Virus record (IMG/VR): IMGVR_UViG_3300043468_001768
Span: 1-47,149 of that record
DNA length: 47,149 bases
From: a virus
Reading direction: 5' to 3' (one strand)
The notes under the pieces were generated by a model. It worked only from the letters and a program-made list of their open reading frames with translations, was not told the origin of the DNA and made no database searches. Within the stretch, counting starts at the first letter, position 1; each line of letters opens with the position of its first letter. Of this stretch, positions 1 through 47,149 are shown piece after piece. The translations under genes and the position numbers were made by a program.

Positions 1-1083
1 ACCACCAACCAGACCTGTATTAGCGACGATGTTGCCTGCTTGTAGTCTAGCAGAATGTGCTTCTGTTGTTGTAATGTAACTATTAGAATTCAATGACATT
101 ACATAAGCATTACTTGATGTGTACAGTAATGCAGTATTAACAAGAGTATTCGATGTTATTGACTGTGCATTCACAGTTCCAGAAATATTAGCAGAACCAA
201 CATTTAATCCGGTATTTGCAGTAATTGTACCACTAATTAGAGTAGTATTAGCAACAATAACACCTGCTTGCAATCTAGCACCGTATACTCCACCTGATGC
301 TGTCACAGTTGCCGCATTTGCGGTTGTATTTGCAGTGATAGTTCCACCAATGAATTCCGTATTAGCGACGATGTTGCCTGCTTGTAGTCTAGCAGAATGT
401 GCTTCTGTTGTTGTAATGTAACTATTAGAATTCAATGACATTACATAAGCATTACTTGCCGTATACAATATTGAAGTGTTCAAAACAGTGTTTGCTGTTA
501 TAGAAAGTGCGTTAATTGTTCCTACTACATTAGCTGAACCAGCAGAAAGTGATGCATTGGCAGTGATAGCACCAGAAAAAATACTTGTTGCATAAACACT
601 AGGTGCAGTAATGTAAGAATTAGCATTAACACCTAAGACTCTAGCATTACCAGAAACAGTAATTGTATTAGACAGTGCAACGTTTCCAACCAAAACTGTA
701 TTGTTTCCAACGTAGAGTGCGGGACCCTGATTATCATTACCTAATCCCGACCCAATAATTTGAAGGTTTGCAATGTTTGCAACGCCATCAATTCTCAAAC
801 CTAAAGCTGTAGTGTTCGAAGCTCTAATTGAACCCTGTGTAACTGTTAAATTGTTTTGTATTGTTGCACTAGAACCCGTACCAGAAACTTGAAATGAACC
901 TTGTACAATTGCATCATTAGCAACTTGTAAGCCCGTTCCAGAAGATTGTATGATAAGTGAACCGGAATCTTTTGTATAATTATTAGCTTGAAGATCGTTC
1001 GTTTCACGCAAAACTGCGTTTGTCGTAACGATCCAGTCACCAAAAGTATTCGAAAGCCCAAGCGGAGGAATTTGATTAGCCAT
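1..1083 (-). CDS. Tail-fibre-like structural protein, 3' end outside window
   Basis: An open frame runs from ATG at 1083 to the left edge (361 codons) without a stop. The protein starts MANQIPPLGLSNTFGDWIV and then becomes a low-complexity, Ala/Asn/Ser/Thr/Val-rich chain of short beta-type repeats around ITANT, ARLQAG and NSYITT, the composition of trimeric fibre shafts. It contains an exact 100-base internal duplication (17-116 and 359-458). The start overlaps the stop of the upstream coiled-coil gene by 8 bases, so it is the last seen member of the virion operon. No adhesin tip or chaperone domain is visible because the C-terminus is missing. Fibre or fibre-adaptor is an inference from composition and position. 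Confidence 0.75.
   Translation of the reverse strand, partial: MANQIPPLGLSNTFGDWIVTTNAVLRETNDLQANNYTKDSGSLIIQSSGTGLQVANDAIVQGSFQVSGTGSSATIQNNLTVTQGSIRASNTTALGLRIDGVANIANLQIIGSGLGNDNQGPALYVGNNTVLVGNVALSNTITVSGNARVLGVNANSYITAPSVYATSIFSGAITANASLSAGSANVVGTINALSITANTVLNTSILYTASNAYVMSLNSNSYITTTEAHSARLQAGNIVANTEFIGGTITANTTANAATVTASGGVYGARLQAGVIVANTTLISGTITANTGLNVGSANISGTVNAQSITSNTLVNTALLYTSSNAYVMSLNSNSYITTTEAHSARLQAGNIVANTGLVGG
17..458. repeat. Exact 100-base in-frame direct repeat in fibre gene
   Basis: Bases 17-116 and 359-458 are identical. The offset is 342 bases, exactly 114 codons, so the duplication keeps the reading frame. The repeated protein segment reads about NAYVMSLNSNSYITTTEAHS on to ARLQAGNIVANT. 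The identity suggests recent duplication or gene conversion between shaft repeats. Confidence 0.95.
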
Positions 1084-1303
1084 TTGTTTCTTTACCTAAT
1101 AATTGTATGATTAGATTTTTTAATTCTTTTACATCTTCTTTGACAGAACTTAAATCATTTCTAAGATTATTTATTTCTTCCTTTTGAGACTTCAATATTC
1201 TGGTTTTCTCATAATATTCCTGTTTTGCTTTTTGATCATTATTGATCAATGCCATAGAGTTTGTGTCACGCAAATAATTTCCATCTTTAACATTTACATA
1301 CAT
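1076..1303 (-). CDS. Small coiled-coil protein of unknown function (75 aa)
   Basis: Translates to a 75-residue protein whose second half (about residues 25-70) is a heptad-patterned coiled coil rich in Lys, Glu, Leu and Ile. There is no signal peptide, membrane segment or catalytic motif. It lies 3 bases after the DUF4815 gene and overlaps the next gene start by 8 bases, so it is translated within the virion operon. A fibre-attachment or trimerisation helper would fit the position, but nothing in the sequence shows this. Confidence 0.7.
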   Translation of the reverse strand: MYVNVKDGNYLRDTNSMALINNDQKAKQEYYEKTRILKSQKEEINNLRNDLSSVKEDVKELKNLIIQLLGKETNG

Positions 1304-1306
1304 TCT

Positions 1307-4300
1307 TTATGCACCTGAAGGAAGAGCCAACACTCGTAAATCGTGTAGAACAGGAGTTCTAGTAGAATCTGAAGTTGCAAGAACAATTTTAATTGCAAAT
1401 TGACTGAAGTTGTTATATGTAATACCACTGGTGCTAGTATAACTTATTGAATTATCAGGTGTACCATTTGTGCCTGGTGCCGAAACATATTCTCTTAGAT
1501 CATCACGATTCAATGAGAAAGAATTTGAACCCGCATTTATCTCAGTCATTAATTGCCAATTTTGATCGTCAAAAATTTGTGTATCATTTCTGTTAAGCAA
1601 CTTGTAGTATACCAGGATTTTAGAACCGACAGGCTTATACGCTGTATAATACACTCTCAAGTCACCAGAATCATTTTCCGGTGTCAATACAACTTTCTTT
1701 GTTACATAACGTGCAATACCGTTGCCACCTTTTGCTGATGTTTCTCCTGAAACTACTGCCGTAGCTCTGTAACCACCAGTATTTGCTGCGATTGTTACTG
1801 TTGGAGTTGTAACATAACCTGATCCTGCTGCTGTTATATTTATCTTATCAACAATATAATTTCCAGATCCTATCGAAACAATATTAGCTGTTGCAAACGC
1901 TTGTGTTCCATCAGCAGCAGTCGGAGCAGAAATTGTAACTGCTGGAGGTGTGGATGAATAAACAGGAGTTATGTCCGCAACATTACCACTTGTAACAGTA
2001 ACATCAGTATTTGCAATGCTCATGTTATTAATATAATTTTGAATAACGTATAATGAAACACCGTCATCCGAAATTACAGGAGAAACATACTGATCTGTTG
2101 TAGTCAATGTTGCAGTTAAAACAAATGAATTATTTGAATTGGAATCTAATACTCTAGATCCTTTTCCATCATCAAGATATATGTGATCAATCATTGTTGT
2201 TGCAAATTTACCTGGATCAATCACTTTTGTAGAGTCTGCCGCATATGTTGATGATAGGGCTGGTCTATACGTATAAGAAATATTAGTATCGGTTGGTGAA
2301 AAATCTACAGTAGTTACATTCAGAGCATCATAATTTACATCTTTTGGATAAAAAATTCCATTAATACCTATTACAGTGTTTGCATCACTATTATAAATTA
2401 AATCCGTATCTACCATTTTTCTGGTAGGAATATTTTTTGGAACAATAAATTGTATTGTTGGTTGTGATGCGATATTAAAGATACAGTTTTCAACCGTAAA
2501 CATTAGATTTTTCGTTTGATCGGCAGTCCAAGTGATACCATTTTGTGATTCAAAAAGTGCACCGACATAAGGAGAGCCACCTATTTTTGTGATTGATGTT
2601 GGGTTTGGATCAGTTGGTAATGCTTTGACTGATGAGGGTATAGCTTCACCGTTTTGTGCCGCAAGCCAAACAACATAGTCTGGGCTTGTTGTTTGAAGAA
2701 CAAAAGCGTAAAGATTACCTGATCTTATGTAAACTGGAGATTCAAATTCAAATTCAGTATAAGTGCTTGCGTTTAAATAATGAGGTGTTTCAGAAGTGTT
2801 AATTTCTTGAACTGTCTTAACTACAAGAGAATTATCAAGAACTTGCCCACTTGGATATCCATTCAATGTATCAACAATGAACATTCTAACAGGAACGGCT
2901 GAAGACTGTGATGGCTTATTTCTAAAGAACACTTTTATTGATTTTATAAATGCACCATTAGGATAAGTATCTTCATCAATAATAAATGTTTGTGCTATTG
3001 GATCTACAATATAAGAAAAACTATCAATGAGAATATTATTTCTCTGTTCAACAGAAGAAAATACAGTGCTCTTTGCTGCTGCTTGAATTGTACCACCAAA
3101 ATTCAACGCTTGGCTTTTTGTCGCAAGAGAAGATGCTGTAAAAATAGCCTGTGAGAATGTTGTTGCTGTATCTGGATTATCATCAGTTGTTCTATTATCT
3201 ATTCTAACAACTCTGTCACCCGTTCTAAATTGCCCATTTGGTATTTGTAGTATACCTGCAAAATTACCATTTTCGTCAGTCGAAAGTCTAGGTGGAGCAG
3301 ATTGTGTGAAGGCTTGTGTCACTAGATATTGTGTACCAGTAATAGAATAATTAGATTCCACACTTGTTCTATTATTAATTCCTGTTGATATGTTTACTGG
3401 TGTGGCAAGAGTTGCAACCTTGGTGGTTCCGTTGTAATCGGAAATAGTTGCAGTGTATGTTTGAGTGAATAATTCGTACTTTGTGACCTCAGCATCATAT
3501 ACAGTATACCACCAGCATCCGAATTCATCGCACACATCAACTTGTCTAGCGCCGCCTCCGGTGACTGTACTTTTTTGATTTGTGGTTGTAATCTTAATTG
3601 TAGCACCATTATAAAAATCATCAATTGATGATGCAGTAGACTGTAATGTAATTGCAGTTGCACCCGTTCTATATTGCCCACCGCCATTGAAATTTGTTGT
3701 TGAACCACCACTTGAGCCTTGAACACTGCCACTTAAAGAAATCAACTGTGATGCTGCACTTGTATAACTACCAAACGCCGTGTTTCCAGAGTAAGTGCCA
3801 TTCTGGTCAAATCTTGCATTCTGAATTATGTTGGTGGTGCTATAAGATGTTGTTGTTTTATCAGAAGAAATATATAACCTAACTCCCGTCGATGAAGTTT
3901 TAGTCACACTAACAACACGACCGGTTGGGTAAAATGTACCTGAACTGAAATAACCAATCACATCACCTTCTTCAAAAGTTCCATTTACATTCGTTAAATT
4001 AATAATGTTGGGTTGAATCATGTATTGATCAACCTTTTCACCGTCAAAATAAACAGAAACAGGGGTATTGATTTTCATACCCTTGCCACGGAGAATTAAA
4101 TTTTGTGATCTTATGTAAGGCTGTATAGAAACATCAGTAATGAAATTACCAGTAATAGAATCTGCTTTTTCATAGTTTCCTGTAATTACATTTCTTTGTT
4201 GATCCTGATAAGTGTTAACGGTAACTGTTCGACCTGAAGATAAACTTGCACTATATGTTGTTCCAGCCACTCCTCCCCAATCTGATGCTGATAGTGTATT

Positions 4301-7300
4301 TAAAGTTTTAGTTTCTCTATAGAGAGTAGCATTTGGTATAACAGCTACGATATCGGGTAATCTTCCAGCATCCACCCACATATCCATTGGAGGATTAATA
4401 TTTAAAACACCTTCACTAATTGCTACTGCAAAAGGATTCAAACTCACTGTGCTACTTGCAAGTTTTTGTACAACTAGATTTGCAGTAGTATACGGTAGTG
4501 TGAAGATAGAAGAAGCACCACCAGTTTTACTATGGTATCTATAACTTAAATTGCTTTGTGCGGTTGTTGATAAATTGCCAAGTGAATTTAAAATGTCTTT
4601 AGGTACAAGGGGCACATTTAACATCCACTCCGTTGCACTCATTGTTGTCAATCGTTTGTTTATCTTTGCATTATAATCTTCATTATTGGTAAATGCTGTT
4701 GTAAATCCTGTGAAATTATCGACAAGAATTCCATTTTTAAATCTGTTTAAACCATTAGCATCAGGAACTTGTAGTTCTGCTGCTTGTTTTTCAAGTAAAC
4801 TTAAAGAGGTGAAATACTCTATATTGTTAACTCTAGTTTGTAAATCAGATATGTCCTGCATTCTCCAGCGGCGATGTTGAATTTTTACCAAAGATAAATT
4901 CGGTAATTGCCCAATAACTTCACCTGGTAAATAAGATGTGTATGGGTCTAGTGTTAGTTGTGCTAGTAACAAACTGCCATCGGGTTGTAAAGGAAATGAA
5001 GGAATATTTGATGGCTTTCCTGTTATTAATTTAAACACGTTATCTTTAGTGAGAACGAGAATATCATTTCTTCCAAGATAATGTGAGTAGTCTGTAACAA
5101 AATCATCACCATCAACTGGAATTAATGCACCACCTGTTCCAGTTACCGCTGTCGAATATCTAAATTCTAATGCTGCTTGAGCATTTTTTGCAGTAAGCCT
5201 AAAATCTATACAGTCTCTTAGATTGTAAGTGATACCGGCTTTACTTGTATAGCTTCCTATTTCTGAATAATTTTCTGGGCGTGTTGAACTACCTCCATCT
5301 CCTGCACCCAAATAAGAATTTATACTAAAGTAACCGTCACCACCAGCATGCTCATAATAATCAACTAAAACTAGAAGGTTGCCACCAGGTTTCGGTGCAC
5401 CTCCCTTCAAAGTAATAGAAGCATGCCCATAATAAGCATCATTTTGCCCATTATCAAACAAATAATTATTAGTTACATCATATGCGCTATTTGTTAACAT
5501 TGAATCGATTGGTGTTACTGAAGGGCTACCTGTATCAATTATCTTAACTATTCGTTTAACATCCGAAATATAAAGAGATTGTTTAGTTCCTGGTGTAACA
5601 ATGTTTGCATTTGGAATATAAACTTGTGCATCATCCAAATCTACTCTTACACCACCAACATTTGTGCCTGACAAGTTCACATTGGCGGTATTTGCTTCAT
5701 ATAAGTTTTTAATTTTTAATGCAACACCTGTTGTTCCAGCATCGTTGATAACCGTTCTTGCTAAGATAGTTCCACTAAATGTTGTGCCTCCTGCTGTAAG
5801 TGTTGCAATTTTTTTTGCGCTGTCGAGAGATATTGTATTTGTACTTGTAAAACTAACAACGTCCCCTACACTAAAGCTACCACCTGCTGCGGTCACAACA
5901 ACAAGCCAATTATTTTTTGCATCCGTGGCACTTTGAGTTCCCACTGTACCAGAAAATGTTATATCTCCAGTTAACTGAAACTGTGCCTGCCCACCAGAGA
6001 AAGAAACATTACGAGACATTTTCCATGAGTTATAACTTTCATCGTCTAAATTGCTTACATAATTAAAACCAACGGGGAATATAAGTTCCGGTGTTGTTGG
6101 ATTGGTTAGAACAGTTGGAAAATTTGAAACGCCTGAAATTATACCATCTGTTTTACTAGAGGGATCAATACCGGCTGAAGATTCTACCGCATATCCACTT
6201 GTTGTAGGTGCAACCATCAGATCAAAATCACTTACTGCAAATCTAAAAGTTAAATTTGATGCTGCTGTTGGCAATATGGTAAATGGTCTATCGACTGTGA
6301 GTGTTTTAGATCCACCATTATATGCTACAATTTTGCGAGAGTCGCCTGCTGATGGTCCAGAATCGATTGTAATTGTAGAACCATAATAAGCATTTGCGAC
6401 CGAAGAAAACTTTCCATTCTGATCAAAAAGTGTTATGGTGGAAACTGTAGCTGATGCTGCGTTTGTGCTAAGAGTGCTCGTCTGAATTTCTGACAGATAA
6501 GATTTGTAAATATATGTTTGTGTGTTCGAATCAGATGATGCACTTTCAAATTCCAATCCTCGAAGCAATGCTGAACCAACTTTTGTTGAATTATAAGTTG
6601 TTGTATTTGTCGTTACGATGGAAGAATTCACATTAATCGAATGAAAATCTACTGAGATAACTTTAGTAACATCAAAAACACCATCTATGTTGTTAACATA
6701 GACATAGTTGCCATAATCAGTTGTAATTCTTGCATTGTTTAAAGTCTCAGTTGTCCTTGCTCTTGTGGTTTCAAGAACAGTATCTAAGTATGATTCAACT
6801 CTATAGCCTTTTACATATGCGACGCCTGTTCCAACTTGTACTTGATATGTTTGACTATTGCTAGTGTTGGCTTTTGGCACCAATTTGAAATCGTTTACAA
6901 TGAAGTCACCGTTCGTGTCATAGGTTCTTTTTGCGAAGTAATCGTCAATCGTAGCATATACTGTGCCATTGACCAGTCTTTGAGTTATACCATTTGAAAC
7001 TCTTACAAGCTCAATAAAATTACTGTCTGTTGAATCAGTTATTTCTTTTGTGATCAGTGTTAACTTAATAGTATAACGATCTGCACCTGGTGCTTGATAA
7101 TTTGTTGCACCAACAGCAGGATCTAGTAATGATGAATCTGTAATATAATCAGAAATATATTCTGAAATATCTAGACCAATTCTTTTTGTTGGAGTGTTTG
7201 AATATTTTTGTACAACTATCGTTTGAGGTTGAACCGAAACAAAATTGCCTATTGAATATTTTGAAAATGTTCCGTCTTCATTTTGTACATCTGAAAATGT

Positions 7301-7816
7301 ATAACCATTAACAACATAGAATACACCTTCGGCTATTGATGCGGTCGTAGCAAATCCTGTAAAGTTTGATGGGGCAATTTGCGCGCTGACAGAAGATGCT
7401 GTGGTAATAATTACATCTGATGCAGAGAATTGACGCCCAGAAAGATATGTTACATATAAAGTTGGCGGATCGGCTGAGGTAGATTCTTCAACAGCAACAA
7501 CTTTTGCAAAAATTGTGCCAGTGGAGTCTGTAATAACTTGATTTAAAAATTCTGAAGCTACAACATCGTTATCGTTAAAAGTATTATTTAACTTAATATA
7601 AATGGATTGATTATTGATTGTAACTTGCCCGCCAGTGACAGGAGTATTTTGCTTAAAAATATGATTCGCAAATTTAGTTATTTGATCCTGGAGAATAGTT
7701 TGTGACTGTGTTAATTCTCTGGCTTGAACGGCTCTTCCAGGCCTAAAAAGAATTCTATGATAATTCTTGTTTGGATCGAAATCGTCGTAATAAGGATCAA
7801 CGTTAAAATTAAGCAT
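1307..7816 (-). CDS. DUF4815-type giant virion protein (2169 aa), baseplate/fibre
   Basis: The N-terminus contains PYYDDFDPNKNYHRILFRPG and VQARELTQSQTILQDQITKF, which I recognise as the DUF4815 family of marine T4-like phages. The rest is long, beta-rich, low-charge repeat sequence, as in fibre or baseplate-peripheral proteins. Near residues 1380-1400 is an odd cysteine/tryptophan cluster, CDEFGCWWYTVYD. Close to the C-terminus (about 1740-1850 in DNA) is a GxGY...PTVTI module also seen in gp6, gp7 and gp8 here. An AAAGGA ribosome site precedes ATG 7816. It lies directly after gp8 and probably attaches to the baseplate; it may take the place of T4 gp10 or proximal fibre proteins. Family assignment is fairly sure, role inferred. 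Confidence 0.85.
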   Translation of the reverse strand: MLNFNVDPYYDDFDPNKNYHRILFRPGRAVQARELTQSQTILQDQITKFANHIFKQNTPVTGGQVTINNQSIYIKLNNTFNDNDVVASEFLNQVITDSTGTIFAKVVAVEESTSADPPTLYVTYLSGRQFSASDVIITTASSVSAQIAPSNFTGFATTASIAEGVFYVVNGYTFSDVQNEDGTFSKYSIGNFVSVQPQTIVVQKYSNTPTKRIGLDISEYISDYITDSSLLDPAVGATNYQAPGADRYTIKLTLITKEITDSTDSNFIELVRVSNGITQRLVNGTVYATIDDYFAKRTYDTNGDFIVNDFKLVPKANTSNSQTYQVQVGTGVAYVKGYRVESYLDTVLETTRARTTETLNNARITTDYGNYVYVNNIDGVFDVTKVISVDFHSINVNSSIVTTNTTTYNSTKVGSALLRGLEFESASSDSNTQTYIYKSYLSEIQTSTLSTNAASATVSTITLFDQNGKFSSVANAYYGSTITIDSGPSAGDSRKIVAYNGGSKTLTVDRPFTILPTAASNLTFRFAVSDFDLMVAPTTSGYAVESSAGIDPSSKTDGIISGVSNFPTVLTNPTTPELIFPVGFNYVSNLDDESYNSWKMSRNVSFSGGQAQFQLTGDITFSGTVGTQSATDAKNNWLVVVTAAGGSFSVGDVVSFTSTNTISLDSAKKIATLTAGGTTFSGTILARTVINDAGTTGVALKIKNLYEANTANVNLSGTNVGGVRVDLDDAQVYIPNANIVTPGTKQSLYISDVKRIVKIIDTGSPSVTPIDSMLTNSAYDVTNNYLFDNGQNDAYYGHASITLKGGAPKPGGNLLVLVDYYEHAGGDGYFSINSYLGAGDGGSSTRPENYSEIGSYTSKAGITYNLRDCIDFRLTAKNAQAALEFRYSTAVTGTGGALIPVDGDDFVTDYSHYLGRNDILVLTKDNVFKLITGKPSNIPSFPLQPDGSLLLAQLTLDPYTSYLPGEVIGQLPNLSLVKIQHRRWRMQDISDLQTRVNNIEYFTSLSLLEKQAAELQVPDANGLNRFKNGILVDNFTGFTTAFTNNEDYNAKINKRLTTMSATEWMLNVPLVPKDILNSLGNLSTTAQSNLSYRYHSKTGGASSIFTLPYTTANLVVQKLASSTVSLNPFAVAISEGVLNINPPMDMWVDAGRLPDIVAVIPNATLYRETKTLNTLSASDWGGVAGTTYSASLSSGRTVTVNTYQDQQRNVITGNYEKADSITGNFITDVSIQPYIRSQNLILRGKGMKINTPVSVYFDGEKVDQYMIQPNIINLTNVNGTFEEGDVIGYFSSGTFYPTGRVVSVTKTSSTGVRLYISSDKTTTSYSTTNIIQNARFDQNGTYSGNTAFGSYTSAASQLISLSGSVQGSSGGSTTNFNGGGQYRTGATAITLQSTASSIDDFYNGATIKITTTNQKSTVTGGGARQVDVCDEFGCWWYTVYDAEVTKYELFTQTYTATISDYNGTTKVATLATPVNISTGINNRTSVESNYSITGTQYLVTQAFTQSAPPRLSTDENGNFAGILQIPNGQFRTGDRVVRIDNRTTDDNPDTATTFSQAIFTASSLATKSQALNFGGTIQAAAKSTVFSSVEQRNNILIDSFSYIVDPIAQTFIIDEDTYPNGAFIKSIKVFFRNKPSQSSAVPVRMFIVDTLNGYPSGQVLDNSLVVKTVQEINTSETPHYLNASTYTEFEFESPVYIRSGNLYAFVLQTTSPDYVVWLAAQNGEAIPSSVKALPTDPNPTSITKIGGSPYVGALFESQNGITWTADQTKNLMFTVENCIFNIASQPTIQFIVPKNIPTRKMVDTDLIYNSDANTVIGINGIFYPKDVNYDALNVTTVDFSPTDTNISYTYRPALSSTYAADSTKVIDPGKFATTMIDHIYLDDGKGSRVLDSNSNNSFVLTATLTTTDQYVSPVISDDGVSLYVIQNYINNMSIANTDVTVTSGNVADITPVYSSTPPAVTISAPTAADGTQAFATANIVSIGSGNYIVDKINITAAGSGYVTTPTVTIAANTGGYRATAVVSGETSAKGGNGIARYVTKKVVLTPENDSGDLRVYYTAYKPVGSKILVYYKLLNRNDTQIFDDQNWQLMTEINAGSNSFSLNRDDLREYVSAPGTNGTPDNSISYTSTSGITYNNFSQFAIKIVLATSDSTRTPVLHDLRVLALPSGA

Positions 7817-7825
7817 TTTTGTCCT

Positions 7826-9193
7826 TTAATATCCTAAAACTAACTTAAAAAGTTCTGAGCCGTCTGCGTTTCTTTGTATCGGCTCTTTATTTTCCAGATA
7901 TGTTAGATAACCAGAAAATTGTATAAAGTCTGAAGGGTTTTGTTGTAAAACTACTCTAGCAGTTTGTGATGTTTGCCCATACAAAATGGCATTATTGTTT
8001 GCCGTTCCAAATGTATTTAGTAGCTTTAAATTATTTGTTGTACCATTAAAACTTAAAACTGTAGCAGTAAATGTTGCGCTTTCGAATATACCGTTTGGTG
8101 ATTGATAAACAATTTCATCTGGAACATAGTCACCGAATCCTTGAGACATGGTAAAATTAGTAGATACATCATAAAATTGCCCATTTGCCACATCAACTAC
8201 TGTTCCATAATATGCAAAAGGATTTACTAGTACGCCTATTTGTCTAAAGTCAACATCAGTGGGTAGTTTTCCTGATTCATCTTTATTGAAAGTAGCCGTA
8301 ACCATTACATTTCTAGCACCTAGTTCTGAGGCGGGATCATAACCATGCCCACCTGGTGGTGAAGTGTATGCCACAGCCGTTGCTCCCGAACCTGATGTTG
8401 AACTGATCACAACATTTGCATAAGTGTAATTTGATCCAGTATTTGCTACTGAAATATCAACTAAAGTATTACCTGAAAACACTGCGTTAGCAACAGCAAA
8501 TCTTCCGTCACCTGTTACAGTAATTGTAACGGCGGCATTAGTTGGATCATATCCTGATCCGCTACTTGTCACATTGATTACATCGATGCTGCCTGAACCA
8601 GGAAAAGTTTCAACTGGATTTGGTATGTTAGAACCTATTGGAACAGGCATCCACTCATCATCCATAAATTTGATTTTACTTCCTGATGTAATCGTGTACA
8701 TATACTTCCATTTGTAATCGTCTGCACCTTGGAATATCTGATTTGCATTAAAAGTTCCAGGCTGAAAGTATGGTTCTACAGTTGATAGCCCACCATCATT
8801 GTTCCAGAGGCATTTGAAAACTTGGTCGAATCTGTTTTTTACATAGAATCTTTTTACTAGAAAGCCGTTATTATCAAGAGCAAACATATTGGTGTCATCT
8901 TGATAATATGCATAAACTGTATTGGTGATCCAATCGATTCTTTCAATCACCAGAGATATCTCATTAGTGCTAATACGTTTTGCTGCAAACATATTTTTGA
9001 AAACAGTCTTCAAATACTTTTGATCTTGTGTGGGTACGGGAGGTGACGCCTCGTTACTCCAGGGTTGTACTCTTGATAAAAAACAATAAATTGAACCTAC
9101 AACATCTCCTGTAACTGGTATTGTTGCAGTTGGTGCATAATAAACCATGCCTGTATTGAAACGCCCATTGTATATTGTTAGAAGCTGTGTCAT
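7826..9193 (-). CDS. 8: Baseplate wedge protein gp8-like (455 aa)
   Basis: Similar to T4 gp8 as I know it. An N-terminal block has a PWSNEASPPVPT motif (T4 has PWSSNEN...PPYPT), then a segment ending in R-I-D-W, a central DYKWKYMYTI (T4 GYVWEYLFEI), and a C-terminus with YLENKEPI followed by residues matching T4 YMENRPPI. It is longer than T4 gp8 (334 aa) because of a Gly/Ser/Val-rich insert (about 8370-8600 in DNA) with two GxGY-type modules. In T4, gp8 dimers join gp6, gp7 and gp10 in the wedge. It sits beside the gp7 and gp6 genes, as expected. Confidence 0.88.
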   Translation of the reverse strand: MTQLLTIYNGRFNTGMVYYAPTATIPVTGDVVGSIYCFLSRVQPWSNEASPPVPTQDQKYLKTVFKNMFAAKRISTNEISLVIERIDWITNTVYAYYQDDTNMFALDNNGFLVKRFYVKNRFDQVFKCLWNNDGGLSTVEPYFQPGTFNANQIFQGADDYKWKYMYTITSGSKIKFMDDEWMPVPIGSNIPNPVETFPGSGSIDVINVTSSGSGYDPTNAAVTITVTGDGRFAVANAVFSGNTLVDISVANTGSNYTYANVVISSTSGSGATAVAYTSPPGGHGYDPASELGARNVMVTATFNKDESGKLPTDVDFRQIGVLVNPFAYYGTVVDVANGQFYDVSTNFTMSQGFGDYVPDEIVYQSPNGIFESATFTATVLSFNGTTNNLKLLNTFGTANNNAILYGQTSQTARVVLQQNPSDFIQFSGYLTYLENKEPIQRNADGSELFKLVLGY

Positions 9194-9205
9194 TTTTATT
9201 TCCTA

Positions 9206-10546
9206 TTAAGCACTTAGGATAGAAACGAAAGTGTTTGCATTATCACCATCAATACTAAAGTAACGTAAGTAAGCTGAACTTGTTGAAGGTATCGTAACAG
9301 TCGTAGAATTTACCGTAGAATTAACTGCTGAACAACCATGTGTAACTGTTCTATTTGAGCCAGAGGTATTTGTAATCCAAACTTCTACAACTTTACCATG
9401 TACATAATTGGAAAGAGTTATCGCGCAATCTGCTGCAATATTACATTTGATTAATGATGTTGTCGAAAAATTAATCGTAAATGCAGTTTGCGATCCCTCT
9501 AAAATTGTTGGAACATAAATGAAACCTTTATTGGGTTGAACAGTACCATCGAATCGTACTGAATCCGCATTGAAGGATGCTATCTCTTGTACAGTGTTTG
9601 AACCATTTACTATATTATAAAATAGAATTCTCGATCCACGAGCTGAATCAGTGTAATTTTCTGATGCAACAATATCAATACGCGCAACACCAAGAGGTGC
9701 AAATCCTGTTGTACCCCAACCGTTACCTGCAAGACGCATTAGAATATCATTATTCTGTGTTGCTGTCGGTGATGTTACTGTTCCACGTGCAGTTCGCCCA
9801 GCAACTACGGCATATGCTGAACCGTCTGTGCTAAAAGAATCAAAAATAATCCTTGAAGGAGTGTTTGCTTTTCCAGTAATATGTAACATTGTTCCTGCTT
9901 GAGAAACAGTTTGAACTGTTCCTGTTGCAGTGATTGTCATTGCCGATTCTGTTGCACCAAAATTTGAATTGGCTAATGTGAATGTGCCGTTTACAAAACC
10001 ATCACCTGAAATGTGAAAATCCCCTGCTGTATATACACCATTAGTATTTGCTATCGCATTATTAGCTTTTGTGAATGCAAGATTTGCAAATGCATTTGTG
10101 CTCGCAGCGTTCGCACTAACTCTAGTATTGATAACCGAGTTAGCGGAATCAGCGTTAGCAGTGATCTCACCACGTAATGTTGCAACATTAGCCGAAATGT
10201 TTGTATTGATAACCGAATTGGCTGAAGCTGCATTGGCGGTAATCTCACCACGTAATGTCGCAACATTAGCCGAAATGTTTGTATTGATAACCGAGTTAGC
10301 GGAATCGGCATTAGCAGTGATCTCACCACGTAATGTTGCAACATTGGCACTAATTCTACTATTGATTACAGCATTTGCTGAAGCTGCATTTGAAGTCAAA
10401 TAAGAATTTACATTGGAATAAAGTGTAGACAACGTTATTTTTGCCGTAGTGTCCGAATCGGTATCAACGACAACGAAAATAGTATTACTTTCATTTACAT
10501 CAAGAGTTGTAATTTGTGGTAAAGCTGTTAATTTAACTGTTGACAT
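9206..10546 (-). CDS. Repeat-containing fibre-like virion protein (446 aa)
   Basis: After a short N-terminal domain (about residues 1-50) there are three full and one partial copies of a 26-residue repeat resembling ISANVATLRGEITANADSAN. A Gly/Thr/Ala-rich middle follows, then a C-terminal beta domain (about 330-446) ending NTFVSILSA. The repeats have heptad-like spacing and would form a trimeric coiled-coil stalk; the end looks like a head or adhesin domain. It lies between gp7 and gp8, where marine myoviruses often carry accessory fibre or collar proteins. I do not recognise the family more exactly. Confidence 0.75.
   Translation of the reverse strand: MSTVKLTALPQITTLDVNESNTIFVVVDTDSDTTAKITLSTLYSNVNSYLTSNAASANAVINSRISANVATLRGEITANADSANSVINTNISANVATLRGEITANAASANSVINTNISANVATLRGEITANADSANSVINTRVSANAASTNAFANLAFTKANNAIANTNGVYTAGDFHISGDGFVNGTFTLANSNFGATESAMTITATGTVQTVSQAGTMLHITGKANTPSRIIFDSFSTDGSAYAVVAGRTARGTVTSPTATQNNDILMRLAGNGWGTTGFAPLGVARIDIVASENYTDSARGSRILFYNIVNGSNTVQEIASFNADSVRFDGTVQPNKGFIYVPTILEGSQTAFTINFSTTSLIKCNIAADCAITLSNYVHGKVVEVWITNTSGSNRTVTHGCSAVNSTVNSTTVTIPSTSSAYLRYFSIDGDNANTFVSILSA
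10125..10390. repeat. 78-base tandem repeats (26 aa) in fibre-like gene
   Basis: The anchor gtattgataaccga occurs at 10125, 10203 and 10281, with a degenerate copy at 10359. All are exactly 78 bases apart, giving 26 codons per unit. Units differ at a few third positions and at the Ala/Asp residue of ANADSANS or ANAASANS. Confidence 0.93.
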
Positions 10547-10549
10547 TTT

Positions 10550-13500
10550 TTATCCTATGATGAGAGTGGCACCACTCTGCGTAATAAGTGTTTGCCCGCT
10601 TTGTGTTACTAATTCAGAGTCGAATCTCTGCCCAAGGTAATTGTAGATTAACGTGTCCTGTGCTGTAGCAACCATATTTCTTCTTATTGAAACATTAGCC
10701 GTATTCGATGAGAAAGGTATTGTAGTATTTGCAAAAATAACTCCGTTTGCATAGCTAACATATGTGATATGCCCAAAAAATTCACTAGAACCACTGACAA
10801 CTCTTACATTATCTCCAACGAAAGCTATATCTAATAGTTTATTCTGACTATTACTATATTCTCCATTATTAATGAGATCATATTCATTCGTGATTGTTCT
10901 AATATTTATTCTATTGTTTGAAGTTAGTACGTTAGCTGTTGCAACGTTCGCAAATGATAAGAACACATTGTCCTTTATAACAACAAAACTATTTGTATCG
11001 TTTTCTGCGGTAATTACTTCAGACAAAACATTGGGACCTTTTTCCGAGGTCAACGATATTATAGTTCCCGGAACAAGTATTTGTTCTATGTTTGCACCCG
11101 AAACATTTTGAAAAAGTATGATATTATTACTTGGGTTATTAAATGTGGCATACATTTTGGTTGTTGAGCCAGCATTCGATGTATAATAGTATAATGTATG
11201 AGTATTTGAATAGTGAGTTTCTTCTGTTGTTACAATGTCACCATTGGCTTTCAACAAATTAATTGGTATAACTTTTGTTCCCGATGGATGTAGCAGACTA
11301 TACAAAACTTCTTTGTATGCACTGAAAGATTTTTCTACAATTAGTTGATAAGAAAAACTATTATAATCTTCATCTTCTAGAACTTGGAAAGAACTTGGGA
11401 AACCATCGTCATTTAAATATTGCCCTTGCCCGACAATCAGTCCGTTCAAGAACTTAGCTGTAGCTATTGCAGCACCATTACCATATGTTCTTATGCCACT
11501 CTTAAATATTTGTGCTCCCGAAACATCAAAGGTATCGTAACTTGTTACAAGATCGAAGTAAAGATTCGGTCCTCCGTTAACTCTATCAGTTACTTTTAGT
11601 TGCAAATCGGTTTTTGTATTTGATGTATAGTTATAAACTCTCAATGTATATTTTGAATCTAAGGGATTTGCATCCGATTCAAGCAAGTTTATAGAAGCAA
11701 TGTTTGCTTTAAAAACTGCCGTTGGTAATGATGTACCTTGATACACGATTTCATTTGTTTGTACTAAGTCATTTAGTGACACATTTTTCACAATCAAGTC
11801 ACGTACACGAAGCGACACAGATGGTGCGCTAATGTAATCTTCACCGAAATTTTCAATGTTGAAAGATGTAATAGCTCCTATACCCCTTTCATCTGGTATA
11901 CCTTCTAGTACAGCACTATCACCTAAAATACCGGAAACGGAAAGTTCTGCACCATTTCCACCAGATGGTGTACCATCTGATTTTAGTATTGTGAGTGTTG
12001 GTAATTTATTTTTTGTGTAACCTAAACCACCTTTAGGATAAGTTATCAGTTGCGAACTAGAATTTTGAAACCAATATTGGACTGTCGTTATGGATCCTGT
12101 TGCGTTCACAGTAACATTTGCATTCGCTCCGACACCAAGTCCACCAGAAAAAACTATCATATCACCGTTAGCATAACCTGTGCCTGGTTTATCTATTTCT
12201 ATTGGACCTAAAATGCCTAAGTTTCCAATAAAACCTTTTACTTGGCCACCGGGATCTAAAGTATCATATAACGATAGCGCATCAACTGTAGGTAGTGAAG
12301 TGTAGCCTCCGCCACCATTATTAACTTCTATTGTATCAATTGGATATGTTTGAAGACTCACAAAAGAAAGTGAATTTGCTAAATTGGCCGTTATTGTTGC
12401 AGACGTATTCGCTGGTAAAAAAGCATAACTTGTTAAAGTTCCTTTTGAAGTTATACCTGTGTTTGATATTCCTCTCCAAGTTCCAGATGGGGTACTATTC
12501 AAATTAGTAATGAAGAAATAATTTGAATTTGCCACTGTTACGGTATATGAACCATTTAAATTTAATTTTGTATTTGCACCTATTATATCAATAACATCAC
12601 CTGTTGTGACACCTGTTGTGCTGACGGCATTTCCTGTAATTATAGTAGCATTTGCAAAATAGTCATTAATAACTAATTGAACAACAGAAGTTCCACCTAT
12701 TCTTGTTGAACGAATATAATTTCCTAACCAATCTCTAGGTATGAAAGATGCATCTACAAGCCCAGCAGGATCTAAAGTTGTCACATTTGCTATCGCACCT
12801 GAGCCACCGCCTCCAATAAATCTAATAAAGGTGTTTGGATCTGCTCTGTATCCATAACCACCATCTATCACATTGACGGCTCTTATTGATCCAGATGTGA
12901 CTTCGCCAACCGTTGCAACTGCACCTATTCCGTTTTCAGAATTTAATCCACCATAGAAAACTACTGGGTCACCTGTTCTGTAAAGTTGCCCTCGTTTTTG
13001 TGGATTTATATTGACTGAAGAAATTGTTCCTAAAATTTTAGCTGTTAAAGCGGTTGAACCGACTGTACCTTCTGGTACTATTTCGCTGTCTTTAAAGTAA
13101 AGAGTTCTATTATTGTTATCAACTACTGTTACGTTTTCACCTGACTGAAATAGCCTTTGAATGTTTGATATGTAAAGTTCTATTCTGCTACCAACTGCAA
13201 TAGCTCTTTCAATTGTTGCAATTGATTTTGATGTGTCACCAAATATTCTTAGATTATCCGTTGATAACCATTGTTCATCGTTTGTTGCTAGGCGTAAACT
13301 TCTTGAAACATACCATTTACCATCTGATGCTCTAAAAACAGATTCTCTAGTCAGAAATAATTCAGAGTCGGAATTATATAATGCTCTGAATAAAAATTGA
13401 TATGAAGCTGGTGTGCCCTTTTTATTATAGAGTTCTCTTGCTATTTTTACCAGTTTTGCTTTGTCGGCCAGCGCATCTTTTGGAAAATTAGGCAAAAAAT

Positions 13501-13753
13501 CGTTGACAAAATAATCAATAAACTTATTGTATGTTTCACCAGGATTTATAAAGTCTATATCTTTATAGTTTAAAAGGCTTTGTGAACCTCTTATTGCACC
13601 CTCTTTTCCACTACCAATATTGTACTGTTCCATCCATTCATAGTATGCTTGAATGAAAGAAACGAACGTTTGATAATCTGTTTCACTTCTAATGAATTCA
13701 GGTAGTTGATTAGCTACCTTTATAGAAGTTTTTTTTGCAAAATCAGTAGTCAT
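10550..13753 (-). CDS. 7: Baseplate wedge initiator gp7-like (1067 aa)
   Basis: The N-terminal 130 residues include FVSFIQAYYEWMEQ, a DYFVNDFLPNFP segment and a YNKKGTPASYQFLFRALYNS motif. These match the C-terminal part of T4 gp7 (FCEAYIQYLSD ... GIEASYKFLFKVLYNEEVE), here moved to the N-terminus without the T4 beta-propeller-like part. The remainder is beta-rich with several GxGY modules and ends in repeats of TQSGQTLI type. In T4, gp7 spans the wedge and binds gp10, gp8 and gp6. The start abuts the gp6 stop at 13753, indicating translational coupling. Size equals T4 gp7 (1032 aa), but the domain order differs. Confidence 0.8.
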   Translation of the reverse strand: MTTDFAKKTSIKVANQLPEFIRSETDYQTFVSFIQAYYEWMEQYNIGSGKEGAIRGSQSLLNYKDIDFINPGETYNKFIDYFVNDFLPNFPKDALADKAKLVKIARELYNKKGTPASYQFLFRALYNSDSELFLTRESVFRASDGKWYVSRSLRLATNDEQWLSTDNLRIFGDTSKSIATIERAIAVGSRIELYISNIQRLFQSGENVTVVDNNNRTLYFKDSEIVPEGTVGSTALTAKILGTISSVNINPQKRGQLYRTGDPVVFYGGLNSENGIGAVATVGEVTSGSIRAVNVIDGGYGYRADPNTFIRFIGGGGSGAIANVTTLDPAGLVDASFIPRDWLGNYIRSTRIGGTSVVQLVINDYFANATIITGNAVSTTGVTTGDVIDIIGANTKLNLNGSYTVTVANSNYFFITNLNSTPSGTWRGISNTGITSKGTLTSYAFLPANTSATITANLANSLSFVSLQTYPIDTIEVNNGGGGYTSLPTVDALSLYDTLDPGGQVKGFIGNLGILGPIEIDKPGTGYANGDMIVFSGGLGVGANANVTVNATGSITTVQYWFQNSSSQLITYPKGGLGYTKNKLPTLTILKSDGTPSGGNGAELSVSGILGDSAVLEGIPDERGIGAITSFNIENFGEDYISAPSVSLRVRDLIVKNVSLNDLVQTNEIVYQGTSLPTAVFKANIASINLLESDANPLDSKYTLRVYNYTSNTKTDLQLKVTDRVNGGPNLYFDLVTSYDTFDVSGAQIFKSGIRTYGNGAAIATAKFLNGLIVGQGQYLNDDGFPSSFQVLEDEDYNSFSYQLIVEKSFSAYKEVLYSLLHPSGTKVIPINLLKANGDIVTTEETHYSNTHTLYYYTSNAGSTTKMYATFNNPSNNIILFQNVSGANIEQILVPGTIISLTSEKGPNVLSEVITAENDTNSFVVIKDNVFLSFANVATANVLTSNNRINIRTITNEYDLINNGEYSNSQNKLLDIAFVGDNVRVVSGSSEFFGHITYVSYANGVIFANTTIPFSSNTANVSIRRNMVATAQDTLIYNYLGQRFDSELVTQSGQTLITQSGATLIIG

Positions 13754-15831
13754 TATCGTGTTGTCGAGTTAACTGTTACAGAAATTGAATTCACATCAAA
13801 CTCATCAAGAGAAACAATTTTATTGTATGTCGATGATATGATTGTCGAATCCGGAACTGCTGATATTGTGAATTGCCCAAGAGGATCATCTATTTCTATT
13901 GGAGCAAAGTTATTTAATACTATTAATCCTTTGTCATAATCTACAGTTCCAGCATTAGAATTCAAAATAACTTTCAGATTATTAACATCATAATAATATG
14001 TTCTAAGAGTACCTATTTTGCCATCCAACTCTGCTATAGCCGAAGCAAAACCGCCTATCGTATCACCTTCAGCCGGTGTAATGTTGACTATTGCTTCTGT
14101 ATAATTACCGCCGGGATTGGTTACAACAATGCTAATGACTCTTGTGCCTGCAAGAACTGCATATGCTGTTGCACCTTTTCCGTCACCAACTATCGTAACT
14201 TTAGGTGTTTTTGTATAACCGAATCCTTGATTAACAATGCTTATTGATGCTATGCCGCCAGTTAATGTTGGCACTTCTTCAAAGAAAACATTTGATCTTT
14301 GTAAACTATTAGATGAAACATCACGAACCGTTATTCCTGGATATGAAGTGATGCCTGCATTGAAATAATTTTTCTTTAACTTAGTATCAAAATTTAGATA
14401 ATAAGTTGTCGCGCTGGTCAAAGAAGGATATATTTTTTTCTGTACTCTTACAGTTGTTTCATTGGTTACAATCGCTAGATTCGTTGCCTGTATTCTTGAA
14501 ATTAACTCTGGCAATTTAAAAGTAGAATTAAATGTATTTAAAGTATCAGTACCAAACTGTTTGATTGTTGCTATGACTTGATCTTTTACTTGTCCCGCCG
14601 AGAGTGTTGTTTTTCTTGGATCGTATAGTACAGTAGTGTTTAAAAGTAGATAGTTGTAATCGGGATCAACTATTGTGGGTGTAACTGTTAAGACACTAAT
14701 TGGTTTGATAACCTCTGCAATCAATCTTTCTTTTTGAGTAGGTGTTAATGTAAATGCACCTGATGGTTTTACTGCGCAGAATATTTGCCCATAAACAGGA
14801 GGATCATTCTCTTCGCCACCCCATACTGATACTGAATCGATTGGTATTGAATTTGTATTGTTTTGAATTAAATAAATGTAATCTTCTTTTGTAACTGCTC
14901 TACCTTGTGCAGCATATGCTTTTGGTGCAGAATATTTAATTGATTCTATCGTTTCTCTTTCTGCCCCGTTGTACGCCGCTGTTATAGGTGTGACAACAGT
15001 ATTTGAAAATCCACCTATACTCATTGTAACTGTAAAATTATTTGCACCTACTGATGATGTTCCATCAGTTGTTATGTAAGTAATATTTACGATATTATTA
15101 TTGTTTAATTTTTTGCCTAGTACATTATCACCAAAGTATATTTGATAATTGCCATTCATACCTTCTTGCAAGAAGAAAACTTCACTCGTTGGTGTTAATT
15201 TAAAATAATCTGTTGCTAAATTATATGTTGTTGAATATACATTTGATGATGAAACTTGCACAGATACAGTCAATGTGCTTGTGTCTATATTTGTATCTGG
15301 TATTTCGAATATTTGTTGAGGGTTTGAAGACGCATCATAGGTATAACTATAAGAAGCCGAAACACCTTGATAGATTTCCAAATCATCATATTCAGCTTTA
15401 TTTGATACAACATTCACCGTCATGGCGTCTTTTGTTAGAAAATTATAGTTTACACCATCGACTGAATCTGATATAAATGTTGTAAATTTTGGTAAAGTTA
15501 ACGAGCCTGTATTTACTTCATTAACAGTTAATTTTACTACGGCTTTTGGTGCGACAGCAGAAGTTGGAGTGTAGTTCAACAATTTTGACAAAGAAACTAC
15601 TGAATTTCTTTGAACTGCTGAGTCTAAAAACATCTCATTTGCAACCATATTCAAATAATATGCATTATATTGTGTATTATATGCAAGTAAATCTATTAGA
15701 ATTGAAAGCGCAGATGAGTCAAAATCGTAATCTTGAAGAGTGTTCTGTTGCTTTAAAAAAGATTTTAAACTTGTTTTGATTGCACCAAAATCTAGATTGG
15801 TTATTTGTAAACCTGAGTTGGCAGATGCCAT
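13753..15831 (-). CDS. 6: Baseplate wedge protein gp6 (baseplate J-like, 692 aa)
   Basis: Close in plan to T4 gp6 (660 aa): an N-terminal helical part with LDFGAIKTSLKSFLKQQ and YDFDSSALSILIDLLAYNTQY (T4 YDFEGSRLNVLCDLLAYNT), a central YFGDNVLGKKL strand segment, the AVTKEDYIYLI motif (T4 CVTATDYDTFV), and SVLTVTPTIVDPDYNYL (T4 APITPSIISPNYLFI). Gp6 forms the dimeric iris of the baseplate inner ring. A GxGY/PKVTI module (about 14030-14265) is inserted near the C-terminus. It overlaps gp25 by one base at 15831. Confidence 0.92.
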   Translation of the reverse strand: MASANSGLQITNLDFGAIKTSLKSFLKQQNTLQDYDFDSSALSILIDLLAYNTQYNAYYLNMVANEMFLDSAVQRNSVVSLSKLLNYTPTSAVAPKAVVKLTVNEVNTGSLTLPKFTTFISDSVDGVNYNFLTKDAMTVNVVSNKAEYDDLEIYQGVSASYSYTYDASSNPQQIFEIPDTNIDTSTLTVSVQVSSSNVYSTTYNLATDYFKLTPTSEVFFLQEGMNGNYQIYFGDNVLGKKLNNNNIVNITYITTDGTSSVGANNFTVTMSIGGFSNTVVTPITAAYNGAERETIESIKYSAPKAYAAQGRAVTKEDYIYLIQNNTNSIPIDSVSVWGGEENDPPVYGQIFCAVKPSGAFTLTPTQKERLIAEVIKPISVLTVTPTIVDPDYNYLLLNTTVLYDPRKTTLSAGQVKDQVIATIKQFGTDTLNTFNSTFKLPELISRIQATNLAIVTNETTVRVQKKIYPSLTSATTYYLNFDTKLKKNYFNAGITSYPGITVRDVSSNSLQRSNVFFEEVPTLTGGIASISIVNQGFGYTKTPKVTIVGDGKGATAYAVLAGTRVISIVVTNPGGNYTEAIVNITPAEGDTIGGFASAIAELDGKIGTLRTYYYDVNNLKVILNSNAGTVDYDKGLIVLNNFAPIEIDDPLGQFTISAVPDSTIISSTYNKIVSLDEFDVNSISVTVNSTTR

Positions 15832-16226
15832 TATCTTGTCCTCTCAAGAATTAAATTTATCTGAGTCGGTTCTACATTATTACCTATGTAAAAAAGCAAA
15901 CTGACACTATATGCGTTATTATCAATGTTTTCAACCACGGTGACCTGAGCTAGAGTAACCCTAGGTTCATATGTTCTAATCGTAGTCTCTATCTCCGTTT
16001 TTATTGTCGATGCAGTAGTGAAAGAAATAGGTTCAAAAAGCATTTGCTCAAGTCTAGAACCAATATTTGACTGAAAGGGTCTCTCATATTTTTTCGTTAA
16101 CAGGAGGTACCTGACAGCCCTAATGACAGCCATTTCATCATAACTCAAAGCAATATCATTCTTACCAGGCGTTCTTCTGAACGCGAAGTCTATGTCCGAG
16201 TATCTTCTTTTAAGTGTCTGTGCCAT
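15831..16226 (-). CDS. 25: Baseplate wedge protein gp25 (131 aa)
   Basis: Same size as T4 gp25 (132 aa). It shows the family pattern YSDIDFAF near the N-terminus, then RYLLLTKKYERPFQSNIGSR, LFEPISFTTASTIKTEIETT and IRTYEPRVTLAQVTVVE, aligned with T4 KGSRPFDPEFGCDLSDQLFE and NYEPRIDKLAVNV. Gp25 is the conserved sheath-baseplate adaptor of contractile tails, adding to gp6 and seeding the sheath. No strong ribosome site lies before ATG 16226; a GATAAATA sequence ends 7 bases upstream. Confidence 0.93.
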   Translation of the reverse strand: MAQTLKRRYSDIDFAFRRTPGKNDIALSYDEMAVIRAVRYLLLTKKYERPFQSNIGSRLEQMLFEPISFTTASTIKTEIETTIRTYEPRVTLAQVTVVENIDNNAYSVSLLFYIGNNVEPTQINLILERTR

Positions 16227-16323
16227 TTTTATTATTTATCGTAGGAGTAAAATGACTTTTCGGAACTCGCAGACCAGCGCAAAAAATTTTTGGGCCGGAA
16301 CGAGGATTTTCGAAATTCCTTAA
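16227..16323 (+). other. Gap between gp25 and next gene, with weak plus-strand 23-codon ORF
   Basis: This is the only non-coding gap of more than 50 bases in the left virion block. On the minus strand it holds GATAAATA (16233-16240), a one-mismatch version of the T4 late promoter element, just before gp25. On the plus strand TAGGAG precedes ATG 16252, opening a 23-codon frame (MTFRNSQTSAKNFWAGTRIF...) that stops at 16323. The stretch looks more GC-rich than its flanks. Whether either signal is used cannot be told from one sequence. Confidence 0.25.
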
Positions 16324-17144
16324 ATTGTTGTATTTGATGTGTTTGCAAGGTTGTTCTTTAATGTGTCCGTACCTACTAAATTATTAATTAGATACAATTG
16401 AGTGTTTCCAAGATTATTAAATGAACTGACTTTCATCGTATCCAACACAATATTTGTAGCATTAGCAAAGAAATTCCAATCGGACACTCTCCTATATGCT
16501 ATAAATGTGCTCAAAACATTAATTGAGTTGCTAATAGTTAAAATTTGTGTTTCGCTCAGATAGCAATTTCCATTTGGTGCCACCGAATTATTTAGAAGCG
16601 TATTGGCACTATTAACCACAATAACATTTGCATTTATTTCAGGACCAACAAATAAACTTGTCATACTTCCTAGAAGAGGTGTGGTATTTTGAATATTATC
16701 AGTTGCGCTGACGATTCTAAGTAAAAAATTACCAATTGATGATGCATTATCGAAACTAGGAATAGTATCAGTATTTGACGTTAAAAGTGTGACGCCTGAA
16801 ACGTTGTCAGTATGACTTTTAAATGCTTTTAGTTCAGTTTCCAACACACTCGACGAATATTTCAGAGTTGAATTACTACCATTAGAAAAATCAAATGGTT
16901 TTGTGTTTGCAAAATTTATTATAGAATTCGTAGTATTTGTTAAAATAATTAAATCATTTGCCAAAGGATTTTTGAAATAATTAGTTGTTTGAACATTACC
17001 ATTTGCAATGTCTGATTGTTGCCATGAGCTTAGTTGTATTGGTGCTGCATTTAAATATGCTTTTGCTGGCGGGCTTAAATATTGCCCGTCACCGAATCTA
17101 TTGGTGTCAAAATTAAAGCCGAGTTTTGCAAATATTCCAGACAT
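16320..17144 (-). CDS. Putative virion structural protein (274 aa)
   Basis: Starts MSGIFAKLGFNFDTNRFGDG and is Asn/Ser/Thr/Leu-rich, with no catalytic motif, signal peptide or membrane segment. It lies between the gp5 parts and gp25, 7 bases after the gp5 C-terminal gene stop, so it is certainly within the tail operon. I do not recognise a family with a known role. A baseplate or hub accessory position is inferred from order only. Confidence 0.7.
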   Translation of the reverse strand: MSGIFAKLGFNFDTNRFGDGQYLSPPAKAYLNAAPIQLSSWQQSDIANGNVQTTNYFKNPLANDLIILTNTTNSIINFANTKPFDFSNGSNSTLKYSSSVLETELKAFKSHTDNVSGVTLLTSNTDTIPSFDNASSIGNFLLRIVSATDNIQNTTPLLGSMTSLFVGPEINANVIVVNSANTLLNNSVAPNGNCYLSETQILTISNSINVLSTFIAYRRVSDWNFFANATNIVLDTMKVSSFNNLGNTQLYLINNLVGTDTLKNNLANTSNTTI

Positions 17145-17151
17145 TTTTGCC

Positions 17152-17922
17152 TCACATTAATGGTATAGGTGTTCCAGTTCTTGGATGCACATGCATATTG
17201 TACATCATTCTTATCAATTCCATTGATCCTCTCACATCTGTAACTATAAGCCCAGAAGTAAGCGGTGACCAAACACTGATCGCAGAGGTTATTGGTCCCA
17301 ATGTTTCAACTCCAAGATTTGAAAATAATTTCATTCCTGCTGTGACATTTTGCACCGAAGAAATCGATTGTTTTGCAGTTATAGTGCCAGAAACATTTAA
17401 ATCACTATTAATATTTACTGCAACAGGAGAGTATATATTAACTCCACCATCAATAGCTCCTGCAAATAAATTAATATCACCTCCGCATCGAACATCTACA
17501 TTTTTTTCTGCGCTGACTTCAACGTCACCTTTGTTTTTTATCCAAGATTTGCCATCTATTTGAGCATACGCATCACCTTTGACATGTAAAATAGAAGTTC
17601 CCTCTACTGTAATATTGCAAACTCCTTTAATCAGAACATTATTGTCTCCAGCAATTATTTCATAACTATCACCAACTATTTTGTGTATTTCTTGCCCATT
17701 TGATTGTATTTCTGTAAATGAACCGGTTCGGTGTTGAATTCGAACTCTTTCTGCACCAGGAGTGTCATCCAATTCTATTGAATGCCCAGATTCCGAACCG
17801 ATAACTTTGTTTAGAGGTGGTTTTGAGTCCCAATCTGAAGCTGGTTCTGTCCAAGAAAAATCTGGCTCTGGTTTTGGATTCGTTTTTAAATAATCTTCTT
17901 CTTGTTTTCTAATGGATGTCAT
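17152..17922 (-). CDS. 5: Tail spike gp5 C-terminal half: separate beta-helix needle (256 aa)
   Basis: Contains ESGHSIELDDTPGAERVRIQ followed by HRTGSFTEIQSNGQE, aligned with T4 gp5 after its lysozyme domain (ESGHIQEFDDTPGQERYRLV, HPTGTYEEVSPSGR). Next come VEGTSILHVKGDAYAQIDGK-type octad repeats of the triple-stranded beta-helix needle. The C-terminus HVHPRTGTPIPLM is His-rich and resembles spike tips that bind a metal or a PAAR cap. It starts 2 bases after the stop of the OB-fold gene (TAA TT ATG), so the two halves of gp5 are separate proteins. No lysozyme domain is present in either. Confidence 0.85.
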   Translation of the reverse strand: MTSIRKQEEDYLKTNPKPEPDFSWTEPASDWDSKPPLNKVIGSESGHSIELDDTPGAERVRIQHRTGSFTEIQSNGQEIHKIVGDSYEIIAGDNNVLIKGVCNITVEGTSILHVKGDAYAQIDGKSWIKNKGDVEVSAEKNVDVRCGGDINLFAGAIDGGVNIYSPVAVNINSDLNVSGTITAKQSISSVQNVTAGMKLFSNLGVETLGPITSAISVWSPLTSGLIVTDVRGSMELIRMMYNMHVHPRTGTPIPLM

Positions 17923-17924
17923 AA

Positions 17925-18962
17925 TTAAGGTCTTCCGTATGATTTGGGATCTACTAATGATGTTGTTTCATTTATTGCTGTCTCTGATGCAGCAATGACA
18001 TTTACAGCATCACCTATTGTTGTAATGGTATCTTGATACAACCCTATAGCTTGTTGAGCAATTTGCGTTTGTGATACACCACCGGCTGCTGAACCGATAG
18101 CTGATGCTATTGCTCCATACAATTCAGCCAAACATGCTTGCAATAAAGCTTTTAATCTCGCAGGCAAACTTAAAATCCATGCTATCATTGCTCGTATAAT
18201 TCTTAATACACCTATTATCTCGTTTATAACCACGTTAACAATTTTAATAATTTCTCTAATTGTTTTTAAGTATTCTCTTAAACATTTTATTGCAGACAAT
18301 ATTTGCGTGGCTATCGGGCTTGCAGCGGCCGCGGTAGATGCACTCTCTAGAGCAGTTCTAATTGTTGTGAATATCTGCAAATTTTTAATAAACTCAATAG
18401 CTGCGCTAAGTCTAATTTCATTTGTTATATCACACACATGTGCTCTAGTATTATCGGAATATTCTACCATTGTGCCAGTATATGTGTAACTTAATGCTGG
18501 TATCGTTGAAAAACCAATTCTTCTTGGATTTGTAGCAGGAGCAAAACTTGGGCTTACGGGTGTTGTGTTCTTTACTTGATCTTCTGTTATGTTAGAGTTA
18601 TATAATTTTGCTTGGTCTGTAAAAGCGCCACCATTTGATGTGTTTTGTGGTTGTACAATTCTAGGAAATATTCCAATCACAACTGGAGCTTGTTTTGACA
18701 TGCCGTCAGTATAAAATCCAAATGCCCAATCTCCCTCTCTTGCAGCCGAGGTACTGAAAGAACCATTCGGTGAACAAAGTGGTATTGCCCAAGGTAAATC
18801 TTTAGTGGGTACTTTATTCAGATCAGGAGTGTGTGCATTAAAAATTCTCACCCTATATCTCATGCCACCAGTCAATTGGTCATCAAATCGATCTTCAATT
18901 ACACCGATCCACCAAACAAAATTATCATGCCCCATTACATTTTCAAAATTTTCTGTATTCAT
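17925..18962 (-). CDS. 5: gp5 N-terminal half: OB-fold hub protein without lysozyme (345 aa)
   Basis: Residues 10-105 contain FVWWIGVIEDRFDD, RYRVRIFNAHTPD and KVPTKDLPWAIPL, matching the gp5 OB-fold of T4 (NWFVGVVEDRMDP, GRVRVRVVGLHPP, IPTEKLPWMSVI). Where T4 gp5 has its muramidase there is instead an Ala/Ile/Leu-rich helical region (about 185-295), including LREYLKTIREIIKIVNVVIN, without lysozyme catalytic residues. The C-terminus is short. It probably forms the hub trimer with the gp27-like protein upstream and hands over to the separate needle protein downstream. Spacing to both neighbours is 2-3 bases. Confidence 0.82.
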   Translation of the reverse strand: MNTENFENVMGHDNFVWWIGVIEDRFDDQLTGGMRYRVRIFNAHTPDLNKVPTKDLPWAIPLCSPNGSFSTSAAREGDWAFGFYTDGMSKQAPVVIGIFPRIVQPQNTSNGGAFTDQAKLYNSNITEDQVKNTTPVSPSFAPATNPRRIGFSTIPALSYTYTGTMVEYSDNTRAHVCDITNEIRLSAAIEFIKNLQIFTTIRTALESASTAAAASPIATQILSAIKCLREYLKTIREIIKIVNVVINEIIGVLRIIRAMIAWILSLPARLKALLQACLAELYGAIASAIGSAAGGVSQTQIAQQAIGLYQDTITTIGDAVNVIAASETAINETTSLVDPKSYGRP

Positions 18963-18965
18963 ACC

Positions 18966-20348
18966 TTAGCCTCTGATAGCATCTTCTAATTGTTTATATG
19001 TTCTGTAATTATTAACTGTTTTGTTGTATGTGTCTTTTACAACTTCAACCACAGTTTCATATTTTTGATTGCTATCTAAAATGTGACGCACAGCCGAAAC
19101 CATATATTTTCCAGAATTGTATTCATCAAGCACACCTTTTGTTAAACCATCTCTTTCAGTTGATGGTAAAAAAACTTCGATAATCATTCCAACAGTTATA
19201 TTAGGATCACCAGCAAGTGATAATTTAATTCTAGAATAATGTGAAAGTGGTAATTGTGCTGTTCTTTTTGGTAAATATTCTTCAATGTATATGTCGTTAG
19301 CAACTGAAGATGGATTTATCCCTTGTGCAAATTTTTGTCTTGAGTTACCAGTAGCAATTTTCAAAACAGATGAATATTCTTCATATACAGGTTTGCGTTT
19401 TCTATTTTTTATTTGAGGTGCGATTGAATAACTATTCAAGTTTTCAGATTTTTTTAAATATTCATTCAAATTGAAATCTGTTTGTCTCCAGGTTCCTGTC
19501 AGAGGATCAACAGAAATTAATTTATTTGCAAAAACACCTTTCGTTACACCGTATAAAGAATCAAAGGTGTCTAAAAATACATACGATTTTATACCTGTTA
19601 TATTTCTTTGTATTTCAGGATAATCTGTGCCTATATTTCTTGGAATGTATGAAAATTTATTGTACGATTGTTGCTTAAAAATTGTTTGCAGGGAGAAAAA
19701 ATTTACGCCGTCAGAATTTTCATAAAAGAGAAAATCAGCACCCTCTTTTCCAATGGGTCTAGCATAATTTGACAGCCATTTAATTGCTTCATATGGATTT
19801 TTATATGGTATCACAAAATCGTAAAGCCCATTTGTTTCCTGCACTCTAATATATTCTGACTTTATTTGTAATTCATTATAGAGTATATCAGTAACAATGT
19901 CACTAATTTTTTTACCAGGATATGATTTACTTACTTTTAATTGTTGTGATAAGAAAAATTCTTCTGTGCAAAAATTTAGTGTGTATAGTTCCGTATCATA
20001 ATTAACAATGCCTCTTTCACTTACTCTGTATATTCTAAAATATTTGTTAACAGAAACAAATTTACTTGAATTTCTTTGTGTTTTTCTAAAATTTACTTTG
20101 ATGTACTCAAACCCTGACATGCCTAAGTTTGGTATCATCTTAATGGCATCTTTTATTAAAACGCTACCACTACAAAAACCATTAATAATATCTTCATAAT
20201 AAGACAACTCAACCATCATATTTTTAATATCAGTCACATCATTTGCAGTATACAGAAGTAATTCTTCCAGAATAAATTGATCTGGATTTAAAACACCAGT
20301 GCCAACTGATTGTGGAATAGGATTTTCTGCAATCTGATTACTTGCCAT
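18966..20348 (-). CDS. 27: Baseplate hub protein, gp27-like (460 aa)
   Basis: Placed directly before the gp5 OB-fold gene, as gp27 partners gp5 in the T4 hub. The sequence shows a gp27/VgrG-type plan: an N-terminal domain with DVTDIKNMMVELSYYEDIIN and GSVLIKDAIKMI, a middle with LQIKSEYIRVQETNGLYDFV and KNPYEAIKWLSNYARP (the part of hub proteins that reads like a late-control gpD domain), and a C-terminal strand region YMVSAVRHILDSNQKYETVV. It is longer than T4 gp27 (391 aa). Family is inferred from motifs plus position, with no close match to the T4 sequence. Confidence 0.72.
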   Translation of the reverse strand: MASNQIAENPIPQSVGTGVLNPDQFILEELLLYTANDVTDIKNMMVELSYYEDIINGFCSGSVLIKDAIKMIPNLGMSGFEYIKVNFRKTQRNSSKFVSVNKYFRIYRVSERGIVNYDTELYTLNFCTEEFFLSQQLKVSKSYPGKKISDIVTDILYNELQIKSEYIRVQETNGLYDFVIPYKNPYEAIKWLSNYARPIGKEGADFLFYENSDGVNFFSLQTIFKQQSYNKFSYIPRNIGTDYPEIQRNITGIKSYVFLDTFDSLYGVTKGVFANKLISVDPLTGTWRQTDFNLNEYLKKSENLNSYSIAPQIKNRKRKPVYEEYSSVLKIATGNSRQKFAQGINPSSVANDIYIEEYLPKRTAQLPLSHYSRIKLSLAGDPNITVGMIIEVFLPSTERDGLTKGVLDEYNSGKYMVSAVRHILDSNQKYETVVEVVKDTYNKTVNNYRTYKQLEDAIRG

Positions 20349-20352
20349 CTAA

Positions 20353-20982
20353 TTAAGACTCCATAACATCTTTAAATACTCTTTCCATTTGATCAACATA
20401 AGAATTGTTTAGTATTTTTATTTGTCTTCTGCTCTGATTTAAATCGGATTCATAATCAAAAATAGTAATTTGTTCTTTTGTGATATCTATTGTACAAGTG
20501 CCATCGGGAAGACTGAATGTTGTTGAAGATGGTGAAAGAGCATTGTACTGTGTTTGTGTGATAGATACTTTTACTACTTTTTCATCACCTGATACTGAGT
20601 TTGTTGTAGTGATTATTTTTTCATATTTGTAAATTGTTGTATTTGTATATTCAAAAGGAGTTTGCCCTGCATCTTCCGCTTCTGTTGCATATTTTGTATC
20701 AATGTATTGTAAAAACATTTGATCTGACAGAGGCCAGTCCCATAATGGGTCAAAAATTTCATTTGAAAGTAAAATAATCCAATAACGAAACGGGTCGCCA
20801 TAATATTTTTCTGCAACTATTTCAGGAGTATCACCGTCCTGAATCGCATACTCGTAAAACAGCATTGGATTGTTTTGTAATTGTTCAATTAATCTGGCTC
20901 TCGTTACCAAATTTGTAAGTAATATTGAATTACCATTTTCATCTGGCGTTATTATTTTTGGTAGTGTATTGAAGTAAAACAT
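20353..20982 (-). CDS. 53: Baseplate wedge protein gp53 (209 aa)
   Basis: Matches the T4 gp53 pattern (196 aa): YAIQDGDTPEIVAEKYYGDP then RYWIILLSNEIFDPLWDWPL (T4 YYIKGSPRPEEVANAIYGNP, YWVLLMCNDNYDPYYGW), and a C-terminal RRQIKILNNSYVDQMERVFK (T4 LRQIKIIAKSDINSFMNDLI). The N-terminal part is LysM-like, as known for gp53. In T4, gp53 joins wedges around the hub. Its ATG overlaps the gp48 stop by one base. Confidence 0.92.
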   Translation of the reverse strand: MFYFNTLPKIITPDENGNSILLTNLVTRARLIEQLQNNPMLFYEYAIQDGDTPEIVAEKYYGDPFRYWIILLSNEIFDPLWDWPLSDQMFLQYIDTKYATEAEDAGQTPFEYTNTTIYKYEKIITTTNSVSGDEKVVKVSITQTQYNALSPSSTTFSLPDGTCTIDITKEQITIFDYESDLNQSRRQIKILNNSYVDQMERVFKDVMES

Positions 20983-22136
20983 TAGAAGCCTTCAACAATT
21001 TTTGATTTATCGATGATTTGTATTTCTTGAAACTGCAATGTTAGTCTAGTTTGAACCGGTGCACCTTCATTATGTGTTGCCCAACCTGTTGGTGCATAAT
21101 CAACGTTCACTGAAGTTAGAACAGACTCGGCTATTCTATTTACATTAGGATTTCTTGCTCCCTTGTACATAAAGTCAATTTCAAAAGTTTCAGGAACTTC
21201 AAAAAAAGGTGATCCTAGAGAGTTTGGTATGAATCCCCCATTAAGCCCTTCAATACCATAACCAGCTTCATTTTCGGGACCTGTATATTGGTTCCCCTTT
21301 GAGATTCTAGGTGCAGAATGAAACTTAAAAAGATGTATTATTTTTTTAATATCGTCTGCTTCTTTTTTGTTATACGGTGTTAAAAGAAAATCGAACTGAA
21401 ATGTTCTAAATCCAACACCTCTAAACATTACCTGAAGTTGAGGGTTTATAGCTTTATTCACTCCTTGTAATGCCAAATCACCTAAATTTGACATTCCGAC
21501 TTTATTTCCTAATGCATTCAATCCCATATATCTTAATGCAGGATCGGTTAAAATTTTATTTCCAAGGTTTGAAGCCGAACCTCCTCGCAAACCTTCTAAA
21601 GCAAAGTCCGTCAAAGATGCACCAGCCTGCGCAATAAAGTAGGCTTTACCTAATGAATCAGTGATGCTGATATCGTCATAAGTTGAATTATAGTTAACAT
21701 TTAATGTGTCTGGAACATATAGGAAAATGCTCGTGATATATCTTTTTGATCCGTTTCCTGCAATGGCTGTTTTGGCCAGATTTGCAACAGAACCTCCAAT
21801 TTTTTGTATACCTCCAGCCGCCGCTATTGCTGCGGCTCGACTTCTTTCCAATGGATCTGTTCCCGTACCTGCTGCTCGTTGAACATTTGTTACAATCTCT
21901 CCACCAGTTTCTAAAAGATTAGTTGTTGCATTCTGAACCATTTCCAGATTAACCGGAATTTTGGCATAAATGTCAAATTTAATTACATGATTTCTAGAAG
22001 GATTAGAACCCAAATCTCTTGGATATTTTAATCCTTGAATTTTGTATTTGTTTCCGTATAATGCCGCCAGAGGACCATTAGCGGCATCGGTTGGTATTGA
22101 GATACCAGCTATATTGGTCGGGATAGATATAGGCAT
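20982..22136 (-). CDS. 48: Baseplate tail-tube cap gp48-like (384 aa)
   Basis: The C-terminal half resembles T4 gp48 and its relative gp54: RTFQFDFLLTPYNKKEADDI then KKIIHLFKFHS (T4 KVFTWDLTPRSTEDLMAIIN, IYQYFNYFS) and TRLTLQFQEIQIIDKS. I chose ATG 22136 (MPISIPTNIAG) over an upstream GTG/ATG at 22238, because the longer frame would run through the late promoter and into the divergent gp4 gene. Gp48 joins the tail tube to the hub. The gene is first in the leftward virion operon, 35 bases after a TATAAATA element. Confidence 0.78.
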   Translation of the reverse strand: MPISIPTNIAGISIPTDAANGPLAALYGNKYKIQGLKYPRDLGSNPSRNHVIKFDIYAKIPVNLEMVQNATTNLLETGGEIVTNVQRAAGTGTDPLERSRAAAIAAAGGIQKIGGSVANLAKTAIAGNGSKRYITSIFLYVPDTLNVNYNSTYDDISITDSLGKAYFIAQAGASLTDFALEGLRGGSASNLGNKILTDPALRYMGLNALGNKVGMSNLGDLALQGVNKAINPQLQVMFRGVGFRTFQFDFLLTPYNKKEADDIKKIIHLFKFHSAPRISKGNQYTGPENEAGYGIEGLNGGFIPNSLGSPFFEVPETFEIDFMYKGARNPNVNRIAESVLTSVNVDYAPTGWATHNEGAPVQTRLTLQFQEIQIIDKSKIVEGF

Positions 22137-22170
22137 AGTGTTTTCTTTTTTAAGAAGTGATGTATATATA

Positions 22171-22178
22171 TATTTATA
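22171..22178 (-). promoter_or_regulatory. T4-type late promoter before gp48 (TATAAATA)
   Basis: Exact match to the T4 late consensus TATAAATA on the minus strand, placed 35 bases before the gp48 start and heading the whole leftward virion operon. The AT tract 22163-22178 also overlaps the start of the divergent gp4 gene. The phage encodes a gp33-like co-activator, which supports T4-style late transcription. Confidence 0.75.
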
Positions 22179-22615
22179 TGGCATACTCTGGCAGATTTTT
22201 ACCAAAAAACCCTCAAAAATATAGAGGGGAACCTTCAAATATCATCTACCGCTCTAGTTGGGAGTGTCGGGTGATGAATTGGCTCGACCAGAATGAATCT
22301 ATTCTAGAATGGGGTTCCGAAGAGTTTTCCATACCGTACCGATCACCAGTTGACAACAAAATACACCGTTATTTTCCAGATTTTTACGTGAAAGTTAAAC
22401 AGAAAGATGATACAATTAAGGTCATGATATTGGAAATTAAGCCAGCAAAACAGACGAAACCACCGGAAAAAAGAAAAAAGGTCACGAAACAATATATCAA
22501 TGAAGTTGTGACATGGGGTATAAATGAAGCGAAGTGGAAAGCCGCCACAGAATTTTGTTTGGATCGTGGTTGGGCTTTTAAAGTATTAACTGAACATGAT
22601 TTGGGAATAAAATGA
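22178..22615 (+). CDS. 4: Head completion protein gp4-like (145 aa)
   Basis: Residues 6-30 read RFLPKNPQKYRGEPSNIIYR then SSWECRVMNWLD, followed by FSIPYRSPVDNKIHRYFPDF, the typical gp4/gp50 head-completion block, and a C-terminal FCLDRGWAFKVLTEHDLG. The R-Y-F-P-D-F and LEIKPAKQ segments also resemble the PD-(D/E)XK-like fold reported for this family. Length fits T4 gp4 (150 aa). GTG 22157 and ATG 22160 are in-frame alternatives giving a few extra residues (YIYIY); I prefer ATG 22178. It overlaps the next gene by ATGA. Confidence 0.87.
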   Translation: MAYSGRFLPKNPQKYRGEPSNIIYRSSWECRVMNWLDQNESILEWGSEEFSIPYRSPVDNKIHRYFPDFYVKVKQKDDTIKVMILEIKPAKQTKPPEKRKKVTKQYINEVVTWGINEAKWKAATEFCLDRGWAFKVLTEHDLGIK

Positions 22616-24375
22616 TTAGACTACATGTATTGGCGGTTCCTCATACTGCATCAACAAAAGAATATACAGTTTGCGCATTCACTCAGAAAGTAATTAATTT
22701 CTGTAAAATGTTCAAAGAAGAAGGTATGCACGTGATTCACTATGGGCATGAAGACTCACAGGTCGAATGTGATGAACATGTCGCGGTAACCACACAAGCT
22801 CTACTTGAAAAAATTTACGGAATTTATGATTGGAAAAATCAAGGATTAAAATATAATCAAGAAGATGAAGTTTTTAAGACTTTTAATGATAATTGTATTA
22901 AGGAAATAGCAAAAAGAAAACAGCCTCACGATATTATTCTTTGTTTTTTTGGTGTTGCACAGAAGCCCGTTTGTGATGCGCATTCCGATCTTCTTTGTGT
23001 TGAACCAAGTATTGGTTATCCTTCCCAATTCGCACCTTACAAAGTATACGAATCGTATGCGGTGATGCATGGTCTACAAGGTCCAGAAAAGGTATCAACT
23101 GCCGAGTATAAATTTTACGATGCGGTTATTCCTTCAGGATTCGATCTATCCGAGTTCGATTTTAAAGATTGGTCTGGTAAACAAGATTATTTTCTAATGT
23201 GTGGTAGAATGGTGTGGTCAAAAGGAGTTGATATTGCTGCACAAGTGACAGAAAAAATAGGTAAAAAACTAATACTTGCTGGTACAACACATGGCCCTAG
23301 TGATTGTAATTTAGGAAATGAATGGCCGAAACATGTTGAGTATGTTGGCTATGCTGATGTTGAAAAACGCAAAAAATTAATGTCTGAGGCCATGGGGCTA
23401 TTTTGCCCGACAATTTACAACGAACCTTTTGGCTATGTAGCAATCGAAGCAATGCTTTCCGGAACTCCAGTGATCACTGTGGATTGGGGTGCTTTCACGG
23501 AAACTGTACAACATGGTGTCACAGGTTATCGCTGTAGAACTTTTGAGCAATTTCTATGGGCAGCCAAAAATATCACAACAATTTCACCGCATGCATGCCG
23601 TGAATGGGCGGCTGAGAATTATAATTTCAAGAAAATTGGCAAAATGTACCGTGAATATTTTGAATCAATTATTAACGTATCGAAAGGTACAGGCTGGTAC
23701 ACTGAAAGACCTGAAAGAACAGAACTGGAATGGCTCACAAAAAAACAACCAAAAAATCCAAAAACATTCAAAGAAGTTTTGACATGGTATAATGAAATTA
23801 AAGATGGGAAATTAAAATTTCTTCAAATCGGTGCCATGGATGGAGTCAGCCATGATGATTTGAATTCTTACATTATGTGTTTTGATTGGGAAGGTGTTTT
23901 AGTGGAGCCTCTTCCTGATATGTTCGAAAAGCTTGTCGATAACTATAGTCAGAAATATGGGCTTGATTTTGAATGTGCCGCTATTACGGAACAAGATGGT
24001 GAAGATTATATTCACCGAGTACCACCGGGAACAGAAGGTGCACCAGAATGGGCTGATGGGTGTTCAACATTGACACCAGAAAAGCATATTGACTATATCG
24101 TTCCAATGATGGTAAAAGAAAAAATACGAACAATGACACTGAAAAGTCTGGTCGAAAAACACAATTTACATGACGTAGATTTCGTTCAAATTGACACGGA
24201 GGGTTATGATTTTAAGATTTTCATGCAGATGGGCGGTGTTGTGAATCCGAGCCTCATAAAAGTCGAAATTGCTCACATTACATACACAAACGCCGTATAC
24301 ATGGAATATGTGATGAATCAAAAGGGCTACAAAACGTTCATCGATGGCTACGATTTAATCGCATACCGATTCTAA
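22612..24375 (+). CDS. Fusion of GT4-type glycosyltransferase and FkbM methyltransferase (587 aa)
   Basis: Residues 1-360 form a GT-B glycosyltransferase of the GT4 type: FLMCGRMVWSKGVDI in the nucleotide-sugar domain and the E-x7-E motif NEPFGYVAIEAMLSGTPVIT (Glu271, Glu279). Residues about 395-587 form an FkbM-family SAM-dependent methyltransferase: LKFLQIGAMDGVSHDD (motif I), GVLVEPLPDMFEKL and the family mark VDFVQIDTEGYDFKIF. A linker of about 30 residues joins them. The fused enzyme would add a sugar and methylate it, or act on two linked steps. The substrate is unknown. It starts by ATGA overlap with gp4, inside the virion block, so modification of a virion protein or of host surface glycan is possible. 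Confidence 0.85.
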   Translation: MIRLHVLAVPHTASTKEYTVCAFTQKVINFCKMFKEEGMHVIHYGHEDSQVECDEHVAVTTQALLEKIYGIYDWKNQGLKYNQEDEVFKTFNDNCIKEIAKRKQPHDIILCFFGVAQKPVCDAHSDLLCVEPSIGYPSQFAPYKVYESYAVMHGLQGPEKVSTAEYKFYDAVIPSGFDLSEFDFKDWSGKQDYFLMCGRMVWSKGVDIAAQVTEKIGKKLILAGTTHGPSDCNLGNEWPKHVEYVGYADVEKRKKLMSEAMGLFCPTIYNEPFGYVAIEAMLSGTPVITVDWGAFTETVQHGVTGYRCRTFEQFLWAAKNITTISPHACREWAAENYNFKKIGKMYREYFESIINVSKGTGWYTERPERTELEWLTKKQPKNPKTFKEVLTWYNEIKDGKLKFLQIGAMDGVSHDDLNSYIMCFDWEGVLVEPLPDMFEKLVDNYSQKYGLDFECAAITEQDGEDYIHRVPPGTEGAPEWADGCSTLTPEKHIDYIVPMMVKEKIRTMTLKSLVEKHNLHDVDFVQIDTEGYDFKIFMQMGGVVNPSLIKVEIAHITYTNAVYMEYVMNQKGYKTFIDGYDLIAYRF

Positions 24376-24387
24376 CATAAATATGGC

Positions 24388-24987
24388 ATGGCTTCCACAC
24401 TTACTCAATTAGCTACCGAAAGAACTGCTCTGGATCAAGAATTCTTATCCAGACAGTCTTTCACATGGTTTCAGGACAAGATAAAAGAATTAAAATCACC
24501 TGTAAATCTGGCAAAAGAGATAGTAAACGATAAGAGCCGAAAGGGTAGATTTGTAATGGGTGGTTTGTACCACTTTTTTTACGACCCTCTAACCAAATCT
24601 GAATTGCCTTATTATGATATGTTTCCTTTGGTGATACCACTTCAGCCTATGAATGATGGTTTTTTAGGGCTGAATTTGCATTATTTGCCACCGAGATACC
24701 GAGCATCATTCATGGATAAACTCATGAATTTTGCCATTTTAGACAAAGATGATGATCCTAAGAGACTTAGAGTCACATACGAAATATTGAATGCCACAAG
24801 GAATTACAGAGAATTTAAACCTTGTATCAAGCATTATTTGAAGTCACAAATTAAAACAAGGATAGTACCGATATATCCAAATGAGTGGGAAACTGCATTA
24901 TTTTTACCGACAGCAATTTTCAAAGGCGCAACACCTCAGAAAATTTACAAAGAATCAATTAATAAAATAAAAAGTAGGGTATACTAA
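24388..24987 (+). CDS. Conserved T4-like virion-block protein, possibly gp2 DNA-end protector (199 aa)
   Basis: The central block GGLYHFFYDPLTKSELPYYD, MFPLVIPLQPMNDGFLGLNL and HYLPPRYRASFMDKL, then EFKPCIKHYLKSQIKTRIV and PNEWETALFLPTAIFKGATP, resembles a protein I have seen in marine myoviruses labelled as a DNA-end protector (gp2). The T4 gp2 sequence itself is not clearly similar by eye. No membrane segment or enzyme motif is visible. It lies after the glycosyltransferase fusion and abuts the tail-tube-fold gene (TAATG). In T4, gp2 lies beside gp4, which agrees with the order here. Confidence 0.5.
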   Translation: MASTLTQLATERTALDQEFLSRQSFTWFQDKIKELKSPVNLAKEIVNDKSRKGRFVMGGLYHFFYDPLTKSELPYYDMFPLVIPLQPMNDGFLGLNLHYLPPRYRASFMDKLMNFAILDKDDDPKRLRVTYEILNATRNYREFKPCIKHYLKSQIKTRIVPIYPNEWETALFLPTAIFKGATPQKIYKESINKIKSRVY

Positions 24988-25718
24988 TGGCTGGATCCAT
25001 ATCTCAATTTAAGTCAAGCTTTTCTACTGATGTAGCTAGACCTAATAGATTTGATGTAATTGTCCCTGTACCAATAGGATTGGTGCCATACATTGGGCTG
25101 GTTAGAAGATTGAATCTTCGATGTGAGGCGGCAGAATTGCCAGGTAGAACCATTGCTACAACGAACATGAAAATTTATGGTGTCGAAGAAAAATTTCCAT
25201 ACATGACTTCATATAGTGACATTTCTTTGACTTTCATTGTTGGTGATGACATGAGAGAAAAGAAGTTGTTTGATGCATGGTTGAACTGGATAAACCCCTC
25301 ATATAGTTATGATATAAAATATAAGGCTGATTATACAGCAATTATTAGAATAAATCAATACGATGTTACTAATAAAAATACTTATTCAGTGGATTTAATG
25401 GATGCATTTCCTGTTGCAGTAAATCCTCTATCGTTAGATTGGCAATCCGATGGATATCATAAATTGACCGTAACTTTTGCATACACCAATTGGAGAAACA
25501 ATTCTCTTGAAAATCTCACGATGGAATTCTTAGAAAATCAGATTTATCAGAATATACCTCCAATATTACCCAGCACTTTGGGTACAGACTCAATTCCTGT
25601 TGATCAAGCTACAGAACTTTTAAGTACATCAACAACTTCTCCACAATTAGAGGCTGTTGCAGATTATAGCACCGATCAGGGTCCACCTATAACAAGTGTT
25701 ACAACAATTGCACAATAA
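24987..25718 (+). CDS. Tail-tube-fold protein, gp54/gp19-like (243 aa)
   Basis: Shows the pattern of gp19-type tube proteins of marine myoviruses: VARPNRFDVIVPVP, LRCEAAELPGRTI, a SYSDISLTFIVGDDMREKKL segment, FDAWLNWINP, YDIKYKADYTAIIRINQYDV, DAFPVAVNPLSLDWQSDG and KLTVTFAYTNW. The C-terminal 50 residues are Thr/Ser/Pro-rich and probably disordered. By position (hub and tape-measure genes follow) it is more likely the tube initiator gp54 than the main tube gp19, which normally lies beside the sheath gene. It begins at a TAATG overlap with the preceding gene. Confidence 0.7.
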   Translation: MAGSISQFKSSFSTDVARPNRFDVIVPVPIGLVPYIGLVRRLNLRCEAAELPGRTIATTNMKIYGVEEKFPYMTSYSDISLTFIVGDDMREKKLFDAWLNWINPSYSYDIKYKADYTAIIRINQYDVTNKNTYSVDLMDAFPVAVNPLSLDWQSDGYHKLTVTFAYTNWRNNSLENLTMEFLENQIYQNIPPILPSTLGTDSIPVDQATELLSTSTTSPQLEAVADYSTDQGPPITSVTTIAQ

Positions 25719-25733
25719 AATGAGGTTTAAAAT

Positions 25734-26459
25734 ATGGCTTTACCAAAAATTGATACACCAATTTATGATTTGACATTACCATTATCTAACAAACAAATTA
25801 GATTTAGACCGTTTTTGGTGAAAGAACAAAAAAATCTTTTGATGGCTATGGAAGCCGACGATAAAGATTCTATAGAAAAAAATGTCAAACAGGTCTTAAC
25901 GAATTGCACAATAACTGAAGGCATCAATATTGAAAAATTACCAGTGATTGACGTTGAATACTATTTTTTAAATCTTAGAGCTAGGTCTGTAGGTGAATTA
26001 ATTGAAAATAGTTATAAATGCAATAATGAAGTAAATGGTGAAATATGTAATAATGTGATGAAAACTTCTTTAAATATTTTAGATATTAAAGTTGAGATGC
26101 CAGAAAACGACAAGAGTTTGATTCAATTGACGGATGATATTACGATTAAACTTAGATATCCGGAATATTCTGTATTGAAAAAAATAACTCAAATGGATAA
26201 TGTTTCTGATGTTGCTTTTGAAATGATTGCTGAATGTGTAGATTACATATATGATGGAGAACAATATTATTATGGTAATGAAGTCTCTCAGAAAGAAATG
26301 GTCGAATTTATTGAAAATTTAAATCAACAGCAGTTTCAGAAAATCGAGGAGTTTTTTTCTGATATGCCTAAACTGGAAAAGAAAATAGAAATAAAGTGTT
26401 CGAAATGTTCATTTCAACATAACATTGATGTTCAAGGGCTCGAAAATTTTTTCGGTTAA
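25734..26459 (+). CDS. 26: gp26-like baseplate/tail assembly protein (241 aa)
   Basis: Begins MALPKIDTPIYDLTLPLSNK, followed by FRPFLVKEQKNLLMAMEADD and DVEYYFLNLRARSVGE, the T4_baseplate (gp26) family pattern of marine T4-like phages. Two Cys pairs (CNNEVNGEIC and CSKC) could bind zinc. It lies just before two long tape-measure/hub-like genes, the place of lambda G-type tail chaperones. The last codons carry a -1 slippery heptamer and the -1 frame stays open for 66 codons. A ribosome site (GAGG) precedes ATG 25734. Confidence 0.82.
   Translation: MALPKIDTPIYDLTLPLSNKQIRFRPFLVKEQKNLLMAMEADDKDSIEKNVKQVLTNCTITEGINIEKLPVIDVEYYFLNLRARSVGELIENSYKCNNEVNGEICNNVMKTSLNILDIKVEMPENDKSLIQLTDDITIKLRYPEYSVLKKITQMDNVSDVAFEMIAECVDYIYDGEQYYYGNEVSQKEMVEFIENLNQQQFQKIEEFFSDMPKLEKKIEIKCSKCSFQHNIDVQGLENFFG
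26447..26453 (+). promoter_or_regulatory. Candidate -1 programmed frameshift site T TTT TTC
   Basis: Codons 239-240 of the gp26-like gene (TTT TTC), with the preceding T, form the canonical X XXY YYZ heptamer in the correct register, 3 bases before the stop. A second possible slip, A AAT TTT, lies directly upstream. Two palindromes, GGTTAACC (26454-26461) and TTGTCATGACAA (26464-26475), follow and could form short structures. A -1 slip would enter a frame with no stop until 26653. Confidence 0.6.
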
Positions 26460-26653
26460 CCTTTTGTCATGACAATCTGAAAAATTATTACAGAACTAAT
26501 TTTTCTTTGATGCAACACCATAAATATAGTCTTACGGAACTTGAGAATATGATACCGTGGGAGAGAGATGTTTACGTCGCAATGCTTATACAATATATTG
26601 AGGAAGAAAATTTAAAAATAAAACAAAGACAAAACGAAAGAAAATTTAAATAA
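26453..26653 (+). CDS. -1 frame extension of gp26 (gp51/GT-type, 66 codons)
   Basis: In the -1 frame after the slip, codons give RLTFCHDNLKNYYRTNFSLM and then QHHKYSLTELENMIPWERDV, YVAMLIQYIEEEN. The ...SLTELENMIPWERDVYV... block is the sort of segment found at the C-terminus of tail-assembly chaperones, with aromatic, acidic and helical residues before the tape measure. Its TAA (26651-26653) overlaps the next ATG by one base, the coupling used across this genome, which supports translation. It could instead be an independent 47-codon gene from ATG 26510, but no ribosome site precedes that ATG. A 306-residue fusion is the more likely product. Confidence 0.62.
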   Translation, partial: RLTFCHDNLKNYYRTNFSLMQHHKYSLTELENMIPWERDVYVAMLIQYIEEENLKIKQRQNERKFK

Positions 26654-28323
26654 TGCCTCAGATAGCATATCTTCTTTCTCCAAAAGGAGCAACGAATCAA
26701 CAAAAGGAAAAACCTGATGTTGAAAATTCACCTATATCATCTTACGCCGGAAGTCTTAAAAATAAATTTAAACCTAAATCTGTTGAGCCTAAAGGTTCAA
26801 GTGTTTTTAGTCGAGTATTGGGAGCAATGGGTTTAGGTGAAAATAAAGCCAATCAAAAACTGAATGAAATTTATTCCTTACTTCAAAAAATTGAAGAGAA
26901 GAAGGAAAAAGATTATCAGTACAAACGCCTGAACGAAGAAATAGAAAAGAGTGAAGAAGAAAATAGACACAAAGAGATTGTGAATCTATTTGTCAGCGCG
27001 ACAAAACGGGTAAAAAGAAAAACATTTTTTCGCAAAGCAATGGGCGGAGGATTACCTTCATCTTTATTATTGTTAGGTGGTACAATCGGTTTACTTACTT
27101 TTGGCAAAGATGCAATGGCGTCGGCTAAAGATAGTATGCAGACTGACTTGGTTGAATCTATTCAAAAACAATTCACAGAAGTTTTTAATAAAACTAAAAA
27201 AGAAGTTGATGATATAGATTATAAAAGAGAATATGAAAACATAAGACAATACTTTGCAAAAGATTTCGAATCTATATCACAAGGTGACTTGGAACTAGGC
27301 ACAGTAAAAGATTCTGATGTTAGAATGGAAACCACACCTTTTCCTCCTGAAGGAGAGAAACCGTCAGAACCACCAAAAGTGGAACAAATTCAACCTCCAG
27401 TTGATAAACGTCAGGCTGAGGTAACAGCATATCCATCAACAGAATCAACGGAATCAACTGCTGTTCCAATTACCAGAAGCAGCGCACCAATGACTGCTAC
27501 ACCAACTGCTCGCCGTGCTGCTTCGTTGACGGCTCAAGGTGAAGTCGGCAAAAGAGAAAAAAATCCTGTAACTCAAATTGTAGAAAATGACCCTTCACCT
27601 GGTTATAAATCTTATGGGATTTTTGGCATGAACTCCAAACGTTCTAGACCCAATAACCCATCTTCGATAGAAGATTTTATTACGAGATATCCAGAATTTG
27701 GTTTGAAAGGCCTCAAACCTGGCTCTAAAGAATTTGATGAGAGATGGAAAGCTTTAGGGCAAACAAATAATATAAATTTATTAAATGCGCAAATTCAATG
27801 GTATGAAAATACTATATTTAATCCGTTAAGAAATAGTTTATTGAAAGAATTACCAGAGAGATTGGCAAACGATGAGCGCGTATTGATTTATATGGCAGAT
27901 AGAAGGGCGCAATATGGATATGTTGCTGAAGGTGATGCACTCAGATATGCCAGAATCGCATCGACACCTGAAGAATTCATTCGAAAAATGTCTGAATTCG
28001 ATAGAAATCCAGAAAACATCAAAAGAGCATTTGAAACTAAAATAGGCACAACTTCACCTGAAAAAGTGCCAGGCTTGATACAAGGGCTGATAAACCGTGT
28101 GAATCTAAGAGAACAAAAAGCATTAAATCCTGAAAACATAGGAACAATAGGTTCTACTCTGAGCCAGGGATCCTCAGAATTAAAGCTTTCTCGTTTATTC
28201 GATGATATGAGTGTTTCAGATTCAGGAATGCAAGGTGTAATAAACAATGTAAATGTAATGGCTAGTAAAACAATAGTTAGAAGAATTAATGCTTCTATCC
28301 ACGATCATCCTATGGTGGCATAA
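26653..28323 (+). CDS. Tail hub/tape-measure-like protein with lysozyme-like domain (556 aa)
   Basis: Residues 65-125 are charged coiled coil. Residues 130-150 are a hydrophobic Gly/Leu segment, 220-295 a Pro/Thr/Ser linker, and about 295-450 a globular domain. The latter has QGEVGKRE (possible catalytic Glu), DPSPGYKSYGIFGMNS, IEDFITRYPEFGLKG, FDERWKALGQ and LIYMADRRAQYGYV. This order, an Asp-Pro-x-x-Gly-x-x-S-Y-G-I turn followed by F...W and D-x-x-A-Q-Y-G helices, is that of lysozyme/chitosanase-like peptidoglycan hydrolases found in phage tails. It could replace the muramidase missing from gp5. Position after the gp26 chaperone fits a tape-measure or hub role. The enzyme call is by pattern only. 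Confidence 0.6.
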   Translation: MPQIAYLLSPKGATNQQKEKPDVENSPISSYAGSLKNKFKPKSVEPKGSSVFSRVLGAMGLGENKANQKLNEIYSLLQKIEEKKEKDYQYKRLNEEIEKSEEENRHKEIVNLFVSATKRVKRKTFFRKAMGGGLPSSLLLLGGTIGLLTFGKDAMASAKDSMQTDLVESIQKQFTEVFNKTKKEVDDIDYKREYENIRQYFAKDFESISQGDLELGTVKDSDVRMETTPFPPEGEKPSEPPKVEQIQPPVDKRQAEVTAYPSTESTESTAVPITRSSAPMTATPTARRAASLTAQGEVGKREKNPVTQIVENDPSPGYKSYGIFGMNSKRSRPNNPSSIEDFITRYPEFGLKGLKPGSKEFDERWKALGQTNNINLLNAQIQWYENTIFNPLRNSLLKELPERLANDERVLIYMADRRAQYGYVAEGDALRYARIASTPEEFIRKMSEFDRNPENIKRAFETKIGTTSPEKVPGLIQGLINRVNLREQKALNPENIGTIGSTLSQGSSELKLSRLFDDMSVSDSGMQGVINNVNVMASKTIVRRINASIHDHPMVA

Positions 28324-28326
28324 AAA

Positions 28327-29928
28327 ATGGACTATCAATCAGCAAAAGAAATACGAGGCAGAAGTTTAACATCTCTAATTACATCTAGAATGATGGCTGG
28401 GCGAGGTGTTGGATCTGCTATTTCAAAATCTGTTTCTTTGAAAATGAGAGCAAAGGTTACAGGTATCAAAGAAAAATTTGATCCAATGAACATTGCAAGA
28501 TTCATGACAGGAGGTAGTAGATTTGCCACTGCTGCTGTAGGTAGATTGACAGGTAGATCAACAAAAGATATTGAATATTTTGCAGGTTCAAAAAAGAAAT
28601 ATTCAAGAATGAATCGCCCAGTAAAAACAAGTGAAAAATTAAATGCTACATCAATTGGAACTCTGAGTGATATGCTTACCTTTTTTCAGTTGGTAGATAA
28701 ACGAGATTCAAAGAGAAGAGAATTAGACCGCGCATTTGCAGAAGAAAAAGAGATGGAAAGTGAGAGAAGACATAAAAATTTTCTGTCTGTATTAAAGAAT
28801 TTTATTGATAGTGTTTCAACTCAAACAAAGGCTATTCCAGAGAAAGAAGAAAAAAAAGATGGAATAATGTCGGGGTTATTACCTATACTATCATCAATGT
28901 TTGGTGCTTTCAAATCATTAATATCAACTTTGTCAAGTTTACTGACAACATTTATTTTACCTTTAATAAAATCACTAATCTCTTCGATAGTGAGTTCAAT
29001 ACTTTCAGGTGTAAGATTTTTAATCTCATCGTTGCTCAAAGGTGTTCTACAAGCATTATCTTGGATAAGTAAAATAAGATTTTTACCCCTGTTTAGATTA
29101 CTATTAAGGGCTGCTGGACCATTAGCATTAGGTTACTTGCTTTATGAATTAGTTAAACTTGCGGCTGAAAAAATGTCAGATCAAAAATATCTTACGCCAC
29201 AAGAAGCTATGAATTTATTGAAAGGTGCACAAACAATTGGAGCTTTGGAAGGTTCAGGTGGATATGAAAAAATAGTTGACATGGCTAAATTCGGTAAAGT
29301 TCGTGCAATCGGCTTGATGCAAAGCTATGCAGAGAATCCTGATGATATTGAAACAAAAATTGAAATAAGAAAAATGGGAGGATTTAAAAAAGTTCAAGAA
29401 ATAGCAAATAGTGCTATTATAGATGAAGCTGAAATACCTTCTTTAGAAGAAATAATCAAAAGAACTTTAGAACCAATGCCAGCATACAAGGATTTGTCAA
29501 GACTTAAAGGTGTTCAACGTACTCAATTTCTTGAAAAATATAGAGAAAGTGGAGTAAGAAGGGATTTGGATGAAGAGGATGTTTTACAGGAAGTTGATTT
29601 AAGAAAAGCAATCGATTATTACAAGAAAAACTATGATTATGAAGTGCCACAAATGGACTATGGTTCAGCTAGCCCAGAATCATTAACAACACTTGAAAAT
29701 TCTATAGGTACGTTTGCACCTCTTACTGATCTGGAAAAAGAAAATATGAGATTGCATGAGCAAGCCAGAATGGAATATGCCCGTTCAGTACAAACAAGAG
29801 CAAGCCCACCTATTGCAACGACAACTAGAACATTAAGCACAACTGATGAGCAATCTCAAGTAGCAGATACGAGAAATAGAGACAAAATATTTACAAACGC
29901 AATTAGAAGAAGTCTGGCGCCATTATAA
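28327..29928 (+). CDS. Tape-measure-like tail protein (533 aa)
   Basis: Has basic helical N-terminal sequence with coiled coil (about 120-165), a very hydrophobic Ser/Leu/Ile run (about 185-285, including LPLIKSLISSIVSSILSG and AAGPLALGYLLYELVKLA), then charged helices and a disordered C-terminus. A long helical protein with a central membrane-active part, placed after the chaperone-like gp26, fits a tape measure of gp29 type (T4 gp29 is 590 aa). There is no enzyme motif. It begins 3 bases after the preceding stop and is the last gene of the rightward block, followed by a strong terminator. Confidence 0.6.
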   Translation: MDYQSAKEIRGRSLTSLITSRMMAGRGVGSAISKSVSLKMRAKVTGIKEKFDPMNIARFMTGGSRFATAAVGRLTGRSTKDIEYFAGSKKKYSRMNRPVKTSEKLNATSIGTLSDMLTFFQLVDKRDSKRRELDRAFAEEKEMESERRHKNFLSVLKNFIDSVSTQTKAIPEKEEKKDGIMSGLLPILSSMFGAFKSLISTLSSLLTTFILPLIKSLISSIVSSILSGVRFLISSLLKGVLQALSWISKIRFLPLFRLLLRAAGPLALGYLLYELVKLAAEKMSDQKYLTPQEAMNLLKGAQTIGALEGSGGYEKIVDMAKFGKVRAIGLMQSYAENPDDIETKIEIRKMGGFKKVQEIANSAIIDEAEIPSLEEIIKRTLEPMPAYKDLSRLKGVQRTQFLEKYRESGVRRDLDEEDVLQEVDLRKAIDYYKKNYDYEVPQMDYGSASPESLTTLENSIGTFAPLTDLEKENMRLHEQARMEYARSVQTRASPPIATTTRTLSTTDEQSQVADTRNRDKIFTNAIRRSLAPL

Positions 29929-29929
29929 A

Positions 29930-29953
29930 AAAAGGGAGCTTTCGCTCCCTTTT
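29930..29953. terminator. Bidirectional intrinsic terminator between convergent operons
   Basis: A 10-bp perfect stem, AAAAGGGAGC with GCTCCCTTTT, closes a TTTC loop. It lies between the stop of the rightward tail gene (29928) and the stop of the leftward gp32 gene (29957). The A-run on one side and T-run on the other let it end transcripts from both directions. Confidence 0.92.
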
Positions 29954-29956
29954 ACT

Positions 29957-30835
29957 TTAGTCTTCTTCAGCTAGTTTGCTGAAGTATGACAAATCATCCT
30001 CATCACTATCAACATCAACTGGTGCAGCCTTACGTGCTGGTGCTGCTTTAGCCTGCTCAACTGTGGTCTTTGGTTGAGGAGCTTGCCCACTCAAACCTAG
30101 AACTTTATCGAGTTTAGCTTTCAGTTCATCATAAGACTTGAAATTTTCTGGTGCGAGAAACTCTTTGAGTGAGTGTTCAGATTTCCAGATACTTTCGAGC
30201 CTATCATCATCAAAATCACCAAGAACAGAAGCAGACTCAAATTCCGATTTGTCATAGTTTTGATATCCTTCTACTTTACGGATTTTAAGTTTGAAGTTTG
30301 CACCTGCCCACAGATCAAAAGGATTAACAGCCTTTTCATCTTCAAACTGAGGGTTCATTGCTTCATTAATCTTATCGAAGATTTTCTTTCCATACTTGTA
30401 CAGAAATACTTTACCTTCGTTTTCCGGATTCTTTGGATCTTCTACGATGTAGACGTTAGAGATGTAAGAGAGGCGACGTTTCTGCTTACGGGCAATCTCT
30501 TTGTTTGCTTCGACACCAGAATTCCAGAGTTGAGTATTATACTCAGAAACGGGATCTTTCTGCCCAAGAGTAGTCAAAGAGTTTTCGATGTACCAGCCAC
30601 CGGGACCCTGAAAGCCATGATTGAAAACCTTGACCCAAGGAAGCGCATCATCACCATCAATAGCTGGCTGAGGTAGAAAACGAATAACAGCATAGCCATT
30701 ACCTGCCTTATCTACTTCAGGTTTCCAGAAGTTATCTTCTTTTGATGGGGATTCTGCGGTGTTGAGTTGCTCGATTGCTTTTGCAAGCTTTTCGAGATTA
30801 CCTGAGGAACGTTTGAGACTTGCGAAGTTTGACAT
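29957..30835 (-). CDS. 32: ssDNA-binding protein gp32 (292 aa)
   Basis: The N-terminal SNFASLKRSSGNLEKLAKAI is the cooperative-binding basic arm. The OB core has FWKPEVDKAGNGYAVIRFLP, WVKVFNHGFQGPGGWYIENS, ISNVYIVEDPKNPENEGKVF and LYKYGKKIFDKINEAM (T4 VFKYRFGKKIWDKINAMI) and ANFKLKIRKVEGYQNYDKSE. The tail ends in acidic DVDSDEDDLSYFSKLAEED, the partner-binding A domain. The zinc-binding Cys residues of T4 gp32 are absent (NSLTTLGQKDPVSEYN), as in marine relatives. It coats replication and recombination intermediates and works with gp59, encoded nearby. AAGGAAAA precedes the start. Confidence 0.94.
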   Translation of the reverse strand: MSNFASLKRSSGNLEKLAKAIEQLNTAESPSKEDNFWKPEVDKAGNGYAVIRFLPQPAIDGDDALPWVKVFNHGFQGPGGWYIENSLTTLGQKDPVSEYNTQLWNSGVEANKEIARKQKRRLSYISNVYIVEDPKNPENEGKVFLYKYGKKIFDKINEAMNPQFEDEKAVNPFDLWAGANFKLKIRKVEGYQNYDKSEFESASVLGDFDDDRLESIWKSEHSLKEFLAPENFKSYDELKAKLDKVLGLSGQAPQPKTTVEQAKAAPARKAAPVDVDSDEDDLSYFSKLAEED

Positions 30836-30892
30836 GGTATTTTCCTTATATTAACGTTGTATTGCGATGTATAGCGATTTGTCCAAAATAAC

Positions 30893-30921
30893 ATTATATA
30901 CGATTATTTAGTTCAAATCAA
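30893..30921 (-). promoter_or_regulatory. Sigma70-like promoter for gp32
   Basis: On the minus strand -35 TTGATT (30916-30921), a 17-base spacer and -10 TATAAT (30893-30898), with predicted start near 30886 and a leader of about 50 bases before gp32. It overlaps the end of the HAD gene, so gp32 can be transcribed apart from the upstream operon. Confidence 0.55.
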
Positions 30922-31408
30922 TGTACTTCTTTAGTTCAGTGATGGTAGAGATGGCATCCGTATGAAGAATGCCAATACCACCTGCTGCATTCCATTGTTC
31001 GATAACAATTTCTGTGTCATCGATCAAAATAGAATTTGGGTTTGCATATTGCTGCTTTAGACTTTTACCTGGCACAAAAATTTTAGGCCACGTAATGTTA
31101 GCAACATTTGCCAGCCATTGCATCTTTTGCATGGCTACTTTGAAATTATCTTCAGGTGTTCGTGTTGACGAAAGAATGCATTTTTCCACCGGGAGAGAAT
31201 CGAGATATGATACAAGAAAATCAAAGTCTGGCATCTTATCAAGAGATTCAAAATGTGAACCATCGACCATTAAATTAAAATTGGGAGCAAAACCTCTTTC
31301 AGTTTTATAGTCTGATGGCAGCTTACCTGTGAGTTCTTTAAACCTTTTAACAAAGTCTGCAATCACGCCGTCCATGTCAACATAAATTTTTGTTACGCTA
31401 ACTGACAT
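30908..31408 (-). CDS. HAD-family phosphatase, 5'(3')-deoxyribonucleotidase-like (166 aa)
   Basis: Motif I is YVDMDGVIADF (nucleophile Asp and acid/base Asp). Motif II is the ILSSTRTP segment and the C-terminal acidic motif is SILIDDTEIVIEQWNAAGG. The short cap and the DMDGV(I/L)ADF form are those of NT5C-type nucleotidases, which dephosphorylate dNMPs. Salvage or balancing of nucleotide pools would fit a T4-like replication region. It overlaps the gp59 stop and precedes gp32. Substrate is inferred. Confidence 0.78.
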   Translation of the reverse strand: MSVSVTKIYVDMDGVIADFVKRFKELTGKLPSDYKTERGFAPNFNLMVDGSHFESLDKMPDFDFLVSYLDSLPVEKCILSSTRTPEDNFKVAMQKMQWLANVANITWPKIFVPGKSLKQQYANPNSILIDDTEIVIEQWNAAGGIGILHTDAISTITELKKYIDLN

Positions 31409-31998
31409 ATTTTTCCCTTTAAAATATTTTTTAACTTAGGCTTATCGTAATTTAAAAACGGTTGATACTTCTCACACTTCATTGCAAAATCTGGAAAAAC
31501 AATGTCATCTGATATTTTTTTCAACCACATCGGTAGAAAGTTTAATATGTCGTTAAGTATGACGATTGTTTCTAACTTAATTTTGCTTTTGAGATATTCA
31601 TTATACAGTAATGGGTACTGCCCGTCAACCACTTTTAGCATTTCTTCCGGTATTTCTACCAAATCAAAAAGATGATTAATGTCCTGTTCGAATATGTAAG
31701 AGATTGATTGTTGTGTTTTAAGCCAAGCTTTATAGTTGGACTCTGCTTCACTATCAAGAAGCTCACCTACCCATGTATTTGTGCTAATTAAAAAATTAGA
31801 AACATAAAAACCAAACAGTTCCTCTCTTTTATATTTTCGAGATAGTTTATAGTAGGTGAATTTGTCTTTTCTCAATATAAATTGGTCTTTAGAAACATTC
31901 GTTTTTCCATTATATTTCACATAATCATATTTGCCCGAGAAATGTAGTTTTAAAGCATGATACATTGCATAGGCTTCAAATCCACCTGCTTCATTCAT
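31393..31998 (-). CDS. 59: Helicase loader gp59-like (201 aa)
   Basis: Resembles T4 gp59 (217 aa): GGFEAYAMYHALKLHFSGKY then DYVKYNGKTNVSKDQF (T4 SVYKLYLMIKQHMNGKYDVI, KYNWCMRVSDAAY), RKDKFTYYKLSRKYKREELF, FYVSNFLISTNTWVGEL (T4 IFISNLVANQDAWIGDI) and a C-terminal helical domain with LETIVILNDILNFLP. Gp59 loads the gp41 helicase on forked DNA coated with gp32. The start overlaps the gp33 stop (ATGA), and gp32 lies two genes downstream. Confidence 0.9.
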   Translation of the reverse strand: MNEAGGFEAYAMYHALKLHFSGKYDYVKYNGKTNVSKDQFILRKDKFTYYKLSRKYKREELFGFYVSNFLISTNTWVGELLDSEAESNYKAWLKTQQSISYIFEQDINHLFDLVEIPEEMLKVVDGQYPLLYNEYLKSKIKLETIVILNDILNFLPMWLKKISDDIVFPDFAMKCEKYQPFLNYDKPKLKNILKGKICQLA

Positions 31999-32216
31999 AT
32001 TGGTAATTTGTTCACTTTCTTAATCATATTAAGTGTTTGCGCTTCATCAGAGATTTTGGATTTGACGAGAGGTGTCAATAGTGTTGCGGCAAGCTCAACA
32101 TCAAATCCCGTTTTCTCACAATGATAAACGATTGCATCGATATAGTTTAATCTCTTTTCGGCTACGATGCTTTCAATTAGTTCCGAAAAGATTCTCTGTT
32201 CTTCTCTTGTAGCCAT
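31995..32216 (-). CDS. 33: Late transcription co-activator gp33-like (73 aa)
   Basis: Small acidic-basic helical protein with VAEKRLNYIDAIVYHCEKTG, FDVELAATLLTPLVKSKI and EAQTLNMIKKVNKLPI. This follows the T4 gp33 pattern FGMSYLEATTAFLEENSIPE, IPSGIIEKIQSEAIDENLL. It is shorter than T4 gp33 (112 aa), as in other marine relatives. Gp33 links host RNA polymerase to the sliding clamp at TATAAATA promoters, two of which occur in this window. Order gp33-gp59-gp32 is that of T4-like phages. Confidence 0.8.
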   Translation of the reverse strand: MATREEQRIFSELIESIVAEKRLNYIDAIVYHCEKTGFDVELAATLLTPLVKSKISDEAQTLNMIKKVNKLPI

Positions 32217-32217
32217 T

Positions 32218-32610
32218 TTATTTAAAGAGAATAAGAGCCATAAACACAGAATTCACCATAAAACCAACACCAACAGTCAGAACGACCACAGTGTCTTTGA
32301 GAATTGCTGCACGAATAAAAAAGGTGACCAATGCTGCCCATATAAACAAAACTAGATCAATTGGTGGCAGTTTATCGGTAACACCGGCCATTACGGCCAA
32401 AAAAGTTGGAATTAATGAAGCAAGAAGTAGAACCAATCCAATCCAACCAATTGATTCTGCTGTACTTGGTTTTAGTTTGTTGTTTAGAAAATCTTTAAGA
32501 TATTCTTTGAGGTTTGAAAAGCGTTCAAGCCAATCAGCCTTTGTAGAAGATGTGTTTTCCAATTTTGGCAACTCTTTGTCTTTTCCATCCTGGGTTGATG
32601 TAGTCTGCAT
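32218..32610 (-). CDS. Three-helix membrane protein, holin candidate (130 aa)
   Basis: From ATG 32610 the protein has a polar N-terminus (about 50 residues) and then three hydrophobic segments: SIGWIGLVLLLASLIPTFL, IDLVLFIWAALVTFFIRAA and VVVLTVGVGFMVNSVFMALI. It begins inside the endolysin gene (77-base overlap in another frame), and an even longer start at 32706 exists. Size, three membrane spans and direct coupling to a cell wall hydrolase are those of class I holins, which open the inner membrane for the endolysin. No family is recognised, so holin is inference. Confidence 0.6.
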   Translation of the reverse strand: MQTTSTQDGKDKELPKLENTSSTKADWLERFSNLKEYLKDFLNNKLKPSTAESIGWIGLVLLLASLIPTFLAVMAGVTDKLPPIDLVLFIWAALVTFFIRAAILKDTVVVLTVGVGFMVNSVFMALILFK

Positions 32611-33064
32611 GGTAGTATAATGTGTCCTCTTTGATAATGTCGAGTTTGAATCCTTCGAGAAGTACCTTTTTAGCCACAGCCTCGGATTCTTTATATGTTG
32701 CTGCATGAATGGGTCTCACTTTTGCTTTTGAATCACAGTACCAACTGAACTGACAGATTAAATTATTGTAAACTAAATTTCTTTCGTATACAACTGCACA
32801 AATATCCTTTGGAAATTTACCTGATTTAGTTCTGTTGATCGTTACTTGCGCTACTGCTACTTTTCCTTCAAAAGGTTCTGTTCCTGCTTCATAATATATG
32901 TTTTTCGCTAGACAGTCAAGTTCTTTTTCACGTTGAGCCATTGTCACATATGAAGGATGTTTACCTTCTTTTACTTCCTCAAACTTCTTATCTACGAGAT
33001 GGTGAAAATGTTGTGTGAAAAAATAGCCGAGAATGCCTATGAAAACTAGTTTCATAAATTGCAT
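32534..33064 (-). CDS. SleB-type cell wall hydrolase, probable endolysin (176 aa)
   Basis: Residues 1-20 are a hydrophobic signal-anchor (MKLVFIGILGYFFT). The catalytic part shows the Hydrolase_2/SleB pattern: LDCLAKNIYYEAGTEPFEGK, VAVAQVTINRTKSGKFPKDI, CAVVYERN, ICQFSWYCDSK and YYHADYINPGW. These are lytic transglycosylase-like enzymes with Glu of Y-Y-E-A as the likely acid. The signal anchor suggests export independent of the holin. A strong AAAGGAG at 33073-33079 precedes ATG 33064 and lies only 4 bases beyond the tmRNA terminal hairpin, so endolysin and tmRNA share a transcript. Confidence 0.85.
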   Translation of the reverse strand: MQFMKLVFIGILGYFFTQHFHHLVDKKFEEVKEGKHPSYVTMAQREKELDCLAKNIYYEAGTEPFEGKVAVAQVTINRTKSGKFPKDICAVVYERNLVYNNLICQFSWYCDSKAKVRPIHAATYKESEAVAKKVLLEGFKLDIIKEDTLYYHADYINPGWKRQRVAKIGKHIFYKG

Positions 33065-33130
33065 TATGGATCTCCTTTGAATGGTGGGTTATTCTGTTAC
33101 GAGGAAACCCACCGAAACCCTAGGCTGTGT

Positions 33131-33163
33131 TTAGGCAGCCAATGCGAAACGTTCTTCGTTTGC
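33131..33163 (-). other. tmRNA proteolysis-tag reading frame ANEERFALAA
   Basis: Codons GCA AAC GAA GAA CGT TTC GCA TTG GCT GCC TAA on the minus strand encode ANEERFALAA and stop. The resume codon is GCA after AGTAAAC. The ALAA end is the degron read by ClpXP and similar proteases; E. coli has ANDENYALAA. Confidence 0.92.
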
Positions 33164-33248
33164 GTTTACTTTGATTTACTTTTAACGACTCTCTGTGTCG
33201 GATCGTCCATCTTCCTACTTATTGCCCCGTCGAAACCAGGTCAGGCCC

Positions 33249-33367
33249 ATTAGAAAACTCTCTGCGATACTTGAAATCATGGTAGCCCTTCTTCCTAGCA
33301 GGTACTTGCTTTGGTCGACTTTAGCAAGTTTTTCTGTTTATCTAGTGTAGCTACTCAAAGAGTTTTC
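33249..33367 (-). other. tmRNA intervening segment with closing inverted repeat
   Basis: This 119-base segment between the CCA and the 5' acceptor strand would be removed from the precursor. Bases 33252-33261 (agaaaactct) are the perfect reverse complement of 33359-33368 (agagttttct), a 10-bp stem that would stack on the acceptor stem. Inside are nested complementary blocks GTAGC/GCTAC, CTAG/CTAG and CTTGC/GCAAG, giving a long hairpin. Confidence 0.8.
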
Positions 33368-33436
33368 TGGTGGACCTGGGCGGAATCGAACCGCCGTCCG
33401 AAACACTTTTCAGTCAACTTCATACGATCATTTTGT

Positions 33437-33444
33437 TATTTATA
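33437..33444 (-). promoter_or_regulatory. T4-type late promoter before tmRNA (TATAAATA)
   Basis: Exact TATAAATA on the minus strand. Start of transcription would fall near 33430, immediately before the bases that can pair with the coding piece. It would drive tmRNA and then endolysin and holin candidate late in infection. Confidence 0.72.
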
Positions 33445-33449
33445 TGATA

Positions 33450-33478
33450 ATTATATCAAATGGTAAGTATTTTGGCAA
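33450..33478 (-). promoter_or_regulatory. Early sigma70-like promoter before tmRNA
   Basis: TTGCCA (33473-33478), exactly 17 bases, TATAAT (33450-33455) on the minus strand. The late element lies 5 bases downstream of the -10, so the tmRNA can be made both early and late. The remaining gap between the nuclease stop (33494) and the tmRNA holds nothing else. Confidence 0.75.
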
Positions 33479-33493
33479 GCAGTTGTTGCAGTA

Positions 33494-34156
33494 TTACAAC
33501 ACATTTTCTCGGTAATATTTGATATAATCGAATAGAGTTTCAATATAATCAAAGGTTTTCTCTTCAAAAATCTGTGATACACCTTCATCAACAGACATTA
33601 ATACAACTATTTGGTCGATGGGTTTACCAACAATTTCTTCATACATCAATGAATACGCTGTACATTGAGCAAAATAGTTCTGTATTTGTTCTTTTGTCTT
33701 ATTTCTTTTAGACGTTTTAAAGTCGATGATAGAAAGTTTGCCCTTCCATTCTGCAATACAATCTACACGCCCAGCAAGCCCAATCTTTTCAGACCAAAGG
33801 GTTTCTTCCATGTAGTGTATATTATTGATATGCTTTAGATCACGTGCAATCTTTCGAAACATTTGAACGCCATCAGGCATTTGATTATTCCAATCGATTG
33901 TTTCATTGAGAAGGTATTTTTCAACAAGATTGTGCATCTTTGTTCCACGCCCAGCGGCAAACCGTGATACTCGATTTGCTTCTTCTTCACCAACTCTTTG
34001 CCGCCACTCCAAAATACCCTGTTTTTCTTTTGCACCAATAACAGTTGTCACCGACGGCAAAATTTTACCACCGGGAGTGGTATAGTATCTTTTACCATCG
34101 GGGTGGGTTTTTGATACAAGTTTAGGCAGTTGTTTTGGAGGGCAGTGTATAAACAT
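33494..34156 (-). CDS. PD-(D/E)XK exonuclease-like protein (220 aa)
   Basis: Core motif WSEKIGLAGRVDCIAEWKGK then LSIIDFKTSKRNKTKEQ carries the D...(D)FKT catalytic signature (D in GRVD, D-x-K in IDFKT), with a helix containing YFAQCTAYSLMYEE after it. An N-terminal part has ILPSVTTVIG and GRGTKMHNLVEKYL, as in Cas4/RecB-type phage exonucleases. It probably acts in recombination or host DNA breakdown. The start overlaps the PhoH stop (TAATG). Confidence 0.82.
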   Translation of the reverse strand: MFIHCPPKQLPKLVSKTHPDGKRYYTTPGGKILPSVTTVIGAKEKQGILEWRQRVGEEEANRVSRFAAGRGTKMHNLVEKYLLNETIDWNNQMPDGVQMFRKIARDLKHINNIHYMEETLWSEKIGLAGRVDCIAEWKGKLSIIDFKTSKRNKTKEQIQNYFAQCTAYSLMYEEIVGKPIDQIVVLMSVDEGVSQIFEEKTFDYIETLFDYIKYYRENVL

Positions 34157-34857
34157 TACAATTTAAGTTTTTCTTTGATAGTTAAATAATTTTTCACGAA
34201 GCCACTTCGTACAATGTCGTCTAATTGAAATCGAATATGTGATGTGTTCTCTAATTTTTCTAAAATAGAAATTGCATCGTGAAATCCTGATTTTTCTTTT
34301 TTGATGTTGAGATCGTTTTGATTGCAATCACCACACAAGAAGAATCTACAATTTTCCCCAACACGAGTTAGAACAGAATCAATTTCATGAAATGTTGCAG
34401 ATTGAAATTCATCAAAAACAATAATACAATTTCTAAATGTTAGGCCACGCAAAAAACTTGTTGTTTGAAATTGAATGATCTCTTTGTTAAGGAGAAAATG
34501 CCATGCATCTCCTCTTCCAATTAATTCATTCACGATGTTCATATAAGGTTCTTGATAGATTTTGGATTTTTCTTCTAGTGTACCAGGAACAAATCCAAGG
34601 TCTCTAGAAGGAACCGCTGAACGAATAATAATTATTCTATCATAGTAAGAATTGGATACAAGCAAATCTTTAAGTGAAAGATATAAAGCTAGAAATGATT
34701 TACCTGTGCCGGCTGAACCCGATAGTACAATATTATTTCCTTTTTCAAACTCCTCAAATGTTTTTCTCTGATTCTCAGTTAGGGCTTCTATTGTTCTCAA
34801 ACCAAAATGCTGCGACTGTGCCTGTGCAGCGGCAGTTTTCTTTTTCCCTGTGGCCAT
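34156..34857 (-). CDS. phoH: PhoH-like P-loop ATPase (233 aa)
   Basis: Walker A GSAGTGKS (residues 47-54), Walker B NCIIVFDEFQSATFHEI, and the PhoH-type segments RSAVPSRDLGFVPGTLEEKS and RFFLCGDCNQNDL with LDDIVRSGFVK at the end. PhoH-like ATPases are frequent in marine phages; in other bacteria PhoH is an RNA helicase-like or phosphate-starvation protein, and the phage role is unsettled. GAGGAG lies 6 bases before ATG 34857. It is coupled to the nuclease gene downstream. Confidence 0.9.
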   Translation of the reverse strand: MATGKKKTAAAQAQSQHFGLRTIEALTENQRKTFEEFEKGNNIVLSGSAGTGKSFLALYLSLKDLLVSNSYYDRIIIIRSAVPSRDLGFVPGTLEEKSKIYQEPYMNIVNELIGRGDAWHFLLNKEIIQFQTTSFLRGLTFRNCIIVFDEFQSATFHEIDSVLTRVGENCRFFLCGDCNQNDLNIKKEKSGFHDAISILEKLENTSHIRFQLDDIVRSGFVKNYLTIKEKLKL

Positions 34858-34875
34858 TTATACTCCTCATGGTAT

Positions 34876-35157
34876 TCACCATTCTCTTGGCATTTTTGTT
34901 TTATGGGATCGGGCTAAACTATTACCTGGCACTTTCTCTCTAATGCGCCCGATGATTTCGCGCTCAAATCTTGCGTCTGGCTGACCCATACCTGGAACAG
35001 ACATACGCAATCCATCACCAAAAACTGGAAGATTATCAATTGAATGATATGTTTCCAGGTGCGGATTCAATTTCTTGAATTCATCGAAAAGCTTCACACT
35101 AAAAGTGTGTTCTTCAATTTCATTTGTCTCTTTGTTTAGAAATGTATATGTTGGCAT
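34876..35157 (-). CDS. Small conserved phage protein of MPTYTF type (93 aa)
   Basis: ATG 35157 gives MPTYTFLNKETNEIEEHTFS then LKKLNPHLETY-like helical sequence and FEREIIGRIREKVPGNSLAR at the end. The opening resembles FmdB-like small proteins but the zinc Cys residues are missing. A longer frame to 35289 runs into the oxygenase gene and is rejected. It is seen in many T4-like marine phages; function unknown. Confidence 0.7.
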   Translation of the reverse strand: MPTYTFLNKETNEIEEHTFSVKLFDEFKKLNPHLETYHSIDNLPVFGDGLRMSVPGMGQPDARFEREIIGRIREKVPGNSLARSHKTKMPREW

Positions 35158-35161
35158 TTTC

Positions 35162-35743
35162 TTATAGATTAAAAACGATTGAGATTCTGGGTTCTTCTGA
35201 ATTGTTTGGTTCAACTTCATGATACAACCATGCAGGCCACATAAGAAGTAAACCAGGATATGGTGCATAGTCATAATGTGACATTGCAAACCAATTATTT
35301 GGATCTTTTACATGAAAGAAATAATCAAAGAAGTCCCTAAAAGGCTGGTTAGGATAAAAACGAATTCGAGAGGAACCTGGTGGTGTTTGAAGATAGAAAA
35401 TGCCAGAAATTGTACACATTGTGTGTACATGTTTTGGATGATTGCTACCTTTATTGAAGGAGTTTAGAAAGAAGTAAGGATTATATTTAACAGCGTTAGA
35501 ATCAAAACCTTGAACTTCAAGAAATTGCTTTCCTTTTTCTATGATGAAATCCGTGAAAGGTTTAAATTCAGGGTTTAGAATTAAATCTAAACCAGTGCCG
35601 TGAGTTGTTTGCCCATTGTAATAAAAATTTGAATTCGAAGGCTGTGAAGCAAAAAAGTTTTTCACAATAGGGAGCATTTTATCTGCCCAATCATTATGAT
35701 CTTCTCTTGCAACAACCGAAGGGAAAAAATTATCCAGAATCAT
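35162..35743 (-). CDS. 2OG-Fe(II) oxygenase-like protein (193 aa)
   Basis: Shows NPYFFLNSFNKGSNHPKHVH then TMCTISGIFYLQTPPGSSRI and the C-terminal LLLMWPAWLYHEVEPNNSEE and PRISIVFNL. The H-x-H/D...H...R set (HVH, YHEV, PRISIVFN) is that of double-stranded beta-helix dioxygenases of the type common in marine phages. Substrate unknown; such enzymes may hydroxylate protein or nucleic acid. It lies between MazG and the MPTYTF gene. Confidence 0.78.
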   Translation of the reverse strand: MILDNFFPSVVAREDHNDWADKMLPIVKNFFASQPSNSNFYYNGQTTHGTGLDLILNPEFKPFTDFIIEKGKQFLEVQGFDSNAVKYNPYFFLNSFNKGSNHPKHVHTMCTISGIFYLQTPPGSSRIRFYPNQPFRDFFDYFFHVKDPNNWFAMSHYDYAPYPGLLLMWPAWLYHEVEPNNSEEPRISIVFNL

Positions 35744-35745
35744 TA

Positions 35746-36018
35746 TTATTCACTTTCAACAGGTAGGAATATTTTAAGTTTTTCTTTTTTCTTATACACT
35801 GCTTCTTGTATATCTTCTTCAGAAATATTTATGTCTGTTTCTGTGACAAGAATATCAATCATAGCTAAAACGTCACCGATTTCAGTAATTAGTGCTTCTT
35901 TGTTTGTAACACCATTCCAAGAATTATCTAACCCAAAACGATAAATTTTAGATACTGCTTGAACAACTTCTGCACATTCCTCTTGTAGAATTGCCATCAC
36001 TTTGTGTGTATCACGCAT
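35746..36018 (-). CDS. mazG: MazG-like nucleotide pyrophosphohydrolase (90 aa)
   Basis: Single MazG-type helical domain: ILQEECAEVVQAVSKIYRFG supplies the E-E-x-x-E metal site and EALITEIGDVLAMIDILV the E-x-x-D site. Length fits a single-domain phage MazG. It hydrolyses NTPs or dNTPs to monophosphates and may tune host nucleotide or ppGpp levels. It overlaps the preceding gene by 8 bases. Confidence 0.83.
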   Translation of the reverse strand: MRDTHKVMAILQEECAEVVQAVSKIYRFGLDNSWNGVTNKEALITEIGDVLAMIDILVTETDINISEEDIQEAVYKKKEKLKIFLPVESE

Positions 36019-36559
36019 TGTTTACTCCATACCATTCAGGAACATTTCGATTTTTCCATGATGCGAGATGAGTTTTGTTTTTGTTGTAGTAATTACGATA
36101 CGATGCAAGAGAATCACCTGCAATTTTAACATCATCAGGCATTGCAGGTGTAGGACCAGTAAAAGGAATATCAGGAATATTTTTTGGCCAGACATACAAT
36201 GCTTCTGCCATACGTTTTTCTACAGCATGAATTTTACCATAACGATGTGTGTATTCTTTGCAGAGATGATGCCACATTCTATTCAGCCAAAGATAATTTT
36301 GTTTGCTTACTCTGGTCCATACGGCTGAAGGATGATTGATATGAGAAGCCTTCATCATAATGGTTTCAAAAGGTTCTTCAAGGCGCCACCGTTTGATTGA
36401 ACGCCCGTTAGCCGTTTTGTCGAGGTAAGGTGAGCCATCAAGCAAACGATGTGCGGTAGACATGAGTTGAGCATACTCAATAATCATTTTGACACAATGC
36501 TTATCGTTATGCATTTCAGCGCAGATTTTTGGATCATCATGTAGATAGAAAATATTCAC
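36011..36559 (-). CDS. Conserved phage protein, unknown function (182 aa)
   Basis: GTG start at 36559 overlaps the preceding TGA (GTGA). The protein has MNIFYLHDDPKICAEMHNDK then HCVKMIIEYAQLMSTAHRLL, HINHPSAVWTRVSKQNYLWL, EYTHRYGKIHAVEKRM and AMPDDVKIAGDSLASYRNYY. This His/Trp-rich family is widespread in phages and helical throughout. I know of no proven role; conserved His, Asp and Arg residues suggest an enzyme. Confidence 0.75.
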   Translation of the reverse strand: MNIFYLHDDPKICAEMHNDKHCVKMIIEYAQLMSTAHRLLDGSPYLDKTANGRSIKRWRLEEPFETIMMKASHINHPSAVWTRVSKQNYLWLNRMWHHLCKEYTHRYGKIHAVEKRMAEALYVWPKNIPDIPFTGPTPAMPDDVKIAGDSLASYRNYYNKNKTHLASWKNRNVPEWYGVNNA

Positions 36560-37356
36560 GGTACGATATAACCTTTCTCTTTCAAGTTATCAACAGACAT
36601 TTCAAAGTAGGGATACAATACATGGTGCGCCACCGGGTCGATTTTGTCAACCATTTCTTGTATATTATCTGGCCATTTACCTTCCAATTCGTAACTTTTC
36701 CACTTATAGTTCCAAACTTCCCAAGACAACCCTCTGAATTGGTGTGACCGATCTTGCTCTTGGTATCGATTTGGATCTGGCTCTGGGCGCTTTGCTAGAT
36801 GTAAAGTTGGATTCCACACCCTACCATGAGCAAAATCGTTTATTGTGGACTTTTCTGGTAGATATTTGATTGCACGGAGGAAATAATCCCCCTCACCAAA
36901 CCCATAGTGAAACCTTTCGTCCCACATTCCAATTTTCTTGACGGCTTCTGGTGTATAAGAACAAACCATATCCCCTGCATCATCGGCATAAAAGTCGAAA
37001 TCACGGTGAACTTTCAATAGCTGAAACAACCAATCAAAGTTCCAAACTGTATCGTCTTGTGATGTTACCACAATATCGGCATCTGGATTGTTCAAGTCTT
37101 TGAAGCCATGAATTAGTGCCATATTCCACATACGCCCCAACATTGCAGTTGCAAAATCAGGCGTGCCTCGATTGTGAATCACATTTACATGAGATTCATA
37201 TCTTGGATCTATGAGAAAGTTAGTATGGTTATTAATAATATTGATATGTAAATCGATACCATCTAATGACCTTTCAAAAATTTGAAAAAGAGTTTCTAGG
37301 TTCTTATTCAGAGCAACTGAATCTTGCCAAGTAACAATAAAAACTTTTATTTTCAT
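36556..37356 (-). CDS. GT2-like glycosyltransferase (266 aa)
   Basis: GT-A plan: KIKVFIVTWQDSVALNKNL at the N-terminus, a DADIVVTSQDDTVWNFDW segment with the D-D metal/sugar site, then GDMVCSYTPEAVKKIGMWDE and RFHYGFGEGDYFLRAIKY, the acceptor-side motif with E-G-D of family 2. Donor and acceptor cannot be told. With the GT4-FkbM fusion it is the second sugar-transfer enzyme in the window, pointing to modification of phage DNA, virion or host surface. Coupled at both ends by 4-base overlaps. Confidence 0.78.
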   Translation of the reverse strand: MKIKVFIVTWQDSVALNKNLETLFQIFERSLDGIDLHINIINNHTNFLIDPRYESHVNVIHNRGTPDFATAMLGRMWNMALIHGFKDLNNPDADIVVTSQDDTVWNFDWLFQLLKVHRDFDFYADDAGDMVCSYTPEAVKKIGMWDERFHYGFGEGDYFLRAIKYLPEKSTINDFAHGRVWNPTLHLAKRPEPDPNRYQEQDRSHQFRGLSWEVWNYKWKSYELEGKWPDNIQEMVDKIDPVAHHVLYPYFEMSVDNLKEKGYIVP

Positions 37357-37628
37357 TTTTCAGAAGGTTCAAAGCCTTTTGCAGAGATCCAGTCCATTTG
37401 ATTTGATTGATTTGATTCAATAGTATCTTCTTTTTCAAGCATATCATTTAGCTTGAGTTCATCTTCTTCTCGCACATGTTGAATTGTATCAATCCAACTA
37501 AAGCCGCATGCGCGAAGAAAATCTGCAAAATTATCTAGAACACTATCTAATGTCAAATCATCACGGTCAATTTTCATCTCGACTGTAATTGCAGAAATAT
37601 CATCAGTATGTTTGAAAATAAAGGCCAT
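37353..37628 (-). CDS. Small acidic protein, unknown function (91 aa)
   Basis: ATG 37628 (MAFIFKHTDDISAITVEMKI) is preferred to one 12 codons upstream, as it sits 1 base after the preceding stop. The sequence is acidic with LTLDSVLDNFADFLRACGFS and a Gln/Asn/Glu-rich end. No motif recognised. Confidence 0.65.
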   Translation of the reverse strand: MAFIFKHTDDISAITVEMKIDRDDLTLDSVLDNFADFLRACGFSWIDTIQHVREEDELKLNDMLEKEDTIESNQSNQMDWISAKGFEPSEK

Positions 37629-37629
37629 G

Positions 37630-37941
37630 TTAAGCTCCAAAAGAAGGAATGTTAAGTTCAACACCAGCGTTTACATTTTGTGGCTTGATATTTGTATCAA
37701 CCTTTTTCTTAGGAAAACGTTTCGCAAGGTCTTCAGGTGTTACAGTCTGAAGTACGAATTGGGAGAACATAGCATAATCATCCGATACTGTCATTGTACG
37801 TGGTGAGCCTGATTCAAGGGTTGAAAAATAGAGAACACACCCGCCAGCGACCAAAGGTGCAATTTCTAGAATTGTATCAAGATTGATGATTACTTTACAG
37901 TTTTTAGGTACAACCGAATTTACTTCAATAAATGTAGACAT
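37630..37941 (-). CDS. Small protein with beta-strand N-terminus, unknown function (103 aa)
   Basis: Starts MSTFIEVNSVVPKNCKVIIN then LDTILEIAPLVAGGCVLYFS and SPRTMTVSDDYAMFSQFV, a beta-rich core like FlbD or KTSC-type small domains but without a clear family match. The C-terminal third is Pro/Asn/Lys-rich. It is part of the chain of short operon genes. Confidence 0.65.
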   Translation of the reverse strand: MSTFIEVNSVVPKNCKVIINLDTILEIAPLVAGGCVLYFSTLESGSPRTMTVSDDYAMFSQFVLQTVTPEDLAKRFPKKKVDTNIKPQNVNAGVELNIPSFGA

Positions 37942-37943
37942 AT

Positions 37944-38165
37944 TTACCTCATATCATTGTTAAAGGACAAATCTTTTTTTCTATTCATCGTATAATTGTT
38001 TTGCATTCTCACTTCTGGATTTTGAAACGTCCAACATTGCCCAGAGTTATTAAGAAAAACCACCCATTCAATGTGATGCTCTTGACTTCTCTCTATCATA
38101 AAAAAAGCCCAACCATCTCCTTTTGGAGTTGATAATGGCACAGGAGGATTTAGTTGTAGTATCAT
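37944..38165 (-). CDS. Small conserved phage protein of MILQLNPP type (73 aa)
   Basis: ATG 38165 overlaps the TGA of the upstream 45-residue gene (ATGA), favouring it over the start at 38198. The protein MILQLNPPVPLSTPKGDGWA then EWVVFLNNSGQCWTFQNPEV is a small family I have seen in many T4-like and other phages; it is basic and Trp-containing. Function unknown. Confidence 0.7.
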   Translation of the reverse strand: MILQLNPPVPLSTPKGDGWAFFMIERSQEHHIEWVVFLNNSGQCWTFQNPEVRMQNNYTMNRKKDLSFNNDMR

Positions 38166-38299
38166 TTTAACCAGAAATAAAGAATTACAATCATACATAA
38201 CAAAAACGCCGCAGTCAAGAAAAAAATCTTTCTTTTGCGGCGTTTTTCTATTTCTCTCTGCAATCTTTCCAGTTCAAGAAAAAGTTCATAATATACCAT
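38162..38299 (-). CDS. Micro membrane protein (45 aa)
   Basis: ATG 38299 to TGA 38162. N-terminal half is charged (MVYYELFLELERLQREIEKR, RKRK), followed by one membrane segment (IFFLTAAFLLCMIVILYFW). The stop overlaps the next ATG (ATGA), as in the other genes of the operon. A perfect 12-bp inverted repeat lies within the frame. No strong ribosome site is visible, so it is less sure than its neighbours. Confidence 0.55.
   Translation of the reverse strand: MVYYELFLELERLQREIEKRRKRKIFFLTAAFLLCMIVILYFWLK
38202..38247. terminator. Intragenic terminator-like hairpin
   Basis: AAAAACGCCGCA (38202-38213) and TGCGGCGTTTTT (38236-38247) form a perfect 12-bp stem with a 22-base loop and T-run on either strand. 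It lies inside the 45-residue membrane-protein frame, so it would end or attenuate transcripts before the end of that gene. Confidence 0.6.
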
Positions 38300-38332
38300 A
38301 ACAACACTCGAAAAAGGTTTAGTTAAACTTAT

Positions 38333-38437
38333 TTAGTAATACCATCCTTTAGTATATTGTTTAGTACCTTTTTTGTATTCATGTATTTCTTCACCTAATT
38401 CTATAAAAAAATTCCAAACTTTTGTAATGAATTTCAT
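38333..38437 (-). CDS. Micro protein (34 aa)
   Basis: ATG 38437 to TAA 38333: MKFITKVWNFFIELGEEIHE then YKKGTKQYTKGWYY. ATG overlaps the TGA of the upstream gene (AAAATGA), and GGGGATC lies just before. Amphipathic helix followed by a basic Tyr-rich tail. Function unknown. Confidence 0.55.
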   Translation of the reverse strand: MKFITKVWNFFIELGEEIHEYKKGTKQYTKGWYY

Positions 38438-38586
38438 TTTGATCCCCATAAGGTTTGTTGATATTCTTTCTGCAACCTTTCTACATCAGGAATTGATTGT
38501 GGTCTTTTGGATTCAACCCATTCCTGCATAGCCGAGCCGTAACTTATTTCTGCTCTTTGTAGGAGTCTTTTTAGAAATTCTAGCAT
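38434..38586 (-). CDS. Small helical protein (50 aa)
   Basis: ATG 38586 to TGA 38434: MLEFLKRLLQRAEISYGSAM, then QEWVESKRPQSIPDVERLQK and EYQQTLWGSK. Its start overlaps the preceding TAA by one base (TAATG). Charged helices, no motif. Confidence 0.6.
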   Translation of the reverse strand: MLEFLKRLLQRAEISYGSAMQEWVESKRPQSIPDVERLQKEYQQTLWGSK

Positions 38587-38789
38587 TATTTTGCCTTATA
38601 TTTGAGTGACTGATCGGCAAAATAAGAAATCATATCGTTGTTTGTTTTAACGATTTGCTTTGTGAATTCCGTCTGAGCATCGACAAAAGCATTTAGCGAC
38701 TTGCGGACGGTTTCATCGGTAACAAAAGATGAAACGAAATATTTTTTGCCATTCTGTACGGTGTCAATAAATTGGTCAACTGCGAACAT
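38586..38789 (-). CDS. Phasin-like small helical protein (67 aa)
   Basis: MFAVDQFIDTVQNGKKYFVS then SFVTDETVRKSLNAFVDAQT and EFTKQIVKTNNDMISYFADQ. The periodic amphipathic helix with DAQTEFTKQIVKT resembles phasin-type coiled segments, by eye only. It is the first gene after an early promoter, with AGGAG 6-7 bases before ATG 38789, so it is probably expressed strongly early on. Confidence 0.65.
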   Translation of the reverse strand: MFAVDQFIDTVQNGKKYFVSSFVTDETVRKSLNAFVDAQTEFTKQIVKTNNDMISYFADQSLKYKAK

Positions 38790-38817
38790 GGGTTTCTCCT
38801 ATAAATGTTGATACTAT

Positions 38818-38846
38818 AGTATATAGGAAAATCTTGTGCGCTGCAA
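38818..38846 (-). promoter_or_regulatory. Early sigma70-like promoter
   Basis: TTGCAG (38841-38846), 17-base spacer, TATACT (38818-38823) on the minus strand; starts the operon of the phasin-like and micro-protein genes. The leader is about 20 bases and has AGGAG. Confidence 0.7.
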
Positions 38847-38856
38847 CATAAATTGC

Positions 38857-39108
38857 TCAAAGAATATAGTTTTTTTGTAAATATACCTTAGCAGCAGCCA
38901 CCGAGGTAAGTTTCTGCCCATCGATGAAGATAGACTTAGGAGAGTACACCAGGACCGTTCCATTCTTCATGGAGAGGCGGTAGAAGGTTTGCTCTCTCTT
39001 GTCCTTCTCTTTGCTTCGGAACGTGCCAAAATCGTCTACCAAGTCACCCCACATGAGGGTTTCACACAGTTCTTCACAGGCCAGGGAACGAAAGTAGTTT
39101 GCATTCAT
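38857..39108 (-). CDS. Small protein of unknown function (83 aa)
   Basis: ATG 39108 (MNANYFRSLACEELCETLMW) is chosen over ATG 39123, which lies within the terminator stem. The rest includes REQTFYRLSMKNGTVLVYSP and LTSVAAAKVYLQKNYIL, a beta-alpha small domain. It is the only gene between two early promoters and starts about 20 bases after the predicted start of transcription. Confidence 0.68.
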   Translation of the reverse strand: MNANYFRSLACEELCETLMWGDLVDDFGTFRSKEKDKREQTFYRLSMKNGTVLVYSPKSIFIDGQKLTSVAAAKVYLQKNYIL

Positions 39109-39114
39109 AATAAA

Positions 39115-39159
39115 AAACCTCACAATCTATACCATATTATAGAACAGACGGTGAGGTTT
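39115..39159 (-). terminator. Intrinsic terminator with promoter in its loop
   Basis: On the minus strand AAACCTCAC (39159-39151) pairs with GTGAGGTTT (39123-39115), followed by a T-run (TTTTATT). It lies after the AAA+ ATPase/67-aa operon. The 27-base loop contains the -10 of the next promoter. Confidence 0.72.
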
Positions 39160-39164
39160 GGCAA
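39136..39164 (-). promoter_or_regulatory. Early sigma70-like promoter nested in terminator
   Basis: TTGCCA (39159-39164), 17 bases, TATAAT (39136-39141) on the minus strand. Transcripts from here start near 39129, after the first terminator arm, so they cannot form the stem and would escape termination. Confidence 0.78.
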
Positions 39165-39173
39165 GTGTTGTTT

Positions 39174-39377
39174 TTATACAATAGCGTTAATAATGTCTCT
39201 GAAGTTTTTCCATTCAGACTTGTTCATAAACAATTCTGTCTTTGACCGAATGGCATCAGGAAATTTTGGCCCATGATATTCCACTTCTAGAATCATGTGT
39301 TTTAAATCCCCAACATCTTTCAATGTTACATAGTAACGATATTGTTGATATTCATCCGAAAATTCAAATCTAATCAT
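39174..39377 (-). CDS. Small beta-rich protein, unknown function (67 aa)
   Basis: MIRFEFSDEYQQYRYYVTLK then KHMILEVEYHGPKFPDAIRS and SEWKNFRDIINAIV. ATG overlaps the stop of the AAA+ ATPase (ATGA), the last gene of that operon before the terminator. No family recognised. Confidence 0.65.
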   Translation of the reverse strand: MIRFEFSDEYQQYRYYVTLKDVGDLKHMILEVEYHGPKFPDAIRSKTELFMNKSEWKNFRDIINAIV

Positions 39378-40555
39378 ATAAATCCCACCTTTTGAGAAAT
39401 AGGTTTAGTAGTGTTTGTGTTTTGCTCAAAGAACACATCGGAAATTGTCCATTGCATTCTTTGATCCTTTAGTGTGACGCCTGCCTTTTTTGCAAGCTTT
39501 TCGGCTTCGTTTTGACTCAGTTCACGGAAAGAAATGATATCATAACAACGACCAGGGCGTACAAGGGCTGGATCAATATCACGAATTGATGGCAAATTGG
39601 TCGAGAAGATAAGCTTCTTGTTTCGTGTGGTAACCAAACCATCACCCACGTTTAGAAACTTATGCATCATCGTATTACCATCTTGCCGTGACTTCAGAAA
39701 CATATCTGCATCTTCAAGAACCAGAATTGCTTTGTCACCCTCGATGAAACTTGCAAAGACAAAATCTTTTTCAAGAATGTTGGCATCATAAGACACCATA
39801 GCAGAAATATCACAATGCTGTAGAAGCCCACGAATAAAGGTTGTCTTACCAGTTCCAGGCGGTCCAATCAGCAGTAGGATCGATGCGGAACTCATCATGA
39901 AGTCATCATAGTATTGCGAGAGGGTACGCCCTTCCAAGAAAGGATACATCTCTTCCACGGGCATTCTGTCGTGCAATACAGGTACTTCAATAGAGTGCCC
40001 ATCAGCACCATACACCCACTCGATACGATTGGTTACAACCTCAAATTCATTGGTCAGAAGGTTTCGATACTTTTGGTTGAATGACTTTGAGCCGACCAGT
40101 TCAATTGAAATGTGTGTCGAATGAATATTGTATTCCAAAAAGGAACGGTCTTCAACATCAAAAAGAAAACCACGGTGTGATGCAAGTTGCATCTGTTTCA
40201 GATTTGAAAAATTATTATTGATATATTCTTTCCAAATACTATACTGAACATAGATGCCGAATGTATCATGAAAACATTCTTCATTTTTTTCAATACGTTC
40301 ATTGATGATTCTAGAGGTCGCCATCTCGGCGAGGTCTGAAACACCCAAGAAAATATCTTTTGGATTTGCATTCATCTCCATATTTCCTTTCATTGCTACT
40401 TCACCTTCATAGTTATTATATCTTCTTTTATTAAACGAACGTTTTCTAGTTCCTGACATGACTGTTTTGGCTTTTATACGGCGCAAGCCACGGGAAATAG
40501 TTCTCATGCCCCGAGAACGATACAAATCTCTAAAAAAGTTTTCAACGCTACTCAC
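39374..40555 (-). CDS. AAA+ ATPase, BCS1-like (393 aa)
   Basis: I choose GTG 40555, which overlaps the preceding TGA (GTGA) and follows GGGAAG by 7 bases; a TTG at 40579 is less likely. Numbered from that TTG, Walker A GPPGTGKT is 239-246, Walker B AILVLEDAD 284-292, followed by sensor 1 LIFSTN and the arginine finger/sensor VRPGR-CYDIISF. The N-terminal 60 residues are basic, the middle is a substrate domain with no known match. BCS1/FtsH-type AAA domains remodel proteins; the phage function is unknown. T4-like vibrio- and cyanophages carry related proteins. Confidence 0.8.
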   Translation of the reverse strand: MSSVENFFRDLYRSRGMRTISRGLRRIKAKTVMSGTRKRSFNKRRYNNYEGEVAMKGNMEMNANPKDIFLGVSDLAEMATSRIINERIEKNEECFHDTFGIYVQYSIWKEYINNNFSNLKQMQLASHRGFLFDVEDRSFLEYNIHSTHISIELVGSKSFNQKYRNLLTNEFEVVTNRIEWVYGADGHSIEVPVLHDRMPVEEMYPFLEGRTLSQYYDDFMMSSASILLLIGPPGTGKTTFIRGLLQHCDISAMVSYDANILEKDFVFASFIEGDKAILVLEDADMFLKSRQDGNTMMHKFLNVGDGLVTTRNKKLIFSTNLPSIRDIDPALVRPGRCYDIISFRELSQNEAEKLAKKAGVTLKDQRMQWTISDVFFEQNTNTTKPISQKVGFI

Positions 40556-40671
40556 GCCCGAACTTCCCAGGTTTTCCAATCATAACGGAAAATTTTCTTA
40601 ATGTCAATATTATGTTTGACGCAATAATTCCATGCATCAAGATAGAAACCGAAAAACCTGTTATTGGTCAT
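40552..40671 (-). CDS. Micro protein (39 aa)
   Basis: ATG 40671 to TGA 40552: MTNNRFFGFYLDAWNYCVKH then NIDIKKIFRYDWKTWEVRA. A longer frame up to 40785 would overlap the 97-aa gene by 101 bases and is less likely. GAGGAA lies upstream. Aromatic-rich, no motif. Confidence 0.55.
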   Translation of the reverse strand: MTNNRFFGFYLDAWNYCVKHNIDIKKIFRYDWKTWEVRA

Positions 40672-40684
40672 AACCACTTGTTCC

Positions 40685-40978
40685 TCAGGAAACGGAGGCT
40701 CGGTGTAAGAATTTTTTTTGGTCTTGCCCGAGCTTTGTAACGGATGAGATTGAATCTTCGATGCCTTGGAAGTAACCATTTTCAAAACTTTCCTTTAGAG
40801 CAGGTTGAATAACATTGTTATAGATTTGTTCCATTTCACGCCACAACCGTTCGCGTTCCGAATCAGACATACCTTCTAGGTATGGAAAAGAATAACCACC
40901 TGGATCTTTTTCTTTTGGCAGCCCGAAATCGTGTCGAACTGCCATACACATTGAACGTATAATATGATTCGGTGTCAT
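40685..40978 (-). CDS. Small protein of unknown function (97 aa)
   Basis: MTPNHIIRSMCMAVRHDFGL, then DPGGYSFPYLEGMSDSERER and EMEQIYNNVIQPALKESFEN. Largely helical and charged. Starts at a TAATG overlap with the 57-aa gene. No recognisable family. Confidence 0.68.
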   Translation of the reverse strand: MTPNHIIRSMCMAVRHDFGLPKEKDPGGYSFPYLEGMSDSERERLWREMEQIYNNVIQPALKESFENGYFQGIEDSISSVTKLGQDQKKFLHRASVS

Positions 40979-41151
40979 TATTTACCCATGAATTTTTCTA
41001 GAACCAATTGTGCATCTTTATACTCAGACATTGATTGAAGTTGCTTCTCAATCTTTTCATCTGTTTCAACTGTAATCAGATTTGAAATATAACCTTTATC
41101 GACACGACGAAGGTTAAGAGTGAAAACGGGATCAAGATTAAAACGAGTCAT
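40978..41151 (-). CDS. Small protein of unknown function (57 aa)
   Basis: ATG 41151 to TAA 40978: MTRFNLDPVFTLNLRRVDKG then YISNLITVETDEKIEKQLQS and DAQLVLEKFMGK. Both ends are TAATG overlaps with its neighbours, strong evidence of translation. Helical second half. Confidence 0.68.
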   Translation of the reverse strand: MTRFNLDPVFTLNLRRVDKGYISNLITVETDEKIEKQLQSMSEYKDAQLVLEKFMGK

Positions 41152-41495
41152 TATACATTCTCCACTGCGACTTCAGATTTAGGGGTAGGCTGAACGGGTG
41201 TCACGGGAGTAACAGGTGTAACCACCTTGGTTTTACCGACATAACGACCGTCAGAATTAAACTCATCAGGATTCATCAGTTGATAACCGGTCACGGTTCG
41301 CCCGTTTTTATGAACCCTAATCACACCACCATCTTTGCGAATATTATAGATGTTGGTCGAAAGACGATAGAGTACAGATTCTTGATCCGTGCCTTTGAAG
41401 CATTCACGAATCTGATCTGGCGATACAGGCTTACCAGAAAGGAGAACGCAAGCAATTTTCTCGTGACGATTGATTTTACCAGTGTGTTTAGACAT
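41151..41495 (-). CDS. Winged-helix-like putative DNA-binding protein (114 aa)
   Basis: ATG 41495 follows GAGGAAC. Residues about 8-75 (NRHEKIACVLLSGKPVSPDQ then YRLSTNIYNIRKDGGVIRVH and GRTVTGYQLMN) have the helix-turn-helix-wing order: three helices, then a basic beta hairpin. A Pro/Thr/Val-rich tail (VVTPVTPVTPVQPTP) follows. It is first in an early operon, so a regulator or DNA-binding accessory protein is plausible. Family not certain. Confidence 0.6.
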   Translation of the reverse strand: MSKHTGKINRHEKIACVLLSGKPVSPDQIRECFKGTDQESVLYRLSTNIYNIRKDGGVIRVHKNGRTVTGYQLMNPDEFNSDGRYVGKTKVVTPVTPVTPVQPTPKSEVAVENV

Positions 41496-41539
41496 TTCAA
41501 AGTTCCTCATCAAAGTTAAATAAAAATACCAGAGACTTC

Positions 41540-41568
41540 ATTATAGCACAGATGGTTTTGGTTGGCAA
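41540..41568 (-). promoter_or_regulatory. Early sigma70-like promoter
   Basis: TTGCCA (41563-41568), 17 bases, TATAAT (41540-41545) on the minus strand, within the palindrome GTTGCCAAC. It precedes the winged-helix-like gene and its operon. Confidence 0.8.
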
Positions 41569-41571
41569 CCA

Positions 41572-42147
41572 TCAGGTTCTTTTGTTGCCATAAAGCAACA
41601 TCATCGCATCCAAGAGACAATCATCCACCGGGTCATGTTTTGTTATCATAAGTTCAGAGTTAAAACCTTCATGGCTAATATCAACATAACCGTTTTCGGT
41701 GTCATAGAAAATATCGATAGCAGTTCTTACGTCCCGCCACCGGGAGTATGGAAAGACTGGATCAAGCCCCAGTTGTTCCTCAATATCGTCCATGACCAGT
41801 TGGTCTAGATTACCTCTTGCCCAGACCCAAGACTTGTTATCTTTAAAAGATTTAGCCCACTCACGAAGCATTTCATAGCCATCCTCAAAGAGTACATCAT
41901 TTGCATGTGGCCTGAAAGATTTAATCTTTACGTTATCACACTGTTTTTCCCACCAATCTACGGATGATTTAGTAATCGACCTTTTCAACCTTGTAAGTTG
42001 ATCCTTTGCATTCAATTTCACAAAGAAGGCGGATGCTTTCATCTCATCAAAAGATGGTTTTTTAACAGGATCGAAGTGAACGGCTGCCATCGAAAGGATG
42101 GCAGCACTGGACTTCTTACCAAGTGTTTCTACATCAAAGATAAAAAT
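41572..42147 (-). CDS. dexA: DexA-like 3'-5' exonuclease with probable ATT start (191 aa)
   Basis: The frame from ATT 42147 gives (I/M)FIFDVETLGKKSSAAILS then MAAVHFDP, aligned to T4 DexA MFDFIIDFETMGSGEKAAVI. It continues SITKSSVDWWEKQ (T4 TKSTIEWWKNQ), VWARGNLDQLV, RWRDVRTAIDIF (T4 NQRDIRTRIEALL) and KHDPVDDCLLDAMMLL (T4 AHDSIHDCAKDILMM). The first canonical ATG, 42090, would remove the catalytic D-x-E of motif I. AAAGGAG (42154-42160) lies exactly 6 bases before ATT. It degrades DNA from the 3' end. Confidence 0.78.
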   Translation of the reverse strand: MFIFDVETLGKKSSAAILSMAAVHFDPVKKPSFDEMKASAFFVKLNAKDQLTRLKRSITKSSVDWWEKQCDNVKIKSFRPHANDVLFEDGYEMLREWAKSFKDNKSWVWARGNLDQLVMDDIEEQLGLDPVFPYSRWRDVRTAIDIFYDTENGYVDISHEGFNSELMITKHDPVDDCLLDAMMLLYGNKRT

Positions 42148-42158
42148 CTTTATCTCCT

Positions 42159-43310
42159 TTAGAAAGGCAACTCATCAACATTGGTTGTGGCGGTGTTTGC
42201 CTCTGCAACCTTAACATCAACTTTCGTGTATAGATCAAGAAACGCCAGTTTGGTTTCTTCATCAAAACGATTCACACATAGTTGAATTGCTTTTTGACGG
42301 TCTTTGAAGATACTATAAGTTTTTGCAATATGCACCAGTCGGCGAGTAGAGATAATTTCATCCACACCACCTTCATTAAAGGTCTTGCGAATAACATCAG
42401 CCCATTTCACCAGATTCTCGGCAAACTCATTATCATTCAGCAAAGGCTTTAGAATCTTCAGTTCGACGCGAGACTCGGGATATTGTTGTTCAACAGTGAT
42501 ATTGAAACGCTCAAGGAATGCATCGTCAAGAATCTGTGACAAATACTTACCTTCTTCTGAACCACGCCCTTTGGTGTTAGCCGTTGCAACAATATTGAAG
42601 CCAGCACTCGGATGAATATACTCACCAGACTTTTTGTTAAAGTACGGTTTACCCTCTAGAATACCTTGCAGGCACATAAGTTTATTCGAACCACGGTCAA
42701 TCTCATCAATCAGAAGAATTGCACCACGTTTCATGGCTGTGATAACAGGACCATCGCGGTACACCACATTGCCATCGATAAGAGTAGGACCACCAATGAG
42801 GTCAGATTCATCAGTCTCAATCGATACGTTAACGCGAATACATTCACGTTTAAGATTGGCGCAAACCTGCTCGACCATCAGGGTTTTACCATTACCTGAA
42901 AGCCCAGTGATAAACACAGGGAAAAAGTTTCGTGATTGAATAATGGTCAGAAGATCCTTGTAAAAACCAAAAGGAACATAGCCATCATATTTTTCGGGGA
43001 TAGAAACGTCAACATCATCTTGAAGCCGTTTCTGGCGGAGAACATGAACAGTTGCAGACATTTCTACAGTAGCCGTTGGTTGTGGTGCTTCTTGTGTTTG
43101 AATAGGCACAACAACGGGATTTCCATCAGGAAAATCTGGCAGACGGTAACTGCCGCGCCCTGCACGGAACTCTTGGCGAGTTACAAACCAAAAGGGATAC
43201 GGAACTTTCCGATTTTCAACAACCGCTTGAATGTCATCGCGGGTGATAACTGCATTGGGACCAAAAACTTCAGTTGCAGCGGAAACGAAAGCTTTTGCAT
43301 TCTTGTTCAT
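42159..43310 (-). CDS. cobS: CobS/MoxR-type AAA+ ATPase (383 aa)
   Basis: ATG 43310 follows GGAG by 6 bases and lies within the transcript of the 43342 promoter; an upstream ATG at 43385 would precede it. The N-terminal 130 residues carry a VRQEF-like wing domain. Then FPVFITGLSGNGKTLMVEQV (Walker A), SDLIGGPTLIDGNVVYRDGP, GAILLIDEIDRGSNKLMCLQ (Walker B), FNIVATANTKGRGSEEGKYL and LDDAFLERFNITVE. This is the CobS-type family common in marine T4-like phages. Cobaltochelatase function is unproven for the phage form. Confidence 0.88.
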   Translation of the reverse strand: MNKNAKAFVSAATEVFGPNAVITRDDIQAVVENRKVPYPFWFVTRQEFRAGRGSYRLPDFPDGNPVVVPIQTQEAPQPTATVEMSATVHVLRQKRLQDDVDVSIPEKYDGYVPFGFYKDLLTIIQSRNFFPVFITGLSGNGKTLMVEQVCANLKRECIRVNVSIETDESDLIGGPTLIDGNVVYRDGPVITAMKRGAILLIDEIDRGSNKLMCLQGILEGKPYFNKKSGEYIHPSAGFNIVATANTKGRGSEEGKYLSQILDDAFLERFNITVEQQYPESRVELKILKPLLNDNEFAENLVKWADVIRKTFNEGGVDEIISTRRLVHIAKTYSIFKDRQKAIQLCVNRFDEETKLAFLDLYTKVDVKVAEANTATTNVDELPF

Positions 43311-43341
43311 TAGATTCTCCATAATATTTGACTGTCTCAAC

Positions 43342-43370
43342 ATTGTATCACAACTATTTCCTGTTGGCAA
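43342..43370 (-). promoter_or_regulatory. Early sigma70-like promoter for CobS-like gene
   Basis: TTGCCA (43365-43370), 17-base spacer, TACAAT (43342-43347), minus strand, again in GTTGCCAAC. Gap 43311-43447 holds no other feature that I can see. Confidence 0.78.
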
Positions 43371-43447
43371 CTGGTACTTTTGCATAAAAACAACATATTT
43401 ACCTCGATACCAGACTGTTATCTTATATAAGTAGGTATGTCCAGCCG

Positions 43448-43576
43448 TTAAGAAACATTACCAATTATTAGACTTATTATTGGACCAAACATCATTGCAA
43501 ACAAGGCGATTAAGAATATGATGATAGCTAAGAAGAAACATGGTACAATTAACAACCATAATAGCTTTTCTATCAT
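43448..43576 (-). CDS. Micro membrane protein (42 aa)
   Basis: ATG 43576 to TAA 43448: MIEKLLWLLIVPCFFLAIII then FLIALFAMMFGPIISLIIGN and VS. Almost entirely hydrophobic, one or two membrane segments. ATGA overlap with the preceding gene argues for translation. Function unknown. Confidence 0.6.
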   Translation of the reverse strand: MIEKLLWLLIVPCFFLAIIIFLIALFAMMFGPIISLIIGNVS

Positions 43577-43743
43577 TGTTCAACCCTGTAGCAAGAAGCA
43601 CCGCCACTCCCTCTCAGAGTCACACACTCATACGCACCCTCCCTAAATACAACAATCTTAGGTTTAACTGCATTATCGAAAATGTGAATAGCCAGCGCAA
43701 CAAGAATAATTACGCCGGCAAAAAGAATAAACAACTTACCCAT
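43573..43743 (-). CDS. Small single-span membrane protein (56 aa)
   Basis: ATG 43743 to TGA 43573: MGKLFILFAGVIILVALAIH membrane segment, then IFDNAVKPKIVVFREGAYEC and VTLRGSGGASCYRVEQ outside or inside the membrane with two Cys. Linked to the next gene by ATGA. Could be an early anti-host membrane protein, but nothing shows it. Confidence 0.6.
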   Translation of the reverse strand: MGKLFILFAGVIILVALAIHIFDNAVKPKIVVFREGAYECVTLRGSGGASCYRVEQ

Positions 43744-43744
43744 T

Positions 43745-43930
43745 TTAGTATTCTGTCAGTGACTTTTTAAAGTATTCTATACCTGCTTCCCATCCCTCTT
43801 GAAATGTTTGCCAGTGATCCTCTAGCATATCACTTACATATTCACCATTATCTTTTCTGCGCAAACCATCTGCAATACCACTGAAAGATGGGTAGCAAAC
43901 CTCTTCAAAAATTTTTCGCATTGATTCCAT
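43745..43930 (-). CDS. Small acidic protein, unknown function (61 aa)
   Basis: MESMRKIFEEVCYPSFSGIA then DGLRRKDNGEYVSDMLEDHW and EGWEAGIEYFKKSLTEY. GAGGAG lies 5 bases before ATG 43930. Acidic and helical, no motif. Confidence 0.65.
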   Translation of the reverse strand: MESMRKIFEEVCYPSFSGIADGLRRKDNGEYVSDMLEDHWQTFQEGWEAGIEYFKKSLTEY

Positions 43931-43939
43931 AATAACTCC

Positions 43940-44437
43940 TCATAGTGTTTCGTTAGGGAATTCTTCTGTAGGGCTGAATTGATATTTTGGCTTATCAGGT
44001 TTGGCATATGGAAAGGTCACGGGTACTCTGGATCCATAGCCTGTGAAATAACTCTTACGCATCTCACCTTCGTCATTCTTATACCAATCCCAGAATACAA
44101 TACCATCAATATCATATGCTCCGTTCTTGTCTTTGAATACTGAACTGCATCGTTTGTTTTGATATGTCGGTCCGGTATCAGGATGGTCGTAAACATGCTC
44201 CCATTCCCAATCCTCACCTGTCAGTGGTGCAATTGGCTTAAATGATGCTAACTTAGAAAATAGATTGATAGCATATGGTGCGGATGATCCCGAATGCCCT
44301 GCATTTTCAAAAACAGCAAGAAGCCCTAAAATATTCAGACAAATATCTTTTTGCATCTCATCATGAAACTGATTGTTCTCATCAACCCAACCTGCTGCAC
44401 GAAACTCGGTCCATGCATGACTCTCATAATTATTCAT
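43940..44437 (-). CDS. Conserved phage protein of ENAGHSGSSAPY type (165 aa)
   Basis: Carries VFENAGHSGSSAPYAINLFS then KLASFKPIAPLTGEDWEWEH, YQNKRCSSVFKDKNGAYDID and GIVFWDWYK. This family is found in many unrelated phages and I recognise it as conserved but without assigned function. The strong conservation of His, Cys, Trp and Asp suggests an enzyme or binding protein. It begins at an ATGA overlap with the upstream gene. Confidence 0.75.
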   Translation of the reverse strand: MNNYESHAWTEFRAAGWVDENNQFHDEMQKDICLNILGLLAVFENAGHSGSSAPYAINLFSKLASFKPIAPLTGEDWEWEHVYDHPDTGPTYQNKRCSSVFKDKNGAYDIDGIVFWDWYKNDEGEMRKSYFTGYGSRVPVTFPYAKPDKPKYQFSPTEEFPNETL

Positions 44438-44832
44438 ATTTTATGACTTCCCATTGTATAAAATTTGTCTACAGCATCCTCACCAAGCCCGTGAAACTTC
44501 GCAAAAGCTTTGAGCAAATCTGCTTCGTGTTCTGCATCAAAAATTGCATTGTGAATATCTAGGTAACCTGCACATTGAGCCGCCATATATGCTTCTGGCC
44601 CAAAACCAAAAACATTATATAGCACATAACGATAAGAGCCCTTCTGTTTAATTTCACCATCAACGATACGGCGAGACATTGCACAGAAAGCCAATAGTTG
44701 TTGCTCTTTGGTTAGAGAATACCAGAAATCTTCCTGTTCCTTCTCCATTGCATCAACTACTTTTTGAAATCGTTGCCCCATTTCAGACAATTCATCCAAT
44801 GCTTTTCCAACACCGTCATCTTCCTCAGTCAT
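44434..44832 (-). CDS. Conserved phage protein (132 aa)
   Basis: Charged N-terminus then KEQEDFWYSLTKEQQLLAFC, RRIVDGEIKQKGSYRYVLYN and VFGFGPEAYMAAQCAGYLDI. A small family repeatedly seen next to the ENAGHSGSS gene in phages, function unknown. Helical. Overlaps its neighbours by 4 and 8 bases. Confidence 0.72.
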   Translation of the reverse strand: MTEEDDGVGKALDELSEMGQRFQKVVDAMEKEQEDFWYSLTKEQQLLAFCAMSRRIVDGEIKQKGSYRYVLYNVFGFGPEAYMAAQCAGYLDIHNAIFDAEHEADLLKAFAKFHGLGEDAVDKFYTMGSHKI

Positions 44833-45175
44833 ATTTTGGCTCCTTAATCGCAGGCTTTCTTCGCAGGAATTCGTTAAGTTTACTTTGCCAGTTGGAATAA
44901 CAATGCCTTACGCCAACTGTAATTCTTAGGTAAGGCAAGATAGCACCAACATAAAGTTCATTTGGGTCTAGCCCAGCATCAACACCAAACGAAAAGTGTT
45001 CCATCGACCAAACAGTAAAGATTAGCCAATGAACACTCCAATTGTTTGCGTTCCATTCATCACCTTTTCGATAGTGCCACCGAGGCACTAATGGGCATAC
45101 ATCGTTACACCACCACTTATGTAGAGGATAATGTTCCCACCATTCTTTATCTCTACAAGGTTTTTCTTCGCTCAT
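44825..45175 (-). CDS. Tryptophan-rich small protein (116 aa)
   Basis: ATG 45175 begins at a TAATG overlap with the preceding gene. The protein is notably Trp- and His-rich (KEWWEHYPLHKWWCNDVCPL, VPRWHYRKGDEWNANNWSVH, WLIFTVWSMEHF), with short hydrophobic parts. No family recognised. Confidence 0.68.
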   Translation of the reverse strand: MSEEKPCRDKEWWEHYPLHKWWCNDVCPLVPRWHYRKGDEWNANNWSVHWLIFTVWSMEHFSFGVDAGLDPNELYVGAILPYLRITVGVRHCYSNWQSKLNEFLRRKPAIKEPKYD

Positions 45176-45369
45176 TACCATTCCTTTACATCAGTAATAT
45201 CTATTGTTGTATCACTCTTTTGAAACAAATCAAATCTCACTTGTATGCCAACACCAATGCCCGATGAACTATCAGTTTCAACAACGAAATGATTGATTTC
45301 TTTGAAGTGATTTACAATCTCATAGAGTTTTTGTATTTGTTCACGGTTTAGTGTAATTGATTTGCTCAT
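45175..45369 (-). CDS. Small protein, unknown function (64 aa)
   Basis: ATG 45369 (MSKSITLNREQIQKLYEIVN) overlaps the upstream TGA by ATGA and is preferred to 45417. It continues HFVVETDSSSGIGVGIQVRF. Mixed alpha-beta, no motif. Confidence 0.65.
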   Translation of the reverse strand: MSKSITLNREQIQKLYEIVNHFKEINHFVVETDSSSGIGVGIQVRFDLFQKSDTTIDITDVKEW

Positions 45370-45596
45370 TCTTTCACCCGCCACGCCCAGTTTACGACGA
45401 TCCAATCGTCGAGGCAATCTTCAAAAGAATATCTGCGATCCACTTCAAACTTACCGAATTTATCGCACATTCGCTTATACCAATGAGGCCAATATTCACT
45501 ACGAATCTCAGCCTCCGATTTAGTTACAACATAACCACCAGTTTCATCGGCTAGTGGAGAATCTGGATCATATTCGTTGTAACAGTAGTATCTCAT
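45366..45596 (-). CDS. Small protein, unknown function (76 aa)
   Basis: ATG 45596 (MRYYCYNEYDPDSPLADETG) overlaps the preceding stop, so the start at 45665 is rejected. Contains GYVVTKSEAEIRSEYWPHWY and RRYSFEDCLDDWIVVNWAW. Aromatic and acidic. Confidence 0.68.
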   Translation of the reverse strand: MRYYCYNEYDPDSPLADETGGYVVTKSEAEIRSEYWPHWYKRMCDKFGKFEVDRRYSFEDCLDDWIVVNWAWRVKE

Positions 45597-45967
45597 TCTT
45601 TTCTTCCCCATGCAGATACTTTTACTTGTGTAATGATTTCTTGAATATCTGAACGATCTAGCCAAGTGCCAACAAATTCTACCTGTGGATTACTATAACC
45701 TCTTAACACTTCTGGTCCTGATACATATTGAAACCTACGATCCATCCTTTTTTCTCGATGATATGTTCTAAACTGTTCATGTGTTCCTGCAACAATGAAG
45801 ATAGGATGTTCTCTAACAATAGATTCAGTTAGTTGCCTCGAATGTTCGTTATAACCACACTCATAAATTCGTTCAAGCAACATACGAAGTGAATCTGCTT
45901 CTGGATAACCACCTTGAACTAAACCAAGAATTGCTTGATCGACTACTTCTTCTTTATATGATTTCAT
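45593..45967 (-). CDS. Protein of unknown function (124 aa)
   Basis: Starts MKSYKEEVVDQAILGLVQGG at 45967, where it overlaps the preceding TAA. The segment FIVAGTHEQFRTYHREKRMD then RFQYVSGPEVLRGYSNPQVE and FVGTWLDRSDIQEIITQVK has an alternating beta-alpha look with Gly-Thr turns, like a small Rossmann-type or TIR-like domain, but no motif is certain. Confidence 0.68.
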   Translation of the reverse strand: MKSYKEEVVDQAILGLVQGGYPEADSLRMLLERIYECGYNEHSRQLTESIVREHPIFIVAGTHEQFRTYHREKRMDRRFQYVSGPEVLRGYSNPQVEFVGTWLDRSDIQEIITQVKVSAWGRKE

Positions 45968-46296
45968 TATGGTGTGCCAAGTTGTTTCTTCAGTTTTTTA
46001 ATTTCTGCTTTGAGTTTATAGTTCTCGTTCTTCACCCAACCCAAATCATCCTGCATCTTTCGCATCTGTTGAGCAAAGTCACGGTCAGCAGGTGTTAGGT
46101 TTTCTTCTGGTGTGATAATGAACTTACCTGCGTCCCAGTCAAATCCCATAACAATGTGTTTGATCTTAACTGTAGGATGAGCACCTACAGTGGAATATGG
46201 AAGTTTAATTTGAATTACAACTTCTGGATCTTCACGCATCATACGTTCTTCATTGTGATGGGCATTCACCAATCGATGCAGTTCACTTAGTTTCAT
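45967..46296 (-). CDS. Protein with C-terminal coiled coil (109 aa)
   Basis: MKLSELHRLVNAHHNEERMM then EVVIQIKLPYSTVGAHPTVK and IKHIVMGFDWDAGKFIITPE, a beta-domain found in small phage proteins, followed by a coiled coil (KNENYKLKAEIKKLKKQ). Overlaps the preceding gene by 14 bases. Function unknown. Confidence 0.68.
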   Translation of the reverse strand: MKLSELHRLVNAHHNEERMMREDPEVVIQIKLPYSTVGAHPTVKIKHIVMGFDWDAGKFIITPEENLTPADRDFAQQMRKMQDDLGWVKNENYKLKAEIKKLKKQLGTP

Positions 46297-46540
46297 TATT
46301 TACTCCAAAATGTTTAGCAATTCTCGCAGCAGCAGTATCAGCGCCATAAATCATATCATCATTTACACCACGCGAATCAGCCACACAATGAGCTTGCTCA
46401 ATGCATTCTTGCACAATCAACATGGCAAACTTTTCATCACGAATGTCGTGCCAATCAGGATGATATTCACCCTTCATTTGAAGTTTGGAATCAGCAAAGA
46501 GGTCTGCTTGTTCCGCAAATTTTTGAATCAGTTCGTTCAT
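46283..46540 (-). CDS. Small helical protein (85 aa)
   Basis: MNELIQKFAEQADLFADSKL then FAMLIVQECIEQAHCVADSR and DTAAARIAKHFGVNNETK. Start overlaps the preceding TGA (ATGA). The pattern is seen as a small helical phage protein in many T4-like genomes. Function unknown. Confidence 0.68.
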   Translation of the reverse strand: MNELIQKFAEQADLFADSKLQMKGEYHPDWHDIRDEKFAMLIVQECIEQAHCVADSRGVNDDMIYGADTAAARIAKHFGVNNETK

Positions 46541-46647
46541 TTAAGGATCTTACTCTCTACAAAGCATTTGGCTATATCATATGCGACTACAACTATGGCA
46601 ATGGGCATGATGATCCATGATATAAGTGAGGTAATAAATTTCATCAT
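46537..46647 (-). CDS. Micro membrane protein (36 aa)
   Basis: ATG 46647 to TGA 46537: MMKFITSLISWIIMPIAIVV then VAYDIAKCFVESKILK. One membrane segment. Linked by ATGA overlaps at both ends. Confidence 0.58.
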   Translation of the reverse strand: MMKFITSLISWIIMPIAIVVVAYDIAKCFVESKILK

Positions 46648-46763
46648 TCTACTCCGAAATCTTTCTTAGCCTGCTCCCACACTTTACGGGGATTCACAAT
46701 ACACCAAGCACCGATAATAAACGGTGCTATAAGAATATACAACAGTTTTTTATACCAAGGCAT
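46644..46763 (-). CDS. Micro membrane protein (39 aa)
   Basis: ATG 46763 to TGA 46644: MPWYKKLLYILIAPFIIGAW then CIVNPRKVWEQAKKDFGVE. One membrane segment with a charged C-terminus. ATGA overlap at its end and 2 bases from the preceding stop. Confidence 0.58.
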   Translation of the reverse strand: MPWYKKLLYILIAPFIIGAWCIVNPRKVWEQAKKDFGVE

Positions 46764-46765
46764 TA

Positions 46766-47149
46766 TCATTCAATCCCAAACATCTTCTGTTCTAGAATCC
46801 TCAGGCAATCTCGTGCTTTTTGAAAATCCCGATCATACAATGCACGTTCAACCATCATCAGGTCTTGTCGAAACTCACCATAGATGGCTTCAATCACTTG
46901 GCGCTTGGTACGGTGAATTGCTTCCTCTAGTGTGTCACCGCCTTCTTGGAGAAGATCAAGATCACTTACATGTACTTGAGAACCAATTGTGACACTGATT
47001 CGATATTGTTTAGCAATACCTTCAGTTCCTCTTACATCTTGAATATGTGACTTGATGTTGAATACATCTTGGAACAGTGTAGAGAAACTTTCTTTGATAA
47101 GTTTTCGGTCACCCGTATCGTGTGCTTCAATTGCTCTTACTACTTGGCT
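46766..47149 (-). CDS. Conserved-looking protein, N-terminus outside window
   Basis: Open frame from the right edge to TGA 46766 (127 residues seen). Contains KQYRISVTIGSQVHVSDLDL, LQEGGDTLEEAIHRTKRQVI and EAIYGEFRQDLMMVERALYD. Alpha/beta, acidic and basic mixed. I do not recognise the family. It is the most upstream gene seen in the right-hand leftward operon. Confidence 0.7.
   Translation of the reverse strand, partial: SQVVRAIEAHDTGDRKLIKESFSTLFQDVFNIKSHIQDVRGTEGIAKQYRISVTIGSQVHVSDLDLLQEGGDTLEEAIHRTKRQVIEAIYGEFRQDLMMVERALYDRDFQKARDCLRILEQKMFGIE

Follow-up and report, generated by a model that had tools for sequence, protein, structure and literature searches.

A predicted -1 frameshift joining gp26 to a gp51-like tail in the tail-assembly chaperone gene of a T4-like phage

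I describe here a viral sequence of 47,149 nucleotides (hereafter the window, meaning the whole stretch that was analysed), in which gp26 and an overlapping -1-frame extension very probably form one tail-assembly chaperone gene, making a short and a long form by -1 slippage (probability about 0.93). According to this model, most ribosomes would terminate at the gp26 TAA codon, giving the short form (gp26, or TAC-N), and a minority would slip back one base, with tRNA-Phe on the TTT and TTC of the heptamer T TTT TTC, giving a 306-residue long form (gp26-gp51, or TAC-NC). I infer both the occurrence and the efficiency of this slippage from the sequence; likewise, the targets of the two forms would be the tape measure and tail tube proteins, as for gpG and gpGT of phage lambda. 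As read from the sequence, the elements present are the slip site, the -1 frame, conservation of the extension at the protein level, and the lack of any usable start codon near the site.

The gp26 gene and its -1-frame extension

The gp26 gene (25734–26459, + strand) encodes 241 amino acids matching Pfam PF12322 (T4_baseplate, E = 1.8e-61) and PHROG 150 (E = 1.5e-68), and is surrounded by genes for tail, baseplate and head-completion proteins, among them a DNA end protector (24388–24987) and a tube protein (24987–25718). Its 3' end reads CTC GAA AAT TTT TTC GGT TAA, with the slippery heptamer at 26447–26453 (+ strand) and the zero-frame stop codon TAA at 26457–26459 (+ strand). As noted in a preliminary description of this DNA, the heptamer is in the exact X XXY YYZ register, with a single codon (GGT) separating it from the stop, and the coordinates given there are correct. 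A second heptamer, A AAT TTT (26444–26450), overlaps it from upstream, and is also found in some relatives.

After a TGA at 26426, the -1 frame stays open up to a TAA at 26651–26653. The same description had proposed that it continues for 66 codons past the slip, that its stop shares one base with the ATG of the following ORF, and that the product resembles a gp26-gp51 fusion; all three proposals hold, the shared base being 26653 within TAATG. The extension (26453–26653, + strand, 66 codons and the TAA) would add 66 residues to gp26; it matches PHROG 634, the baseplate hub assembly catalyst gp51 (E = 1.4e-29), as well as the last part of PHROG 150, and aligns with the tail of T4 gp51. I therefore refer to it as the gp51-like C-terminal domain (TAC-C) of the putative long form.

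The next ORF (26653–28323, + strand, 556 aa) is in part similar to a VgrG3-like C-terminal domain (PF21277, E = 7e-7), and the second ORF downstream of gp26 (28327–29928, + strand, 533 aa) is a probable tape measure protein, from a weak match to the PHROG 58 tape measure family (E = 4e-4). Elsewhere in the window, between the head closure gene and the tail genes, a glycosyltransferase (PHROG 3408, E = 9e-123) is fused to a methyltransferase-like C-terminal part (22612–24375). A permuted, two-piece tmRNA is encoded on the - strand at 33040–33480 (33040–33460 in ARAGORN, tag ANEERFALAA), matching the Rfam families beta_tmRNA (RF01850, E = 5e-42) and tmRNA_permuted (RF04321, E = 6e-26), and may point to a betaproteobacterial host.

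Conservation of the slip site and of the sequences around it

A search of viral contigs identified 80 loci, and with three cyanophages and the window this gave 83 loci possessing both parts, which reduce to 63 distinct loci at 90% nucleotide identity. A second, marine set, mostly obtained with the P-SSM2 query, comprises 84 loci, 31 of them distinct; the V09 and Cr30 queries returned only two loci each from the viral contigs. A heptamer T TTT TT[C/T/A], separated from the stop of gp26 by 3 or 6 nt, and gp51 in the -1 frame are found in 82 of the 83 loci. Aligning the non-redundant homologous loci, as the preliminary description had suggested, shows both the heptamer and gp51 at -1 in all 94 (63/63 and 31/31). 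Zero-frame X XXY YYZ heptamers also occur at 103 of 15,233 codons in the gp26 bodies of relatives (TTTTTTC at two of these) and at 51 of 4,081 codons in the ORFs of the window, and for this reason finding one such heptamer counts for little by itself; its recurrence at one position in every non-redundant locus of both sets is far beyond chance. In addition, the P-site Phe codon is TTT in 63/63 loci, compared with 73% of Phe codons in gene bodies, and the preceding codon ends in T in all 63.

The site is found in 17 named phages belonging to several T4-like families, namely V09, F86, Ah1, S13, S-PM2, S-WAM1, P-SSM2, DSL-LC03, ACG-2014i, P10VF (as T TTT TTG), ORM_20, IC12, phiM7, YB07, DLP6, Cr30 and V45v66. 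The sole exception among the 83 loci (L056) is a natural in-frame gp26-gp51 fusion (positions 3001–3891 of its record) that has lost the heptamer, and its junction, TCT TTT TGG TTA, is consistent with a 2-nt loss in the slip site. This 236-kb record contains a single PF12322 copy, and represents either a phage with the long form only or an assembly error. No X XXY YYZ heptamer is found in the Ackermannviridae and Vibrio phage K446 (5/5 loci: L088, L090, L091, L102 and L106), where the -1 gp51-like frame is kept, which speaks against the model. In these loci only a TT TTC before the stop is conserved; GG32 and Kevin have no ATG at the stop.

Upstream of the slip site, the relatives possess a Shine-Dalgarno-like element, often GGAGG, at a distance of about 10 nt. 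Pairing to the anti-Shine-Dalgarno sequence is strongest in 9-nt segments ending 6–9 nt before the heptamer, with means down to -7.3 kcal/mol compared to -0.3 kcal/mol over 400 nt, and in both locus sets this is the strongest mean position within the 400 nt upstream. The element could instead be a by-product of conserved Glu-Gly residues, playing no part in slippage: T4 gp26, where there is no slip site, keeps the Gly as well (RGL), and neither YB07 nor the window has a strong element. However, the codons chosen pair more strongly than synonymous resampling predicts, at -7.4 observed versus -5.4 +/- 0.19 in the first set and -8.4 versus -5.7 +/- 0.28 in the second (0/300 resamplings each), although the loci are related, so that these counts overstate their independence and are less decisive than they appear. 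This, together with the position of the pairing maximum, makes the by-product explanation unlikely, if still a serious one, and the element probably stimulates slippage in the relatives.

For the phage of the window, the role of the corresponding sequence is uncertain, since this AAGGG, 8 nt before the heptamer (26434–26438, + strand), reaches only -4.2 kcal/mol, and gp26 itself contains a better-pairing segment about 100 nt further upstream.

On the downstream side, the 100 nt following the site in the window fold no better than shuffled sequences (z = +0.99), and the relatives show no consensus structure there, both searches covering pseudoknot-free structures. This outcome and the weakness of the upstream sequence in the window count against the model. 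Two palindromes had been pointed out after the slip site, and both are indeed present, GGTTAACC at 26454–26461 and TTGTCATGACAA at 26464–26475; a stimulatory role does not follow, as each is palindromic in 4/63 loci and no stable fold is found downstream, and I consider them incidental. I tentatively suggest, at a little under even odds, that the frameshifting T4-like phages share a two-element cassette not yet described as such, consisting of the Shine-Dalgarno-like sequence (often GGAGG) and T TTT TTC, without downstream RNA structure. Its upstream element may be new.

Alternative origins of the gp51-like product

A different possibility is that gp51 is a separate small protein, translated from an internal start or by reinitiation once ribosomes have terminated at the end of gp26. 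Many or most database records annotate it as its own gene, TAATG or TGATG overlaps are found in V09, F86, P10VF, YB07, Cr30 and phiM7, and a start codon lies close to the end of gp26 in 30 of the 31 marine loci; because of the latter, an additional, separate gp51 product is possible in the marine set. However, none of the 94 loci has a -1-frame start codon in the stretch from 9 nt ahead of the first heptamer base to 8 nt beyond it, and 34 of the 63 loci in the set of the window have none until 50 nt past it. With no such start in range, the upstream element is itself unlikely to serve gp51 initiation. For the window gene, the earliest ATG in the -1 frame is at 26510 (with a TTG at 26507), and no Shine-Dalgarno sequence is found there. 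The 19 codons preceding the first ATG contain no stops and vary as -1-frame coding sequence, with entropies of 0.78, 0.49 and 1.21 by codon position. Initiation at 26510 would therefore take place without a ribosome site and drop 19 conserved codons, and I rejected it as a candidate start. A separate gp51 would moreover leave the invariant heptamer unexplained, and is in my view very improbable.

Less probable still is slippage of RNA polymerase, instead of the ribosome, on the T run, which is six T long, or seven in some relatives: a run of six T closed by a C offers little length for such slippage, a longer run would favour it, yet the heptamer ends in C in 55/63 and 30/31 loci, even though TTC makes up just 27% of the Phe codons of the first set, and the exact codon register is kept in every locus.

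Relation to other chaperones and to T4 genes 26 and 51

The AlphaFold2 model of gp26 has a mean pLDDT of 86. That of the natural gp26-gp51 fusion has a mean pLDDT of 85.6, with a helical extension and lower confidence near the junction. A Foldseek search of the PDB with the gp26 model gave nothing significant, and a profile search of solved structures with gp26 found no relative. Upon re-alignment, the model is nearest to tail-assembly chaperones, with 3fgx, 3klu (YqbN) and 2ob9 (HK97 tail assembly chaperone) giving Z scores of 7.3–7.8 over residues 1–95, all under 8, followed by 5ir0 (Z = 4.6) and unrelated chains (2.8). YqbN belongs to the same kind of chaperone. This predicted likeness, along with the tape-measure-like ORF two genes downstream, agrees with the lambda-like chaperone role proposed in the preliminary description.

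The resemblance to lambda gpG/gpGT extends to a short protein with a putative minor -1 long form, a heptamer just before the stop, and a location close upstream of a probable tape measure gene. In contrast to lambda, the window protein belongs to another sequence family (PF12322), its heptamer is T TTT TTC, and there is one extra ORF before the tape-measure-like ORF. The dnaX cassette of E. coli has an upstream Shine-Dalgarno sequence and a downstream stem-loop around a -1 slippery heptamer. The relatives of the window phage share with it a -1 heptamer preceded, at about 10 nt, by a Shine-Dalgarno-like sequence; they differ in that no downstream stem-loop was found, and in the window the upstream element is weak.

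Direct literature searches for a gp26/gp51 frameshift returned nothing, and the mechanism surfaced through papers citing Vladimirov, Gautam & Davidson, 2022 (doi 10.1016/j.virol.2021.11.003). As cited in PMC12846349, that study describes poly-T slippery sites in the TAC-N genes of T4-like phages, and as cited in PMC10885494, some T4-like phages instead use two genes, one short and one long. The window gene resembles the TAC genes so described, with gp26 corresponding to TAC-N, the gp51 tail to TAC-C, and a poly-T slippery site. Going by these citing papers, the core mechanism is already published, and the window phage is therefore a further, new member.

T4 has the same short and long pair from the same family, using two paralogous genes. 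Its gp26 (208 aa) and gp51 (249 aa) both match PF12322, and gp51 is a gp26 paralogue that ends in the tail which the predicted frameshift would add in the window phage. Among the records tested, those with a slip site have one PF12322 copy over the cut-off, and T4, JSE and Aeromonas phage 25 have two. The two Phe residues are kept in the gp26 of T4 and Cronus, encoded as TTC TTT after GAG, which is not slippery, and the heptamer is therefore gone. In a phylogenetic tree, a supported branch (97/98) separates the T4-type gp26 and gp51 from the proteins of the frameshift loci and the Ackermannviridae. Within the T4 group the branching has weak support and includes one long branch, so that the tree gives no date for the duplication.

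T4 gp51 is needed for assembly and absent from the final particle, and a 2010 review lists it as essential and of unknown function (PMC3004832). No gp51 is annotated in Ah1, S13, DSL-LC03, ACG-2014i or S-WAM1. The analysis thus exposes an annotation gap, in that what is listed as a separate gp51, or missed, most likely forms the end part of a fusion protein. The upstream element offers a testable candidate for a frameshift stimulator. These observations fit the interpretation already in print, in which T4 genes 26 and 51 encode the short and long tail-assembly chaperones.
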